Assembly: GCF_009827635.1 (NCBI RefSeq)
Contig: NZ_WTYW01000001.1
Span: 1,010,001 to 1,074,000, forward strand
DNA length: 64,000 nucleotides
Direction of reading: 5' to 3'
Origin: Parapontixanthobacter aurantiacus
GTDB taxonomy: Bacteria; Pseudomonadota; Alphaproteobacteria; Sphingomonadales; Sphingomonadaceae
The notes beneath the pieces are model-generated. The model searched no databases. It saw only the letters and a program-made list of their open reading frames with translations, and was not told the origin of the DNA. Below, piece by piece: positions 1 to 64,000 of this stretch. Both the position numbers and the translations under genes were made by a program. The first letter of the stretch is position 1. The number at the start of each line of letters is the position of its first letter.

Positions 1-2
1 AA

Positions 3-1181
3 TGTCAGATCGATACGCCGGAAGAAATCCCTGGCGCTCTGTCCTGTCTGGTCGGCTACTTTTCCTTCGAGACTATCGGCCTAATCGAAAGGATCGACTT
101 CGCGTCCGCCGATCCGCTCGACCTTCCGGACATGCTGTTCGTTCGCCCGACCACGATCTTCATCTTCGATCGCTTGCAGGATTGCATCTTCTGCGTGGCT
201 CCTATCTGGAACGCTGCGCAGGAACCTGGGCAAGCTATTGCAGCGGCTTCGGAGCGGATCGATACCTTACTCGCCAAGCTCGCCGCTTCAGTGGACAAGA
301 CGGCTGAAATTGCCAGCGCGCGTTCCCCGCGGCCCGAGCCCGCCATGGACGAAGCGGATTATCGCGCGATGGTCGGCAAGGCGAAGAACTACATCGAACA
401 GGGTGAGATTTTCCAAGTCGTGCTCGCGCAGCGATTTTTTGCGCCATTCGATCTTCCCCCGCTCGCGCTTTACCGAGCGCTCCGCCGGATTAATCCCTCA
501 CCGTTCCTCTTCTTCCTCGATTTTCCGGACTTCGCGATTGTCGGCTCGAGCCCTGAAATTTTGGTGCGCGTTCGCGAAGGAGAAGTTACGGTTCGACCAA
601 TCGCGGGAACGCGGCCGCGCGGTGCTACGGCGGATGCCGACAGGAAAGCAGAAGAAGAATTGCTCGCCGATCCGAAGGAACTGGCAGAACACCTGATGCT
701 GCTCGATCTCGGAAGGAACGATGTCGGACGGGTTGCCCGGTCCGATACGGTGAAGGTCACGCAGTCTTATTTCGTCGAACGATACAGTCACGTTATGCAT
801 ATCGTCAGCAACGTGGTGGGTCGTCTCGACCCCGCTAAGGACGCTCTCGACGCGCTTTTTGCAGGCTTTCCCGCCGGTACGGTCAGCGGTGCGCCGAAAA
901 TACGGGCTTGCGAGATCATCGCAAAACTGGAACCGGAGCGTCGCGGCCCCTATGCCGGCGGCGTCGGGTATTTCGGCACGGACGGAACGATCGACAGCTG
1001 CATCGTATTGCGGACCGCGATTGTTAAGGATGAAGTGATGCACGTTTATGCTGGCGCGGGGATCGTGGCTGACAGCGATCCAGAGTACGAGTTGCGCGAA
1101 TGTCGCGCGAAAGCTGGCGCTTTGTTCGCTGCTGCCGAGGAAGCCGTGCGCCTCTCGAACGAACCCGGTTTCGGGCAATGA
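3..1181 (+). CDS. trpE: Anthranilate synthase component I (5' truncated by window edge)
   Basis: Makes anthranilate from chorismate with ammonia supplied by TrpG, the first step of tryptophan synthesis. Only the C-terminal 392 codons are present; the reading frame is open from base 3, so the start lies upstream of the window. The visible part is the chorismate-binding domain: the blocks GEIFQVVLAQRF, PSPFLFFLDF, GSSPEILVR, PIAGTRPRG, LMLLDLGRNDVGRV, VMHIVSNVVGRL, FPAGTVSGAPK and YAGGVGYFG occur in the expected order. Its TGA overlaps the ATG of the next gene (ATGA), so the two are probably translationally coupled. Aminodeoxychorismate synthase PabB is the related alternative, but the trpG-trpD-trpC genes downstream favour TrpE. 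Confidence 0.95.
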   Translation, partial: CQIDTPEEIPGALSCLVGYFSFETIGLIERIDFASADPLDLPDMLFVRPTTIFIFDRLQDCIFCVAPIWNAAQEPGQAIAAASERIDTLLAKLAASVDKTAEIASARSPRPEPAMDEADYRAMVGKAKNYIEQGEIFQVVLAQRFFAPFDLPPLALYRALRRINPSPFLFFLDFPDFAIVGSSPEILVRVREGEVTVRPIAGTRPRGATADADRKAEEELLADPKELAEHLMLLDLGRNDVGRVARSDTVKVTQSYFVERYSHVMHIVSNVVGRLDPAKDALDALFAGFPAGTVSGAPKIRACEIIAKLEPERRGPYAGGVGYFGTDGTIDSCIVLRTAIVKDEVMHVYAGAGIVADSDPEYELRECRAKAGALFAAAEEAVRLSNEPGFGQ

Positions 1182-2026
1182 ACAGCACATTCCGTAAAAG
1201 CCTTATCCTCGTTTTGGGTCTGACCGCGCTTTCCGGCTGCAACGAACAGGCAACCGGGGAAGCGGTCGTGCGGACGGAGATCGGAGGCTCCGAGACCGGC
1301 AGCGGCTCCGAACAAGGCAATGTTGCCAGCGAACAGCGCGCGGCTGTCGAAACCCCGTGTAGGCCCGTCATTTTCGAGAACGAGCCCTTCATTCACTGCG
1401 TCGCGGTGCCTGCGCGCCATCATATCTCGACCGCGCTTCAGTCGAGCGACGGCACGCCATATCGCGGCTTGGCCCAATATGCCGCTTCGCGGTCATCCGA
1501 TGCGCCGCCAGTGGCCTTCGCCGTCAATGGCGGCATGTATGACGATGCCGGCGATCCGATCGGATACTATGTCGAGAATTCGGAACGGCTAAAGGAGCTC
1601 AACCGAAACGCCGGGGAAGGCAATTTCCACATGCTGCCGAATGGCGTCTTCTACGGCAGCGATGGCAAATGGGAAATCAGGACGTCGGACGATTTCTTCA
1701 GTTCAGTGTCCGACAGACCCGAATTCGGCACTCAAAGCGGGCCGATGCTCGTGATTAATGGCAAGCTCCATCCCGACATCGCGACGGACGGAACCTCGAA
1801 GGCGATCAGGAATGCGGTCGGCATCGACACACGCGGTCGCGCGCATTTCGTCATCAGCAATCGGGCGGTCAGCTTCGGCAAGATGGCGCGCCTCTATCGC
1901 GATGAACTTGATGTTCCCAACGCGCTCTATCTCGACGGAAACGTGTCAGCCTTGTGGAACCCTGCTGCCGACCGGCTCGATACCGGCGCGGCAATCGGTC
2001 CGATAATCGTAGTCGAGAAGCGATAA
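1178..2026 (+). CDS. Phosphodiester glycosidase-like (DUF2233/NAGPA) lipoprotein inside the trp operon
   Basis: A 282-residue predicted lipoprotein. The start was chosen at the ATG overlapping the trpE stop, because it opens a classic lipoprotein signal (basic MNSTFRK, hydrophobic stretch, lipobox LSGC near residue 20). The mature part carries NAGPA/DUF2233-type blocks: NGGMYDD, NGVFYGSDGKWE, QSGPMLVINGKLHP, GIDTRGRAHFVIS and LYLDGNVSALW. Family members cleave phosphodiester-linked sugars; the substrate here is unknown. It would act outside the inner membrane, so its position between trpE and trpG is not explained by tryptophan synthesis. The overlap with trpE and the 4-bp gap to trpG show that it is transcribed as part of the operon. 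Confidence 0.8.
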   Translation: MNSTFRKSLILVLGLTALSGCNEQATGEAVVRTEIGGSETGSGSEQGNVASEQRAAVETPCRPVIFENEPFIHCVAVPARHHISTALQSSDGTPYRGLAQYAASRSSDAPPVAFAVNGGMYDDAGDPIGYYVENSERLKELNRNAGEGNFHMLPNGVFYGSDGKWEIRTSDDFFSSVSDRPEFGTQSGPMLVINGKLHPDIATDGTSKAIRNAVGIDTRGRAHFVISNRAVSFGKMARLYRDELDVPNALYLDGNVSALWNPAADRLDTGAAIGPIIVVEKR

Positions 2027-2030
2027 GACC

Positions 2031-2627
2031 GTGATCCTCGTTATCGACAATTACGACAGCTTTACCTTCAACCTCGTCCATTACCTCATGGAATTGGGAG
2101 CGGATGTCGAGGTTCGCCGCAACGATGTCTTGACCGTCGACGAAGCCTTCGATCTGAAGCCCAAAGGTATCCTCATTTCCCCCGGTCCGAGCACGCCCGA
2201 CAATGCGGGCATCAGCCTTCAAATCGTGGCTGCTTGCGCAAAACATGGTCTTCCGCTGCTCGGCGTATGTCTGGGCCATCAGGCGATCGGCCAGTTCTTT
2301 GGTGGAAGGGTCGTGCAAGGCGGCCTCATGCATGGCAAGACATCCGACATCACACATGACGGCAGCGGCGTCTTTGCTGGCCTACCCTCCCCTTATCGGG
2401 CGACACGATACCATTCGCTCGTCGTCGAAGACATTCCTGCTTGTCTCAAGGTCAATGCCCATACGACGACGCCCGGTCTCGACGGCACGAACGTGATGGG
2501 CTTCCGCCATGAAACGCTGCCAATTCATGGGGTACAGTTCCACCCCGAAAGCATCGCAACCGAAAACGGTCATGCGTTGCTCGGCAACTTTCTGAAGATT
2601 TGCGGCCTGGAGGTCGTCAGCCAATGA
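2031..2627 (+). CDS. trpG: Anthranilate/aminodeoxychorismate synthase glutamine amidotransferase component II
   Basis: Class I glutamine amidotransferase, 198 residues, which hydrolyses glutamine and passes ammonia to TrpE (and possibly PabB). Visible motifs are IDNYDSFTFNLVHYL at the N-terminus, PGPSTPDNAGI, the nucleophile Cys80 in LLGVCLGHQAIGQ, and the His-Glu pair in VQFHPESI. It starts with GTG four bases after the lipoprotein gene and ends in an ATGA overlap with trpD. TrpG and PabA cannot be told apart by sequence alone; one protein often serves both pathways, and the operon context gives the name used here. Confidence 0.95.
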   Translation: MILVIDNYDSFTFNLVHYLMELGADVEVRRNDVLTVDEAFDLKPKGILISPGPSTPDNAGISLQIVAACAKHGLPLLGVCLGHQAIGQFFGGRVVQGGLMHGKTSDITHDGSGVFAGLPSPYRATRYHSLVVEDIPACLKVNAHTTTPGLDGTNVMGFRHETLPIHGVQFHPESIATENGHALLGNFLKICGLEVVSQ

Positions 2628-3616
2628 ACGGCTTGCCGGATATCGAACATCCTATCGATCGGGCGACGGCGCATGACGCTTTCGCTGCTATCCTCGACGG
2701 GACGGTTTCGGACGAGGAGATCAAGGCGTTTCTCGTCGCGCTTTCCAATCGCGGAGAGACGGCGGCGGAGATTGCCGGGGCGACGCTCGCGCTACGCGAG
2801 CGTCTCATACCGGTCGAAGCACCGGACGACGCGATCGACGTTTGCGGGACCGGCGGTGACGGACACCATACACTGAATGTCTCGACAGCGGTGAGCCTGA
2901 TTGTCGCGTCTTGCGGCGTTCCCGTCGCTAAGCATGGCAATCGTGCCGCGTCGTCGAAGGCAGGAGCAGCCGACACGCTGGAGGCGCTCGGCCTCGACAT
3001 GGAAGCTGCCGGCAGGACGGCTGAGAAGACGCTCGCCGAAATCGGTATTTGCTTCCTTTTTGCGACAAACCATCATCCGGCAATGCGACGTATTCAACCG
3101 CTGCGCCGTGAAATCGGGCAGCGCACTATCTTCAATCTGATGGGGCCGTTGTCGAACCCGGCCCATGTGGAGCGACAACTCATCGGAATAGCTCGCCCCG
3201 CCTATGTACCAATCTATGCCGAAGCACGGGCGGAACTGGGCGCGAAGATGGCTTTGATCGTATCGGGCGACGAGGGGCTCGACGAATTGAGCCTTGCTGG
3301 CGGAAACGAGGTTGCCATGGTCGAGGGCCGCGAATTCGTGATGCAGCGACTGTCCTGTACCGAACTCGGCCTCGAGCACGCACCAGTCGAAGCGATCCGT
3401 GGCGGCGATCCAGCATTCAATGCGAGCAAGCTGAAAGAATTGCTCGATGGCGAAAAGGGTTCTTACCGCGATGCCGCGGTATTTAACGCCGCTGCTTCCC
3501 TGAAGGTTGCCGGTCGCGGCTCCGACTGGACCGAACGGCGTGCGCTCGCGGAGGAAGCGATCGACAGCGGCGCGGCCAAACGACTGCTTAAGAGCTGGAT
3601 CGAATTGGCGCTTTGA
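2624..3616 (+). CDS. trpD: Anthranilate phosphoribosyltransferase
   Basis: Transfers the phosphoribosyl group of PRPP to anthranilate, the second step of tryptophan synthesis. It has 330 residues, a normal length. The PRPP-binding loop CGTGGDGHHTLNVST is followed by KHGNRAASSKAGAADTLEALG and by the anthranilate-site region FLFATNHHPAMR, then GPLSNPA. The start at the ATG overlapping the trpG stop was preferred over an upstream in-frame ATG that would overlap trpG more. A short gap separates it from trpC. Confidence 0.97.
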   Translation: MNGLPDIEHPIDRATAHDAFAAILDGTVSDEEIKAFLVALSNRGETAAEIAGATLALRERLIPVEAPDDAIDVCGTGGDGHHTLNVSTAVSLIVASCGVPVAKHGNRAASSKAGAADTLEALGLDMEAAGRTAEKTLAEIGICFLFATNHHPAMRRIQPLRREIGQRTIFNLMGPLSNPAHVERQLIGIARPAYVPIYAEARAELGAKMALIVSGDEGLDELSLAGGNEVAMVEGREFVMQRLSCTELGLEHAPVEAIRGGDPAFNASKLKELLDGEKGSYRDAAVFNAAASLKVAGRGSDWTERRALAEEAIDSGAAKRLLKSWIELAL

Positions 3617-3619
3617 AAG

Positions 3620-4405
3620 ATGGACAAACTGGCCGAAATCTGCGCATTCAAGCGATCGGAAGTGGATCTGCGTAAACGAGACCTTTCCATCGACGCACTC
3701 GATCGCATGGCCAAAGAGCAAACCGCCCCGCGCGGCTTTCAAAAGGCACTCGAAGAAGCTTCATCCAACGATTTCGGGCTGATTGCCGAAATCAAGAAAG
3801 CCTCCCCGTCGAAAGGACTGATCCGCGCATCCTTCGACCCGGCCAACCACGCCTCGGCATACGCTGCCGGCGGTGCGACCTGTCTTTCGGTGCTGACCGA
3901 TGCAAAGTTCTTCAGCGGGCACGAAGACTACCTCATGGCTGCGCGAACTGCCTGCGATCTCCCCGTCCTGCGCAAGGACTTCATTCTCGATCCCTGGCAG
4001 GTCGCCGAAGCGCGCAGTATCGGCGCCGACGCAATTCTGATCATCGTTGCCGCGCTGGACGATACGATGATGGCGGAGATCGAAAGCGCCGCTCTCGAAC
4101 TGGGAATGGATTGCCTCGTCGAAGTTCACGATGAAGCCGAACTGGAACGTGCGGCAAGACTGCAATCCCGCCTTATCGGGGTCAATAATCGCAACCTGAA
4201 GACCTTCGAGACCGATCTTTCGACGACCGAGCGGCTGGCCGAGATGGCACCGTCCGATGCAATCCTCGTCTCCGAAAGCGGCATCGACTCGCACGACGAT
4301 TGCGCGCGATTGGCAAAAGCCGGGGCGAGATGCTTTCTCGTTGGCGAAAGCCTTATGCGAAAGGACGACATTGCCGAAGCGACGAGGAAACTTCTCCATG
4401 GCTGA
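3620..4405 (+). CDS. trpC: Indole-3-glycerol phosphate synthase
   Basis: Closes the ring of carboxyphenylamino-deoxyribulose phosphate to give indole-3-glycerol phosphate. It is a monofunctional TIM-barrel enzyme of 261 residues, not fused to TrpF. Visible blocks are [15 protein letters not shown] (catalytic Lys and substrate loop), [65 protein letters not shown] and SESGI. It starts three bases after trpD and overlaps moaC by 8 bp. No trpF, trpB or trpA lies in the window. Confidence 0.97.
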
Positions 4406-4874
4406 ACTGACGCATCTCGACAATCGCGGCGATGCGAACATGGTCGATGTCGGCGACAAGGACGTAACGCGTCGTGTCGCGACTGCGCGCGGTAAGATCG
4501 CCATGAACGACGCAGCATTCTCCGCTATTCGCGAGGGTGCTGCCGCGAAAGGCGACGTGCTGGCGACGGCGCGGACAGCGGGCATCATGGCAGCGAAGAA
4601 GACGAGCGACCTCATACCGCTTTGTCACCCCCTGGCTATCGACCGGGTGAAGATCGACTTCGAGTTCGACGAAGCTACCGCAATAATTGCGACGGCCACC
4701 GTGCGCGTCAGCGGCAAAACCGGCGTCGAAATGGAGGCGCTAACGGCCACGACCGTCGCATTGCTCACGATCTACGACATGGCGAAAGCGCTCGACAAGG
4801 GAATGACGATCGACGAGGTCGGGCTTGTTTCCAAGGAAGGCGGCAAGTCGGGCGACTGGCAAGCAGTGCGGTGA
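4398..4874 (+). CDS. moaC: Cyclic pyranopterin monophosphate synthase
   Basis: Acts with MoaA in the first stage of molybdenum cofactor synthesis, converting cyclic 3',8-dihydro-GTP to cPMP. The protein has 158 residues, typical for the family. Visible blocks are [43 protein letters not shown] (conserved His/Lys region), [12 protein letters not shown] and the C-terminal [12 protein letters not shown]. The start ATG lies inside the end of trpC (8-bp overlap) and its stop overlaps the GTG of moeA, so the trp and Moco genes are co-transcribed. Confidence 0.96.
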
Positions 4875-6061
4875 GCGAGTTGCTCGCCTACGAGGTTGCC
4901 CTCGACAAACTTCTCCGCCTTGCGACACCGCTCGAGGACGAAGAAATCGCGGTGACGGATGCGATTGGACGATATATTGTCGCTCCCTTGATCTCGCAGC
5001 GTGTTCAACCCGCCGCCGACCTTTCCGCGATGGACGGCTTCGCAGTCGCAGACGTCAACGGCAAAGAATGGCAGGTTATCGGGGAGTCGCGAGCTGGCCA
5101 GCCTTACTCGGGAACGGTTACGAGTGCACAGGCCGTGCTCATATCGACAGGCGCAGTCGTTCCGGCAGGGACAAATGCGATCCTCGTCCGCGAAATTGTC
5201 GAACGCACGGAGGGTTCAATCAGATTGAGCGGCGACCTGCCCGAACCCCGCGACAGGCATATCCGGCGACGAGGCGGCGATTTTTCAAAAGGTGAGACGA
5301 TCGCCGAAGAAGGAAGCGAGGTCACACCGCGACTGCTAGCCCTTGCTCTTACTGCCGGGGTGACCCGAGTAACGGTCAAGCGTCGTCCAAGACTCGCCAT
5401 CATTCAAAGCGGCGATGAATTATACGATCCGATGCAGGAGCCTGTCAGCACGGAAAGTCACCGCCTGCCCGCAGCGAACGGACTTATGCTGAAGGCCATG
5501 TTCGCGCCGCATCTCGTTGAAGCATCGTTGCAGCCCCTGCTGCCAGACGATCCAGACCGGCTTGCCGAGGAGTTCGCGAAACTCCATGATCACGACATCA
5601 TCGTGACGATCGGTGGCGCTTCGGTGGGCGAGCACGATCATGTCGGACAGGCTTTCGAGCAGATCGGCGCCGACCTCAAGTTCGGGAAAGTCGCGATCAA
5701 GCCCGGCAAACCGGTCATGGTCGCTCGACGGGCCAAGCAACTTATTGTCGGCTTGCCGGGCAATCCGGTCTCGGCCTTCGTTACGGCAATGCTATTCGTA
5801 CGCCCCCTTCTCCTGCATTTGGCGGGGGCGGAAGATGTCGAATTCAAGCCGGTTTCGATGCCGCTCGGCGCCGCCCTCCCCGCTGGGGGCGATCGCCGCG
5901 AATTTCTGCGCGCGGTCGAAAAGGATGGCAAATTATATGCGTTGACCGAGCAAGGTAGCGGGGCTCTCCATAGCCTGGCCGAGGCGCAATACCTTATCGA
6001 TCGACCTATAGATGACGAACCTCGCGGCATTGGAGACAGCGTGGCTGCATACCGCCTTTAG
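4871..6061 (+). CDS. moeA: Molybdopterin molybdenumtransferase
   Basis: Inserts molybdate into adenylylated molybdopterin. It starts at GTG in the GTGA overlap with the moaC stop, giving 396 residues; an in-frame ATG about 250 bp upstream would run through moaC and is unlikely. Visible blocks are [10 protein letters not shown] near residue 55, a hydrophobic beta-rich domain II, the MoCF-fold motif [25 protein letters not shown] and LPGNPVSAF. It is the last gene of the trp-moa run; about 120 bp with the lexA operator follows. Confidence 0.95.
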
Positions 6062-6088
6062 AAAAGCGCGGAAATGCTTGACCTTGTC

Positions 6089-6120
6089 GAACAAGTTTCC
6101 TACTTGTTCCGTATTCGTTC
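6089..6120. promoter_or_regulatory. LexA (SOS) operator upstream of lexA
   Basis: Bases 6106-6120 read GTTC-N7-GTTC, the direct-repeat SOS box of alphaproteobacteria. The first GTTC is also one arm of a perfect 7-bp inverted repeat, GAACAAG (6089-6095) and CTTGTTC (6103-6109), separated by 7 bases. The element sits about 60 bp before the lexA start, the expected place for LexA autorepression. That LexA binds here follows from family knowledge; the sequence shows only the motif. Confidence 0.85.
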
Positions 6121-6181
6121 GCGAAATGTGTTAACTAATCGCTGACGGATTTTGGAATGGCTTGGCAAGGAGGCCAACTGG

Positions 6182-6889
6182 ATGCTTACCGCGAAACAGC
6201 ACGAACTGCTTCTCTTCATTGCGCGCCGGCTCGAAGCGACGGGCATCTCGCCCTCTTTCGAAGAGATGAAGGATGCCCTCGACCTTAAGAGCAAGTCCGG
6301 GGTTCATCGGCTGATCTCTGCGTTGGAAGAACGCGGTTTCATCCGGCGTTTGCCTAACCGTGCCCGTGCGCTCGAGGTGCTGAAGGTTCCTGAAACTGCC
6401 GGTGCGGATCAGTCGCCTGCGAGTGAGAATGGTTCGGCGGAGCCGAAGTCCGACACGGTGGTTCCGTTCAAGAAATCTACCGCAACGCAGCCCACCGCAG
6501 CGAACGACATCGTCGAAGTACCGCTTCACGGTCGTATTGCGGCTGGCGCCCCGATCGAGGCGATCGAGGATTTCAATAGCCTTCCGGTTCCAGCAGCGCT
6601 CCTCGGTCCGGGCGAGCATTATGCGCTCGAAGTTTCCGGCGATTCTATGATCGAGGCCGGCATTTTCGACGGCGATTATGCCCTGATCCGCCGGACGGAA
6701 TCTGCGCGTGATGGCGAGATCGTCGTCGCTTTGGTGGATGACGAGGAAGCGACTCTTAAATATCTGCGCCGCGATGGTGCTCGCGTAAGGCTGGATCCGG
6801 CGAACGAAATGTACGAACCGCAGATCTACAACTCCTCGCAGGTAAAGGTTCAGGGCAAGCTTGCCGGATTGCTGCGCCGTTATCATTAA
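6182..6889 (+). CDS. lexA: SOS-response repressor LexA
   Basis: Represses DNA-damage genes and cleaves itself when stimulated by RecA. The start ATG follows an AAGGAGG ribosome-binding site (6167-6173) by 8 bases, giving 235 residues. Residues 1-65 form the winged-helix DNA-binding domain ([39 protein letters not shown]). A variable linker spans about 70-110. The peptidase half has the Ala121-Gly122 cleavage site in GRIAAGAP, the nucleophile Ser155 in [11 protein letters not shown] and the general base Lys193 in EATLKYL, so it looks fully competent for autocleavage. It has its own SOS operator. Confidence 0.97.
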
Positions 6890-6924
6890 AATCGCGGTGT
6901 CGTGACGGCGCTTTCACCCGCAAA

Positions 6925-9126
6925 TCATCGCTGAAAGGCGCGTTTATCTTCGCGCCACCAGCCATGATCTCCTTGGCTGTCGGCAACGCGCTCGACAGTT
7001 TGGTTTGAAAGGTTAATGGAAAGCCCGCCGGCCTGCTCCAGCATGCGGCGATCGGCTTTCAGCCAGCGCGGGCGGCAACTGCGCCGCAAGCGGCGGTCAG
7101 CTATCACGATGTCGACATTGGCACAGGCCGCCGACAGTTCGCGTTCGCTTACGAGGTTCCTGCTTCTCGCGACGAGAATTTGCCAAATCTCTCCTTCCCG
7201 TTCGAGAGTCGTGAGACAGAAATCCGCGCTGCAGCGTGCCCTGTCCCACTGCTCAAACGGCAAGGGTTCGCCCTCCAGCCCCGATAGTTCGAGGAAATTA
7301 TCGCGTGTGTACCCGCTTTGCGTAGCACGCAAGACAAGTAGCCGTTCGCCTTCACCGGCAATTCCGACATGTCGCCCATCACGCGAGATCATCACGTCAG
7401 GGCTCGTCGTAAAAACGAACATCACAATAGCTGCCGAGACCGGAACAATTCCGAGCAACCTCGCACGACCGTTCCACAAAGCCATCCATAATGCACCGAA
7501 CGCGAAGATAAGCACTGCCGGCAAAGCTAACTGTGGTATCAACCGGACGGCGCCCGGAATATTCGCCGTATGGTGGGCAATCCACAATAACAAGTCCAGC
7601 GACATGCCCACGAGCCACCATAACGGTCGGCCTAGCCCAACCAAATCCAGCAGAAGGGCCGCTGCAATTGCGGGCATCGAGACAAAGGTCACAAGCGGAA
7701 TTGCGACAACGTTGGCGAAAGCGCCGTAGATACCGGACCGATGAAAGTGATAAAGGACGATCGGCGTCAGGGCGATTTCGATAACGAGGCCGGTCGTAAA
7801 TAGCATCATCACCCTGCGCGCGAACCAAACCAGCCATCTTTCTTCGCGTGGAGCTAGAAACCGGCGCACCGGCTCCAAGGAATGTAGGGAAACGATAGCA
7901 ATGACGGCCGCAAAGCTCATCTGAAAGCTCGGCCCGATGACCGCTTCGGGCCAAGCGATCATCACGGCAATCGCGGCTACGGCTATCATCCGAAGGGAAA
8001 GGGGCTCTCGCCCGAGCGCGAGCGCGACGAGCACGAGCAGCGCAGCGATACAGCTTCGCACGGTCGGAACCTGTGCCCCTGTAAGGACGGTGTATGCTAT
8101 ACCCGCCAATGCAGCGAGCGCGGCAGCCATAAGCGGAACCCGAAATCGCAGGGCTATTGGCGGAAAGAGCGCCATCAGTTTCAATGCGATGAAATACGCG
8201 GCTCCGATGACTGCACTGACATGCAATCCGCTGATCGACAAAAGATGGGTCAGCCCAGCATCACGCATGGCAATCTCATCAGGTTTGCCGATGGAACCTC
8301 GATCCCCGCTCGCGAAAGCAGCGGCAATATGACCCGCGCTGCCAGAGACCTGCGTACGGACGTGAGCAGAGAGGCGGCGCTGCATTTCGGAAATGTCGCT
8401 CGTTGCAGGCGGGCGTCGGACGAGTTCGACATCTCCGATAACCGATCCCGATGCTGCCAATCCGTCGAACCAGGCAGATCGCGCGAAATCGTAAGAGCCT
8501 GGGAGCATCGGTCCGGCCGGGGGCATGAGGCGCGCTCTCAATCGCACGATTGCCCCCTCCCGAAACTCATCGCTGTCCTTAGCCTGCGGCAAGTTTACTC
8601 GAATTTTGCGAGGTAGTCCGGTGTCACGATCCGTTACCGCCAGGACGAGACGCGTTCGATCCTCCGCAGGTTGTTCGATGCGCTCAATGACGCGCCCGTC
8701 GAACCATTCGATCATCGGTCGCTCGATCGCGGGCTGACCAACCATAGCTGAGCGAGCCCAGACTGCTCCGAAGCCGGCAAGTGTCATACCGCCTAGGGAA
8801 ACAACGGCCAACAGGAGGGCCGCTCGCTCGACCCTGTCCCGCCAAACCGAAATCGAAAGGAATATCAGCAACCCCAACGCAGTGGCAAAGCCTATCCATT
8901 GCGCCTTCGTGTTGAGCAAAAACCAGCTTGCGATGCCGCAAGCCATCGCAACTGCCAGCCAGGGACCGCGATCGAAAGCGCTCCGTTCCAGAAACTCTTC
9001 CAACCGGTCCCCGGTGCTGGACAAAGCTGCCTTGATCGGCCAATGGCGCGAAGTTCGTCGTGGATGCTGCCAAGGTGCATTTTCTTCGAAATCACCATGT
9101 TGTTGAAGGGCGCCCATGACCGGCAA
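6925..9126 (-). CDS. comEC: ComEC/Rec2-type DNA-uptake channel protein
   Basis: Large multi-spanning membrane protein (733 residues) of the ComEC family, which forms the inner-membrane channel for transforming single-stranded DNA. The central competence domain is clear: HLLSISGLHVSAVIGAAYF, GAQVPTVRSCIAA, LGREPLSLRMIAVAA and FQMSFAAVIAIV, with many hydrophobic helices. A DUF4131-like N-terminal soluble segment precedes it. After the last helices (about residue 560) come roughly 170 residues with no HxHxDH metal-binding motif, so the usual metallo-beta-lactamase domain is absent or decayed. It is divergent from gltX with about 23 bp between starts. A start three codons in (MGALQQ) is equally possible. 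Confidence 0.85.
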   Translation of the reverse strand: MPVMGALQQHGDFEENAPWQHPRRTSRHWPIKAALSSTGDRLEEFLERSAFDRGPWLAVAMACGIASWFLLNTKAQWIGFATALGLLIFLSISVWRDRVERAALLLAVVSLGGMTLAGFGAVWARSAMVGQPAIERPMIEWFDGRVIERIEQPAEDRTRLVLAVTDRDTGLPRKIRVNLPQAKDSDEFREGAIVRLRARLMPPAGPMLPGSYDFARSAWFDGLAASGSVIGDVELVRRPPATSDISEMQRRLSAHVRTQVSGSAGHIAAAFASGDRGSIGKPDEIAMRDAGLTHLLSISGLHVSAVIGAAYFIALKLMALFPPIALRFRVPLMAAALAALAGIAYTVLTGAQVPTVRSCIAALLVLVALALGREPLSLRMIAVAAIAVMIAWPEAVIGPSFQMSFAAVIAIVSLHSLEPVRRFLAPREERWLVWFARRVMMLFTTGLVIEIALTPIVLYHFHRSGIYGAFANVVAIPLVTFVSMPAIAAALLLDLVGLGRPLWWLVGMSLDLLLWIAHHTANIPGAVRLIPQLALPAVLIFAFGALWMALWNGRARLLGIVPVSAAIVMFVFTTSPDVMISRDGRHVGIAGEGERLLVLRATQSGYTRDNFLELSGLEGEPLPFEQWDRARCSADFCLTTLEREGEIWQILVARSRNLVSERELSAACANVDIVIADRRLRRSCRPRWLKADRRMLEQAGGLSINLSNQTVERVADSQGDHGWWREDKRAFQR

Positions 9127-9149
9127 TAAGTTAGAAGTCAGAGGTTAAG

Positions 9150-10577
9150 ATGAGTTTGTCGCCGAAACCGGTCGTAACGCGCTTCGCGCCCTCGCCCACC
9201 GGGTTTCTGCACATTGGAGGCGCGCGAACGGCACTCTTCAATTGGCTGTTCGCGCGACATCACGGCGGAAAGGCTCTGCTCCGGATCGAGGATACCGATC
9301 GCAAGCGATCCACTCCAGAAGCGATCGAAGCGATCTTCGACGGTCTTGAGTGGCTGGGTCTGGATTACGACGAAGAACCCGTATTTCAATCGAAGCGCGC
9401 AGAACGGCATGCGGAGGTTGCGGCAAAACTGCTCGCCGCCGGTCATGCCTACAAATGCTTTGCGACGGCGGAAGAACTCGAAGAAATGCGCGCTGAGCAG
9501 CGTGCCAACAAGCAGCCTATCCGGTATGATGGCCGCTGGCGAGACCGCGACCCTTCCGAAGCGAAACCCGGCACCCCCTTCACGGTAAGGCTCAAGACGC
9601 CAAGAGGCGGCACAACCGAAATCGAGGACGCCGTTCAGGGCAAGGTGTCGGTTTCGAACGACGAGATCGACGACTATGTCCTCCTGCGGGCCGACGGTTC
9701 GCCGACCTATATGCTAGCAGTTGTCGTCGATGATCACGACATGGGATGCACGCACATCATCCGCGGCGACGATCACCTCAACAATGCTTTCCGTCAGTTG
9801 CCTGTCATTCGTGCAATGAACGAGATCGAGGGGGATTGGCCTGACCCGCGATACGCGCATGTACCGCTCATCCATGGTTCTGACGGGGCTAAACTTTCGA
9901 AGCGTCACGGTGCGCTCGGCGTCGAAGCTTACCGCGACGACTTCGGCATATTGTCGGAAGCAATGAACAATTATTTGCTCCGGCTCGGTTGGGGCCACGG
10001 CGATCGCGAAGAATTGACGCGGCAGGAAGCGATAGAGTTGTTCGATCTTTCGGGCGTCGGCAAAAGCCCGTCCCGCTTCGACCTGAAGAAGCTCGAGAAC
10101 CTGAACGGGCATTACATCCGCGAGGCCGACGATGACCGGCTCGTCGAACTTGTTGCCGAGCGGTATGAAAAGTCAATTGATCGGGACTTGTTGGCTGCAG
10201 CGATGCCGTTTCTCAAGACGAGGGCCAAGAACCTCAACGAACTGGCCGAAGGCGCTCGATTCCTGTTCGCGCAAAGACCGCTCGCGATGACCGAGAAAGC
10301 TGAGCTTCTGCTCGACGGTGATGCGCGCCTCAATCTGGCACGGGTCCACGAAGCGCTGAGCCGTGAAAATGACTGGACAAGCGAGGCACTCGAAGCCACT
10401 ACCAAATCGCTGGCCGAGACGCTCGGCCTGGGTCTGGGCAAGCTTGCGCAACCGATGCGCGCGGCGCTGACCGGCACGACGACGTCGCCGGGAATTTTCG
10501 ACGTGCTGGTCCTATTGGGCCGGGACGAGTCCCTCGCCCGTATCAGGGCGCAGGCCGCTCCGACCGAAGACGAATGA
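9150..10577 (+). CDS. gltX: Glutamate--tRNA ligase
   Basis: Charges tRNA-Glu (and possibly tRNA-Gln) with glutamate. It has 475 residues, the normal length for a bacterial GluRS. The class I signature is [10 protein letters not shown] at residues 21-30 (HIGH motif) after FAPSPTGFL, and the KMSKS-type loop is [13 protein letters not shown]. Other blocks are [22 protein letters not shown] and [17 protein letters not shown] ribosome-binding site lies just upstream. It is followed by gltA after 18 bp. Confidence 0.97.
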
Positions 10578-10595
10578 ATTTTAAGGAGATGTGTT

Positions 10596-11882
10596 TTGGC
10601 CGATAACGAGGCGAAGCTGCAGATTGACGATGCTACGCAGGATTTCCCGATCCTTCAGGGTAGCTGCGGACCGGATGTCATCGATATTCGCAAGCTGTAT
10701 GGTCAGACCGGACGCTTCACCTTCGATCCCGGCTATAAATCTACCGCGAGCTGCGAAAGCGCCCTGACCTTCATCGATGGTCAGGAAGGCGTCCTTCTCC
10801 ACCGCGGCTATCCCATCGGTCAGCTGGCGGAACATTCCAGTTTCATGGAAGTCTCCTACCTTCTCCTGAACGGAGAACTGCCGAAAGCGGACGAACTCGA
10901 TGAGTTCACTTATACCATCACGCGCCATACGATGCTGCACGATCAGCTTCGCCAGTTCTATCAAGGTTTCCGCCGCGATGCGCACCCGATGGCGATCATG
11001 TGCGGGGTGGTCGGCGCGCTTTCGGCTTTCTACCACGACAGCACGGATATCTCCGATCCGGAGCACCGGAAGATTTCGAGCCATCGATTGCTGGCCAAGA
11101 TGCCGACAATTGCGGCCTGGGCATACAAATATTCGATCGGTCAGCCATTTCTGCAGCCGGACAACTCACTGAGTTACACCGGCAACTTCCTGCGAATGAC
11201 CTTCGGTGTTCCGGCAGAGGAATACGAAGTCATTCCCGAAGTCGAGCGAGCAATGGACCGCATCTTCATTCTTCATGCGGACCACGAACAGAATGCTTCC
11301 ACATCGACAGTGCGGCTTGCCGGTTCGTCGGGGGCCAACCCGTTCGCCTGCATCGCCGCCGGCATCGCATGTCTTTGGGGTCCGGCGCATGGCGGCGCGA
11401 ACGAAGCCGCGTTGAACATGCTCCGCGAGATCGGAACGCCGGACAAGATCCCCCACTATATCGAGCGTGCGAAGGACAAGAACGATCCGTTCCGCCTGAT
11501 GGGCTTCGGACACCGTGTCTACAAGAACTACGATCCGCGCGCGACCGTCATGCAGAAGACGGTGCGCGAAGTTTTCGACGCACTGAAGGTGAAGGATCCG
11601 GTCTTCGAAACGGCGTTGCAGCTCGAAGAGATCGCTCTCAACGATGATTATTTCCGCGAGAAGAAGCTGTTCCCGAACGTCGATTTCTATTCGGGTATCA
11701 TCCTGTCAGCCATCGGCTTCCCGACGACGATGTTCACCGCTCTCTTCGCGCTTGCGCGGACGGTCGGCTGGGTCGCGCAATGGAACGAGATGATTTCCGA
11801 CCCAGGCCAGGTTATCGGTCGTCCGCGGCAGCTTTATACCGGTCCGACGCAACGCGACTACGTACCGGTCGACAAGCGCTGA
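10596..11882 (+). CDS. gltA: Citrate synthase
   Basis: Condenses oxaloacetate and acetyl-CoA to citrate, the entry step of the TCA cycle. It has 428 residues, the type II bacterial length. Active-site blocks are visible: [51 protein letters not shown] and NVDFYSGI. The best start is TTG at 10596, because an AAGGAG ribosome-binding site lies at 10583-10588 with 7-base spacing and the peptide then opens with a typical family N-terminus (M-ADNEAKLQ). No in-frame ATG lies nearby. A strong hairpin follows the stop. Confidence 0.97.
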
Positions 11883-11890
11883 GACAAAAA

Positions 11891-11919
11891 GGCGAGAGCG
11901 CGAATATCGCGCTTTCGCC
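11891..11919. terminator. Hairpin terminator shared by gltA and the convergent kinase gene
   Basis: A 13-bp stem (one G-T wobble) with a 3-base loop: GGCGAGAGCGCGA at 11891-11903 pairs with TCGCGCTTTCGCC at 11907-11919. Five A residues at 11885-11889 become TTTTT after the stem on the minus strand, a classic intrinsic terminator for the operon ending at 11920. On the plus strand the following CTAATT is less T-rich, but the stem could also protect the gltA transcript. Confidence 0.8.
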
Positions 11920-13347
11920 CTAATTCGTGCCGTGAGAGTTTTTGGGGATGGATAGCGTGAAGCGTGCCCCCTGCCCCGGCGCGCTTTCGACCGACAGATC
12001 GCCACCCATCGCTCGGGCTATCTTGCGCGAAATGTAAAGCCCGAGACCGGTTCCGCCGTCGCCAGAACGACCGAGGCGCTCGAACTTGTCGAAAACCTTC
12101 GCTTGCTGGCTTTCGCTCAATCCTGCTCCCTGATCAGCGACCGTCAGCATCGCCTCGTCCTCAGTCTCGTCGAGACACAGCCAAATCTGCGAACTTTCCG
12201 GAGAATAACGGACGGCGTTACCGAGCAGGTTGAGAAGGACCTGAAGAACGCGGCGGAATTCGCCTGTCGCTGTCAGACTTTCCCCTTTTTGCGGCATGAT
12301 CAGAGAAATTCCTCTCTCCGAAGCCTTGCCGCGCAGGATACTCGCAGCACGCCGTGCAACCTCGGCCAAATCGATAATGTCGGGAGCCGTACTGAACTCT
12401 GCATCTTCCACGGCCTCCAGATCGCCCACATCGTCGATAAGATTGAGCAGATGCTGCCCGGCCGCAGCGATGTCCGAAGCGTAGTCGCTGTAGGCGTCGT
12501 CGATCGGTCCCGCGAGCTTTGTGCGGATCGTTTCGGCATTCGCGATAATACGTGCGATTGGCTGCCGAAGAACGGGGGAAAGGTCTCGCCCGATCAAGTC
12601 AAATGTCGCCGAGGCAACTTGCTTGTCTGACTGCTCCGGTGCGATGAATGCGCTGTCAGGGATCAGGTAAAGCATGAAACCAGTTGGCTGTCCTGCGTCC
12701 GGTTTGAGAGGCTGAAAACTGATCTTCCAATGCCGCTTCGAACCCGGCAACGTGCAACGCGCACCGTTCAAGACGCGCCAATGACTTTCGTCTATGTCGT
12801 CATGATCATTGAACACCACGAGATGACGCCAAGATTGTCCAATCGCCGCCTTCATTTTCTTGGCGGCGCTGATCGTGTCGGGCGCAGAGGCATCGACCGA
12901 GACGATCTCCTCATTGGGACCGAGCCGGAGTGCCAATTCCGAAAGCAGTTTCTCTGCGTCCTCGCTTCGGTTGGCCATGGACGACGCCGAAGCTAGATCT
13001 TCGCGTTGCTTGTTCCAGCTGAAAATCGCGATCCGCGTGCCTGCATATTCGGGCGCCCCGCGTTCCGCTCCACTAGTTTGACTTCCGCCGATCGCGAAAT
13101 GAGGGGTCAGTTCGATCCATGCGCGGATCTCGTGCTCTCCGTCGAAGGCGCGGATCTGTCTCGCGATGCGGAATCCATACTCCTTCGTCTTTCGGACAAG
13201 CTCCGCCAATTGGGGAACTGCGACAGGGCCCGGTATCGCGCCGCCGCAATCGGCTTGCAATTCGGCCAAGGCGTCGCCTGCTTCTATCAGCCAGCCATTC
13301 GCATCGCACCGTCCTTCGATCAGGGGTTTATCGAGGGTGTCGATCAT
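11920..13347 (-). CDS. Histidine-kinase-like protein lacking the phospho-acceptor His
   Basis: A soluble 475-residue sensor-kinase-like protein. The start chosen (MIDTLDKPL) is one base after the upstream stop (TGATATG), so the two genes are coupled. Residues 1-225 hold a PAS-like sensory region with no clear cofactor motif. The dimerisation helix around 250-310 has the H-box register S-P-V-L-R-Q-P-I (257-264): Pro258 sits where the usual SHELRTPL has its His. The ATPase domain looks intact: N-box with Asn373 and Asn377, G1 DQGAGL (405-410), F-box FDKFER and G2 GGTGLGL (431-437). By inference it may bind ATP but not autophosphorylate at the normal site. It has no adjacent response regulator and no transmembrane helix. 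Confidence 0.8.
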   Translation of the reverse strand: MIDTLDKPLIEGRCDANGWLIEAGDALAELQADCGGAIPGPVAVPQLAELVRKTKEYGFRIARQIRAFDGEHEIRAWIELTPHFAIGGSQTSGAERGAPEYAGTRIAIFSWNKQREDLASASSMANRSEDAEKLLSELALRLGPNEEIVSVDASAPDTISAAKKMKAAIGQSWRHLVVFNDHDDIDESHWRVLNGARCTLPGSKRHWKISFQPLKPDAGQPTGFMLYLIPDSAFIAPEQSDKQVASATFDLIGRDLSPVLRQPIARIIANAETIRTKLAGPIDDAYSDYASDIAAAGQHLLNLIDDVGDLEAVEDAEFSTAPDIIDLAEVARRAASILRGKASERGISLIMPQKGESLTATGEFRRVLQVLLNLLGNAVRYSPESSQIWLCLDETEDEAMLTVADQGAGLSESQQAKVFDKFERLGRSGDGGTGLGLYISRKIARAMGGDLSVESAPGQGARFTLSIPKNSHGTN

Positions 13348-13348
13348 A

Positions 13349-14299
13349 TCAAGAACCGTGCCTTGCTTCGGCGAAATACAAGGTTCGCGCCTCAACCTGA
13401 TCGATCTCACCGCTCCACGCCGCTTCCGCGTGTTCGTCGGACAGATAGGCCAGATCTGCTAATGCTGCCGTCCGTTTCTTGCCGACTGCATGAAGCGCCA
13501 GCGAAAGGCGGCTGGCCTGTGACAAGTCGAGAAGTCGGACGATCTCCTCGCGCTCCTGCTTCAACGCATCGCTCAGGAGCGAGACGAATAGAGACAGACC
13601 AGACTTTTCGAGCGGAAAAATTTCATCTCCTGTGTCCGTGACGATTGTTGCCAACCGCTCGAGCAAGGCGGTCCGGCTGTTGCGCTCGTCATAGGCGTTC
13701 CGGATTTGCGCTTCACTCGCAGTCATCGCCGCGCCGTTCTGCGGGCTGCCGCTATTGCGCCAGTCACGCAGAACCTCGTGAAGGATGTCCGCCGGGAGTT
13801 GCGACAGCGGAAGGTGCATGCGTTCGAGCGATTGCAAGAACTGCCCCTGACTTGCCACGAAACGCATTGCGAGCGAGGCAGTGCTTTCCTTATCGTCTGA
13901 AAGACAATCGCGGATCACCGGCGGGAGAATTGGGTCTGCGCCCCGTGTCTTTTGCAAACGAAGGAGAAGCGTATATTCGAGGGACAGTGCGTGACAGTGC
14001 CGAAGGAGCGCTTCGTTGTTCTCGAGATATCGACTGATCCGCCCAACAGATGGGGCGGTTGAGTTGCTCGAATTATCGGTTTCCCGTTCCGCTTCGCTCA
14101 ATTGCCGGGCAAGACTGCGGACAAGACCTCGTGTCCGAGCAATGATAGCGTCACTGAAATATCGCGAGGGCGGCGCGGCAAACAATAGGGCAAGGGTCGC
14201 ATCGGTTTGCCGTGCGAACCGTTCCTCCTGCGCCAGGCGAGCGAGGAAATCATCGGATGGTCCGACCGTTTCGTCTTCTGTCAGAACCTCGTCGCTCAT
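13349..14299 (-). CDS. Conserved helical protein, possibly DUF2336-like
   Basis: A 316-residue soluble protein, almost entirely helical by inspection, with no signal peptide or membrane segment and no catalytic motif that I recognise. The C-terminal part (about 215-290: LLERLATIV, LSLFVSLLSDALKQEREEIVRLL, LSLALHAVGKKRTAALADLA) has the rhythm of alphaproteobacterial DUF2336 proteins, but this is pattern recognition only. It sits directly upstream of the His-less kinase gene with a one-base gap, so the two products are probably made together and may interact. Confidence 0.6.
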   Translation of the reverse strand: MSDEVLTEDETVGPSDDFLARLAQEERFARQTDATLALLFAAPPSRYFSDAIIARTRGLVRSLARQLSEAERETDNSSNSTAPSVGRISRYLENNEALLRHCHALSLEYTLLLRLQKTRGADPILPPVIRDCLSDDKESTASLAMRFVASQGQFLQSLERMHLPLSQLPADILHEVLRDWRNSGSPQNGAAMTASEAQIRNAYDERNSRTALLERLATIVTDTGDEIFPLEKSGLSLFVSLLSDALKQEREEIVRLLDLSQASRLSLALHAVGKKRTAALADLAYLSDEHAEAAWSGEIDQVEARTLYFAEARHGS

Positions 14300-14322
14300 G
14301 CTTCTTCGCTAGCATGGCGTAG

Positions 14323-15501
14323 TTAATCAGTCGTTATTCTCGTTTCGCGATCGTGCCACAAGAGGACAGCGATAACGTAAACACATAGCACCATAACTGT
14401 ATGAAGCAGCTGATCGACTAAGGCTGCCATGCTTAGAAAAAGAAACAGGGTCGCCCTATCCTTCAGCATCTCCAGCCATCGAGTGTCTTTGCTTTGCGCG
14501 ATATAAAGCGTTCCGAACAGCACGACCCCAGCGAAAATCCTAACTAATGAAAAACCGGTCTCGGGCTGTAGCGAGACAATGGCGATTGCCAGAAGCTCGA
14601 AGCCGAGCAACATCGTGTTGATCCTGCTGCGTGTAGCGCCAAAATTGCGAAGTTTGTCGATGGTCGAAGCGGCGTAGATCATCGCGGTGCCGACCGCGCA
14701 CAGAAAAAGAGCAGCCGCAACGAGTTCGAAATACAGAGCCAGCAGGATCGTCGCGCATAGGACGAGAGATATCAGGCTCACCTGCCGGACGATCGAACCT
14801 TCGGGCAGACCCTTGCTAGCTACGCTCAGCGCGACACGTTGCGCCACGCCTTTCAAGGGTTGCGAAAAACGGACCGGCGTTACCACGGTTGCAAATTCGC
14901 GTTCCTCGAAATTGCCGCGTTGCTCGGACGTCGCGAACGGCAACAGGAAATAATCCTCCTGTTCCTTCACGATATCGGACAAGATGGGTGTTCCGTCCTG
15001 TAGGGCCAACCGCAGCAACGTCGAAGTTGCGTCGATGTCTTCGGGAAAGTCATGCAGGCTTTGAGCAAGGTGCCCCCGGATCATTGCCAAGCCGAACCAT
15101 CTGCGCTTCGCGTCGATCCGCTCATGCTCGTCGCCCTTTTCGTCCGCGGGAACGGCCATGACGAAAGGATCGGCAAATGCGAGTCCTTCGGCAAGTTGAG
15201 ATGAAATGGCTAACCCATCTGCAACCAGCATCAATTCGTCATCCGATCCGATGGAATTCGCGACTTTCTCGACGCTATCGCAGAACTCTACTTGGAGACC
15301 CAAACTTGAGCAGAGATTGGTAAGCCGATCATTTTGTGGCGATTGGTCGTCGACAAGAACCAGAACTTTCGAACAGCCGAATTGGTGCGCCAACTTGATC
15401 TGACGATGAATGATCGACGAACCCGCCACTGGAAGAAAGGCAGCGACTTGCTCTCGCCCTTCGGCGTTTCTGCTTAAGGCGCTTAGCAGCGCTATCCGCA
15501 C
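14323..15501 (-). CDS. NTP-transferase-like domain fused to a membrane domain (possible DIPPS-type pseudoenzyme)
   Basis: A 392-residue protein with a GTG start behind a GGGAGAGG ribosome-binding site. Residues 1-190 resemble a MobA/sugar-nucleotidyltransferase fold (LPVAGSSIIHRQIKLA, then SKVLVLVDD), but the usual GxGTR loop is replaced by SALSRNAEGRE. Residues 210-385 hold about six hydrophobic helices. Their arrangement (short basic entry, two helices, then AASTIDKLRNFGATRSRINTM) parallels CDP-alcohol phosphotransferases, yet the catalytic D-x2-D-G-x2-A-R motif is missing. Such fusions make CDP-inositol and di-inositol-phosphate in other organisms. My reading is a catalytically decayed relative; the function is unknown. 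Confidence 0.5.
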   Translation of the reverse strand: MRIALLSALSRNAEGREQVAAFLPVAGSSIIHRQIKLAHQFGCSKVLVLVDDQSPQNDRLTNLCSSLGLQVEFCDSVEKVANSIGSDDELMLVADGLAISSQLAEGLAFADPFVMAVPADEKGDEHERIDAKRRWFGLAMIRGHLAQSLHDFPEDIDATSTLLRLALQDGTPILSDIVKEQEDYFLLPFATSEQRGNFEEREFATVVTPVRFSQPLKGVAQRVALSVASKGLPEGSIVRQVSLISLVLCATILLALYFELVAAALFLCAVGTAMIYAASTIDKLRNFGATRSRINTMLLGFELLAIAIVSLQPETGFSLVRIFAGVVLFGTLYIAQSKDTRWLEMLKDRATLFLFLSMAALVDQLLHTVMVLCVYVIAVLLWHDRETRITTD

Positions 15502-15583
15502 CCGTCCTCTCCCGTCGCCAGTCGTTCACCGGTAAACGGCGACAATGCGGAAATAAAGAGGGGCTAGCTGACGGTAAGCGCGT

Positions 15584-15895
15584 TCAGCGTGCTTCCATAT
15601 TTGCAAAAGACGCGAGAACGGCATCCATTTTTCGCAACACGGTCGGCTCGCCGGGCGCGGAAGCGAGGGTCTCGTCAGCCAGCGCGACGAGCTGCTCTGC
15701 ATGGAAGCTCGCTGCGATCGCCCGCAACCGTAAGGCCGCCATGTTCCAGTTCGCGTCGCAACGCGATCTTTTCAACAGATCGAGCTGCCGGGCAATGCTG
15801 TCGAGAAAGGCAGTCGCAAGTTCTCCCTGCAGCGCGGCGTTGTCGCCCGCCGCGGCAGAGATCGTCGCCTCAAGATTGCCGTTGTCGTAAGCCAT
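15584..15895 (-). CDS. Hpt-like four-helix protein without the phospho-acceptor His
   Basis: A 103-residue soluble helical protein. Residues 30-75 can be laid over an Hpt domain: the usual A-H-x-L-K-G-x-A-x-x-L-G-A-x-x-L corresponds to A54-L55-R56-L57-R58-A59-I60-A61-A62-S63-F64-H65-A66-E67-Q68-L69. The spacing and hydrophobic positions match, but the phospho-accepting His is Leu55 and the neighbouring Lys/Gly are Arg58/Ala59. It is transcribed away from the TipN-like gene; the two share a 70-bp intergenic region with a CtrA-type box. The Hpt assignment is structural inference and may be wrong. Confidence 0.45.
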   Translation of the reverse strand: MAYDNGNLEATISAAAGDNAALQGELATAFLDSIARQLDLLKRSRCDANWNMAALRLRAIAASFHAEQLVALADETLASAPGEPTVLRKMDAVLASFANMEAR

Positions 15896-15921
15896 CGGCG
15901 CACAATCTACCGCAATTAAGG

Positions 15922-15936
15922 TTAAAAAGTTTTTAA
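15922..15936. promoter_or_regulatory. CtrA-type box TTAA-N7-TTAA
   Basis: A perfect TTAA-AAAGTTT-TTAA, the full consensus of the alphaproteobacterial cell-cycle regulator CtrA, lies in the divergent intergenic region between the Hpt-like gene (starts 15895) and the TipN-like gene (starts 15967). It is 31 bp before the latter's ATG. A further TTAA lies at 15916-15919. Only the motif is seen; binding is inferred from the family's known specificity. The match is A/T-rich in a GC-rich genome, which makes chance less likely but not excluded. Confidence 0.6.
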
Positions 15937-15966
15937 GCCCTATTCTTACGTGATAGCTTGCTTCTC

Positions 15967-18537
15967 ATGGTCACGAATTCCCACATCAGAGCCGTCGAAG
16001 GCGATCACCAGGTCGTCGATGCAGCCCCGCAGGATCCGCATGAAAGCACACTCATCCTGGACGAGCATCAGATTGCGCGCGACGATGGCTACTACGATGC
16101 CGATGGACTGATCGCTGCGGAAGAAGACGGCAGCTTTCACGACGAAAACGAGACCGGCGGACTATGGTTGCCGATCGTCGCAGCGAGCGCGGCGATCGCA
16201 TGGACCGGCTACTTCTTCTGGTCCAAAAGTTCTCTATGGGAGAGTGGTCTTTCTCCTTCTCGCGTCAGCGATCTTCTGGTTGGTTGGGCGGTTCCGCTGG
16301 TTCTGATCGCCGTCGCCTATATTCTGTATACGCGGTCAAGCACTCGCGAGATCAAGCGATACGGCGATGCGGCAAACTCTTTGAGGCAGGCTTCGCTGGA
16401 ACTCGAACACCGGCTAAATACCGTAAACCGCGAGCTGAGCCTTGCGCGCGAGTTCCTGACGATACAATCGCGCGAGCTCGAATATGTCGGCCGCAGTGCA
16501 AGCGAGCGGCTGTCCGACCACGCGACCGTCCTTCAGTCGCTGATTGGCCGCAATAACGACGAGGTCGAGAAGATTGCGACGGTAAGCGAGGTCGCTGCGG
16601 GGAACATGGAGAAAATTCGCGACGATCTCCCTGTGATCGCCAATTCGGCGCGCGACGTCGCCAACCAGATCGCCGGCGCTGGCCGAGGTGCTCAGCGGCA
16701 GGTCGAAACACTCATTACCGGTTTCGAACGGCTCAATAAGTTCGGCTTGGCCAGCGAACGACAGGTCGATGCTTTGAAAGCGAAACTCGACGAAACCTAT
16801 ACCCACTTCACGGAAACATCGGAATATGTGAATGTCGCCGCCGCAAGCCGGTTCAAGGAACTGGGCAAGGCGATCGAATTGTTGCGGTCCGAACTCGAGG
16901 ACCACGAAATCGCGGCTCTCGGAAGCATTCGCCAGAGGGCGCACAAGCTGAACGATGAATTGAACGCCTTGCGGGACGAGTCCGTGGAGCGGGAAAGCGT
17001 TATGCTAACCGCGCTGATCGAGCGGATCGAGGAGTTGCGGTCCTCGGCGGATCGCGTGTCGGATCGCCTTGGCGAGGCGCAAAACGCAGCCCGTTCGGAT
17101 TGGGACGAGCACCTCGTGAAGATCGAGGACGATGTGTCCGGCCTTCAACACAATCTACGGCTGCACGCTTCGGACCTCGAAGACGACCTCAACAAACGGG
17201 GCGAACGACTGCTCGCGCTTGGCGAGGATGTAAGTCGCGACCTCGCCGCTCGCATCGAGGAACTGGATAACCGCCTGGAAGCGAAGCGCGGGGTATTCAC
17301 CGACTATTCCGAAAGGCTCGGGGCAGATCTCGATAGCATGGGCGCGCGTATCGACGAGCTTGCCTCGAAGATCGGCTCACTTTCAGAAGCCGGAGAAAAA
17401 ACGCGCGAGCAATTGAGAAACGACGTCGTTTCTCTTCGCGATCATGTCGAGGAAGGCAAGCGAATGCTCGACGCAACGCGCAGCGATATGGCGACGGCAA
17501 CCGACGACAGCGTCAGGCTTCTCGAACTGCTTCAGGCAAGCGTCACGCAAACGGAAAAAGTCCTGCCCGAAAGCATCGGAGCGAGCGAAACCAAGATTGC
17601 CGCCCTTTCCGAGGCGCTCGAACAGCTTGTCGACAAACTACGTGAAGCAGATGCTCATGGCACATCGCTCTCGACGAATATCAGCGCGAGCAGCGAGAAG
17701 AGCGTTGCCGCCATCGACTACCTCGATGGCTGGCGCTCTCGCCTCGAGGAGGGTGTTGATGCTCAACAGCTGCGGCTATCAAGTCTGAAGGACGGGTTGG
17801 AAGAAATTTCTGCCCTGCTGGACGATCAATCCAAACGTTCGACGGACGAACTTCGCGGCGTCATCGAGACTTCAAGACAAGCTGTCGACGAGGCGCTCGC
17901 ATCCTTTCGCGATCCCGATTCGAACAGGTATGAGGAAATTGCGCAACTCGTCGGAAGTGCAAGCGCGCGTGCGGTTGAAGATGCCGTGCGAACGAAGGCT
18001 GAGGAAACGGTCGAGGCCTTGGAACTATCGAGCGCGCGTGCGGCAAAGCACAGCGAGGAGACGGCCGACGTCCTGCGCAACGAGCTTGCACGCATAGAAG
18101 AGATGACAGCCCAACTCGAAACCCGGATCGATCATATTCGCGAACGTGCGAACGACCGACTCGATAGCGACTTCTCGCGCCGGGTTGCCGTCATCACGGA
18201 AAATCTCAATTCTTCCGCGATCGATATTTCGAAGGCCATGTCGGAGGATGTCAGCGAAACTGCCTGGGCATCCTATCTGAAAGGCGATCGCGGCATCTTC
18301 ACACGCCGTGCCGTTCGCCTGCTGGACAATACGCAGGCGAAGGAAATCGCGGCCCTATACGACAGCGACGCCGAGTTTCGCGAACATGTGAGCCGCTACA
18401 TCCATGATTTCGAGGAACTGCTTCGCTCCTTCCTCGCGACAGAAAACGGCAACGCGCTAAGCGTAACGGTTCTGGGATCGGATATGGGCAAGCTCTATGT
18501 CGCACTCGCACAGGCAATCGAGCGTCTGCGCAACTGA
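15967..18537 (+). CDS. TipN-like polarity protein: two N-terminal membrane helices and a long coiled coil
   Basis: An 856-residue membrane-anchored protein. The start ATG at 15967 was preferred over a TTG three codons upstream. Residues 1-65 are acidic and soluble; two helices follow at about 66-86 and 103-122, then more than 600 residues of heptad-rich, charged coiled coil. The end is a compact conserved-looking domain of about 120 residues (FTRRAVRLLD from residue 778, YIHDFEELLRSFLA, GSDMGKLYVALAQAIERL). Caulobacter TipN, which marks the new pole, has the same plan (two N-terminal transmembrane segments, large coiled coil, about 880 residues). The homology is inferred from architecture and the C-terminal block. 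The upstream CtrA-type box fits a cell-cycle role. Confidence 0.65.
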   Translation: MVTNSHIRAVEGDHQVVDAAPQDPHESTLILDEHQIARDDGYYDADGLIAAEEDGSFHDENETGGLWLPIVAASAAIAWTGYFFWSKSSLWESGLSPSRVSDLLVGWAVPLVLIAVAYILYTRSSTREIKRYGDAANSLRQASLELEHRLNTVNRELSLAREFLTIQSRELEYVGRSASERLSDHATVLQSLIGRNNDEVEKIATVSEVAAGNMEKIRDDLPVIANSARDVANQIAGAGRGAQRQVETLITGFERLNKFGLASERQVDALKAKLDETYTHFTETSEYVNVAAASRFKELGKAIELLRSELEDHEIAALGSIRQRAHKLNDELNALRDESVERESVMLTALIERIEELRSSADRVSDRLGEAQNAARSDWDEHLVKIEDDVSGLQHNLRLHASDLEDDLNKRGERLLALGEDVSRDLAARIEELDNRLEAKRGVFTDYSERLGADLDSMGARIDELASKIGSLSEAGEKTREQLRNDVVSLRDHVEEGKRMLDATRSDMATATDDSVRLLELLQASVTQTEKVLPESIGASETKIAALSEALEQLVDKLREADAHGTSLSTNISASSEKSVAAIDYLDGWRSRLEEGVDAQQLRLSSLKDGLEEISALLDDQSKRSTDELRGVIETSRQAVDEALASFRDPDSNRYEEIAQLVGSASARAVEDAVRTKAEETVEALELSSARAAKHSEETADVLRNELARIEEMTAQLETRIDHIRERANDRLDSDFSRRVAVITENLNSSAIDISKAMSEDVSETAWASYLKGDRGIFTRRAVRLLDNTQAKEIAALYDSDAEFREHVSRYIHDFEELLRSFLATENGNALSVTVLGSDMGKLYVALAQAIERLRN

Positions 18538-18547
18538 GAGAGGCCGA

Positions 18548-18820
18548 TCAGTCCTTTGCGCGCGCGAAGAAGTCGAGATCGTTCGCGGTAATCCAGCCAT
18601 TCTCGTAATTGGCAACGAATAGCGCGGTCAGAACGGCCGCGAGGATGGTTGCACGCGTTAGGAGCCGTTTAGGTCGGAAATTCGCCGGAGCGCTGTCGGC
18701 CTGACCGGGCGTTTTCTCGAGACCCATTTCCTCATGTGTCTTCACGCCGAACGGCAGAAGCATGAAAGCGGTCGCAATCCAGATGAGGACGAAGATCGCT
18801 ATGATCGAGGTCCATTGCAC
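18548..18820 (-). CDS. DUF1467 family small membrane protein
   Basis: A 90-residue protein with two hydrophobic helices, at about residues 5-25 (SIIAIFVLIWIATAFMLLPFG) and 55-72 (ATILAAVLTALFVAN), separated by a charged loop. The pattern, including LPFGVKTHEEMG, is characteristic of the DUF1467 family found downstream of rnj in alphaproteobacteria. The function is unknown. It starts at GTG four bases after the rnj stop and is the last gene of the nuo-birA-coaX-rnj run. It is convergent with the TipN-like gene. Confidence 0.8.
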   Translation of the reverse strand: MQWTSIIAIFVLIWIATAFMLLPFGVKTHEEMGLEKTPGQADSAPANFRPKRLLTRATILAAVLTALFVANYENGWITANDLDFFARAKD

Positions 18821-18824
18821 GGTC

Positions 18825-20489
18825 TTAAACTTCCTTCGCTAGGTGACGCGGCATCAGCACCTTTACTTGCGGCTTCTTCCCGCTCCAGCGAACTGCTGCA
18901 CGACGCGCAGCCAAGCGCGCTGCCTCGTGAATGGAATTTGCGTCGTTCCTGTCCTTCCCGCGTAACTTGGCGATCGCATCGGTAACGTCGCTTTCGGCTT
19001 CCGTTACGAACTCATCGAAATCCTCGTCCAGCGGCAGGCCGATCGCATCGATCTGCGGTGTCAGACGGTTATCAAGCGCTACAATGACCAAACCGTTCAA
19101 GGCCATTCGACGTCGCATCGTGATAGCCTCGCCGTCTGCCGGAACGATCAGATCGCCATCGAGCAGCAGTCGGTCTGCGCGGATTTCTCCGAGCTTTTGC
19201 GGATCGCCGGGAGCAAGCCTGACTATCTCGCCGTTACGTTGAACCAGATTGTGAGCGATTCCGCGATCTCGGCCGAGACGCGCCTGCTCCCGCATGTGGC
19301 GCATCTCCCCATGAACGGGTACGAGAATCTCCGGTTGAAGCCACTCATAAAGTGCTTCCAGTTCGGGGCGCCCGGGGTGGCCAGAGACATGGATCATGTT
19401 CTGCCGATCCGTGACCATTTCAATTCCGCGATCGGCAAGAGCATTCTGCATCCGTCCGATCGCAATCTCGTTGCCGGGTATCTGCCTGCTGGAGAAGAGA
19501 ACGACATCGCCGCGCGTCAGTTCGAGGGGGTGGTTATCCTCTGCTATTCGCGCGAGAGCGGCGCGCGGTTCGCCCTGCCCGCCCGTCGCAATAATAAGCA
19601 CGTCTCCGCGCGGCAGCCGCATTGCCGTGTCGAAATCTACCGTTTTGGGAAAGTCGAGCAGATAATCATTGTCCTGTGCGACTTCCAGAATGCGATCGAG
19701 CGAGCGGCCGGCGACGCAAACCTGCCGCCCGGTCTCACGAGCGACGGCCCCGAGCGTATGGAGACGAGCGACGTTAGAGGCGAAGGTCGTGACCAGGACT
19801 CGCTTACCCTCGTGCTTGCGCACCTCATCCAGCAATCCGCGATAGACCGCGCCCTCCGAACCGCTCGGTTCGGGATTGAACACGTTCGTCGAATCGCAAA
19901 CCAGGGCGAGGACTCCGTCCTCTCCGATCGAGCGAAGCTCTTCCTCCGTCGTCGGCTCTCCGATTATCGGATCTTCATCGAGCTTCCAGTCGCCGGTGTG
20001 AAACACCCGTCCGAAAGGCGTCTCGATCAGCAAGGCGTGACCCTCGGCAATCGAGTGCGCAAGCGGAAGATATTCGACGGTGAAAGGCCCGAGATCGAAC
20101 GTGCCATGATCGTGCGGGATCACGTTGAGTTCGACTTGCTTCTCCAAGCCCGCCTCCGCAAGCTTCCGCCGGACAAGATCCGCCGTAAACGGCGTCGCAT
20201 AGAGGGGAACACCCAGTTCCTCTGCGAAATATGGCACTGCGCCGATATGATCCTCATGGGCGTGTGTCAGCACGATTCCGAGAAGGTCCTTCCGCCGGTC
20301 CTCGATGAATTCGATGTCGGCGAAGACGAGGTCGACGCCCGGATATTCATTTCCGGAAAAGGTCATCCCGAGATCGACCATCAGCCATTTGCCCTGACAG
20401 CCGTAAAGGTTGACGTTCATGCCGATCTCGCCCGAACCGCCAAGGGCGAGGAACAGCAATTCGTCTTCGGGCTGGTAATTCTTCTTCAT
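18825..20489 (-). CDS. rnj: Ribonuclease J
   Basis: Metal-dependent 5'-3' exoribonuclease/endonuclease of the metallo-beta-lactamase beta-CASP family, acting in mRNA decay and RNA processing. It has 554 residues when started at [10 protein letters not shown], whose ATG overlaps the coaX stop (ATGA). The metal motif HAHEDH is at 76-81 (H76, H78, D80, H81), followed by [16 protein letters not shown], the beta-CASP block [15 protein letters not shown] and HVSGHP, then PVHGEMRHM. The window also holds rne, so this genome has both RNase E and RNase J, as many alphaproteobacteria do. Confidence 0.95.
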
Positions 20490-21277
20490 GTATCGATCTG
20501 TTCCGAAAGTATGGCCAGACCGCGAATGGTCAGGTCGGTTTCCACCGCATCGAAGATGTCGGTGTTTGTGTCGAAAAGGATTGCCAGTCCGCCGGTCGCG
20601 ACGACCTTTACCGGGCGGCCAATCTCCCGCTTCATGCGAGCAATCAGGCCTTCCATCATCGCCACATAACCCCAATAGACGCCGATAAGCATCTGTTCCT
20701 CGGTCGTACGTCCGACGACGCTATCATTGTCGGGTGCGCGTATGCCGATGCGCGGAAGCTTTGCCGTTTTGCCGACCAGCGCATCGAGCGAGAGGTTGAT
20801 ACCCGGTGCGATAATTCCGCCTTTGTAAGCGCCGTGAAAGTCGATCGCTTCGAATTTGGTGGCCGTTCCGAAATCGACGACGATAAGATCACCACCGAAA
20901 ATATGGCTTGCGGCGATGCAATTGAGGGCGCGGTCCGCGCCCAGAGAAGAGGGCTGGTCGACGTCGATCTCGAATGTCCATCTTGCCTCGCCCTGCCCTG
21001 CGAAAATAGGCGTGATGCCGAAATACTTCTCGGCAAGAACGGTCAGATTATGCTCGGCACGCGGTACGACGGAACCGACCACGATGCGCGTAACATCGGA
21101 AGTTTCGTAGCCTTCGATCTTGAGCAGCTGAACGAGCCAGACAGCATATTCGTCCCCGGTCCGGCGAGGATCGGTGGCAATTCGCCAACGCGCATGGATG
21201 TTGTCCCGCCCGGTTCCCTTCCGGTCGAACAGGGCGAAAACGACGTTCGTATTGCCTACGTCGATGACCAGCAGCAT
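20486..21277 (-). CDS. coaX: Type III pantothenate kinase
   Basis: Phosphorylates pantothenate in the first committed step of coenzyme A synthesis. It is a 263-residue ASKHA-fold protein. Visible blocks are [17 protein letters not shown] (phosphate 1), [11 protein letters not shown] (adenosine/pantothenate region), [14 protein letters not shown] (phosphate 2) and [15 protein letters not shown]. CoaX enzymes need a monovalent cation and are not feedback-inhibited by CoA. It lies between birA (12-bp gap) and rnj (4-bp overlap), the usual order after nuoN in sphingomonads. Confidence 0.96.
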
Positions 21278-21289
21278 GAACCCACTCCT

Positions 21290-22021
21290 TCAGCCGGGTC
21301 CGATATCGCCGGCGTAAACGTCCCTAATGCTTCCGTCCGGCATGCGCAAACGCAGCGCCCCGTCGGCTGACACTCCGGCAAATGAACCCTGCAAATTTCC
21401 GCCGCCCGGATTGCTGACGGTGAGTTGTTCGCTCGGCTTGTGAGAGCGGGTGGACCATTGAGCCAGCGTTGCATCGCTCCCTCGGCTTCGCCATACGTCC
21501 AGACGTACGGCGAACCTGTCTGCAAGATCGACCAGCACCTCGGCAGGACCGATTGCGGCATCTTGGCAGGCTTCACGCATTGATATCGTACGCCGCCCCT
21601 CGATCGTTGGCGCATGCGCGACGTTGATGCCAATCCCCACGACAACGAAGCGTTCGAGCCGTTCGAGAAGAATGCCGGCTATTTTGGCGCCGCCGACCTC
21701 TACATCGTTCGGCCATTTCAGTCTGAGCGACGATTGCCCGCCTAACCGGTGGGCAATGGCGTCATGGACCGCGAGAGCTGCGACGAAGGAAAGAGTCGTA
21801 ACGGGCGGATCGGCGACATTGACATGGACCACGGTGCTGCAGAACAGATTGCCCGCTTCGCTCGTCCAGCTTCGCCCGAGCCTGCCGCGACCGCTTTCCT
21901 GCCGTTCGGCGCGCAGCCAATAATGTTCGTCGATCAGTTCTCCTGAGCCCAGGCGCGCAAGCAGATCGGCATTGGTCGAACCGGTAAGCGGCACCGTCTC
22001 GAGGGCGACGGCTCTCGTCAC
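21290..22021 (-). CDS. birA: Biotin--[acetyl-CoA-carboxylase] ligase
   Basis: Attaches biotin to the biotin carboxyl carrier protein of acetyl-CoA carboxylase. It has 243 residues and no N-terminal DNA-binding domain, so it is a ligase only, not a repressor. Visible blocks are PLTGSTNADLL, the biotin/ATP loop ERQESGRGRLGRSW, LKWPNDVEVGGAKIAGILLE and VVVGIGINV. The GTG at 22021, four bases after the nuoN stop, was chosen because the peptide then begins near the conserved LETVPLTGST region; an upstream ATG would overlap nuoN. Confidence 0.93.
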   Translation of the reverse strand: MTRAVALETVPLTGSTNADLLARLGSGELIDEHYWLRAERQESGRGRLGRSWTSEAGNLFCSTVVHVNVADPPVTTLSFVAALAVHDAIAHRLGGQSSLRLKWPNDVEVGGAKIAGILLERLERFVVVGIGINVAHAPTIEGRRTISMREACQDAAIGPAEVLVDLADRFAVRLDVWRSRGSDATLAQWSTRSHKPSEQLTVSNPGGGNLQGSFAGVSADGALRLRMPDGSIRDVYAGDIGPG

Positions 22022-22025
22022 GACG

Positions 22026-23489
22026 CTAGACCAGGTAGAATAGCGAAGCCGCTGCATCGCTCGACCAAGCGTCGAGCAGCCCGTTCAGGAAATATCCCAG
22101 CGGTGAAACGATGATGCCTGCCAGAATGAGCACGATCCACTGACCGATCGGACTCGTCTTCACGACGGATCCCTCGGCCTCATCGAAGAACATCACCTTG
22201 ACGAATTTCAGATAGTAAAACGCACCGATGACGCTTGCGGCGATCCCTATGGCTGCCAGCGCGATCAGGTCAGCTTCGACCGCTGCGCGAAAGACGACGA
22301 ACTTCGCCCAGAACCCGAATAGCGGCGGAATGCCTGCCAGACTGAACATCAGAAGGAGCAGACACCAGGCGATCGCCGGCTTGCGCGTGGCGAGTCCTGC
22401 AATATCCGAGAAAGTCTCGAAGGGGCGACCGTCCTCGGCGCGCAGCATAAGCAAAGCCGTAAAGCTACCGAGCGTCATGACCACATAGATCACCAGGTAA
22501 GTCATCATCGCGCTCGTGCCGAGTTGCGTCGCCGTCGCGAGACCGATGAGGATGAAACCGACATTGTTGATGGAGGAATAGGCCAGCAAGCGCTTGAGGC
22601 TGTCCTGCCCGATTGCGCCCAAGGCACCGACGACGATGGATGCCAGCGCCGCAAAGACGACTATCTGGCGCCAGCTATCGACATGATCGGCGAAGGGCTC
22701 GAGCGCAATCCGCATAAGGATTGCCACGGCGGCAACTTTCGGAGCGCTGGCGAAAAACGCCGTGACTGGCGTCGGCGCGCCTTCGTACACATCCGGCGTC
22801 CACATATGGAAGGGAACCGCCGCGATCTTGAACGCGAGGCCGGCGAGAACGAAAACGATACCGAAGAGCGCTCCGGTCTCGATCCCGCCGATAAACGCCA
22901 GGCGTATGGCAGCGTAGTCCGTCGTTCCGGCAAAACCGTAGATCAGGCTCATTCCGTAAAGGAGGATGCCTGACGCCAAGGCGCCGAGAATGAAATATTT
23001 GAGACCAGCCTCGGACGAACGGACGTCATCACGCGCGAAGCTTGCGAGGACGTAGGACGACAGGCTCGACAGTTCCAGACCGATGTAGAGGGTGATGAGG
23101 TCGACGGCAGACACCATCATGCTCATGCCGACCGCCCCGAACAGCAGGAGGATCGGGTACTCGGACCGGTAGATACCGTTCGCTGCCAGATATTTCGGCG
23201 TGATCATCAGACAGGCGATGACCGCTAGGTAGATGAGGATCTTCGCAAAGCTGCTGAAGTCGTCCGCTCGATAAAGGCCGCCGAACGCATCGCCTGCAGC
23301 AGGAACACTCAGTTCGGTAAAGAGGTGCCCGGTGAAGATCGCCGCCCCGAACAGCGCCGCCGCCGCAAGAATGGTCACGAGCCGTGTCACGCGCGCTCCG
23401 CCCCAGGCAGAAACCAAGAGCAGGACGAGTCCGCTGATCGACAGACCGATCTCGGCACCGGTCAGATAGAGAGAGGTTGCGTAATCCAT
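22026..23489 (-). CDS. nuoN: NADH-quinone oxidoreductase subunit N
   Basis: Antiporter-like membrane subunit of respiratory complex I, one of the three proton-pumping channels. It has 487 residues with about 14 hydrophobic helices. Antiporter-family blocks visible are YIGLELSSLSSYVLASF (conserved Glu in the helix), FILGALASGILLYG, PFHMWTPDVYEGAPTPVTAFFASAPK and LLAYSSINNVGFILIG. It overlaps nuoM by one base (TGATG), indicating coupled translation. It is the last nuo gene; birA follows after 4 bp. Confidence 0.97.
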   Translation of the reverse strand: MDYATSLYLTGAEIGLSISGLVLLLVSAWGGARVTRLVTILAAAALFGAAIFTGHLFTELSVPAAGDAFGGLYRADDFSSFAKILIYLAVIACLMITPKYLAANGIYRSEYPILLLFGAVGMSMMVSAVDLITLYIGLELSSLSSYVLASFARDDVRSSEAGLKYFILGALASGILLYGMSLIYGFAGTTDYAAIRLAFIGGIETGALFGIVFVLAGLAFKIAAVPFHMWTPDVYEGAPTPVTAFFASAPKVAAVAILMRIALEPFADHVDSWRQIVVFAALASIVVGALGAIGQDSLKRLLAYSSINNVGFILIGLATATQLGTSAMMTYLVIYVVMTLGSFTALLMLRAEDGRPFETFSDIAGLATRKPAIAWCLLLLMFSLAGIPPLFGFWAKFVVFRAAVEADLIALAAIGIAASVIGAFYYLKFVKVMFFDEAEGSVVKTSPIGQWIVLILAGIIVSPLGYFLNGLLDAWSSDAAASLFYLV

Positions 23490-25033
23490 CAGTGCGCTCC
23501 CTCCGCTCCGAGGCTTCCCTCGATGTAATTGGCTCCATGCGCCGCAGGTTCGCCAATCACGAGTTCAGCGTCACCCTGCGGGGCTGCAGTCGCGAGACGT
23601 GCCTCGAGCGTCGCGATATCGGCACGCATGGGCGCGAGGAAACTCTCGGGATAAACGCCCATCCACAGGACGGCCGCAGCGATCGGTGCCAGCATGACCC
23701 ATTCGCGCGCAGTCAAGTCCGGCATCGCAGCAGCATCTTCGTTGCGCTGGACGCCGAAAGCGACACGGCGATAGAGGTAAAGCATGTAACCGGCACCCAG
23801 AATGATCCCCGTCGTCAGGACGAGAGTGGCCCAGCTCGAAACTTCGTAGACTCCGGCAAGGCTCAGAAATTCGGCCACGAAACCGCTTGTTCCAGGGAGT
23901 CCGATGCTGGCCATTGTAAAGAACAGGAAGAACAGCGCATATCGCGGCATGTTGATCGACAGCCCGCCATAGCGATCGATCTCGCGCGTATGCAGCCGAT
24001 CGTAGATGACGCCGACGCACAGGAACAGCGCCCCCGATACGAGGCCGTGGCTCAGCATCATGACCATAGCGCCTTCGAGGCCCTGTACGTTGAATGCGAA
24101 CAGGCCTGCCGTAACAATCGCCATGTGAGCCACCGAGGAATAGGCGATCAGCTTCTTCATGTCGTGTTGAACCAGTGCGATGAGGCTCGTCACCACGACC
24201 GCGACCATCGACAGGCCTAAGATCAGCCAGACGAACTGCGCGCTGGCCTCGGGGAACATCGGCAGGCTGAAGCGAATGAAGCCATAGCCGCCCAGTTTCA
24301 GAAGTACGCCGGCAAGGATGACCGAACCCGCGGTCGGAGCTTGCACGTGCGCGTCGGGCAGCCAGGTGTGTACGGGCCACATCGGCATCTTGACCGCGAA
24401 GCTCGCAAAGAACGCCAGCCAGAGCCAGGTTTGGGCCGACGGATCAAAATCATACTGCATCAGTGTCGGAATGTCGGTCGTGCCGGCCTCGTTCACCATC
24501 CACAGCATCGCTATCAGCATCAGGACCGAGCCGAGCAGCGTGTAGAGGAAGAATTTGTAGCTCGCGTAAATCCGGTTGTCGCCGCCCCATACTCCGATGA
24601 TGAGATACATGGGGATCAGGCCAGCCTCGAAGAAGATGTAGAAGAGGAAGATGTCCTGCGCGGCGAAGACGCCAATCATCAGCACTTCCATGAACAGGAA
24701 GGCCGACATGTATTCACCGACACGCGTGCGGATCGCATCCCAGCTGGCCAGTATGCAGATCGGCATGAGAAATACGCTCAGGACGATGAGCATCAGCGCA
24801 ATGCCGTCGATCCCCAAGGCATAGGAGAAGCCGGCGAAAACTTCGCTCCGCTCGACGAACTGCCATTGAGCTCCGCCTACTTCGTAATTCGCCCAGAGCA
24901 ACAGACCGAGCACCAGATTGACCGAAGTCGCCACAAGGGCGGTTATGCGCGCGGTCCGCTCGCCAAGGAACAGGCAGGCGATCGCGCCGACCAGCGGCAC
25001 GAGCAGGAGGAAGGTAAGGATAGGGAACCCCAT
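23489..25033 (-). CDS. nuoM: NADH-quinone oxidoreductase subunit M
   Basis: Antiporter-like proton-pumping subunit of complex I, 514 residues. Visible blocks are [21 protein letters not shown] (key Glu of the broken helix region), [15 protein letters not shown]-type helices, the proton-channel helix [21 protein letters not shown] and [15 protein letters not shown]. The C-terminal tail after the last helix is Ala/Glu-rich and soluble (about 40 residues). It shares single-base TGATG junctions with nuoL upstream and nuoN downstream. Confidence 0.97.
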
Positions 25034-27093
25034 CAGAAGACGACCCAGGTTATTGCGGCCACGAGGCCGAGCAGCATGACCAGCGCATAGCTGTAGAGAT
25101 AGCCGGTCTGGAACCGCTTGGCGGCAACGCTACCTTTCGACACCAGCCAGGCCGCGCCGTTCGGGCCGAACCGGTCGATCGTGCCCATGTCGATCGCTTT
25201 CCAGAAGACGCGGCCGAACCAGAAGGCAGGCTTCAGGAAGACGTAACGATAGAGCTCGTCGAAATACCACTTGTTGTAGAAGAAGTGGTAGATCGGCCCG
25301 AGCTGGTCGGCCGCCTTTTCCGGTATCGACGTATCCTTGATATAAGCGAACCACGCCGCCGTCAGGCCGAGCAGCATGACGATCGAGGCGGCAAGTTTCA
25401 CCAGCAACGGCACTTCGTGCAGTTCGTGAATGAGCCCCTCATTGTAATAGATGGAGCCGGCCCAGAAGGTCTCGCTGTCGACGAATGCGTCCGTAAAGAC
25501 GAAGCCTGCAAAGATCGCACCGAGGGTCAGCACACCGAGCGGAACGAGCATCGATACCGGGCTTTCGTGCGGATGATAGCCACCGGTGCCGCCGCGATAC
25601 TCCGGCGGTGGAACTGCGTGGGTGACGTCGTGCCCTGAATCTTCCTGACGCGCCGGATTATGGTCTTCGGGCTCGTCGTGTCCCGCATGGACGGCATGCT
25701 GAATATGCTCGCTCTCGATCCAGCGCGGCTTGCCCCAGAATGTGAGGAACATGAGGCGCCAGCTATAGAAACTCGTCAGCAGCGCCGCGATCGTGCCCAT
25801 CCAGAAGGCGAAACGTCCCAGTTCGGTACCCCTGCCCCACGCCGCTTCGAGGATTGCGTCCTTCGAATGGAACCCCGCAAAACCGGCGTGCAGCCAGTAT
25901 ATGCCGACGCCCGTAATCGCCAGCGTGCCTGCCAGCATCGCCCAGAACGTCAGCGGTATCTCCTTACGCAGCGCACCGTAATACCGCATGTCCTGCTCGT
26001 GATGCATTGCGTGGATGACCGAACCTGCGCCGAGGAACAGCAGCGCCTTGAAGAAGGCATGGGTGAAGAGGTGGAACATGGCGACGCCATAGGCTCCGAC
26101 GCCCGCTGCAAAGAACATGTATCCCAGCTGCGAACAGGTCGAATAGGCGATGACGCGCTTGATGTCCCATTGCGTCGTTCCGACCGTCGCAGCGAACAGG
26201 CATGTAGCGGCGCCGATGAAGGTGACGACAGCGAGCGCGACCGGCGCGGTTTCGAACATCGGACTGAGCCGGCAGACCATGAACACGCCTGCCGTGACCA
26301 TCGTCGCCGCATGGATCAGCGCTGAGACCGGTGTCGGCCCTTCCATCGCGTCGGGCAGCCAGGTGTGAAGGCCGAGCTGCGCCGACTTGCCCATCGCGCC
26401 GATGAACAACAGGATGCAAAGCACGTCCATCGTTGCCATGCGGTAACCCAGGAACCCGATCGTCGCGCCGCTCATTGCCGGGGCCGCCTCGAGAATCGCG
26501 GGGATCGAGACCGTATTGAAAACCAGATACGTGCCAAAAATACCGAGCATGAAGCCGAGATCGCCGACGCGGTTGACCACGAACGCCTTGATCGCCGCAG
26601 CGTTCGCACTCGGCTTTCTGAACCAGAAACCGATGAGGAGGTAGGAAGCGAGCCCGACGCCCTCCCAACCGAAGAACATTTGCACGAGGTTGTCGGCCGT
26701 CACCAGCATCAACATGGCAAAGGTGAAAAGCGACAGATAGGCGAAGAACCGCGGCTGGTCCGGGTCCTCGTCCATATAGCCCCAGCTATAGAGGTGAACG
26801 AGCGCGGAGACGGTCGTGATGACGACCAGCATGACTGCGGTCAGCGTATCGACCCGCAGCGCCCAATCGAATGTCAGCGTGCCGGAGCGGACCCAAGTGA
26901 GGACTTGGACGACTTCAGCCGTCGCGGTTCCGCCGAGGAACCCGAGAAAGATCGGCCACGATAGCACGCAGGAGACGAACAGTGCACCGGTCGTGATCGA
27001 TTTCGCGACCGTATTGCCCAGCGCACGATTGCCGAAACCGGCGATGATCGCTGCCAGCAGCGGCAGGAATACGATGATCAGTATCGACGACAC
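25033..27093 (-). CDS. nuoL: NADH-quinone oxidoreductase subunit L
   Basis: Largest antiporter-like subunit of complex I (686 residues), carrying the long lateral C-terminal helix. Visible blocks are [64 protein letters not shown]-type channel helices and [17 protein letters not shown] His-rich soluble loop (about residues 465-510, [14 protein letters not shown] and onwards) precedes the last helices, common in alphaproteobacterial NuoL. It starts with GTG four bases after the nuoK stop. Confidence 0.97.
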
Positions 27094-27097
27094 CGTT

Positions 27098-27403
27098 CTA
27101 CCCCTTCAGCCGGTCGACGTCGTCGACCGCGATCGTCCCGCGATTGCGGAAATATATGACGAGAATTGCAAGGCCGATGGCCGCTTCACCGGCTGCCACG
27201 GTCAGCACGAACATGGCGAAAACCTGTCCGGTCAGATCGTTCAGAAATGCACTGAAAGCGACCAGATTGATGTTGACCGCCAACAGAATGAGCTCGATCG
27301 CCATCAGAATGACGATGATGTTCTTGCGGTTCAGGAAGATGCCGAGCACGCCGAGCACGAACAGGATTGCGCTGACGACGATGTAATGTTCGATGCCGAT
27401 CAT
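27098..27403 (-). CDS. nuoK: NADH-quinone oxidoreductase subunit K
   Basis: Three-helix membrane subunit (101 residues) in the E-channel of complex I. Helix 2 carries the conserved Glu in [18 protein letters not shown], and helix 3 has the conserved [16 protein letters not shown] with its Glu. The length is exactly typical. Its ATG overlaps the nuoJ stop (ATGA) and a 4-bp gap leads to nuoL. Confidence 0.97.
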
Positions 27404-28023
27404 AAGTCGACCCCCTTCCCTACCGCCGGTTGCGTCATGATGGTCGCCTCGTCGGGATTGCGACGGACCTGCTTGCCGATATCCTGATGAGCGCGCGGGC
27501 TGCGCAGGTCGCGATGCGTCAGGACGATGGCCCCGATCATCGCCACCAGCAGGACGATCCCTGCCGCTTCGAAGAGGAACAGGTATTCGGAATAGAGTAC
27601 CGCGCCCAGGCTTTCGATATTGCTCGTCATGGGGATGGGCGCAGCCGTTCCCTCCGCCGCCCCGAGATTCAGCGCACCCGCGCGGTAAGCCCCGATGCCG
27701 AGCACCAGTTCCGCCAGCAGCACGAGAGCCACGGCTATGCCGAGCGGGAAGTTCTTCACGAAGCCTGCGCGCAATGAAGCGAAGTCGATGTCCAGCATCA
27801 TCACGACGAACAGGAACAGGACCGCGACGGCCCCCACATAGACGATCACCACGAGCATCGCGATGAACTCCGCATGGAGCAGCACCATGAGACCCGCCGC
27901 GTTGAAGAAGGCGAGGATCAGCCACAGCACCGAATGCACGGGATTGCGGGCGAGGATCACCATCACCGCGCTGGCGATGACGATGCTCGCGAAAAGATAG
28001 AAGGCAACGACCTGTAATGTCAT
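27400..28023 (-). CDS. nuoJ: NADH-quinone oxidoreductase subunit J
   Basis: Five-helix membrane subunit of complex I, 207 residues. Visible are the helix pair [27 protein letters not shown] and the pi-bulge helix 3 region [29 protein letters not shown], followed by [14 protein letters not shown]. The soluble C-terminal tail ([18 protein letters not shown]) is the alphaproteobacterial form. A 36-bp gap separates it from nuoI, one of the few larger gaps in the operon. Confidence 0.97.
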
Positions 28024-28059
28024 AGCTTGCGATGGGCCCCGTGTGGTCTGACGCGCGCG

Positions 28060-28545
28060 TTAGCGATAGGGAGCGTCGGCTTCAAGGTTTGCGGCGATCG
28101 CCCGCTCCCACTTGTCCCCGTTGGCCAGCAATTTCGCCTTATCGTAGAGCAGTTCCTCGCGGGTTTCCGTCGAATATTCGAAATTCGGACCCTCGACCAC
28201 CGCATCGACCGGGCAGGCTTCCTGGCAGAAACCGCAATAGATGCACTTCGTCATGTCGATGTCGTAGCGAGTCGTGCGGCGACTGCCGTCATCGCGCGGT
28301 TCACTCTCGATAGTGATCGCCTGCGCTGGACATACCGCTTCGCACAGCTTGCAGGCGATGCAGCGTTCCTCCCCATTGGGATAGCGGCGCAATGCGTGCT
28401 CCCCCCGGAAACGCGGACTGATCGGGTTCTTCTCGTAAGGGTAGTTGATCGTCACCTTCGGCTTGAAGAAATATTTCAGCGTAAGGGCGTGCGCCTTAAC
28501 GAACTCCCACAAGGTGAACGACTTGATGGTTTGGGCGATGGTCAT
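28060..28545 (-). CDS. nuoI: NADH-quinone oxidoreductase subunit I
   Basis: Ferredoxin-like subunit of complex I carrying clusters N6a and N6b. It has 161 residues. The two 4Fe-4S motifs are [12 protein letters not shown] (62-73) and [12 protein letters not shown] (101-112), each a perfect CxxCxxCxxxCP. The N-terminal amphipathic helix and [18 protein letters not shown] block match alphaproteobacterial/mitochondrial TYKY. The start ATG overlaps the nuoH stop (ATGA); a longer reading frame through nuoH is a shadow. Confidence 0.97.
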
Positions 28546-29594
28546 GAATAATGTCCGGTGGCCATAAGATAGCCGGAGATGAGAACGACGAAGACGAGGC
28601 TCAAGGGCAGGAACACCTTCCAGCCCAACCGCATCAGCTGGTCGTAGCGGAAGCGCGGCACGGTCGCCTTGATCCAGCTGAAGACGAAGAAGAAGAAGAA
28701 TATCTTCGCGAACAGCCATACGAAGCCGGGAATGTCGAACCACGGAATGAGATCGATATTGAGCGGCGGCAGCCACCCTCCGAAGAAGAGGATCGCGTTG
28801 AGCGTGCACATCAAGAGGACGTTCGCATACTCGCCGAGCCAGAACAGGGCGAAGCTCATCGAGGAATATTCGGTCTGATAGCCTGCGACGAGTTCGCTCT
28901 CTGCCTCGGTCAGATCGAACGGCGCGCGCGCCGTTTCCGCCAGTGCGGAAATGAGGAAGACGACCCACATCGGGAACAGCAGCAGGTTGAACGCGAATGC
29001 ATTGACGATGCCGAAGCCGTGACCGAGCTGCGCCAGCACGATGCCGTTCATGTTGAACGTCCCGGCCCAGAGGACGACGCAGACGAGCACGAAGCCGATG
29101 GAAACCTCGTAGGAGATCATCTGCGCTGCGGCGCGCATGGCGGAAAAGAACGGATATTTCGAGTTCGATGCCCAGCCCGACACGACGACGCCGTAAACGC
29201 CTAGCGAACTGATCGCGAGCACGTAGAGCAGACCGACATTGATGTCCGCCAGGACAGCCTCTGGGCCAAAAGGAATGACTGCCCAGGCCAGCAGCGCGAC
29301 CGTGAAGGTCACGATCGGCGCGATCAGGAACAGACCCTTGTTCGCGGCGCTCGGAATGATGGTTTCCTGCAGGAAAACCTTTAGCCCGTCGGCAAAACTT
29401 TGCAGCAGGCCGAACGGCCCGACCACATTCGGTCCGCGGCGCAGCGCGATGGCCGCCCAGACCTTGCGATCGACATAGATGATCATGGCGACAGCAAGCA
29501 TCAGCGGCAATGCGATCAGCAGGATGCCGGCAATCGTCGCGATGAACCACGCCGCCTCGAAGGTGAGGCCGAGGGACTGGAAGAACTCGGTCAT
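28542..29594 (-). CDS. nuoH: NADH-quinone oxidoreductase subunit H
   Basis: Membrane subunit that forms the quinone chamber together with NuoB and NuoD. It has 350 residues and about eight helices. Visible blocks are [37 protein letters not shown], the Glu-rich quinone loop [26 protein letters not shown] and [18 protein letters not shown]. Its start overlaps the nuoG stop (ATGA). Confidence 0.97.
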
Positions 29595-31597
29595 TCGGCG
29601 GCTTCCTTCAGGTCGTCATGATGCAGCAGTTCGGAGGAACAGCGCTGCATGGTCGCACTCGCGCGCGCAACGACATTGGTCATGTAGAAATCGGCGATCG
29701 GATAGGAAATCGCGCCGCTCGCCCTGATCGACGCATCAGCGTTCGGAAGCTGTCCGAAATCGGCGAGGCCTTCTTCGCCCAGTGCCGGAACGGCGGCGAT
29801 CATCGCGCTCTGCAATTCGGCAAAGCTGTCGAAGCCGACGGAGACGTCGAGCGCGTCGGCCATCGCCCGCAGGATGGTCCAGTCCTCGCGCGCGTCGCCG
29901 GGAGCGAAGACGGCCTTCTCCGCGAACTGCACGCGGCCTTCCGTGTTGACGTAGGTTCCGTCCTTCTCGGCATAGCTCGCACCGGGCAGGATGATATCAG
30001 CGGCGTGAGCTCCAGCATCGCCATGATGGCCGATATAGACCTTCAGGCTGTCGGCGAACGCGCCGTAATCCAATTCATCAGCACCAAGGGAAATCAGCAC
30101 GTTGGGCTTGGCCTTGGCAATATTGCCGATACCGCCCTTCTGCGCATAGCCCAGCATCAGGCCGCCCATCCGGCTTGCCGCCATGTGCAGCACGTTGAAG
30201 CCGTTCCAGCCTTCGCGCACCAGATTGAACTGTTCGGCAAACGCGAGTGCGGGATGCAGCGCTCCCTTCGCAAGGCCACCGCCGCCGACGATGACCGCCG
30301 GACGTTCCGCCTTGCTGAACGCCTCGGTAATCGCTTGCGGAAGATCGTGCAGCACGGCTGCGTCTTCGCCGAGGAAAGTAGCAGGATAGGTCGTATCCCA
30401 CTGCGGGCCGACGACGAAGATCTTCGCTCCGCGCTTGGCCGCCTTGCGCAGGCGGACGTTGACGAGGGCGGCTTCCCAACGAACCTGACTGCCGACGATG
30501 AGGATCGCATCGGCGTTCTCGATCCCTTCGAAGGTCGAATTGAAATTGACCGCTGCGAGATTGGAACAATCGTAATCGAGCCCGGTCTGACGACCTTCCA
30601 GATGGTCGGAACCGAGCGCGCCGAGCAGAGCTTTGGCCGCGAACATGGTCTCGCAATCGACGAGATCGCCCGCAACCGCCGCAATGCTGCCCTTCGGATT
30701 GGCGGCTGCGATGGCCGCGAATGCTTCGTTCCACTCGGCAGGAACCAGTTTGCCGTCCTTGCGGATATAGACCTTGTCGAGCCGACGCCGCGACAGCCCG
30801 TCGACCTGATAACGGCCTTTGTCGGACAACCATTCCTCGTTCACGGCGTCATTTATGCGCGGCAGCGCGCGCATGACTTCGCGACCGCGGCTGTCGAGCC
30901 TGATATTCGCGCCGACCGCGTCAGACACGTCGATCGACCACGTTTTCTTCAACTCCCACGGCCGCGCCTCGAACGCATAGGGGCGACTGGTCAGCGCTCC
31001 GACCGGGCAGAGGTCGATGACGTTGGCCGACAATTCGTGGCTCGCCGCCTGTTCGAGATAGGTCGTGATCTGCATGTCCTCGCCGCGATAAATCGCGCCG
31101 ATTTCGTCCACGCCGGCAATCTCCTCGGAGAAACGCACGCAGCGGGTGCAATGGATGCAGCGGGTCATGATCGTCTTGATCAAGGGACCCATGTATTTCT
31201 CGGTAACGGCGCGCTTGTTCTCTTCGTAGCGGGTCGCGCCGCGACCATACATCATCGACTGGTCCTGAAGGTCGCACTCGCCGCCCTGGTCGCAAATCGG
31301 GCAGTCGAGCGGGTGGTTGATCAGGAGAAACTCCATCACCCCTTCGCGCGCAGTCTTGACCATGTCGGTGTCGGTGCGGATTTCCTGCCCGTCGGTCGCG
31401 GGAAGCGCACAGCTTGCCTGCGGCTTGGGCGGTCCGGGCTTCACTTCGACGAGGCACATGCGGCAATTGCCGGCAATGCTGAGCCGCTCGTGATAGCAGA
31501 AGCGCGGGATTTCCTTGCCTGCAAGCTCGCAGGCTTGCAGCACGGTCGCGCCGTTCGGAACCTCGATTTCCTGACCGTCTACGGTAACTTTGGGCAT
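29591..31597 (-). CDS. nuoG: NADH-quinone oxidoreductase subunit G
   Basis: Iron-sulfur subunit of the peripheral arm, 668 residues. The N-terminal 2Fe-2S domain has [18 protein letters not shown]; next come the His-Cys cluster region [18 protein letters not shown] and the 4Fe-4S motif [10 protein letters not shown]. The C-terminal half is a molybdopterin-oxidoreductase-like domain without cofactor function. The start was set at [10 protein letters not shown], as the upstream in-frame extension runs into the preceding unknown gene. That preceding gene, not nuoF, is its immediate neighbour (2-bp gap). Confidence 0.96.
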
Positions 31598-31599
31598 TA

Positions 31600-32259
31600 T
31601 TACGACAACTCTGCAATTACAAAAGGTTGGCCGATCCAATGGAGGAATGCGACATAGGACAGGGCCATGGCGAATGGCATTAGCTTTAGCTTCGGCACTG
31701 CCAGCATCCCACCGCAATCCGCAAAGCTCTGTTCAAGATCCGCAAGAGCCCTGCTTTCAGTGCTGCTGCTCGGATACGAACTCAAGAACGTCCTCGAGCT
31801 GTCCTCGTCATTCAAAAAAACGCAATTCGAGAAGCGAAGATATTCCAATCGATCATTAAGTGGAGTCTCATCAGGAAATTCGTATCGATGGGCTCGCAAG
31901 GCATCGACCGGCAATTCCGCCTTCAAATCACCGCTCAAATACGCAGCCCGCGCGAGACCAGCACGAAGAACTTCGGACGAAAACCAAATTGATCTCGCTT
32001 TGAGGCAATGTCCGAGAGTAAGTCCTTCACTAAATTCTTGAAGTGCCTGCACTCCCGTATCGAGAATAGCTTCTACGGCAGACTGAGGCGCGATATCGTA
32101 GGCGCAAGTGGCCATAGACGTCACTTGGCGTCTAAACGCTGTTTCCGAGCGACTTTCTGAGACGATTTCGACAGCGTCGTCGGTTTGCGCGAACCCGGTA
32201 GTAGGCAAGGCGCTCAATCCGATGGCAGAAAGCACGGCAAAAGCCGTCGCAATTTTCAT
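31600..32259 (-). CDS. Unknown secreted protein inserted between nuoF and nuoG
   Basis: A 219-residue protein with a clear Sec signal peptide ([21 protein letters not shown], cleavage probably after GFA near residue 24). The mature part is helical with four cysteines (in [18 protein letters not shown] and ADCGG), which could form disulfides in the periplasm, and ends in a hydrophobic aromatic stretch. I recognise no domain. It overlaps nuoF by 4 bp (ATGA) and ends two bases before nuoG, so it is made as part of the nuo operon. Its base composition looks visibly less GC-rich than its neighbours, which suggests later acquisition. Complex I needs no known periplasmic factor, so its role is open. 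Confidence 0.7.
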
Positions 32260-33548
32260 TCGGCCGCCTCTGCGAATTTGGCGTTATGTTCTTCGATCCG
32301 GCGCTCGAGTTCAGGCCGGAAGTGGCGGATGAGGCCCTGGATCGGCCAAGCTGCGGCATCGCCGAGTGCGCAAATCGTGTGGCCCTCGACCTGCTTCGTA
32401 ACCTGTTGCAGCATGTCGATTTCCTCGATCGCCGCGTCGCCGGTACGAAGCCGCTCCATCATGCGCCACATCCAGCCCGTGCCTTCGCGGCAGGGGGTGC
32501 ACTGACCGCAGCTTTCGTGCTTGTAGAAATAGCTGATGCGGGAAATCGCACGGACGATGTCGGTCGACTTGTCCATGACGATGACTGCCGCGGTGCCGAG
32601 GCCCGAGCCGAGCTCTTTCAGCCCGTCGAAGTCCATCGGCGCGTCCATGATCTGTTCGGCCGGAACGAGCGGAACCGATGAGCCGCCGGGAATGACTGCG
32701 AGCAGATTGTCCCACCCGCCGGTGATGCCGCCGCAATGCCGCTCGATCAGTTCGCGGAACGGAATGCTCATTTCCTCTTCGACGACGCACGGCTTTTCGA
32801 CGTGGCCGGAGATCTGGAACAGCTTCGTTCCGTGATTGCCTTCACGCCCGAAGCTCGAGAACCACGCGGCTCCGCGCCGCAGGATCGTCGGTACGACCGC
32901 GATGCTCTCCACATTGTTGACCGTAGTGGGACAGCCATAAAGGCCCGCACCCGCCGGAAACGGCGGCTTGAGGCGCGGCTGCCCCTTCTTGCCTTCGAGG
33001 CTCTCAATCATCGCCGTTTCCTCGCCGCAAATATAGGCGCCGGCGCCGCGATGGAGGAACACGTCGAAATCATAACCCGACTGGCTGGCATTCTTGCCGA
33101 TCAGCCCGGCTTCGTAGGCTTGCTCGATGGCCGCCTGCAACGTCTGTGCCTCGCGGATATATTCCCCGCGAATGTAGATGTAGGCCGCACGAGCGCGCAT
33201 GGCGAACCCGGCGATGAGCGCTCCTTCGATCAGCTTGTGCGGATCGTGCCGGATGATCTCGCGATCCTTGCACGAGCCCGGTTCGGATTCGTCGGCATTG
33301 ATGACGAGGAAGGAGGGTCGACCGTCTTTCGATTCCTTGGGCATGAAAGACCATTTGAGACCGGTCGGGAACCCTGCCCCGCCGCGACCGCGCAGACCGC
33401 TCGCCTTAATCTCGTCGATGATCGAATCCTGCCCGCGCGCGATGAGCGACTTCGTGTTGTCCCAGTCGCCGCGTTGCTGCGCTGCCTTGAGGCCCCAATC
33501 CTGAAACCCGTAGACATTGGTGAAGATGCGGTCCTTGTCAGCCAGCAT
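32256..33548 (-). CDS. nuoF: NADH-quinone oxidoreductase subunit F
   Basis: FMN- and NADH-binding subunit of complex I with cluster N3. It has 430 residues from [14 protein letters not shown], which is the normal mature N-terminus; an upstream ATG ten codons earlier is less likely. Visible blocks are [18 protein letters not shown] (NADH loop), [15 protein letters not shown] (FMN site), [15 protein letters not shown] and the 4Fe-4S motif [11 protein letters not shown] with the distal Cys in [13 protein letters not shown]. Confidence 0.97.
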
Positions 33549-33723
33549 CGCTCGCGTCCTTCTTCTTCTCTTTCGCACCGACAGATGCGGACAGTCCGAA
33601 CATCATCGTCGCCAGCCCCATGAATACCACGCCGAGCACATTACCGGCGACAAAGACAATGTATGCCCCTGCGAGCAGCGCGACGAGCCCCGTCGCCATC
33701 ACCAGCATTTGAGTGTTGGTCAT
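33538..33723 (-). CDS. Small two-helix membrane protein between nuoE and nuoF
   Basis: A 61-residue protein with two hydrophobic helices (about 6-26, [20 protein letters not shown], and 29-46) and a Lys/Asp-rich tail ([13 protein letters not shown]). No family is recognised. It overlaps the nuoF start by 11 bp and begins 5 bp after another tiny membrane ORF, so it belongs to the operon. It could be an accessory or assembly subunit, or a lineage-specific passenger; nothing in the sequence decides this. Confidence 0.6.
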
Positions 33724-33728
33724 TCCGG

Positions 33729-33866
33729 TCACAGTACACCGCCGAATACGACGACCGCAACGATCGCCAGGATGACGAGCAGCGCAACCGTCTTGACCAC
33801 GCCCTTGAACAGCTTCCAGGCGATGAAGATCGCGATCAGCGCGACGATGATCGTGACGATTTCCAC
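33729..33866 (-). CDS. Very small one-helix membrane protein between nuoE and nuoF
   Basis: A reading frame of 45 codons from GTG at 33866, whose first base lies in the TAG of nuoE, to TGA at 33729. A GTG at 33872 would add two residues. The product is extremely hydrophobic (VEIVTIIVALIAIFIAWKLF, then KGVVKTVALLVILAIVAVVV), reading as one or two membrane helices with a small basic hinge (WKLFKGVVK). Codons are strongly GC-biased at third positions like the neighbours, and the frame fills the whole gap between nuoE and the next small gene, supporting real coding. Confidence 0.5.
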   Translation of the reverse strand: MEIVTIIVALIAIFIAWKLFKGVVKTVALLVILAIVAVVVFGGVL

Positions 33867-34534
33867 TACCACTGGCTCCGGTAGTCGTGGTTCTCGCTGA
33901 CCATTTCCTTGAGCGTGGTCGGCCCGCCGGACGGTTCGGACGTATGCCGCCCCGGTTCCTGCGTGCCTTCTTTCGGATCTTTCCCTGCGGCAAGCGCGTC
34001 GAGGACCGCATCGAGCCGCTCCGGCGTCAGATCCTCGTAGTTTCCGTCATTGATCTGCACCATCGGCGCGGTCGCGCAGCTTCCCATGCACTCGACTTCG
34101 GTGAGCGTCCACAAGCCGTCCTCGGATACGGCGCCCTTCTTCATGCCGCGCGCCTTGCAGGCTTCCATGATCGCGTCCGAGCCGCGTAGCATGCACGGCG
34201 TCGTGCCGCAGACCTGCACGTGATACTTTCCCACGGGGCGAAGATTGTACATGAAATAAAAGGTCGCGACTTCGAGCACGCGGATGACCGGTACGTCGAG
34301 ATAGGCAGCGACATATTCGATGACCGGCAAAGGCAGCCAGCCCTGCGTATCGGTTTCCGCCCCGACCTGCCGCTGGGCAAGATCGAGCAGCGGCATCACC
34401 GCACTCTTCTGCCGACCGTCGGGATAGCGCGCGATGACCTTGTCCGCATGCGCCTTGTTGGCTTCGGTGAATGCAAAGCCGCCCCAGCGCTCGCGCAGTT
34501 CGGGCGTATCGGGTGCAAGGGAACGGTCAGCCAT
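33866..34534 (-). CDS. nuoE: NADH-quinone oxidoreductase subunit E
   Basis: Thioredoxin-like 2Fe-2S subunit (cluster N1a) of complex I, 222 residues. The four ligands are in VCGTTPCMLRG and CMGSCATAPMVQIND. The N-terminal helical region (KVIARYPDGRQKSAVMPLLDLAQRQ) and FYFMYNLRPVGKYHVQVC are typical. The C-terminal 45 residues beyond the fold are polar and Gly/Pro/Glu-rich, a tail seen in alphaproteobacterial NuoE. An 8-bp overlap joins it to the small gene upstream. Confidence 0.96.
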   Translation of the reverse strand: MADRSLAPDTPELRERWGGFAFTEANKAHADKVIARYPDGRQKSAVMPLLDLAQRQVGAETDTQGWLPLPVIEYVAAYLDVPVIRVLEVATFYFMYNLRPVGKYHVQVCGTTPCMLRGSDAIMEACKARGMKKGAVSEDGLWTLTEVECMGSCATAPMVQINDGNYEDLTPERLDAVLDALAAGKDPKEGTQEPGRHTSEPSGGPTTLKEMVSENHDYRSQW

Positions 34535-34691
34535 GCTTCAATTTCCTGATCGAGCGAGCCGATCCTGCGCCGACTATTGCAGCTACGACCGCACCCACCA
34601 CGAGGCCGCCGGAAACTTCCGGTGAAATAACGTTTATAACAACGGCTGCGGCGAACCCTAGGACGGCCGCGACCAAAACCAGCTTTACCAT
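34527..34691 (-). CDS. Small two-helix membrane protein between nuoD and nuoE
   Basis: A 54-residue protein with helices at about 3-21 (KLVLVAAVLGFAAAVVI) and 28-43 (GGLVVGAVVAAIVGAG) and a basic C-terminus (ARSIRKLKHG). It begins 5 bp after the nuoD stop and overlaps nuoE by 8 bp. No family is recognised. With the two small membrane frames between nuoE and nuoF it makes three extra membrane peptides encoded among the peripheral-arm genes of complex I. Confidence 0.6.
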   Translation of the reverse strand: MVKLVLVAAVLGFAAAVVINVISPEVSGGLVVGAVVAAIVGAGSARSIRKLKHG

Positions 34692-34696
34692 GTCAC

Positions 34697-35911
34697 TCAC
34701 CGGTCGCTCTCCCCGAACACAACGTCGATCGCGCACAGGACAGGGATCGCATCGGGCAGCATGTGCCCCTTGCACATGAAATCCATCGCCTGAAGGTGGC
34801 TGAAAGCCGTCGGTCTGATCTTGCAGCGATAGGGCTTGTTGGAACCGTCGCTCACCAGATAGACGCCGAACTCGCCCTTCGGACTTTCCGTCGCGACGTA
34901 CACTTCGCCCGCGGGTACGTGAAAACCTTCCGTATAGAGCTTGAAGTGATGGATCAGCGCTTCCATCGACTGCTTCATCTCGCCCCGCTTGGGCGGAGAA
35001 ACCTTGCGGTCGTCGCTGGCGATCGGGCCTTCCGGCATTTCCGCCAGACATTGCTTGATGATCTTCGCGCTTTCGTAAACTTCCTTCACGCGCACCATGA
35101 ACCGGTCGTAGCAATCGGAATTGGTCCCCACCGGGATGTCGAACTCCATCCGGTCGTAAACGTCGTAAGGCTGGCTCTTTCGCAAGTCCCATGGGATGCC
35201 GGCAGCGCGGATCATTGGGCCAGAGAAGCCCCACGCAAGCGCGTCTTCCTTCGACACCACGCCGATATCGACGTTACGCTGCTTGAAGATGCGATTGTCG
35301 GTGACGAGGCTCATCGCATCGCCGAACAGTTCCGGCAGGCGCGTATCCACCCAATCGCCAATATCGGTGAGCAATTTCAGCGGCACGTCCTGATGAACCC
35401 CGCCGGGCCGGAACCATGCGCTGTGCATTCGCGCGCCGCTCGCCCGCTCGAAGAAGTTCATGCAGTCTTCGCGCAGCTCGAACACCCAGAGGTTGGGCGT
35501 CATCGCGCCCACATCCATGACATGCGCCCCGATATTGAGCATGTGGTTGCAGATGCGAGTCAGTTCCGCGAACAGCACGCGAAGGTATTGCGCCCGCTCC
35601 GGCACTTCGATGTTCAGCAGCTTCTCGATGGCGAGCACGTAGGAGTGCTCCATGCAAAGCGGCGAGCAATAGTCGAGCCGGTCAAAATAGGGCAGCGCCT
35701 GCAGATAGGTCTTGTGCTCTATCAGCTTCTCGGTCCCGCGATGCAGGAGGCCGACATGCGGATCGATCCGTTCGATGATCTCGCCGTCGAGTTCCATCAC
35801 CATGCGCAACACGCCGTGCGCTGCGGGATGCTGCGGTCCGAAGTTGATCGTGTAGTTGCTGATCGTTTCGTCGCCGGTGGTCGGCGATTTCTCGAGGGTT
35901 AGGCCGCTCAT
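34697..35911 (-). CDS. nuoD: NADH-quinone oxidoreductase subunit D
   Basis: 49-kDa subunit that lines the quinone site of complex I, 404 residues; not fused to NuoC. Visible blocks are [14 protein letters not shown] with the quinone-binding His, [51 protein letters not shown] and the C-terminal DVVFGESDR. It overlaps nuoC by 4 bp. Confidence 0.98.
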
Positions 35912-36819
35912 TCCGCCTTGTCTCCGCTCGCTCCGGCATCATCGGCAGGAGCAACATTTGCCTTGTTCGGTTCGACGGTCTTCCGAGGTGTGGTCGCCGC
36001 CTTCGTATCGGTCGTCTTGCCCTTGCGCTTCGCTCTCGCCGGACGGTCTTCCGTCGGCGCAGGCGGAGGCGTGCGATCTTCGCCAGCGTCCTTTTCGGCG
36101 GGCGAGCCCTCGCTCACCTTGTTTGCCGCTTTCTCGTCCGTCTTGGGGCCGGCGCCGGTGTCCTTCGGACTGTCCGTGACTTTCGGATCGGCCACGGGGG
36201 GCATTTCGGCCTTCTCGTCGCCGGGCAGCACGTAGTCCGCCCCTTCCCATGGACTGAGAAAATCGAAAGTCCTTAGTTCTTGCGCCAGTTCGACGGGTTC
36301 GTATACGACCCGCTTCTCGTCCTCGGAATAGCGCAACTCGCTATATCCCGTCAGCGGGAAATCCTTGCGGAAGGGATGCCCTTCGAAACCGTAATCGGTC
36401 AGAATACGGCGGAGATCGGTATTGCCGCTGAACAGCACGCCGAATAGGTCGAACACCTCGCGTTCGAGCCAACCCGCATTCGGCCAGAGATTGGTGACCG
36501 TGGGTACCGGCGTCTCCGCGTCGGTCTGAACCTTCACGATTACGCGATGGTTCTTCGTTACGCTGAGGAGCATGTAGACGACTTCGAACCGCTCTGCCCG
36601 GCTCGGATAGTCGACGCCGGCGATCTCCATGAGCTGCTGATAGCCATGCTCGTCGCGCAACATTCTCAGGACGTCGTCGATCGCCTCTCGCTTTACGGAA
36701 AACAGGAATTCGCCGTGTTCCTCGCGCGCTTCGAGCAGGTGGTCGCCCATAGCCTGCGACAGCGTCTCGCGGATGTTCGTCAGCGTCGAAATCTTCGGTG
36801 CGGGATGAAGGACTGTCAT
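35908..36819 (-). CDS. nuoC: NADH-quinone oxidoreductase subunit C with a long low-complexity tail
   Basis: 30-kDa subunit of complex I. Residues 1-200 are the normal fold, with [52 protein letters not shown] and [15 protein letters not shown]. Residues from about 203 to 303 form an unusual Lys/Ala/Pro/Glu/Asp-rich disordered tail (for example [16 protein letters not shown] and [15 protein letters not shown]), making the protein about 100 residues longer than the usual size. It overlaps nuoD by 4 bp. Confidence 0.95.
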
Positions 36820-36832
36820 AGCGCTCTCCGCC

Positions 36833-37396
36833 TTACCGAGCGATCGTGCCGACGCGGCGGATCTTCCGCTGCAACTGCATCACGCCATAGAGCAAGGCTT
36901 CGGCGGTCGGAGGGCAACCGGGCACGTAGATGTCGACCGGCACGATGCGGTCGCAGCCGCGCACCACTGAGTAGCTGTAATGGTAGTAGCCGCCGCCATT
37001 GGCGCAGCTTCCCATGCTGATGACGTATTTCGGGTCCGACATCTGGTCGTAGACCTTGCGCAGTGCCGGGGCCATCTTGTTGCAGAGCGTTCCCGCCACG
37101 ATCATCACGTCCGACTGGCGCGGACTTGCGCGCGGCGCAACGCCGAACCGCTCCATGTCGTAGCGCGGCATATTGACGTGGATCATCTCGACCGCACAGC
37201 AGGCGAGGCCAAACGTCATCCACCAGAGCGAACCGGTCCGCGCCCATTGGAACAGGTCCTCGGTCGTCGTGACGAGGAACCCCTGGTCGTTGACCTCGGT
37301 CTGCATCGCCTTGAAGTAATCCGCATCGGGCTGCCGGATTTCGCCGCCTTTCGCGGTCGGTGCGGTCGCCAGCTCGGCATATTCCCGGCTGTTCAT
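36833..37396 (-). CDS. nuoB: NADH-quinone oxidoreductase subunit B
   Basis: PSST subunit carrying cluster N2 next to the quinone site. It has 187 residues from MNSREYAEL. The N2 ligands are the tandem Cys66-Cys67 in [11 protein letters not shown], Cys131 in MGSCANGGG and Cys161 in [14 protein letters not shown]. An alternative start seven codons upstream would overlap nuoA; the one given has a GGA-type site about 10 bases before it. Confidence 0.96.
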
Positions 37397-37407
37397 ATCG
37401 TTCGTTC

Positions 37408-37782
37408 CTACTCCCATTCGAGCGCTCCCACCTTCCATGCATAAGCCAGGCCTACGGCGAGTTCGGCGAGAAAGATCATCATCGTGGTCCAGCCGGCCCA
37501 GCCGGTCAGGTCGAGGCTGACCGCCCAGGGAAAGAGAAATGCCGCTTCGAGATCGAAGACGATGAACAGGATCGCGACGAGATAGAACCGGACGTCGAAC
37601 TGGCCCCGCGAATCCTCGAACGCCGGAAAGCCGCATTCATATTCGCTGAGTTTCTCGGCGGTCGGCTGATGCGCTCCTGTCAGGCGAGACACGCCCATCG
37701 GCAGGAACACGAACGCCACCGACAGTCCCAGCGCGATGAACAGGAACAATAGGATAGGCAGATATTGCGAGAGATCGACCAC
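37408..37782 (-). CDS. nuoA: NADH-quinone oxidoreductase subunit A
   Basis: Three-helix membrane subunit at the junction of the two arms of complex I, 124 residues. Visible are [21 protein letters not shown], the conserved loop [41 protein letters not shown] and a last helix with [18 protein letters not shown]. It is the first gene of the operon; about 135 bp of non-coding sequence upstream (37783-37917) must hold the nuo promoter, but I cannot mark clear -35/-10 elements. Confidence 0.97.
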
Positions 37783-37917
37783 GAGCGATTCCGGTTGTGA
37801 GAAGGGGTGGCCCGCATCTAGGCTCCTCGGACGGTGCGCGCAAGGGCACGGGCAGACGAAACCCTGCGCAATTCCCCCATTCCTTCGATATGTTAGCGGT
37901 CAGACGCTCGTGAAAGA

Positions 37918-39348
37918 CTACTTCATGACCGAGCGCGCCGCCTTTTCGGTATTCTTTCCGTAAGGCGGCTTGAACCCGGCCAGCTTGGCGATGTCGATCT
38001 TCGGCTGCGTGTAAACGGACCGCGCATGGCTGAATTCGCGGAAACCTTCAGGCCCGTGATAGCTGCCGATCCCCGATGGTCCGATGCCGCCGAAGGGAAG
38101 ATCGTCCATCGAAACGTGGAAGATGACGTCGTTCACCGTCGTTCCGCCCGAGACCGTGCGCGAAAGAACCCGCTGCTGCTCTGCTGAATCGTCGCCGAAA
38201 TAATAGAGGCCGAGCGGCCGGTCATGGTCGTTCACGTAATCGACCGCATCATCGACCGAGCTGTAGGTCATGACGGGCAGGACCGGGCCGAAAATCTCCT
38301 CCTGCATCGCCTTCATGTCGTCATTGACGTTCCGCAGAATCGTGAGCGGCATCTTGCGCGCGTTGGCGCTAGAAAAATCCTCGTTGGCGGGGTTCACCTC
38401 AACGACATCTGCGCCCTTGTAGCGCGCATCCTCCACCAGTCCTTTAAGGCGCTCGAAGTGCTTGTCGGAAATGATGCTCGTATAGTCTTCGTTCTCAAGC
38501 AGCGTAGGATACATGTTCATCACGCCGAGCTCGACGGCGGCGACGGCGGCGTCTTCCTGCTCTTCCGAAACGATCATGTAGTCCGGCGAGAGGCAAATCT
38601 GCCCGGCATTCATCATCTTGCCCATGGCAATCCGTTCGCCCGCCCGTTCGAGATTGGCATTCTTGCCAAGGATCACGGGCGACTTGCCGCCGAGTTCGAG
38701 GGTGACCGGGACGAGGTTCTTGGCCGCGGCCTCCATCACCTTGCGCCCCGTCTCGGTCGAACCGGTGAAGACCAGATGGTCGAAGGGCAGTTCGGAAAAT
38801 TCCTGCGCGATCTCCGGCCCGCCGGTGACGAAGGCGACTTCCTCCGGCGCAAAATACTTCGCCGCGAGTTCGCGCGAGAGTTCGCTTGTCTCCTGCGTGA
38901 ATTCACTGGGCTTGATCATGGCGCGGTTGCCGGCGGCAAGAACCTGCATCAGCGGACCGAAAGACAGGTTTACCGGGAAATTCCACGGGCTGAGGATGCC
39001 GATGACGCCCTTGGGCTCGTAGCGCACCTCGGCCTTCGCGCCCAACAGCGCGAGCGGAAACTGCACCTTGCGCTTGTCGGGCTTAGCCCAGTCGTCGAGG
39101 TTCTTGAGGCAGTATTTGCCGAAGCCAACCGTCCCGGCGATGTCGGTCATCATGGATTGCCGCGGACTGCGATTGCCGAAATCCGCGCTCATCGCCTTGC
39201 ACAGCGCATTGCCATTCTCTTTCAGAAGGGCGATAGCACGCTCGATACGGTCCTTGCGCTTGGAAAGCTTTTCGGGCCGCGACCGGGTAAAATCCTCGCG
39301 CTGCCGGTTTAGAGTGCCGTGCAAGTCCTGCCTGTTTTCGTCCGCCAT
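37918..39348 (-). CDS. Aldehyde dehydrogenase, coniferyl-aldehyde-dehydrogenase type
   Basis: NAD(P)-dependent oxidation of aldehydes to acids. The start was placed at MADENRQDL because AAGGAG (39355-39360, minus strand) lies at the right spacing; the protein has 476 residues. Family blocks are SPWNFPVNLSFGPLMQVLAAGN, IKPSEFTQETS, FTGSTETGRKVM, the general base Glu in LELGGKSPVI and the catalytic Cys in NAGQICLSPDY. The N-terminus and the GIGPSGIGSYHG stretch resemble coniferyl-aldehyde-dehydrogenase-like proteins. The substrate cannot be read from the sequence. Confidence 0.88.
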   Translation of the reverse strand: MADENRQDLHGTLNRQREDFTRSRPEKLSKRKDRIERAIALLKENGNALCKAMSADFGNRSPRQSMMTDIAGTVGFGKYCLKNLDDWAKPDKRKVQFPLALLGAKAEVRYEPKGVIGILSPWNFPVNLSFGPLMQVLAAGNRAMIKPSEFTQETSELSRELAAKYFAPEEVAFVTGGPEIAQEFSELPFDHLVFTGSTETGRKVMEAAAKNLVPVTLELGGKSPVILGKNANLERAGERIAMGKMMNAGQICLSPDYMIVSEEQEDAAVAAVELGVMNMYPTLLENEDYTSIISDKHFERLKGLVEDARYKGADVVEVNPANEDFSSANARKMPLTILRNVNDDMKAMQEEIFGPVLPVMTYSSVDDAVDYVNDHDRPLGLYYFGDDSAEQQRVLSRTVSGGTTVNDVIFHVSMDDLPFGGIGPSGIGSYHGPEGFREFSHARSVYTQPKIDIAKLAGFKPPYGKNTEKAARSVMK

Positions 39349-39507
39349 CGCTCTCTCCTTCGCTGATCTTGTCCCGCCCACCTATGTCGTCCTCATAGGC
39401 GAAGCAAGCGCGGCGCCTCTTCGCCGTCGCCATTCGATTTGCGTTGCGCTCCTTATCGCCATAGATGGAAAGCCCATAGGTCCAACCAACGAAGCGAGTG
39501 CTCGATC

Positions 39508-40704
39508 ATGTCGCAATTTTCCGCCAACGATCCCGTCGTAATTCTTTCCTATGCTCGCACGCCGATGGGTGCGATGCAGGGCGCCCTTTCCGATGCATCG
39601 GCTACCGATCTCGGTGCGACGGCCGTCAAGTCCGCTGTCGAGCGCGCGGGGGTCGGCGGCGAGGAAATCGACCGCTGCTACATGGGCTGCGTCCTGCCCG
39701 CCGGACTGGGCCAGGCGCCCGCCCGCCAGGCTGCGATCAAGGCCGGCCTGCCCAAATCGGTCGAGGCGACCACCGTCAACAAGGTCTGCGGCTCGGGCAT
39801 GCAGACCGTCATCATGGGGAGCGAGGCGCTGGCTTCCGGCTCCGTCGATTGCGTCGTGGCGGGCGGCATGGAGAGCATGACCAATGCGCCCTACCTTCTC
39901 AAGAAGCATCGGTCGGGTGCGCGGATCGGCCATGATACCGCTTACGATCACATGTTCCTCGACGGTCTCGAGGATGCCTATGAAGAAGGTCGCGCGATGG
40001 GCACCTTCGCGCAGGAAACGGCCAACGAATACCAGATGACCCGCGAGGAAATGGATGAATATTCCATCGAGTCGCTGCGGCGCGCAAATGCCGCGATCGA
40101 GAACGGCGCGTTCGATGAAGAGGTTGTCGCCGTCACCATGAGCACGCGCGGCGGCGACGTTACGGTGGACAAGGACGAGGCACCCGGAAAGGGCAAGCCC
40201 GATAAGATACCGCAACTGCGTCCCGCCTTTGCCAAGGACGGCACCATCACCGCGGCGACGTCCAGTTCGATCTCCGACGGGGCGGCTGCCGTCGTCCTCA
40301 CGCGCGAAAGTGTCGCGAAGGAGCGCGGACAGCAGCCGATCGCACGTATCGTCGCGCTCGCCGCGCATGCGCACGAACCGGCCAAGTTCACCACTGCCCC
40401 GATCGGTGCCATCGAAAAGGTTCTGGAAAAGGCCGGCTGGTCAAAGGACGAGGTCGACCTTTGGGAAGTGAACGAAGCTTTCGCTTGCGTGGCCATGTTC
40501 GCCATGCGCGATATCGGCATCCCGCATGACCGGATCAACGTGAATGGCGGCGGCACGGCGCTCGGTCATCCGATCGGAGCGAGCGGTACGCGCATCATCG
40601 TGACGCTGCTCAACGCCCTGAAGCAACAGGGTAAGAAGAAGGGCGTTGCCAGCCTGTGCATCGGTGGGGGCGAGGCAACCGCAGTTGCCGTAGAAATGCT
40701 CTGA
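39508..40704 (+). CDS. Acetyl-CoA C-acetyltransferase (thiolase)
   Basis: Thiolase family enzyme joining or cleaving acyl-CoA units (acetoacetyl-CoA metabolism, PHB or beta-oxidation). It has 398 residues from MSQFSANDPVV. The nucleophile Cys lies in VNKVCGSGMQTVIMG, and the other active-site residues in NGGGTALGHPIGASGTRI (His) and LCIGGGEATAVAVE. GGMESMTNAPYLL and EVNEAFACVAMFA are also typical. The short covering loop and overall length fit the biosynthetic (PhaA/AtoB) type. It is divergent from the aldehyde dehydrogenase gene. Confidence 0.93.
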   Translation: MSQFSANDPVVILSYARTPMGAMQGALSDASATDLGATAVKSAVERAGVGGEEIDRCYMGCVLPAGLGQAPARQAAIKAGLPKSVEATTVNKVCGSGMQTVIMGSEALASGSVDCVVAGGMESMTNAPYLLKKHRSGARIGHDTAYDHMFLDGLEDAYEEGRAMGTFAQETANEYQMTREEMDEYSIESLRRANAAIENGAFDEEVVAVTMSTRGGDVTVDKDEAPGKGKPDKIPQLRPAFAKDGTITAATSSSISDGAAAVVLTRESVAKERGQQPIARIVALAAHAHEPAKFTTAPIGAIEKVLEKAGWSKDEVDLWEVNEAFACVAMFAMRDIGIPHDRINVNGGGTALGHPIGASGTRIIVTLLNALKQQGKKKGVASLCIGGGEATAVAVEML

Positions 40705-40767
40705 TATTGCCAAGGCGACCGGTCGCCCGATAAACGTACGGCCGGTCCAGCACAGGGGAACGATACG

Positions 40768-41169
40768 ATGCGTTGTGTAATCCTCGGCCCGGTGCTTCTT
40801 GTCACTGCCGCTTGCGGCACATCCAGCGAAGAGGCGGCTGTTGCCGACGAGGTTCTCGCCGTCGAGGATGACGTTGCGCTGGATGACGGCACGGCGGGGC
40901 TTGCCGGAACGTATGAACTGACCAGCGGCGACGGCTCGGTGGTCTTGCAGGTTCTCAGTCCCGACGGAACCTATCGGGACACGACGCCGGGTGGCGAAGA
41001 ACTCGAACGCGGAAGCTGGCGCAGCGACGGCGAAGGGATTTGTCTCGATGCAGACGGACCGGCGACCGAACGATGCATGACCGGCAGCGAAGTTGGGCCG
41101 GACGGAAGCTGGCGCGCCATCGACTCGACGGGAGCGGATACCGGCACGGTCGTGCGTCAGCTCGACTAG
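40768..41169 (+). CDS. Small predicted lipoprotein of unknown function
   Basis: A 133-residue protein with a lipoprotein signal: MRCVILGPVLLVTAAC, with the lipobox Cys at residue 16. The mature part is acidic, with a beta-rich stretch that looks like a small barrel (GTYELTSGDGSVVLQVLSPDGTY, GSWRSDGEGICLD, GSWRAIDSTGADTGTVV). I recognise no family. It ends 18 bp from the convergent SH3-domain gene. Confidence 0.65.
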   Translation: MRCVILGPVLLVTAACGTSSEEAAVADEVLAVEDDVALDDGTAGLAGTYELTSGDGSVVLQVLSPDGTYRDTTPGGEELERGSWRSDGEGICLDADGPATERCMTGSEVGPDGSWRAIDSTGADTGTVVRQLD

Positions 41170-41187
41170 TTCAACGCCCTGCGTAGA

Positions 41188-41682
41188 TTACGCCGCGCCT
41201 GCGCCCCATAACCGGTCCTGCCGGACCCAGCCGCGCCGCTCGCCGACGGCGATGCGGCACCAGCCATCTTCGCAGCGAACGAGCGATCCGACCACGCCGG
41301 GTTCGAGCCTCCACCGAACCGCCGAAGCGAATTCGGGATCCTCGTGCATGTCGGCTAGACCCTCTCCATGGACATAGACCGACAGGTTCGTGGAAAGCAG
41401 GCTGGCGCGAACCCAGCCTTTCGTTCCGTCTGGGTCTTCCACGAGCCGCCAGCCATCCTTCAGCCGCACGACCTTCACCGGGAGGCCGGGACGCTGATAG
41501 ACCCAGGCTATCTTGAATTCGAGGCTTGGCCCTACCCGCATATTGAGGCGGGTCGCCGATTCGCGGATGCTCGCCCAGTAGGGAACCTCGCGTTCCTGCG
41601 CCCACGCTTCCCCTTCGCTCAGCAGGACGAAGCTCAAAATCGCCGCGACGAGCAATTTCAATAAGCGGAGCGGCTCGATCAT
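41188..41682 (-). CDS. Secreted protein with bacterial SH3 domains
   Basis: A 164-residue protein with a signal peptide (MIEPLRLLKLLVAAILSFVLL, cleavage after AWA near residue 31). Two SH3-like repeats follow: RESATRLNMRVGPSLEFKIAWVYQ with GLPVKVVRLKDGWRLVED and GTKGWVRASLLS, then a second copy with PGVVGSLVRCEDGWCRIAVG and RRGWVRQDRLWG. Such proteins bind or sense the cell wall in the periplasm. The start was chosen for its signal peptide; a longer frame upstream adds an unlikely hydrophilic leader and runs into the divergent gene. Confidence 0.8.
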   Translation of the reverse strand: MIEPLRLLKLLVAAILSFVLLSEGEAWAQEREVPYWASIRESATRLNMRVGPSLEFKIAWVYQRPGLPVKVVRLKDGWRLVEDPDGTKGWVRASLLSTNLSVYVHGEGLADMHEDPEFASAVRWRLEPGVVGSLVRCEDGWCRIAVGERRGWVRQDRLWGAGAA

Positions 41683-41833
41683 CGCGTTCGGTGAGTCCCT
41701 ATAATTTGATTCGCGTCCGTCGACGTGCGTCAACGCGCTGATAAACGGAGCGACGGAGAGCGGTAAACCCTTCGTAGCGCTCGATACGTCTGCTTGCTTG
41801 TCTGGCGCTGCAATACGCCCTAGCAAGTGGCGA

Positions 41834-42838
41834 ATGTCCGACTTCAACGACACCAAGCGAAGCGTCCCCTGCGTCGGCGTGACGCGCCATCTGATGCCTG
41901 CCGTCGAAGCACGCATGAGCGAATTGTTCGATGTCGTAACGAACGAGGACGATCACCCTCTGTCACGCGACGAATTGTTCGATCTGGTTCAACGTTGCGA
42001 CGTGCTGGTCCCGACCGTTACCGACACGATCGATGCCGAGCTCATTGCAGATGCGGGCGACCGGCTGAAGCTGATCGCGAATTATGGCGCAGGCACGGAC
42101 CACATCGATCTGGCGGCGGCGCGCAAGCGCGACATCATCGTCACCAATACGCCGGGCGTCTTTACCGACGATACGGCGGACCTGACGATGGCCCTCATCA
42201 TCGGCGTGCCTCGACGCGTGCGCGAAGGCGTCGCCCTTGTCCGGCACGGCGACTGGAGCGGCTGGGCTCCGTCGGCCATGCTCGGCCGCAAGCTCGGCGG
42301 GAAAATTCTGGGCATCGTCGGCATGGGCCGGATTGGCCAGGCGGTCGCGCACCGTGCGCGGGCATTCGGACTCGATATCGCCTATCACAACCGCAAGCGC
42401 CTGCCCGAAGCGGCAGAGCGGATGCTGTCGGCCCAGTTCATTCCCTCGCTCGACGACCTCGTCGCGAGTTCCGACATCCTGACGCTGCATTGTCCCGCCA
42501 CGCCCGAAACCGTCGGATTGCTCGACCGGCGGCGCCTCGGTCTGATGCGCAAGGGCGCGGCGCTCATCAATACGGCGCGCGGCGAACTGATCGACCAGGA
42601 GGCCTTGATCGATGCTTTGGAAAGCGGGCATCTCGTCGGCGCGGGACTCGACGTCTATCCCGACGAGCCAAAGGTCGATCCGCGCCTCATCGCGCATCCC
42701 AACGTCATGACCCTGCCCCATATCGGCAGCGCGACGGTAGAAGGCCGCGAAGCATCCGGCGAACGAGTGATCGCCAATATCCGCTTCTGGATGGACGGCC
42801 ATCGTCCGCCCGACCAGGTACTTCCGAACCTCGACTGA
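41834..42838 (+). CDS. D-isomer-specific 2-hydroxyacid dehydrogenase
   Basis: NAD(P)-dependent reductase/dehydrogenase for 2-oxo or 2-hydroxy acids such as glyoxylate or hydroxypyruvate. It has 334 residues from MSDFNDTKRS. The Rossmann motif is GIVGMGRIGQAVAHRARAFG; catalytic residues are Arg in INTARGELID, Glu in YPDEPKVDPR and His in TLPHIGSA. NYGAGTDHIDLAAARKRDI is the substrate-domain signature. The ribosome-binding site is weak. Exact substrate unknown. Confidence 0.88.
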   Translation: MSDFNDTKRSVPCVGVTRHLMPAVEARMSELFDVVTNEDDHPLSRDELFDLVQRCDVLVPTVTDTIDAELIADAGDRLKLIANYGAGTDHIDLAAARKRDIIVTNTPGVFTDDTADLTMALIIGVPRRVREGVALVRHGDWSGWAPSAMLGRKLGGKILGIVGMGRIGQAVAHRARAFGLDIAYHNRKRLPEAAERMLSAQFIPSLDDLVASSDILTLHCPATPETVGLLDRRRLGLMRKGAALINTARGELIDQEALIDALESGHLVGAGLDVYPDEPKVDPRLIAHPNVMTLPHIGSATVEGREASGERVIANIRFWMDGHRPPDQVLPNLD

Positions 42839-42901
42839 AGGGGCTTTCGCCTTTCGCAAGCTATCTTGCGGTTTGCGCGGCTGCCTGTATCGCTTGCCCG
42901 C

Positions 42902-43330
42902 ATGAACGAACTCGCCGCGAAGATCGAAACGCTCGAACACCGCTGGATGCGTGCCTGGATGCAGCGCGACCGCAACCTGATGAAGCAGCTGGCCGCCCGC
43001 GATTTCATCTTTCTTCTGGCATCAAGCAGTGCTGCCATTCTCGACCGGGCGAGCTGGCTCGAAGCAGCGACCACGCGGTTTCGCTGCAACGGCTACCGGT
43101 TCGACGAAGTATATGTGCGGCGGCACGGCTCCACCGCGGTTTTCGCGACGCGCATGACGCTCGACGCGACGATCGGAATGCACGAATGGTCGGGCGAGAC
43201 CTGGATCACCGACCTGTGGCAGCGCAGCCGGTTCAAGCGCAGCTGGCGCATTGTCGAGCGGACCCTCTCGCGCCCCGACACCGACGCGGAAATGCCCGAC
43301 GCCATCCGCTCGATGCAGTTGTGGCGCTGA
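42902..43330 (+). CDS. NTF2-like/DUF4440 family protein
   Basis: A 142-residue soluble protein with the cone-shaped NTF2/SnoaL fold pattern: an N-terminal helix (LAAKIETLEHRWMRAWMQRDRNLMKQLAARDFIFL), then alternating strands ending in WITDLWQRSRFKRSWRIVERTLS. Family members include isomerases and ketosteroid-like enzymes, but most are uncharacterised. It follows the dehydrogenase by 63 bp and may share its transcript. Confidence 0.7.
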   Translation: MNELAAKIETLEHRWMRAWMQRDRNLMKQLAARDFIFLLASSSAAILDRASWLEAATTRFRCNGYRFDEVYVRRHGSTAVFATRMTLDATIGMHEWSGETWITDLWQRSRFKRSWRIVERTLSRPDTDAEMPDAIRSMQLWR

Positions 43331-43337
43331 CCGGCGG

Positions 43338-43724
43338 CTACAAGCTTTTTCCGTAGAAGATGTTGAAGTCGGTTTCACGGTAATTGCCGAACGCTTCGCG
43401 CCGCATGAAACCGTTCTTGAGGTAGAGCGCATTGGCAGCTTCGAAGACTTCGCCTTGCCCCGTTTCGAGCATCAGCTGTGTGTAGCCGCGACCGCGACCA
43501 ATCTCGCACAATGCATCGAGCAACGCCTGCCCCACGCCTTTGCGCAGCGCGCCGTCCGCAGTGCGCATCGATTTGATCTCACCCGCCATTTTGGACAGCG
43601 CCTTGAGCGCTGCGACGCCGAGCAGTTCTCTGCCCTCGCGCGCTTCGATCACGGTGATCTCTGGCCGCCGCAACCCGTCGAGATCAAGCGCGAAGGACGT
43701 ACCGGGCGGAGAGCTTTCGTACAT
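43338..43724 (-). CDS. GNAT acetyltransferase, C-terminal part downstream of an in-frame amber codon
   Basis: GNAT-family N-acetyltransferase fold: LLGVAALKALSKMAGEIKSMRT (strand beta-4), the acetyl-CoA loop RKGVGQALLDAL (Q/RxxGxG/A) and YTQLMLETGQGEVFEAANALYLKNGFMRR. As an ATG-initiated frame it has 128 residues and lacks the first strand and helix of the fold. Reading on upstream in the same frame shows the missing N-terminus interrupted by one TAG at 43731-43733. The gene is therefore either a nonsense pseudogene or uses an internal start. Substrate unknown. Confidence 0.7.
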   Translation of the reverse strand: MYESSPPGTSFALDLDGLRRPEITVIEAREGRELLGVAALKALSKMAGEIKSMRTADGALRKGVGQALLDALCEIGRGRGYTQLMLETGQGEVFEAANALYLKNGFMRREAFGNYRETDFNIFYGKSL

Positions 43725-43793
43725 GCGCCGCTAATGCTCGGTTATGAGCGCGCGCACATCGGCATCGTGGAGATCGGCCCTCCCGATCCGCAC
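43725..43793 (-). pseudogene. Detached N-terminal 20 codons of the GNAT gene plus amber codon
   Basis: From GTG at 43793, five bases after the stop of the nitronate monooxygenase gene, the minus-strand frame reads V-RIGRADLHDADVRALITEH, then TAG, then RR and the ATG of the 128-residue frame. This matches the usual N-terminus of such GNAT proteins (strand beta-1 and helix alpha-1, with a Leu expected at the TAG position, one base from TTG). The simplest reading is a single T-to-A type nonsense change in an otherwise intact gene; a sequencing error is also possible. Confidence 0.65.
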
Positions 43794-43797
43794 CGCC

Positions 43798-45204
43798 TTA
43801 GTCGCCGGTCAGGATGCGGTCGACCAGTTCCTTCACGGACGGGGTGAAATTGTTCGAGTAGAACGGGTCCTTCTTGAACATGAAGGCGGCGTGGCCGGCA
43901 AACATCAGATTGTCGTCCGTGCTTCCGCCATGCGCGATGTCCTGCAATGTCTTCTGGATGCAGAAGCTGCGCGGATCGGCCAGCCGGCCAGTCGTATAGT
44001 CGTCGTGGTCCTTCCAGCTCGAAAACTGGCAATGCGACAGGCAACCCATGCAATCCGCCTGGTCCGTGCGGATGGTCGCGCGGCTTTCAGGGGTGACGAA
44101 GACGAGGGTGTCGTCCGGCGTCTTCAACGCCTCGACAAATCCCGCCTCGTGCCATTTCTGCGCCTTTTCGCGGTCTTCCGGCCTGACCCAGAAGTTCTTG
44201 CCCTTTACGCCGACGTCGAGCGAGCAGCTATGATCCTCATCCTCATGCCTGATGAACGGTATTTGCCGCTCGGATCGATGGATGAGATCGTAGAGGAAGT
44301 CGTTCTTTACCGCCGAGGAATAGAACCCGGTGGGCGAGAACTGGTGCAGCAGGATGTCGCCTTCATCGAGGTTACGTAATTCGTCCTTCCACTCCTGCGG
44401 AATGGGGCTTTCATGCGTGAGCAGGGGCCGCGTGCCGAATTGAAAGGCGATCTTGCCGATGTCGGGATTGTCGATCCAGTGGTCCCAGTCGCGCAGGAAC
44501 CAAACGCCGCCCGCCATGACGATCGCGCAATCCTCGCTAACGCCTTCGGCCCGCATGGTTTCGCGCAAGGCCTTGACCCGGGGGAAAGGGTCCTGCGGTT
44601 CCTTCGGGTTTTCGGCATTGCTCAGACCGTTATGCCCGCCAGCCAGCCAGGGATCCTCATAGACTACCGCGGCCATCAGCTCGGGAACCTTGGAGTAACT
44701 GCGCTTCCACAAGGCGCGGAACGCCCGCGCCGAGGAAATGATCGGCAGATAGTGAACTTTGTGCCGGGCAGCGATCTCGGCAAGTTTGTAGGGCATCCCG
44801 GCCCCGCACGTCACGCCGTCGACGAGATCGCCGACCTCTTCGAGGATCCCTTCGAGAACTGGCTGTGCGCCGCCCATTTCCCACAGGACATTGATATTCA
44901 GGGCGCCGTTCCCGCCTGCGATATCATGCGCCTTGCGCACCTGCTCGATACCGCCGTCGATGGCATAGCGAATAAGCTGTTCGTGCCGTTCCTTGCGCGT
45001 CCGTTGCGGATAGACCTGTTCGATGATCTCGCCGTCTTCGTCGGTGCTGTCCGCATTGACCGCGCTGACCGTGCCGATCCCGCCGGCCGCGGCCCAGGCG
45101 CCCGAACTGGCGTGGTTGGTCGCGGAAACGCCCTTACCACCTTCGATGAGCGGCCACACTTCCTTGCCGCCGTAATTGATCGGGCTCAACCCTTTGAATG
45201 CCAT
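43798..45204 (-). CDS. Nitronate monooxygenase / 2-nitropropane dioxygenase family protein
   Basis: FMN-dependent TIM-barrel enzyme family that oxidises alkyl nitronates. It has 468 residues, longer than the roughly 330-residue classical form. Visible blocks are GGKGVSATNHASSGAWAAAGGIGTVS, GALNINVLW, VDGVTCGAGMPYKLAEIAA, YLPIISSARAF, VMAGGVWFLRDW and IAFQFGTRPLLTHES (FMN phosphate region). A C-terminal extension contains three cysteines in DCMGCLSHCQFSSW that could bind metal or form a disulfide. The true substrate is unknown; many relatives act on other compounds. Confidence 0.8.
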   Translation of the reverse strand: MAFKGLSPINYGGKEVWPLIEGGKGVSATNHASSGAWAAAGGIGTVSAVNADSTDEDGEIIEQVYPQRTRKERHEQLIRYAIDGGIEQVRKAHDIAGGNGALNINVLWEMGGAQPVLEGILEEVGDLVDGVTCGAGMPYKLAEIAARHKVHYLPIISSARAFRALWKRSYSKVPELMAAVVYEDPWLAGGHNGLSNAENPKEPQDPFPRVKALRETMRAEGVSEDCAIVMAGGVWFLRDWDHWIDNPDIGKIAFQFGTRPLLTHESPIPQEWKDELRNLDEGDILLHQFSPTGFYSSAVKNDFLYDLIHRSERQIPFIRHEDEDHSCSLDVGVKGKNFWVRPEDREKAQKWHEAGFVEALKTPDDTLVFVTPESRATIRTDQADCMGCLSHCQFSSWKDHDDYTTGRLADPRSFCIQKTLQDIAHGGSTDDNLMFAGHAAFMFKKDPFYSNNFTPSVKELVDRILTGD

Positions 45205-45228
45205 GATTTCTGCCGGTTATGGGCGCTG

Positions 45229-45975
45229 CTACGAGGCGGCGCGATTGGTATCGTTCGACGATCCGCGACAAGGCTGGATGTCGGCGGGAGCAGCCCTCTT
45301 AGCCGCCCTCTCGAATTTTGCATAGTACCCCGCCAGTTCCGGCTCGTCACGGAACTGGACGAGTTCGAAGCCGACCTCGCGAAACTCGCAGGACAAGAGG
45401 AGCGGGTCTATCCCGTGCTGATCGGTCGGGCGGTCGACATCGACCACGATGACCTGCCCCCCTTCGCGCAGAGCCGGCCACAGCCGCCAGAGGAAGGCGT
45501 AGGGTTCAGCCACCTCGTGATACATGTGCACGAGGAAGATGCGATCGAAACTGTTCTCGGGAAGGCGCGGATCGTCCGGCGCTCCCGGCTTGATCGAAAC
45601 ATTGTCCAAACGCTCGCGGCTGACCCGTTCGCCGAGAGCCGACAATGCGTTGCGATCAATATCCTGGGCGAGCACCCGCCCGCTTTCCCCCACCCGCTCG
45701 GCGAGGCGAACGGTGTAATACCCCTCGCCCGCACCGATATCGGCGACCGTCATGCCCTCGCTGATGGCGGCAAGGTCCATGACCTTCTGCGCCTCGTTCA
45801 CGCTGTCGCGGGCCGTTTCGGTGGAAAAGCGGTTGGCCCCGAGATTGGAAACGGGGCGGTCGGGCAACGGAAAGGCGAGCGCCGTTTCGGGTCGATCGCC
45901 CTGCTCGCCCACGCGCTCGCAACCCGTGACGAGCCCCAGACCGAGGACCAGGCAGAGGACGGATAAGCGGTTCAT
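45229..45975 (-). CDS. Class I SAM-dependent methyltransferase with a lipoprotein signal
   Basis: A 248-residue protein starting MNRLSVLCLVLGLGLVTGC, a lipobox-type signal with Cys at residue 19. The rest is a Rossmann methyltransferase: VADIGAGEGYYTVRLAERVG (motif I), VLAQDIDRNAL, FDRIFLVHMYHEVAEPYAFL and GGQVIVVDVDRPTD. Predicted periplasmic methyltransferases of this kind are known in proteobacteria, although SAM is not known to be abundant there, so the role is puzzling. An alternative start seven codons upstream would overlap the prfB stop. Confidence 0.78.
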   Translation of the reverse strand: MNRLSVLCLVLGLGLVTGCERVGEQGDRPETALAFPLPDRPVSNLGANRFSTETARDSVNEAQKVMDLAAISEGMTVADIGAGEGYYTVRLAERVGESGRVLAQDIDRNALSALGERVSRERLDNVSIKPGAPDDPRLPENSFDRIFLVHMYHEVAEPYAFLWRLWPALREGGQVIVVDVDRPTDQHGIDPLLLSCEFREVGFELVQFRDEPELAGYYAKFERAAKRAAPADIQPCRGSSNDTNRAAS

Positions 45976-45985
45976 TCTTCGCGGC

Positions 45986-47113
45986 CTACTCGACATCCTC
46001 GACTTCGACCGTTTCGCCGGTCACCCGCTGCGCGAGCGCCGCCGAGATGAACGGGTCCAAGGCACCGTCCAGCACATCGTCCGGCGAACTCGACGTCGTC
46101 CCGGTGCGCAGATCCTTCACCATTTGATAGGGCTGCAGGACATAAGAGCGGATCTGGTGTCCCCAGCCGATCTCCGTCTTTTCGGCATATTCGCCGGAAG
46201 CCGCCGCTTCGCGCTCCGCCATCTCCCGTTCGAAGAGCCGCGCCTTCAGCATGTTCATCGCAGTCGCGCGGTTCTTGTGCTGGCTGCGATCGTTCTGGCT
46301 CGCGACGACGATGCCGGTCGGCTGGTGGGTGATGCGAACGGCTGAATCGGTCGTGTTCACGTGCTGACCGCCCGCACCGCTGGCGCGGTAGGTGTCGATC
46401 TTGAGATCGCTTTCGTTGATTTCGATGTCGATGTCGTCGTCGATTACCGGATAGACCCAGACCGAACTGAAGGAGGTGTGGCGACGTGCCGAACTGTCGT
46501 AAGGGCTGATCCGGACGAGGCGATGAACGCCGCTTTCGGTCTTCGCATAGCCGTAGGCGTTCTCGCCCTTCACCAGCAAGGTCGCGCTCTTGATGCCGGC
46601 CTGATCGCCTGCCTGATATTCGACCGTCTCGACCTTGAAACCGCGCTTCTCGGCCCAGCGCGCATACATGCGGAAGAGCATTTCCGCCCAGTCCTGGCTT
46701 TCCGTGCCGCCAGCCCCGGCGTGGATCTCGACATAGGTATCGTTGGCGTCCGCCTCGCCCGCGAGCAATGCCTGCACCTTGTCGGCGTCGGCGCGCTCGG
46801 CCAGTTTCTCGAGGCTTGCGAGACCCTCGTCGACGATCTCCTCGTCGCCCTCGGCTTCGCCCATCTCGATGAATTCGACCGCGTCGTTCATCTCGTTCGA
46901 AATCTGCCGAACGGTGTTGACGGCGCTTTCCAGCCGCTTCTGCTCGCGCATGATGGTCTGCGCCTGCTTCGGATCGTCCCACAGCGTTGGGTCTTCGACG
47001 CGCGCATTGAGCTCGTCGAGTTCGCGCAGCGCCCGGTCCCAGTCGAGCGATTGCCGCACGAGCGAGAGTGCCGCTTCGATCCGGTCGATATGAGCTTGCC
47101 CTTCGGCACGCAT
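45986..47113 (-). CDS. prfB: Peptide chain release factor 2
   Basis: Recognises UGA/UAA stop codons and triggers peptide release. The full 375 residues are in one frame from MRAEGQAHI, with an AGGA site at 47123-47126; there is no CTTTGA slippery site near codon 25, so the autoregulatory +1 frameshift known from E. coli is absent. The GGQ motif is in GAGGQHVNTTDSAVRITH. The stop-codon recognition tripeptide reads SPY (in RISPYDSSARRH) instead of the SPF of E. coli RF2. Confidence 0.96.
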   Translation of the reverse strand: MRAEGQAHIDRIEAALSLVRQSLDWDRALRELDELNARVEDPTLWDDPKQAQTIMREQKRLESAVNTVRQISNEMNDAVEFIEMGEAEGDEEIVDEGLASLEKLAERADADKVQALLAGEADANDTYVEIHAGAGGTESQDWAEMLFRMYARWAEKRGFKVETVEYQAGDQAGIKSATLLVKGENAYGYAKTESGVHRLVRISPYDSSARRHTSFSSVWVYPVIDDDIDIEINESDLKIDTYRASGAGGQHVNTTDSAVRITHQPTGIVVASQNDRSQHKNRATAMNMLKARLFEREMAEREAAASGEYAEKTEIGWGHQIRSYVLQPYQMVKDLRTGTTSSSPDDVLDGALDPFISAALAQRVTGETVEVEDVE

Positions 47114-47214
47114 ACGAAAAATCCTCATCTGCGCGCGGCGTGTCGCTGCCGCACGGCTTTGCATGGCTTGTCCGGCAGCGATTACCTCGCCTCGCGCGAT
47201 TGTAAAGCGGCGTG

Positions 47215-49740
47215 CTAGTAGATGCCGCCCTGCTCTTCCACGAAGTCGACGGGTTCCTCCGCCGCGACGCTTTGTCGCGAACGCGTCGCGCCGATCCGCG
47301 CACGGCGTATGAGGTCGAGAACCTCCTCGCGCTTCGCGGCAATGGCATCCTGCCGCGTTGCGATGGGCGGTTCGGTATCGGCCTTGAAGGCCTCCCAGAT
47401 GACCGCAGGCTTCGGCTCGTCGGTCGGCCATCCCTCGAAGACCCGCTTGCCGGAGAGGCGGTTCACGCGAACCATCCGGATGCCTTCGGGTGCGACGAAG
47501 GGCGAACCGCTCCACTTCTCACGCGTATCGGAGATGAATTGCTTCACGATCGGCGCGGCCAGCGTTCCGCCCTGGGCATAGCCGCCCATGTTGCGCGGCT
47601 GATCGAAGCCGAGATAGACCCCGGCGACGACGTCGGGCGAACCACCGACGAACCAGACATTGGTCGGACCGTTGGTCGTGCCGGTCTTGCCGAACAGCGG
47701 CATGTCGAGATCGCGCAGGACGGTCGCCGTACCGCGTTCGACGACGCCTTCGAGCATGTGAACAGTCTGGAACGCCGTGCCCGGATCGAGGACCTGTCGC
47801 CCGCCCGCGGCGAAGCGGGGCATCGGATTGCCGTCCCACTCGGCCATGTTGCAATTGTTGCACGCGCGGCGGTCGGCTCGCCAGATCACCTTGCCGGTGC
47901 GATCCTGGACGAAATCGATCGTCGTCGCGGGCATCTGCCGCCCCTGATTGGCAAGCGCGGAATAGGCCGAGACCATTTTCTCGACCGTCGTTTCGCCCGC
48001 GCCGAGCGCAAAGGCGGGATAGGGTTCGTAATCGCCGATACCCACGCGGTCGATCGTCTTGACGACGTTTTCCATCCCGGCTTCCATCGCTATGTGGATG
48101 GTCATCAGGTTGCGTGACTGTTCGAGACCCCAGCGCATCGTGTGGACCCCGCCGCCGCGGCCGCTGAAGTTGCGGAAGCATTTCTCGCCCAGTCCGGCGC
48201 CCTGATAATAGCAATAGGTCTGGTCGGGGACTTCGCTCGCAGGAGTGAACCCGTTCTCGAGGCCCGTCGCATAGACAAAGGGCTTGATCGTCGAACCCGG
48301 CTGACGATCCGCTTGCGTCGCGCGATTGAAATCGCCGAGGCGGCTGTCGAACCCGCCCTGCATGGCAAGGATGCGCCCGGTAAATGGTTGCTCAGCGACG
48401 AAGCCGCCACTGATCTCCGGAACGGTGCGCACGCGATAGCCGCTTCCCGACGGCGAAGCGGCGATGACGTCGCCCGTCTTCAGATTGTCGGGCAGCCCGC
48501 TTAGCGGCGAAGTGTCGCCGTTTGCGAAGGCAATCGTCGCTCGCGAACCACTGCGCTCGGTGACGACGCCGACGCGCCAGTCCTCGTAATTGATGCCGAG
48601 GTTGGAACTCGCCAACTGACCCGAAAGGTTGCCCTCGTCGACGTTGAGCGTTGCGATCGGCCCGGTCCAGCCGCGATTGCCGTGATAACGCAGCAATCCT
48701 GCGCGAAGCGCATCGCGCGCCGCATTCTGCAACTCTGTGTCGAGCGACGTGCGTATCCACAATCCGCCGGCATAGACGCTGTTGTCGCCGTCTTCCGCGT
48801 TCTCGCCGAACCGGTCGATGAGTTCGCGGCGCACCGACTCGAAGAAATAGCCGGCGTCTGCGCTGCGCGCCCCCGGCTGCTGCCGCTGCAGGCCGAGCGG
48901 CTGCGCCTGGGCAGCGCGCGCCTCCGCTTCGGTGATGAAGTCGTTCTCAGCCATTTGCCCGAGGACGAAGTTGCGCCGTTCCATCGCGAGTTCGGCATTG
49001 GCCGCCCGGCCATAGCGTTCGGGCGCCTTGGGCAGGATTGCCAGAAACGCCATTTCATGCAGGTCGAGCTGATCGACGTCCTTGTCGAAATAGGCACGGG
49101 CAGCGGCCTGAACGCCGAAACTGCGGCGACCGAGCGGAATTTCGTTGAGATAGAGTTCGAGGATCTGCTGCTTGGTCAGGACGTCCTCGATCTCGCGCGC
49201 GAGCACCATTTCCTTCAGTTTTCGCGTGACCGAATATTCGTTGGAGAGAAGGACGTTCTTGGCGACCTGCTGCGTGATGGTCGAGCCGCCGACCGCGCGT
49301 TCGCCCGAACCGAACTTGGTGGCATAGTCGATGACCGCATTGATCGTACCGGGCAGGTCGACCCCGCCATGGCTGAAGAAGGTCTTGTCTTCGGCCGACA
49401 GATAAGCCTCGATCAAAGGCTCCGGGAAATCGTCATATTGCAGCTGGACGCGCCGCTCTCGCTCGAAGCTGTGAACGATCTCGCCGTCCACGCCGCGCAC
49501 GACGCTGGGCAGCGCGGGCTGGTAGTTCACGAGCATTCGGGCATCGGGCAGATTGCGCGCGACGAGGATCCAGATGATCGTCAGCGCGAGAATGCCAGCG
49601 AGGACGAGATAGACGAACCACCGCAACAGGCGGTGTTCGCTCCACACTTCGCGCAGCTTGAGGAAGAAGCCGCCGGTCTCTCGCCGCAGCCGTTCGGAAT
49701 AAGTCATCGATGTATCGTTACCGTCCATTGCGTTTCGCAT
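47215..49740 (-). CDS. mrcA: Penicillin-binding protein 1A, bifunctional transglycosylase/transpeptidase
   Basis: Class A PBP that polymerises and cross-links peptidoglycan from the periplasmic face. It has 841 residues with one N-terminal membrane anchor (about 39-60). The GT51 domain shows EDKTFFSHGGVDLPGT, GGSTITQQVAKN and LYLNEIPLGRRSFGVQAAA. The transpeptidase domain has the nucleophile Ser in PGSTIKPF, the SxN-type SRN and KTGTTNGPTN. The CNNCN pair of cysteines before it is a family variation. Starts at 49728 or 49707 are equally plausible; none has a clear ribosome-binding site. A 101-bp gap precedes prfB. Confidence 0.95.
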   Translation of the reverse strand: MRNAMDGNDTSMTYSERLRRETGGFFLKLREVWSEHRLLRWFVYLVLAGILALTIIWILVARNLPDARMLVNYQPALPSVVRGVDGEIVHSFERERRVQLQYDDFPEPLIEAYLSAEDKTFFSHGGVDLPGTINAVIDYATKFGSGERAVGGSTITQQVAKNVLLSNEYSVTRKLKEMVLAREIEDVLTKQQILELYLNEIPLGRRSFGVQAAARAYFDKDVDQLDLHEMAFLAILPKAPERYGRAANAELAMERRNFVLGQMAENDFITEAEARAAQAQPLGLQRQQPGARSADAGYFFESVRRELIDRFGENAEDGDNSVYAGGLWIRTSLDTELQNAARDALRAGLLRYHGNRGWTGPIATLNVDEGNLSGQLASSNLGINYEDWRVGVVTERSGSRATIAFANGDTSPLSGLPDNLKTGDVIAASPSGSGYRVRTVPEISGGFVAEQPFTGRILAMQGGFDSRLGDFNRATQADRQPGSTIKPFVYATGLENGFTPASEVPDQTYCYYQGAGLGEKCFRNFSGRGGGVHTMRWGLEQSRNLMTIHIAMEAGMENVVKTIDRVGIGDYEPYPAFALGAGETTVEKMVSAYSALANQGRQMPATTIDFVQDRTGKVIWRADRRACNNCNMAEWDGNPMPRFAAGGRQVLDPGTAFQTVHMLEGVVERGTATVLRDLDMPLFGKTGTTNGPTNVWFVGGSPDVVAGVYLGFDQPRNMGGYAQGGTLAAPIVKQFISDTREKWSGSPFVAPEGIRMVRVNRLSGKRVFEGWPTDEPKPAVIWEAFKADTEPPIATRQDAIAAKREEVLDLIRRARIGATRSRQSVAAEEPVDFVEEQGGIY

Positions 49741-49854
49741 GTTCGAGCGCGAAGTTACGCCAATACCCCAAGAAGGATGAACCGCATATTAGGGAAGGCT
49801 TGTCGGTTCGCCAAGTCCGGGGTCGAAAGGCGCTTTACTCGCGACGCGGCAGAC

Positions 49855-50805
49855 TTACAGAACGCTGCCAATGGAAGGCCTCGCAGATGGCGCTTCGTTC
49901 GCGGGGCGGGGTGCAGGCTGCGGGTCCTGTACCGGGGGTACCGCATCGAAATAGTTCAAAATCGCCCGCGCCATAATTTCTGCGAAACGCTCGCGTCCCT
50001 CGGCACTGTCCAGAACCTGCGCCTCTGCAGCGTTGCTGATGAAGCCCGCCTCGAACAGAACGGAGGGGATGTCGGGCGCCTTCAGCACCACGAACGGTGC
50101 CGAGCGCCTGGCTGGCTCGCGAAAGGCGATCCGGCCCGTCCCAGCTTCCTCTATCGCCTGAGCGAAGGCGCCGGCCTCCTCGACAGCGCGACGCTGCGAC
50201 AGTTCGACGAGGATCGTCGCCACCGTCTCGTTGCCGCGTTCCAGCTGCACGCCATTGATGATGTCCGCGCTGTTTTCACGCGCGGCATAGCGGGCGGCGG
50301 CCTGGCTCGACGCGTCGGCGGAAAGGGTGTAGATGCTGGCTCCGGCGGCTTCGGTAATTTCCCCGGCGGAATCGGCATGGATCGAAAGGAACAGGTCGGC
50401 GTCGAGGCGGCGAGCGATCTCGGCGCGTTCCTCCAGCACGAGGAACCGGTCGTCCTCCCGCGTCAGGGCGACCCGTACCCGCCCGTCGGCCAGTAATTCG
50501 TCGCGCAACCGCTTTGCGAGCGACAGGACGATGTCCTTTTCCTGACGGTTCCCGGCGATCGCTCCGGTATCGTGGCCGCCGTGTCCTGCGTCGATCACGA
50601 CGAGCGGACGCGAGGCATCGCCGCCGCCCGCAATGCTCGGCAGATCGACTTCACCCGGCGCAGGCAATTGCAGCTTCAGGACATAGTCCGGGCGCGACCC
50701 GATCCTCGGTGCATCGAGAAGAGGCGTCTGATACAGTCCCAGACAGACGAACAGCACGGCGAGGAAAGCGCCTGCGATCGGCAGATAGGAAGCGCGCGAG
50801 AGCAT
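49855..50805 (-). CDS. N-acetylmuramoyl-L-alanine amidase (Amidase_3)
   Basis: Zinc amidase that cuts the stem peptide from the glycan during cell separation. It has 316 residues from MLSRASYLPIAG, with one N-terminal hydrophobic helix (about 7-27) that serves as signal or anchor. Zn ligands lie in VVIDAGHGGHDTGAIAG (His), VLEERAEIARR (Glu) and LFLSIHADS (His), and the catalytic Glu in PSVLFEAGFISN. No AMIN domain precedes the catalytic part. It lies just upstream of PBP1a in the same direction, forming a cell-wall pair. Confidence 0.93.
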   Translation of the reverse strand: MLSRASYLPIAGAFLAVLFVCLGLYQTPLLDAPRIGSRPDYVLKLQLPAPGEVDLPSIAGGGDASRPLVVIDAGHGGHDTGAIAGNRQEKDIVLSLAKRLRDELLADGRVRVALTREDDRFLVLEERAEIARRLDADLFLSIHADSAGEITEAAGASIYTLSADASSQAAARYAARENSADIINGVQLERGNETVATILVELSQRRAVEEAGAFAQAIEEAGTGRIAFREPARRSAPFVVLKAPDIPSVLFEAGFISNAAEAQVLDSAEGRERFAEIMARAILNYFDAVPPVQDPQPAPRPANEAPSARPSIGSVL

Positions 50806-51285
50806 GGCGATGCCGACGGTTAAGGTTATCGCTGCATTTTCGCAATATAGTTGCTGAATGAAATGCACGATGCTAGCGCATGTAAACCGGTATTCGAGGG
50901 ATAGGGACGACCGGCAGCGACAGGCGAACCGCTGATGCGAAACGCCGCAATCGCTGGATCGAGCCTATCCACCAGTGCCCCGCCGGCCTCCTTTCATCGA
51001 AAGGCACGGTCAGGCGCGGCCAAGACGACAGGTTGATGCAGACCATGATAGCCACGCTACCGCTCACGACCGCGCTGCCCGGTGCAGCAGGTCCGTGCGA
51101 TGGCGGCTTGGCGCGAGGATCGCGCGGCTTCAGTTCTGCAGACACGACATTCCGGTGCGCGACGCCTTGCGCAGCGTACCGGTATCTGACCCCTCGGCCC
51201 GCAGGTTCGGCGCCGGGTTCATCACACAGAACGCGCAAATTGACGTCCGGCCCTGCCCGGCGTTCGCGCGTATGGAGAATAATTC
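50806..51285. other. 480-bp gene-free divergent region; probable rne leader
   Basis: I find no convincing gene here. The region lies between the divergent amidase and rne starts and must hold both promoters. RNase E genes commonly carry long leaders used for autoregulation, and this one would fit. A small hairpin CCTTT-CATCG-AAAGG lies at 50990-51004. The last bases carry GGAG at 51274-51277, 8 bases before the rne ATG. Any regulatory structure is inferred, not shown. Confidence 0.4.
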
Positions 51286-54051
51286 ATGTCAACGCGCATG
51301 CTTATCGATGCGCGCCATTCGGAAGAAACCCGAGTGGCGGTACTCAAGGGAAATCGCATTGAAGAATTCGATTTCGAATCAGCTGAACACAAGCAGATAA
51401 AGGGCAATATCTACCTCGCGAAAGTCACGCGGGTAGAACCGAGCCTCCAGGCCGCCTTCGTCGATTTCGGCGGCAATCGTCACGGTTTCCTGGCCTTCAG
51501 CGAAATCCACCCCGACTATTACCAGATCCCGCAGGCCGATCGGCAGGCCCTGCTCGACGAAGACGCGGAAGCGGCCGCCGAAGAAGCGAGGCTTCGTGCA
51601 GAGGAAGAGGAAAGCGGCAACGGATCGTCCGACGATTTCGATGCGGACGAGGAATCCTCGGGCGCTCTGGTCGAGGAAATAGCCGAGGACGGCGTCGAGG
51701 AAATTGACACTTCGGAAAAGAGCAAGGTCGCCACGATCGAGGAAGGTCACGTCGAGAACGGCGATGACGACGATAGCGACGATGACGAAGACGACGATGC
51801 CGAGGAAAACGGCGGAAACGGCGGCTCTGGTCGCGGACGTTCGCGGCGCTCGCGCTCGCGCCGCGGACCGAAGCGGTCGCAGGAGAATTCCGACAATGGC
51901 GACAATGGCGGCGGAACCCGCTCCAAGGCCGTCGACGAGGTGCGCCAGCGTCGTCAGGCGCTGCGTCGCCGCTACAAGATTCAGGACGTCATCCAGCGCC
52001 GCCAGGTCCTGCTGGTACAGGTCGTCAAGGAAGAGCGCGGCAACAAGGGCGCCGCACTCACCACCTATCTCAGCCTTGCCGGACGCTACACCGTCCTGAT
52101 GCCCAACTCCAATCACGGCGGAGGCATCAGCCGGAAGATTTCTTCCTCCAGCGACCGCAAGCGGTTGAAGGAAATCGTGTCCGACCTGTCGCTGCCCCGC
52201 ACCATGGGGCTGATCGTGCGGACCGCCGGTCTGTCGCGCACCAAGACGGAAATCAAGCGCGACTTCGACTATCTCGCGCGGCTGTGGGATGAGATTCGCG
52301 AGAAGACGCTCGGCTCGACCGCGCCCTCGCTCATCCATTCGGACAGCGACCTCATCAAGCGTGCGATCCGCGACATCTACAATCGCGACATCGAGGAAGT
52401 GATCGTCGAGGGCGAGCAAGGCTACAAGTCGGCCAAGTCGTTCATGAAGCTGCTGATGCCGAGCCACGCCCGGCGGGTGAAGGCCTATTCCGATCCCGTT
52501 CCGCTGTTCCAGCGCTATGGGGCGGAGGACCAGCTGAAGGCGATGTACGATCCCGTTGTGCAGCTGAAATCGGGCGGCTATCTGGTCATCAATCCGACCG
52601 AAGCGCTGGTTTCGATCGACATCAACTCCGGCCGCTCCACGAAGGAGCACGGTATCGAGCAGACCGCGCTGTCGACCAATCTCGAAGCGGCCAAGGAAAT
52701 CGCCCGCCAATTGAGGCTGCGCGACATGGCCGGCCTTGTCGTGATCGACTTCATCGACATGGAACGGCACGGCAATATCCGCAAGGTCGAGCGGTGCATG
52801 AAGGATTCGCTGAAGAACGACCGTGCACGCATCCAGGTCGGTCGCATCTCCAGCTTCGGCCTTATGGAAATGAGCCGGCAGCGGCTGCGGACCGGCGTGC
52901 TCGAAGCAACGACGCGCGATTGTCCGCATTGCGACGGCACGGGCCTCGTCCGCACGGCCTCTTCCGCCGGATTGAGTGCGCTGCGTCTCATCGAGGAGGA
53001 AGCCGCCAAGGGCAAGGGTTCGATCATCCAGCTTTCGGCGAGCACCGAGGCGGCGATCTATCTCCTGAACGCGAAACGCGCTGATCTTCAGGAAATCGAA
53101 CATCGCTACAATGTCAGCGTCGAGGTTCACCCCGAAGGCGAGGACGAAGGTGCCAAGATGAGCGTGTCGAGTTCCGGCGCGCGCCCCACCAATGCGCCGA
53201 AATTCGAACCGATCGCGGAGGATGACGACGAGGATTCCGACGAATACGATCAGGACGAAGACGACAACGACAACGACGAAACCTCTTCGGACGATCACGA
53301 CGGTCAGCAGCGCAAGCGCAAGCGCCGTCGGCGCGGCGGACGTGGCCGCAACAAGCGGCGCGAGAATGGCGAGGACGACCGCGAGGAAACGTCCGCCCCC
53401 TCCGCCAGCGATCAGAACAACGGAAGCGAAAGCGACGCCAATGGCGACGGCGGGGACAAGCCGCGCAAGCGTCGTCGCAGGGGTGGCCGCGGTCGGCGCA
53501 AGAACACCGATACCTCGCAGGACAACGGTGCTCAGGATAATGGCGAGAATAGCAACGCCGACTCCGGCAACGCGTCCGATCAGAAGATCGACGGCGAAGC
53601 GCTCGAGCAGGTCTCCGAGCAGATGCAGGACGACATCGCCGTCGTGACCGGTCCTGACGGTGCTTCGGAAACTGCCGAGCGCATGGACGATACCGGCGAG
53701 GCGAAGGCCGAAGTCGAGGAAAAGCCGAAGCGTCGCAAGCGCCGCACCAAGGCCGAGATCGAAGCCGACAAGGCAGCGAAGGCGAAAGCGGCCGAAGAAA
53801 AGGCCGCTGCAAAGGCAGCCAAGAGCGAGAAGGCTCCGGCGGAGAAGAAGCCGCGCCAGTCCCGCAAGAAGGCTGAACCCAAACCGGCCGAGCAAACCTC
53901 GCGAGAGGGTGGCTCTAACGACAACGCGCCTTCCGATGGCGATGCCAAGGCGAGCGATAACGGAGCGGGCAATGCTTCGAAGGACAGCGCCGGAACGATC
54001 GAGACCGCCAAGCCGCGGCGTGGCTGGTGGCAGCGGACCTTCGGCGAATAG
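51286..54051 (+). CDS. rne: Ribonuclease E
   Basis: Endoribonuclease that starts mRNA decay and scaffolds the degradosome, 921 residues. The N-terminal S1 domain is split by a long acidic, then Arg/Gly-rich insertion (about 90-215, including DDDDSDDDEDDD and RGRSRRSRSRRG), an alphaproteobacterial feature. The catalytic Mg-binding pair is Asp445 in SIDINSGRSTKE and Asp488 in VVIDFIDM, spaced 43 residues as in E. coli (303/346). The zinc-link is DCPHC at 545-549. Residues from about 640 form the disordered scaffold with blocks of KRKRRRRGGRGRNKRR type and a C-terminal WWQRTFGE. A GGAG site supports the start. Confidence 0.97.
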   Translation: MSTRMLIDARHSEETRVAVLKGNRIEEFDFESAEHKQIKGNIYLAKVTRVEPSLQAAFVDFGGNRHGFLAFSEIHPDYYQIPQADRQALLDEDAEAAAEEARLRAEEEESGNGSSDDFDADEESSGALVEEIAEDGVEEIDTSEKSKVATIEEGHVENGDDDDSDDDEDDDAEENGGNGGSGRGRSRRSRSRRGPKRSQENSDNGDNGGGTRSKAVDEVRQRRQALRRRYKIQDVIQRRQVLLVQVVKEERGNKGAALTTYLSLAGRYTVLMPNSNHGGGISRKISSSSDRKRLKEIVSDLSLPRTMGLIVRTAGLSRTKTEIKRDFDYLARLWDEIREKTLGSTAPSLIHSDSDLIKRAIRDIYNRDIEEVIVEGEQGYKSAKSFMKLLMPSHARRVKAYSDPVPLFQRYGAEDQLKAMYDPVVQLKSGGYLVINPTEALVSIDINSGRSTKEHGIEQTALSTNLEAAKEIARQLRLRDMAGLVVIDFIDMERHGNIRKVERCMKDSLKNDRARIQVGRISSFGLMEMSRQRLRTGVLEATTRDCPHCDGTGLVRTASSAGLSALRLIEEEAAKGKGSIIQLSASTEAAIYLLNAKRADLQEIEHRYNVSVEVHPEGEDEGAKMSVSSSGARPTNAPKFEPIAEDDDEDSDEYDQDEDDNDNDETSSDDHDGQQRKRKRRRRGGRGRNKRRENGEDDREETSAPSASDQNNGSESDANGDGGDKPRKRRRRGGRGRRKNTDTSQDNGAQDNGENSNADSGNASDQKIDGEALEQVSEQMQDDIAVVTGPDGASETAERMDDTGEAKAEVEEKPKRRKRRTKAEIEADKAAKAKAAEEKAAAKAAKSEKAPAEKKPRQSRKKAEPKPAEQTSREGGSNDNAPSDGDAKASDNGAGNASKDSAGTIETAKPRRGWWQRTFGE

Positions 54052-54138
54052 GCGATTAGGCGATAGCGGGGCGGAGTTGGGTAGCTGAAAGGCTCCCCGC
54101 CCGCCCCGATCATCGATCGTTCCGGTTCTGATTGTAAT

Positions 54139-54873
54139 TCAGTCGGGGATCCTGTCGCCGCGCCAGTCGAAATGCCCGCCGCTATCTTTCGGTTCGAGGC
54201 CTTCGATAACGTCGAACAGATGCGCCGCTGATCGCTGCGGCGTGAAGAGTTGTTTGTCTGGCACATTGCCCTGAAACGGCTCGGACAGCTTCGTATCGAC
54301 CGTTCCGGGATGCAAGGCGACCGCGAGCGCCTGTTTGTGCGTGCGCGCAAGCTCGATGGCAAAATTGCGGATCAGCATGTTGAGCGCAGCCTTCGACGCG
54401 CGGTAGCTGTGCCACCCGCCGAGCCGGTTGTCGCCGATCGACCCGACCCGTGCCGACAGGGCGGCGAAGACGGAACGCCGGTCGCGCGGCAATTGCGGAA
54501 GCAGATGTTTCGCGACAAGTGCGGGTCCTATCGTATTGACCCGGAATACCTTTTCCATCAAGTCCGGATCGATTTTGCGAAAACTTCTCTCGGGTCCGAT
54601 TCCGTCGGCAAGGGTAAGAACGCCGGTGGCCACGACAATCAGCGACAATGGTGTCTCGGAAACGCTATCAGCAAAATCCGCGATGCTCTCTTCGTTTTCG
54701 TAGTCGAAGCGGAACGGCCGCAGCCCCTCCCCCGAAGGTCCCTCGCCGGAGCGGGAGCCTACGTGAACCGTCTCGAAGCCGCGACGCAGCGCCTCCTCGG
54801 CAAGTGCTCTGCCAATGCCGCCGCTTGCTCCGAATATCGCCGCGCTTCGCCGATCCTGTCCTACATCGCCCAT
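54139..54873 (-). CDS. SDR family short-chain dehydrogenase
   Basis: NAD(P)-dependent oxidoreductase of the classical SDR type, 244 residues. The cofactor motif is FGASGGIGRALAEEALRRG; catalytic residues lie in ALSARVGSIG (Ser) and YRASKAALNM (Tyr-x3-Lys). VNTIGPALVAKHLLPQL and HPGTVDTKLSEPF are also typical; the sequence is close in style to C-factor/CsgA-like SDRs. Substrate unknown. It is convergent with rne, 88 bp away. Confidence 0.87.
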   Translation of the reverse strand: MGDVGQDRRSAAIFGASGGIGRALAEEALRRGFETVHVGSRSGEGPSGEGLRPFRFDYENEESIADFADSVSETPLSLIVVATGVLTLADGIGPERSFRKIDPDLMEKVFRVNTIGPALVAKHLLPQLPRDRRSVFAALSARVGSIGDNRLGGWHSYRASKAALNMLIRNFAIELARTHKQALAVALHPGTVDTKLSEPFQGNVPDKQLFTPQRSAAHLFDVIEGLEPKDSGGHFDWRGDRIPD

Positions 54874-55082
54874 ATTCCTTAGAGTTGTCCGATGTCCGCC
54901 CGGTTCCCCAGCGCGCTCGAAAATGCATGTTTTCGACCGTTATCGGGGGGAGTTTTCTCTGACAGGACAGTGTTCCATGTGTTCCATCGCGTTGGATTTG
55001 GCGCTCCGCGCAAAGTGGCAACTTCGTCTTGAGTCGCGGCGCGAAATGCTTAGATAGACGGCAAGGCAGACAGGATCGAACC

Positions 55083-55865
55083 ATGGCGACTTTCACCCTC
55101 CCCGCGAATTCGAAGATCAACGCAAAGGGCAAGAAGCACCGCTCCGAAGGGGCGACGCGAACCAAGACGTTCAAAATCTATCGCTACGATCCCGATAGCG
55201 GCCAGAACCCGCGCTACGACACGTTCGAGGTCGATCTCGATCAGTGCGGCCCAATGGTTCTCGATGCACTGTTCAAGATCAAGAACGAGATCGATCCGAC
55301 GCTGACCTTTCGCCGGTCCTGCCGCGAAGGTATCTGCGGTTCGTGCTCGATGAACCTCAATGGCAAGAACGGCCTCGCCTGCACGACGGCAATCGAGGAT
55401 TTGAAGGGCGAGATTCGGATTACGCCGCTGCCGCATATGGAAGTCATCAAGGACCTCGTTCCCGACTTCACCCATTTCTATGCGCAATACGCGTCGATCC
55501 GGCCCTGGTTGCAAACCGTATCGCCGACCCCTTCGGGCAAGGAACGGCTCCAGTCCCCCGAACAGCGCGAACAGCTTGACGGCCTTTACGAGTGCATCCT
55601 GTGCGCCTGCTGTTCGACGGCCTGCCCATCCTACTGGTGGAATTCGGACAAATTTCTTGGTCCTGCGATCCTTCTCCAGGCCTATCGCTGGCTCGCCGAC
55701 AGCCGTGACGAGATGACGGGCGAGCGGCTCGAGGATCTGGAGGACCCGTTCCGCCTCTATCGTTGTCACACGATCATGAACTGCGCGAATGTCTGCCCCA
55801 AGGGCCTGTCGCCGGCGAAAGCGATTGCCGAGATCAAGAAAATGCAGGTCGAAAAGCATATCTGA
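55083..55865 (+). CDS. sdhB: Succinate dehydrogenase iron-sulfur subunit
   Basis: Electron-transfer subunit of complex II, 260 residues from MATFTLPAN. The three clusters are complete: 2Fe-2S in [18 protein letters not shown], 4Fe-4S in [16 protein letters not shown] and 3Fe-4S in [17 protein letters not shown]. An upstream in-frame ATG would add 18 basic residues with no support. No sdhC, sdhD or sdhA lies beside it in this window, since the 209 bp upstream are non-coding. A thioesterase gene and zapE follow, the usual downstream order in sphingomonads. Confidence 0.97.
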
Positions 55866-55866
55866 C

Positions 55867-56334
55867 GTGCCGCTCGATCATCTGTCCGACGACATCTTCG
55901 ATCACGGACCCGATCCAGACAACCCGGGCTGGAATCACTGGAACTTTCACGACGACACGCTGTTCAACGGCGCGGTTCTCGGAAGGCTGATCGTTCGGAA
56001 GGATGGCGATGCCTGCCGTCTGCGCATGTTTCCGGAGCGGCGCCACCTCAACCTGCAAGGCGTCATCCACGGCGCCGTCACCATGGGCCTTATCGACATA
56101 TCGCTGTTCTCCGCGATGCATGTCCTCGGCGGCTCGGATAGCGGCCCATCGGTCACCCTCGAACTTTCGACGCAATTCGTCGAAGCGGGCAAGGCCGAAG
56201 AACCGCTCGACGCGGTGACTTCGATCCTGCGCGAAACCGGGCGACTGGCGTTCTTGCGGGGCGAGGTCGTGCAAGGCGACACGATCGTGGCCGCCTTCAG
56301 CGGCATCGTGCGCAAGTTCAAGCCGCGTTCCTGA
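55867..56334 (+). CDS. PaaI/hotdog-fold thioesterase family protein
   Basis: Hotdog-fold acyl-CoA thioesterase-like protein of 155 residues, starting at GTG one base after the sdhB stop. Visible are the long-helix segment LNLQGVIHGAVTMGLIDISLFSAMH (the HGG-type catalytic region with His-Gly-Ala) and the beta-sheet with VTLELSTQFVEAGK and LAFLRGEVVQGDTIVAAFSGIVRKF. The substrate is unknown. It is coupled to sdhB and 10 bp from zapE. Confidence 0.82.
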   Translation: MPLDHLSDDIFDHGPDPDNPGWNHWNFHDDTLFNGAVLGRLIVRKDGDACRLRMFPERRHLNLQGVIHGAVTMGLIDISLFSAMHVLGGSDSGPSVTLELSTQFVEAGKAEEPLDAVTSILRETGRLAFLRGEVVQGDTIVAAFSGIVRKFKPRS

Positions 56335-56344
56335 TCGGTCCGGC

Positions 56345-57466
56345 ATGAGAGAGAACGGCATACTCGCGCGTTACCGCGCCCTCATCGAAGCGGGAGAGTT
56401 GCAACCCGATACCGATCAGCAGGCGGCTGCGCAGCGACTGGATACGTTGCAAGGCCGACTGGCGGAAAAGCCGCGTTCCGGGCTCATCTCCCGTTTGTTC
56501 GGCAAGGAGGAAGCCGCCCCGCCCGGTGTTTACATGTGGGGCGGAGTGGGGCGCGGCAAGTCGATGCTGATGGACCTGTTCCACGAAACCTTGCCGATCG
56601 AAGCGAAGAGGCGCGTTCACTTCCATGCCTTCATGCAAGAGGTCCACGACCTGATGCGCGAATGGCGCGAGCGTGACCCCGGCGATCCGATCCCCAAGGT
56701 TGCGCGCGATCTCGCGACCGGCGTACGCTGCCTCGCCTTCGACGAGATGGTCGTCAACAATTCGGCCGATGCGATGATCATGGGACGCTTGTTCCGGGCG
56801 TTGATCGTCGAGGAGAAAGTCGTAATCGTCACGACGTCGAACCGTCCCCCGCGCGATCTCTACAAGGACGGGCTGAATCGCGAGCATTTTCTGCCGTTTA
56901 TTGCCCTTATCGAAGAACGCCTCGAAGTTGTGCCCCTGAATGGGCCGACCGATTACCGGCTCGATCGGCTTGCCGGGATCGATGCCTGGCATACGCCCCT
57001 CGGCCCGGAAGCGACCGCGAAGGTGCGCGAGGTATTCTTCCGGCTTACCGATCACGAAGCCGAGGATGCGGAGACGGTACCGTCACGCGAGCTTGATGTC
57101 GGCAAGAAGCGCACTATCCACGTTCCCAAGAGCTTTCGCGGCGTCGCCGTGTTCAGCTTCAAACGCCTTTGCAGGGAGCCACGAGGGGCGGCGGACTACC
57201 TCGCTATCGCCCGCGAATATCACACGGTCATCATCGTCGGCATTCCGCAGATGGGGCCGGACCAGCGCAACGAGGCGACGCGCTTCACCGCCTTGATCGA
57301 TGCGCTTTACGAAGCGCGGGTGAAGCTGTTCGTGACCGCGGAGGTCGAGCCCGAAGAACTGTATCCGGCGGGCGACAACAGCTTCGAATTTCAACGCACC
57401 GTCAGCCGCCTCAAGGAAATGCAAAGCTCGCGCTACATGGCGCTGGGACACGGCGAAACGGGGTAG
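56345..57466 (+). CDS. zapE: Cell division protein ZapE / AFG1-family ATPase
   Basis: AAA-type ATPase of the AFG1/LACE1 family, 373 residues; in E. coli it acts on the Z-ring during constriction. Walker A is YMWGGVGRGKSMLMDLFHE near residues 60-78; Walker B-like region is LAFDEMVVNNSADAMIMGRLF; sensor block VVIVTTSNRPPRDLYKDGLNREHFLPF follows, then RFTALIDALYEARVKL. The order sdhB-thioesterase-zapE is conserved in related genomes as far as I know. Confidence 0.94.
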   Translation: MRENGILARYRALIEAGELQPDTDQQAAAQRLDTLQGRLAEKPRSGLISRLFGKEEAAPPGVYMWGGVGRGKSMLMDLFHETLPIEAKRRVHFHAFMQEVHDLMREWRERDPGDPIPKVARDLATGVRCLAFDEMVVNNSADAMIMGRLFRALIVEEKVVIVTTSNRPPRDLYKDGLNREHFLPFIALIEERLEVVPLNGPTDYRLDRLAGIDAWHTPLGPEATAKVREVFFRLTDHEAEDAETVPSRELDVGKKRTIHVPKSFRGVAVFSFKRLCREPRGAADYLAIAREYHTVIIVGIPQMGPDQRNEATRFTALIDALYEARVKLFVTAEVEPEELYPAGDNSFEFQRTVSRLKEMQSSRYMALGHGETG

Positions 57467-57478
57467 TCCGCAAGCCAG

Positions 57479-58714
57479 CTAGACGAGCAGTTCCTTCGCC
57501 GGGCCGCGACCGAGAAAAGCGGCGGGCGAGGCGGTCGCACCGTAGGCGCCGGCGCAGAAGAGGACCACGATGTCTCCTTCCCGCGCGGTCGGCAGTATGA
57601 CGGCATCGCCCAGGCGATCGAGCGGCGTGCAAAGGCAACCGACGACGTTGACGCGCTCCTCCGGCTCGGCGGCGAAGCTGTCGGCAATCGCGATCGGGTA
57701 ATTGCGTCGCACCACGGTTCCGAAATTCCCCGACGCGGCCAATTGGTGGTGCAGCCCCCCGTCGGTGACGAGGAAAATCTCGCCGTGGCTTTCCTTCCGA
57801 TCGACGATGCGACAGCAATAAATGCCCGCCTCCGCCACCAGATACCGTCCCAGTTCGATGTGGAACTCGGTCTCGGCAAGCACGTCCGGCAGATGCGCGA
57901 ACCGTTCGCGCAATGCTTCCCCGACCCGCTCGATGTCCAGCGCCTCGTCGCCATGAAAGTACGGCACCCCGAAGCCGCCTCCCATATTGAGCGACGGTAA
58001 GCCTACCCCGGCGGTCGTGCAGATTTCCGCCGCCAGGTCGAGGACATTGCCCTGCGTCTCGATGATGGCTGCCTGATCGAGCGCTTGGCTTCCGGTAAAT
58101 ACGTGCAGGCCACGCCAATCGCATGGCTGAGCGCCAAGGTAGCGCGCGAGTTCCGGCACGCGGGCTGCATCGATCCCGAAAGGCTTCGCCCCGCCCCCCA
58201 TCTTCATGCCCGAGCCGCGCAACTCGAACTCCGGATTGACGCGCAGGGCGATCCGCGGCTTGCGTCCGATTTCAGAACCGATCGAAAGAGCGCGCTCGAC
58301 TTCGCCTTCGGATTCGCAATTCAGCGTTACTCCCGCCGTGATCGCGGCCGCCAGTTCCGCATCGCGCTTGCCGGGACCAGCGAAACTGATGCGATCGGCA
58401 GTGATATTCGCGGCCTCGCACATGGCCAGTTCGCCGCCAGAGGCAATATCGAACCCGTCGACGAGTTCCCGCATCGTCTCGAGCAAGGGCGGGAACGGAT
58501 TGGCCTTTACCGCATAGTTGAGCCTCAGCCGCTCCGGCATGGCGCTGCGCAAGCGCGCGACGCGCTGTCGCAATCGATCGGCGATGTAAAGAAATACCGG
58601 AGTCTCGCCGGCTTCTTCCACCCACGCGGAAACGGAGCGTCCTCCGATAAGCAAGCGCCCTTCGGTATCGGCATCGAAGCCTTCCGGGATCGGTCCGTGC
58701 GGCTTTGCTTTCAT
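57479..58714 (-). CDS. PLP-dependent decarboxylase, exosortase-A-system associated type
   Basis: Fold-III, PLP-dependent ornithine/diaminopimelate-decarboxylase-like enzyme of 411 residues. The PLP lysine is Lys70 in LNYAVKANPFPPLL; other blocks are GFDIASGGELAMCEAAN, SFAGPGKRDAELAAA, LRVNPEFELRGSGMKMGG, NMGGGFGVPYF, ELGRYLVAEAGIYCC and VVGCLCTPLDRLGD. The sequence and its neighbour (acyl-CoA ligase with ATGA-type overlap) fit the decarboxylase of the exosortase A/PEP-CTERM exopolysaccharide system. Substrate is unknown; diaminopimelate decarboxylase LysA is the main alternative. Confidence 0.82.
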   Translation of the reverse strand: MKAKPHGPIPEGFDADTEGRLLIGGRSVSAWVEEAGETPVFLYIADRLRQRVARLRSAMPERLRLNYAVKANPFPPLLETMRELVDGFDIASGGELAMCEAANITADRISFAGPGKRDAELAAAITAGVTLNCESEGEVERALSIGSEIGRKPRIALRVNPEFELRGSGMKMGGGAKPFGIDAARVPELARYLGAQPCDWRGLHVFTGSQALDQAAIIETQGNVLDLAAEICTTAGVGLPSLNMGGGFGVPYFHGDEALDIERVGEALRERFAHLPDVLAETEFHIELGRYLVAEAGIYCCRIVDRKESHGEIFLVTDGGLHHQLAASGNFGTVVRRNYPIAIADSFAAEPEERVNVVGCLCTPLDRLGDAVILPTAREGDIVVLFCAGAYGATASPAAFLGRGPAKELLV

Positions 58715-60246
58715 ACCCCTCGCCCTGTCGCGCCGTATTGTTCGATGACCGAGGAGCGATCAATCTTCCCGTTCTGGTTGAAGGGCATTTCACCAATTGG
58801 ATGCACCATGCGCGGGTGCATGAAGGTCGGCAGGATGTGCTTCAAATGCTTTTGCAAAAGGGTCATCGAAGTATCTGTATCGTCGATCATTTCCACGGCA
58901 AGGGAGACCGTCTGGCCCAGTTCCTCGTCGGGAACTCCGAAAGCGACCGCATGACGGACAACGCCGGAACCGATTGCGACATCCTCGATCTCCTGCGGGC
59001 TGATACGTGTGCCCGAACTCTTGATCATGGCATCGTCGCGTCCGACGAAGAAGAGCAGGTCGTTTTCGTCGCGCATCACCGTGTCGCCGGAATAGACGGC
59101 CGTTCCCCCATAGTAGGAGAATGAGGGCGCAGGCTTGAACCGCTCCGCCGTTCGTCCCGGATCCTTCCAATAGCCTTGCGCCACCAGCGGCCCGCAATGC
59201 ACCAGTTCGCCAGGTTCGCCCGGTTTCGTCAGAGCGCCTGTTTGATCGACCACCAGTATCTCTGCGTGGGGAATGGCCTTGCCCATCGACGTCGGATATT
59301 TCTCGACCAAGGCAGGATCGAGATAGGTCGAGCGAAATGCCTCCGTCAGCCCGTACATCGGCACGATGTCGGCAGAAGGGAAAGCCTCGCGAAATTTCGT
59401 TATCAGCGACCGGGTAAGTGCACCCCCGCTATTGGTAAGCCGACGCATCGATCCCGTCGCTTCCGGTGGCCAATCGACCGAGACGAGTTGCGTCCATAGG
59501 GGTGGAACGGCGGCGAGCGTCGTGATGTCATGCGCCGCGCAGGCCTTTACGACGTCGCGCGGGAACAGGTAATCGAGCGGAACGACGCAGCCACCGGCGT
59601 ACCACGTGCTGAGCAGCTGGTTTTGCCCGTAATCGAACGAAAACGGCAGGACGGCGAGCGTCCGGTCGGACGCTTGTAGCGAAAGATAAGATGCTACGCT
59701 GTCCGCCCCAAGCCAAAGATTGGCGTGAGACAGCATGACGCCCTTCGGCTTCCCCGTCGAACCGCTTGTATAGAGTATGGCAGCAAGGTCATCGGTATCT
59801 GCGTTCGATGCGGCCAGCCTGCCGGGAAAAGCGTCGCGCAGCCCGCTCGCCTCTTCGTCCGAAAAGAACGTGCAAGCTTGGCTCAAATCTGCCCGGTCGA
59901 GCAGCTTGAGACGCGCTGTGGTCGCAATCAGGCACGACGCGCCGCAATCGCGTAAGATATGGCGGACCTGCTCTTCCTTGAGCAGGGGATTGATCGGAAC
60001 ATGGATCAGCTTCGCGCGAGGCGCGGCGAGTGGAAGGATCGCAGTCCACACCCCTTTCGCGGCCCAGCTCGCAACACGATCCCCCGGATTGGCGATGGAG
60101 GCCAGCCACGCGCTCGCCTGCGCTACCACCTCGCGCAATTCGGCGTACGAATAGGCGCGCTCCTTCAGGACAAGTGCGGTGTCGTTTGCCTGACCCCGCT
60201 CGAGAATATGGTCGAGCGGACGGATTTCGACCTTCACGCCTTCCAT
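58711..60246 (-). CDS. Acyl-CoA ligase (AMP-forming), exosortase-A-system associated type
   Basis: Adenylate-forming ligase of 511 residues. The start MEGVKVEIRPL was preferred because a GGAGGGG site precedes it directly. Signature blocks are ILYTSGSTGKPKGVMLSHANL (AMP motif), MYGLTEAFRSTYLDP, YSGDTVMRDENDLLFFVGRDDAMIKSSGTRISPQEIE and the C-terminal catalytic Lys in NGKIDRSS. It overlaps the decarboxylase gene by 4 bp and faces the acyl carrier protein gene across a 220-bp divergent region. It probably loads an acyl or amino-acyl group onto that carrier. Confidence 0.85.
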   Translation of the reverse strand: MEGVKVEIRPLDHILERGQANDTALVLKERAYSYAELREVVAQASAWLASIANPGDRVASWAAKGVWTAILPLAAPRAKLIHVPINPLLKEEQVRHILRDCGASCLIATTARLKLLDRADLSQACTFFSDEEASGLRDAFPGRLAASNADTDDLAAILYTSGSTGKPKGVMLSHANLWLGADSVASYLSLQASDRTLAVLPFSFDYGQNQLLSTWYAGGCVVPLDYLFPRDVVKACAAHDITTLAAVPPLWTQLVSVDWPPEATGSMRRLTNSGGALTRSLITKFREAFPSADIVPMYGLTEAFRSTYLDPALVEKYPTSMGKAIPHAEILVVDQTGALTKPGEPGELVHCGPLVAQGYWKDPGRTAERFKPAPSFSYYGGTAVYSGDTVMRDENDLLFFVGRDDAMIKSSGTRISPQEIEDVAIGSGVVRHAVAFGVPDEELGQTVSLAVEMIDDTDTSMTLLQKHLKHILPTFMHPRMVHPIGEMPFNQNGKIDRSSVIEQYGATGRGV

Positions 60247-60466
60247 CCCCTCCTCCGATCCCAATCGTTCCAACACCGCCTCGTTCGTTTCGTCACGCCG
60301 TCGACCGCGTCCTTAGAACCCGGCAGGTCGTGCTGTCCATGCGAGGCAAACCAGAAGGGCATGGCCGCGGTCCCGCTATCTGATGGCAGCTATGCTTGCT
60401 TCGGCCCGGTCGAGCCGATAATGCGGGTTTTCCAAAAGAACCGGGTTTGGGAAAGGCGAAACTTGC

Positions 60467-60826
60467 ATGGCCGTCACCTCGCATGCGCAGACCGAACAGG
60501 ATCGAACGGACGATTCGGCCAGCAACGTAAGCGACGCGTGCCACGGACGAATCAACGCGAAGGCCGTCGATGAGCGACTGCGCGCCGTATTATGCGACGT
60601 CCTCGCGCTGGACCCTGCCGATGTTGCCGAGTTCGATGCCGATACTGGCCTTTTCGGACACTTGCCCGAAATGGATTCCATGGCGGTGGCCGGACTGCTC
60701 ACGGAAATCGAGGACCGCTTCGGCATCATCATCGATGATGAGGACGTCGATGGTGAAATGCTCGAAACCTATGGTGGTCTGCGCGATTTCGTCGAAGGCA
60801 AGCTAACAGACGGCGCGGACGCCTAG
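60467..60826 (+). CDS. Acyl carrier protein, exosortase-A-system associated
   Basis: A 119-residue phosphopantetheine-binding protein. An N-terminal 30-residue polar extension precedes the ACP fold; the attachment Ser71 sits in LPEMDSMAVAGLLTEIEDRFG, and IIIDDEDVDGEMLETYGGL completes the fold. It is divergent from the acyl ligase and its start has a GAAAGG site (60451-60456). It ends in a 4-bp overlap with the convergent rRNA methyltransferase gene. Confidence 0.85.
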   Translation: MAVTSHAQTEQDRTDDSASNVSDACHGRINAKAVDERLRAVLCDVLALDPADVAEFDADTGLFGHLPEMDSMAVAGLLTEIEDRFGIIIDDEDVDGEMLETYGGLRDFVEGKLTDGADA

Positions 60827-62022
60827 TTACGGACGAAACAGCTGCTGAGTTCGACATGAGTCGACCAGCGGAATTGCCCGACAGGGCGCAAGCTATGCAA
60901 GCTGAAGCCGGCCGCCTTCAATATGGCGGCATCGCGTGACCAGCTCGATGGATTGCAACTGACATAGGCGACGCGCCGGACGTCGCTCTGCGCGATCTGT
61001 TCGATCTGGTTCCTAGCCCCGGCTCGCGGAGGATCGAGAACGATCGTCTCGAAACGCGCCAGTTCCTCGGCTCGAAGCGGATTTCGAAAAAGGTCGCGAT
61101 GCAGCGCGAATACGGACGCGCCCGACCGGTTCGCCGCAGCCTTGCAGGCGATATGTGCGTCCTGCGCAGCCTCGACCGCCAGCACCCTCCGCTCCGCCGC
61201 CAGCGCGTAGGCGAATGTTCCCAGTCCTGCGAAAAGATCGGCGGTTGGGCCACCGCTTGCAAAGGCAAGCACGTCGTCCACCAGTCGCTGCTCCCCGTCC
61301 TGTGTCGCTTGGAGGAATGCGCCGGGCGGAAACGGAACGGCCTCGCCCGAAAGCGTGATCGTCGTCGGTTCCGGCTCGTAGAACACCTCGGGTCCGAACC
61401 CCTGATCGAGGGAGAGGCGCGCAAAGCCATGTTCCTCGGCAAAAGCGGTTAGTCGTTCGGTCTGCGCCAGTCCTTCGGGCTCTATGCCGGAAATGACGCA
61501 ATCGACGCCCCGATCGACCAGCGTCAAGGCGATTCGAGCAGTGCCTTTCCCAAGGAACGAGCGCAAAAGCGAACGCAGAGGGCTGACCAGAGCAACCAGT
61601 TCTGGTCGCAGGACCGGGCACTCGACAAGATCGAAAATGCGATTGGTTTTCGGCAGGTTGTAGCCGATCCTTACGCCTTTCCCCGAAGAGACGGCATGCA
61701 GCACCGTCCTTCTGCGACTATGGGGCGGAGACAGATGGGTCGGCAAAAGCTCGCCCGGTTCCAGTCCGAGTTTGAGCGCGGGCAGGACGACGCGATCGGT
61801 TACGAACTGGCGCAGGGCCTCCTCGTCGCAATGCTGCAGTTGGCACCCGCCGCATTCGCCGAAATGGCGGCAGGGCGGCGTGACACGATGCGGACCGGGT
61901 ACAATTGCTCCGTCGGGTGCAATGCGATCGCCGGGTGCCGCACCCGCCACATGCTGTTTGCTTTCCGTGACGCCGTCGCCCTTGGACGCAAGGCGAACGA
62001 TCTCCGCGGCTTCGATGGTCAT
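60823..62022 (-). CDS. TrmA/RlmD-type class I SAM-dependent RNA methyltransferase
   Basis: RNA uracil-5 methyltransferase family, 399 residues. The Fe-S cluster cysteines are in CRHFGECGGCQLQHC (about 51-65) with a fourth in VECPVLRP. The methyltransferase half has TADLFAGLGTFAYALA (motif I) and the TrmA-type catalytic region IVLDPPRAGARNQIEQIA followed by YVSCNPSSWSRD with the nucleophile Cys. Like RlmD it targets 23S rRNA or tRNA uridine, but the exact site cannot be read. The TRAM domain is short. Confidence 0.88.
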   Translation of the reverse strand: MTIEAAEIVRLASKGDGVTESKQHVAGAAPGDRIAPDGAIVPGPHRVTPPCRHFGECGGCQLQHCDEEALRQFVTDRVVLPALKLGLEPGELLPTHLSPPHSRRRTVLHAVSSGKGVRIGYNLPKTNRIFDLVECPVLRPELVALVSPLRSLLRSFLGKGTARIALTLVDRGVDCVISGIEPEGLAQTERLTAFAEEHGFARLSLDQGFGPEVFYEPEPTTITLSGEAVPFPPGAFLQATQDGEQRLVDDVLAFASGGPTADLFAGLGTFAYALAAERRVLAVEAAQDAHIACKAAANRSGASVFALHRDLFRNPLRAEELARFETIVLDPPRAGARNQIEQIAQSDVRRVAYVSCNPSSWSRDAAILKAAGFSLHSLRPVGQFRWSTHVELSSCFVRN

Positions 62023-62037
62023 CCTGTAGCTAGGCGA

Positions 62038-63759
62038 TCAGATGTCGGCAAAGACATGCGTTTCGCTGGCAGCCCCGGGATGAGTAAGCGCACCCTTGGA
62101 TGCCGGTCCGACATTCTGCGAGTATCTCCAGAGTGCACCGGACTGGTAATCGTTGCGTCGGGGTTGCCATTCGCCGCGGCGTCGGTCGAGTTCGGTTTGA
62201 TCGATCTCGACATCGATAGACCCCTTCTCGGCATCAATGTGGATCATGTCGCCATCCTTGACGAGCGCGATCGGACCGCATTCTGCCGCCTCCGGACCCA
62301 CATGACCGATGCAAAAGCCGCGCGTCGCCCCGGAAAAGCGTCCATCGGTGACCAAAGCGACCTTTTCGCCCATTCCCTGACCATACAAGGCAGCCGTTGT
62401 CGAAAGCATCTCGCGCATGCCCGGCCCGCCCTTCGGGCCTTCATAGCGAATGACGATGACACTCCCCTCTTGGATATCGCGCCGTTCAACCGCATCGAAT
62501 GCGTCCTCCTCGCATTCGAAGACGCGCGCAGGTCCGCTGAATTGCAGTCGTTCCATGCCCGCGACCTTGACGATCGCGCCATCAGGAGCGAGCGATCCTT
62601 TTAAACCGACCACCCCGCCGGTCGGGCTGAGCGGCGAGCGAACGTCGTAAAAAACTTTCTGATCCGGGTTCCACGTAATCTCTTCGAGGTTCTCGCCGAG
62701 GCTCTTTCCAGTCACGGTCAGGGGCTCTGGATCGAGAAAACCGCCGTCGAGAAGGGTTTTCATGGCCATGTAGACCCCGCCCGCCTCATGCATGTCCTTC
62801 GCGACATATTGTCCACCAGGCTTCAGATCGGCGATGTAAGGCGTCGTTTTGAAGATCTCCGCGACATCGAAGAGATCGAACGCGATGCCGCACTCGCTCG
62901 CCATCGCGGGAAGATGCAACGCCGCATTAGTCGAGCCTCCGGTTGCAGCCACGACCCGTGCGGCATTCTCGAACGCTTCACGAGTACAGATATCGCGCGG
63001 GCGCAGGATTCGAGCGAGCAGTTCCATCACCTGGCGCCCGGCGGCTGTCGCAATCTCCTCTCGTGATTTGTAAGGAGCAGGTGCCATATTGCTGTTCGGA
63101 AGAGATAATCCGATAGCTTCTCCTACACACGCCATCGTGTTCGCCGTAAACTGTCCGCCGCAGGCGCCGTGTCCGGGACAGGCCACTTTCTCAAGTGCGG
63201 TCAGGTCTTTCAGCGGGCAGCCTCCGGCGGCATATTGGCCTACCGCCTCGAACACATCGACGACAGTGACGTCTTTCTCGCGATAGGTTCCGGGAAGGAT
63301 CGACCCGCCATAGACGAAAATCGAAGGCACATTGAGCCGCAGCATCGCCATCATCATGCCGGGCAGGCTCTTGTCGCATCCGGCGAACCCGACAAGCGCG
63401 TCGTAGCAGTGGCCGCGCACCGACAATTCGATAGAGTCGGCTATGACTTCGCGGCTTACCAGCGAACTTTTCATCCCCTGATGACCCATGGCGATGCCGT
63501 CGGTGACCGTAATCGTGTTGAAACGCCGCGGTGTGCCCCCGCCCTCCTCAACGCCGCGTCGGCAGATATTCGCTTGTGCGTCGAGCGCTGTATTGCAAGG
63601 CGCGCTGTCGTTACCCGCCGACACAACGCCGACGAAAGGTCGGGCGATTTCTTCCTCGGACATCCCCATCGCGTAGTAATAGGACCTGTGCGGCGCACGC
63701 TCGGGACCGACCGAGACGTGGCGGCTCGGAAGGCGCGATTTGTCGAAATTCTGGGTCAT
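62038..63759 (-). CDS. ilvD: Dihydroxy-acid dehydratase
   Basis: Converts 2,3-dihydroxy-isovalerate and its homologue to the 2-oxo acids of valine and isoleucine synthesis. It has 573 residues. The Fe-S ligand cysteines lie in [20 protein letters not shown] and [18 protein letters not shown]; the tail ends in a polar segment that includes [13 protein letters not shown]. No Shine-Dalgarno-like sequence precedes its ATG; instead a GC-rich hairpin directly abuts the start (see that feature). A gap of 15 bp separates it from the RNA methyltransferase gene. Confidence 0.96.
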
Positions 63760-63762
63760 CGG

Positions 63763-63785
63763 GCGGGTTTCGCCCGCCTCGCGGG
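63763..63785 (-). promoter_or_regulatory. Candidate structured leader in front of ilvD
   Basis: On the minus strand the ilvD leader contains CCCGC (63785-63781), then GAG, then GCGGG (63777-63773), and, after the loop CGAAA, CCCGCC (63767-63762). The middle GCGGG can pair with either flanking CCCGC, giving two mutually exclusive hairpins, the second ending four bases before the ATG. This resembles a translation switch, but a simple fortuitous GC-rich repeat is also possible; no leader peptide is visible. Confidence 0.3.
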
Positions 63786-63817
63786 TTTTATCAAGCGCAA
63801 GCGATGTTTGGCGGGTC

Positions 63818-64000
63818 TTAATTCGCCTTTAGCGCGGCCAGCGTCTGCCGGGCGACTTGCGCAATCCTGTCGGCCCATTCCGATTGTCCTTGAGCGGAAG
63901 TGACCAGATCCTGTCGTACCTCGATCGTCAGATACGGTATGCGACGCGTTTCTGCGTGACGATCCATCGTCGCATTGAACTGCTTGCCCGAGTAAGGCTC
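63818..64000 (-). CDS. N-formylglutamate amidohydrolase-like protein (C-terminal end only)
   Basis: The last 60 codons of a minus-strand gene whose start lies beyond the window. The peptide includes [23 protein letters not shown]-type sequence followed by a helix ([19 protein letters not shown]). This C-terminal block is typical of N-formylglutamate amidohydrolase/HutG-like proteins, which release glutamate from N-formylglutamate or act on similar N-acyl amino acids. The function cannot be fixed from the fragment. It is 58 bp upstream of ilvD in the same direction. Confidence 0.7.

Follow-up and report, generated by a model that had tools for sequence, protein, structure and literature searches.

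A conserved TipN-like locus in Parapontixanthobacter aurantiacus with a putative CtrA-type box and signalling proteins lacking phospho-acceptor histidines

There are several described systems to which the parts of this locus can be compared. To our knowledge, pseudo-kinases such as DivL have mostly been described singly. RetS acts on another kinase. The histidine phosphotransferase with PDB entry 2ooc is presumably ShpA of Caulobacter. PDB 4mnd is a bifunctional inositol-phosphate cytidylyltransferase/CDP-alcohol phosphotransferase, and SpbR (model NF052659) is a DUF2336 protein. DivL binds an ATP analogue weakly (PMC4211667). TipN is 882 aa long (PMC13170164), and GPR is described as resembling TipN (PMC8546619). 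In the literature searched there was no paper on the locus reported here, and none on TipN with Sphingomonadales either.

The window is the whole 64,000-nucleotide stretch of the Parapontixanthobacter aurantiacus genome that was analysed. The five genes that a first-pass annotation, made from the letters alone, had claimed for positions 11920-18537 were all found in their places (Table 1). The TipN-like gene is divergent from the four minus-strand genes and is preceded by the TTAA-N7-TTAA box. The claimed one-base gap between the helical protein and the kinase is present: the helical gene stops at 13349, and the ATG of the kinase occupies 13345-13347. The kinase has 475 aa when read from the ATG at 13347 and 496 aa if the GTG at 13410 is the start.

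Table 1. Features of the TipN-like locus, in window positions.
Feature	Position	Strand	Remarks
Pseudo-histidine kinase	11920..13347	minus	complete HATPase and DHp; N-terminal pair of domains interpreted as PAS-like
Probably DUF2336-derived all-helical protein, 316 aa	13349..14299	minus	adjoins kinase ATG
Degenerate nucleotidyltransferase + CDP-alcohol phosphotransferase membrane protein, 392 aa	14323..15501	minus	catalytic core lost
Pseudo-Hpt, 103 aa	15584..15895	minus	Leu55 at His site, codon 15731-15733
CtrA-type box TTAA-N7-TTAA	15922..15936		inside divergent pseudo-Hpt/TipN-like promoter
TipN-family membrane coiled-coil protein, about 856 aa	15967..18537	plus	conserved C-terminal domain

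The ATPase domain of the kinase is intact (HATPase_c match, 1.2e-27), and the ATP-binding N, G1, F and G2 boxes are all present. The HisKA score is 23.5 bits, which is below the cut-off of 26.9. In the H-box, DLSPVLRQPI, the predicted Pro is indeed found where His is expected (Pro279, codon 12574-12576). Among 94 orthologues, the acceptor position is Pro in 87 and His in one, and the H-box of this one is degraded. The residue after the acceptor, normally acidic, is Val in 74 orthologues, and the Thr/Asn phosphatase position is Gln in 78. Nine of the 11 ATP-site positions that were checked are kept in 93-94 of the 94 orthologues, and the remaining two are kept in 92 and 88. The N-box Asn, the G1 Asp, and the three G2 glycines occur in all 94. 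The kinase tree was midpoint-rooted and has low support at some splits.

An AlphaFold model of the kinase (pTM 0.50) has an ordinary kinase fold in its DHp/CA part. By target length, the TM of this part is about 0.78-0.79 with RetS, 0.78 with ZraS, and 0.73 with DivL. Ordinary kinases such as ZraS fit no worse than RetS. The comparison with DivL that the annotation had drawn is apt in kind, as both are HisKA/HATPase proteins without the acceptor His and with similar DHp/CA folds. However, the kinase is not DivL. It has Pro where DivL has Tyr, it belongs to a TipN-like cluster, and its ATP motifs are complete, whereas DivL binds an ATP analogue weakly (PMC4211667). That it is the organism's DivL can be ruled out, as a separate DivL-like kinase with Tyr (MSYEFRTPL) and a degenerate G2 box is encoded elsewhere in the genome (G000:C1, 736-739 kb). 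The positional H-box survey covered 20 of 24 HATPase places beyond the window, and other HisKA-type kinases in this genome do have the His.

In the Hpt-like protein, the reported replacement of His by Leu was confirmed. The acceptor His is absent in 91 of 103 family members and present in 12, nine outside the window's family and three inside it. With E <= 0.1 as the cut-off, Pfam Hpt (PF01627) matches 19 of 30 members, the strongest at 7.9e-12, and the window's protein has no match to it. Among solved structures, the ShpA-type phosphotransferase 2ooc matches the Hpt family best (family profile against PDB, 1.6e-11). It differs in that most Hpt of the window's family are without the His and in that the window's pseudo-Hpt adjoins a TipN-like gene. 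The 91 His-less proteins keep the positions of Arg56, Gly59, Ala61, and Ser63 and the stretch R-x-R-C-D-x-N-W at 0.89-1.0. Close homologues with the catalytic His had been named as a finding that would speak against the annotation, and these do exist in part, as one of 94 kinases and 12 of 103 Hpt (three in-family).

The TipN-like protein has a long coiled coil, one clear N-terminal hydrophobic segment (hydropathy 2.35), and a second that falls slightly short of the threshold of 1.6 (1.52). It shares its C-terminal domain with Caulobacteraceae proteins of TipN size (hhalign 97.5%, E 8.1e-12; coil control 0.1%), and this domain bears out its placement in a TipN-like family. The 12 Caulobacteraceae regions compared were picked for carrying the C-terminal match. 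The name TipN is on no record examined; these proteins are taken as TipN because of their size (885 aa in G234) and their DivJ-type genomes. TipN-like matches occur in 77 of 142 genomes of the class, a number that includes matches to the coiled coil alone and so is no orthologue count. The protein resembles TipN/GPR in its coil and C-terminal domain and, less surely, in its N-terminal hydrophobic stretches, and its gene differs in having new neighbours.

The CtrA-type box is perfect, as had been noticed, and is the single perfect TTAA-N7-TTAA in the 64 kb, with 0.07 expected by chance and one present in seven of 100 shuffles. A perfect box is found at the shared promoter in 11 of 73 relatives, compared with 0.1 expected from dinucleotide-keeping shuffles. 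A score of at least 7/8 is reached in 33 of 40 promoters, those of the 73 with a called intergenic length of 60-80 bp, versus 0.8 in base-composition-keeping shuffles; gene starts in relatives were taken as the most upstream ATG, GTG, or TTG. The pseudo-Hpt/TipN-like promoter has a conserved, putative CtrA-type site. A sigma-70 scan of the cluster gave one site with 2.4 expected and was uninformative.

The DUF2336-like label of the helical protein is borne out by profile matches in part of its family and not in the window's own copy. The DUF2336 profile (PF10098) matches three of 19 family members (best 7e-30), and it has no match at E <= 0.001 in the window's genome, the window's copy included. 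The three members are the most divergent rows, yet they too are placed between the kinase and the membrane protein. Descent of the window's protein from DUF2336 is likely because these divergent members occupy the same locus position. The predicted structure (pLDDT 87) has no PDB match at E <= 0.001, and the top VIA-align Z is 4.5 across 81 residues. SpbR was considered as an identity for the protein and rejected, as the window's copy does not match the SpbR model and the profile of the window-like clade gives 0.1% in hhalign, the same as controls. The model does match two of 19 helical-family members (best 7e-12), and hhalign of the family against SpbR rises to 52.7% (E 1.4e-4; controls 0.2%) when divergent members are added. 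A relation to SpbR can possibly be followed as a lead.

The protein described as a nucleotidyltransferase/membrane pseudoenzyme belongs to a nucleotidyltransferase plus CDP-alcohol phosphotransferase family, and its catalytic core is lost. The CDP-OH_P_transf profile matches three of 27 family members. The family is similar in sequence to 4mnd across the membrane part (2.8e-11) and differs from it in that 103 of 106 members are without the DxxDGxxA core, which is found in three and is absent from the window's protein. By the pattern used here, the full motif (DxxDGxxAR) is found in none of the 106.

The conservation of the neighbourhood, proposed earlier as a check, was found across genera, including Erythrobacter, Qipengyuania, and Novosphingobium. 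In 71 loci, 7 kb or more of sequence lies upstream of the TipN-like gene; all four partners are present in 65 of them and the window's order among detected genes in 66. Close relatives are over-represented because these loci come from the best 80 of at least 565 relatives. Of the first 14 relatives compared, 11 have the complete gene order between gltA and the TipN-like gene. The three incomplete ones have no detected membrane protein (G006), no detected Hpt (G032), or no housekeeping flanks (G001). One or more cluster genes are absent in several same-family genomes. The median dN/dS, from non-independent pairs with dS up to 1.2, is 0.25 for the pseudo-Hpt, 0.34 for the kinase, 0.45 for the helical protein, and 0.60 (up to 0.98) for the fast-evolving membrane protein, and dN/dS was < 1 in the examined pairs.

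Only part of one family has the kinase-bearing cluster. By the search tool's own family and order labels, the kinase is present at 21 of 33 same-family TipN-like loci, and matches to the kinase, the helical protein (D2336L), and the membrane protein are found at none of 18 other-family loci. The TipN-like gene and Hpt are together in nine of these 18, and 12 have SpbR close to the TipN-like gene. The neighbours of this gene in sister families are a His-keeping Hpt, a receiver, and SpbR, with SpbR and Hpt on opposite sides of it. This receiver has Asn for Asp in 13 of 16 loci. Matches to it at E < 1e-50 occur in 20 of the 24 genomes from other families and in one of 35 same-family genomes (G007). 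It was rejected as a partner in the window's genome, where the best match (E 4.3e-5) is not a close one.

The sequences show that the clustering and the box are conserved, that the acceptors are lost while the ATP site and the residues around the Hpt site are kept, and that the genes are under purifying selection. This suggests that the acceptor-less signalling proteins are now switches or scaffolds and not enzymes, and the parts of the cluster presumably no longer move phosphate. The preferred reading, given a probability of roughly 0.5, is a CtrA-linked polarity module in which former relay proteins act as adaptors or switches that do not phosphorylate. The locus is conserved, and we infer that its parts may associate and what each may do. 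One short divergent promoter could co-regulate the TipN-family protein and the pseudo-Hpt, next to the closely spaced pseudo-kinase and probably DUF2336-derived protein and to the degenerate membrane enzyme. The pseudo-Hpt could dock receiver or DHp surfaces, as an adaptor at the TipN-like protein. The pseudo-kinase would be a switch whose conformation depends on ATP; it would bind a receiver or a second kinase, in the manner of DivL and RetS, and may signal via the DUF2336-derived protein. The degenerate membrane protein could be an anchor. Overall, a phosphorelay would have been turned into a polar scaffold. It is a tentative idea that a polar phosphorelay was converted stepwise, and differently in each sister lineage, to a phosphate-free TipN-family scaffold. 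The receiver would have lost its Asp in one set of families (the 13 of 16 loci), versus loss of the His by the Hpt and an added kinase in the other. An SpbR/DUF2336-type protein would have been recruited, and the kinase would keep its ATP binding as the remaining switch.

The kinase might instead be catalytic in trans, forming a heterodimer with another kinase and phosphorylating that partner's His, with the acceptor lost and the donor function kept. The near-invariant ATP site, despite the Pro acceptor, is what such a kinase would have, and His-bearing HisKA-type kinases are available in the genome. This is nevertheless unlikely, as the phosphatase residue has gone too, along with the acidic residue that normally follows the acceptor, there is no partner kinase inside the cluster, and the cluster's Hpt is without its His. 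It also seems improbable that the genes are two functionally separate units, one of the TipN-like gene and Hpt and one of the kinase, helical, and membrane genes, that shared history has kept beside gltA. The other-family loci, where the TipN-like gene and Hpt occur without the other three, do fit two units, and the housekeeping pairs gltX-gltA and rnJ-coaX are likewise kept in place. However, the four genes are together in many genera among the best 80 of at least 565 relatives, and the Hpt has mostly lost its His in the family that has the kinase cluster.

Decaying remnants of a phosphorelay, heading for loss, would account for three proteins without catalytic residues, for the fast evolution of the membrane protein, and for the missing genes in same-family genomes. 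This is very improbable. Random residues would be expected at the acceptor, but Pro is nearly fixed; dN/dS stays below 1, the kinase ATP site is kept, and the pseudo-Hpt has a near-invariant stretch.

In this case, several signalling proteins without catalytic residues share one conserved locus with a CtrA-type box and a probable landmark of polarity. Since the locus exists in other states in sister lineages, the proposed change from phosphorelay to scaffold and the role of the ATP site can be asked about directly. Erythrobacter, Qipengyuania, and Novosphingobium offer a polarity locus to study. The neighbouring gltA could be a functional partner, which is a lead only.

The five-gene cluster noticed in the first-pass annotation was confirmed. 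It occupies 6.6 kb of the 2.9 Mb genome of Parapontixanthobacter aurantiacus (the window is G000:C1:1010001-1074000). It is flanked on one side by gltX-gltA and on the other by a small DUF1467 gene, beyond which are putative genes read as RNase J and coaX. A one-base gap had been claimed, and a single base does separate the stop of the helical protein gene from the ATG of the kinase. Sequence comparison establishes that the cluster is co-conserved, that its predicted phospho-acceptors were lost, that the putative ATP site was retained, and that the CtrA-type box is conserved. The interpretation as a polarity module of phosphorelay-like proteins without acceptor histidines is partly supported, in these respects; DivL fits as a comparison of kind, but the kinase is a different protein.

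Features of the cluster and of related loci (L-numbers are loci fetched from genomes; L263 is from the genome of the window; other coordinates are window positions)
Feature	Position	Strand	Remark
gltA (citrate synthase)	10596-11882		
Kinase gene	11920-13347	minus	fourth in transcription order
Helical protein gene	13349-14299	minus	third in transcription order
Membrane protein gene	14323-15501	minus	second in transcription order
Hpt-like gene (pseudo-Hpt)	15584-15895	minus	first in transcription order
TipN-like gene	15967-18537		divergent from the four minus-strand genes
DivL-like kinase	L263:907-3360		
SpbR-family genes, DUF2336 proteins	L094:2335-3345, L097:5224-6192		near TipN-like gene, sister families
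Receiver	L099:9554-10102		sister-family TipN-like locus

The kinase matches HATPase_c in Pfam (1.2e-27), and HisKA falls below threshold (23.5 bits against a cut-off of 26.9). Its H-box has Pro at the position of the His in the solved kinase HK853. The AlphaFold model (mean pLDDT 85, pTM 0.50, 54 aligned sequences) has a DHp hairpin and a CA domain, preceded by two mixed alpha/beta N-terminal domains that can be read as PAS-like. The core folds like an ordinary kinase, with TM-scores by target length of 0.79 to RetS, 0.78 to ZraS, and 0.73 to DivL. Among 94 orthologues the acceptor position is Pro in 87, Ala in 2, and Asn, Val, Arg, Gln, and His in one each; the only His-bearing orthologue (G024) has a degraded H-box. 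The seven non-Pro kinases are split in the kinase tree: six group together outside the Pro clade, and one, an Ala kinase, lies inside it. Active kinases carry an acidic residue directly after the acceptor, and phosphatases use a Thr/Asn position; these positions are Val in 74 and Gln in 78 orthologues, respectively. In all 94, the N-box retains one Asn, G1 its Asp and first Gly, G2 three glycines, and the F-box a Phe. With acceptor-side residues replaced and ATP-site residues invariant, the acceptor chemistry is predicted to be gone and the nucleotide site retained. The main rival explanation is that this pseudo-kinase, with its nucleotide site, still phosphorylates another DHp in trans.

The genome has 25 HATPase_c places, gyrase- and CheA-type included, and 20 of the 24 outside the window were inspected by position. 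A separate PAS-rich, DivL-like kinase was found, whose sequence MSYEFRTPL places Tyr at the acceptor and whose G2 box is degenerate, whereas the kinase of the window has Pro and a kept nucleotide site. The candidate that the latter is the organism's DivL was rejected. DivL is described, in an excerpt of PMC4211667, as a DivK~P sensor without kinase or phosphatase activity that binds an ATP analogue weakly.

The Hpt family profile matches solved phosphotransferases (top 2ooc, 1.6e-11). Of 103 members, 12 have His, nine from other families of the order and three in the window's family (G005, G007, G034); the remainder have Met (42), Leu (23), Gln (11), Glu (6), or rarer residues. Hpt relatives adjoining TipN-like genes in the other families have an HxLKGAA-like motif. 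The 91 members without His are otherwise strongly conserved around the site and in an R-x-R-C-D-x-N-W stretch. This stretch, nearly invariant among members, is perhaps a new binding surface.

The TipN-like protein was matched in 56 of 59 relatives, and its conserved domain is the final ~125 residues. These columns found matches in 17 of 40 Caulobacteraceae genomes (E 4e-8 to 0.06, rows counted by hand). Twelve of the regions were fetched; in each, the match was the end of a reading frame 821-1199 aa long, and ten of these frames have two hydrophobic segments and two have one. The C-terminal domains alone matched at 97.5% probability (E 8.1e-12; coiled-coil control 0.1%). A genome near Caulobacter vibrioides by DivJ (970 bits, cut-off 1000) has a protein of 885 aa, and TipN is given as 882 aa in a portion of PMC13170164. 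By size and by the DivJ-type genomes, these Caulobacteraceae proteins are probably TipN.

At 33 same-family TipN-like loci, some on short contigs, the membrane protein was found in 27, the kinase in 21, Hpt in 20, and the helical protein in 18. At 18 other-family loci, also including short contigs, Hpt was found in nine and the other three in none. In the 80 named loci, the best of 565 relatives and again with short contigs, the membrane protein is present in 78, the helical protein in 76, Hpt in 73, the kinase in 72, and gltA in 70. Among these 80, 71 have 7 kb or more of upstream sequence; of those 71, 65 have all four partners and 66 keep the order of detected genes, gltA included; five lack a detected Hpt alone and L228 lacks all four. 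L228 (Novosphingobium sp. 18050) has its TipN-like gene with rnJ and coaX, and the partners and gltA were undetected beside it. Median dN/dS (pairs with dS 0.1-1.2) is 0.13 for gltA, 0.25 for pseudo-Hpt, 0.34 for the kinase, 0.45 for the helical protein, 0.46 for TipN-like, and 0.60 for the membrane protein.

The TTAA-N7-TTAA of the window is the only perfect one in 64 kb (0.07 expected; present in 7 of 100 shuffles). Perfect copies occur in 11 of 73 relatives' pseudo-Hpt/TipN-like promoters (0.1 expected; random windows 10/1600). Forty promoters span a gap of 60-80 bp; their best score over 8 positions was 8 in five, 7 in 28, and 6 in seven, at a nearly constant position; 33 scored at least 7, against 0.8 for shuffled promoters. 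The spacing appears by eye to be 8 in some. CtrA is predicted to bind this shared promoter and would co-express the cluster genes. The pseudo-Hpt and pseudo-kinase could dock at the TipN-like protein, and switching may be driven by ATP or a receiver with no phosphotransfer. The locus, which is conserved and probably concerns polarity, is a variation on the pseudo-kinase theme, unusual in how many of its parts are inactivated. A search of the open-access literature found no published account of the cluster, which as far as that search shows is not previously in print.

In sister families a receiver protein adjoins Hpt in eight of nine Hpt-bearing loci. It is strongly conserved over 16 loci (57-86% identity to the G056 receiver), and the position taken for its putative phospho-acceptor is Asn in 13 and Asp in three; no Hpt was detected at the three Asp loci. 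The genome of the window has no close match to it. SpbR-family genes (NF052659) are present at 12 of 18 other-family loci and in G007, a member of the window's family that keeps Hpt-His, SpbR, and a receiver with a broken frame. From these differing states, it seems that different lineages lost different links of the relay. SpbR is counted among Caulobacter developmental regulators in a section of PMC12700997.

DUF2336 was matched by three of 19 helical-family members (best 7e-30). These are the most divergent rows; an iterated profile and their place between kinase and membrane protein assigned them to the family. The helical model is confident (pLDDT 87) and gave no clear match to solved folds; the term DUF2336 was found in no paper by the open-access search. 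Two sister-family SpbR-family proteins scanned are DUF2336 proteins (2.2e-70 and 2.9e-72), and two of the 19 match the SpbR model (best 7e-12). In profile comparison the family with divergent members reaches 52.7% against SpbR (controls 0.2%), and the window-like clade alone 0.1%, the same as controls. Since the likeness appears only with divergent members, descent from an SpbR-type protein can be offered only as a lead.

The membrane protein is a member of a nucleotidyltransferase plus CDP-alcohol phosphotransferase family. By our own pattern, none of 106 members has the full CDP-alcohol phosphotransferase motif, and three (G003, G017, G030) have the DxxDGxxA core.

The gltA gene is present in 70 of the 71 named loci, from the best 80, with enough upstream sequence. 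In Caulobacter, according to part of PMC7083601, the defects of a tipN cpdR double mutant are corrected when the citrate synthase CitA is lost. The gltA neighbourhood is possibly only synteny.
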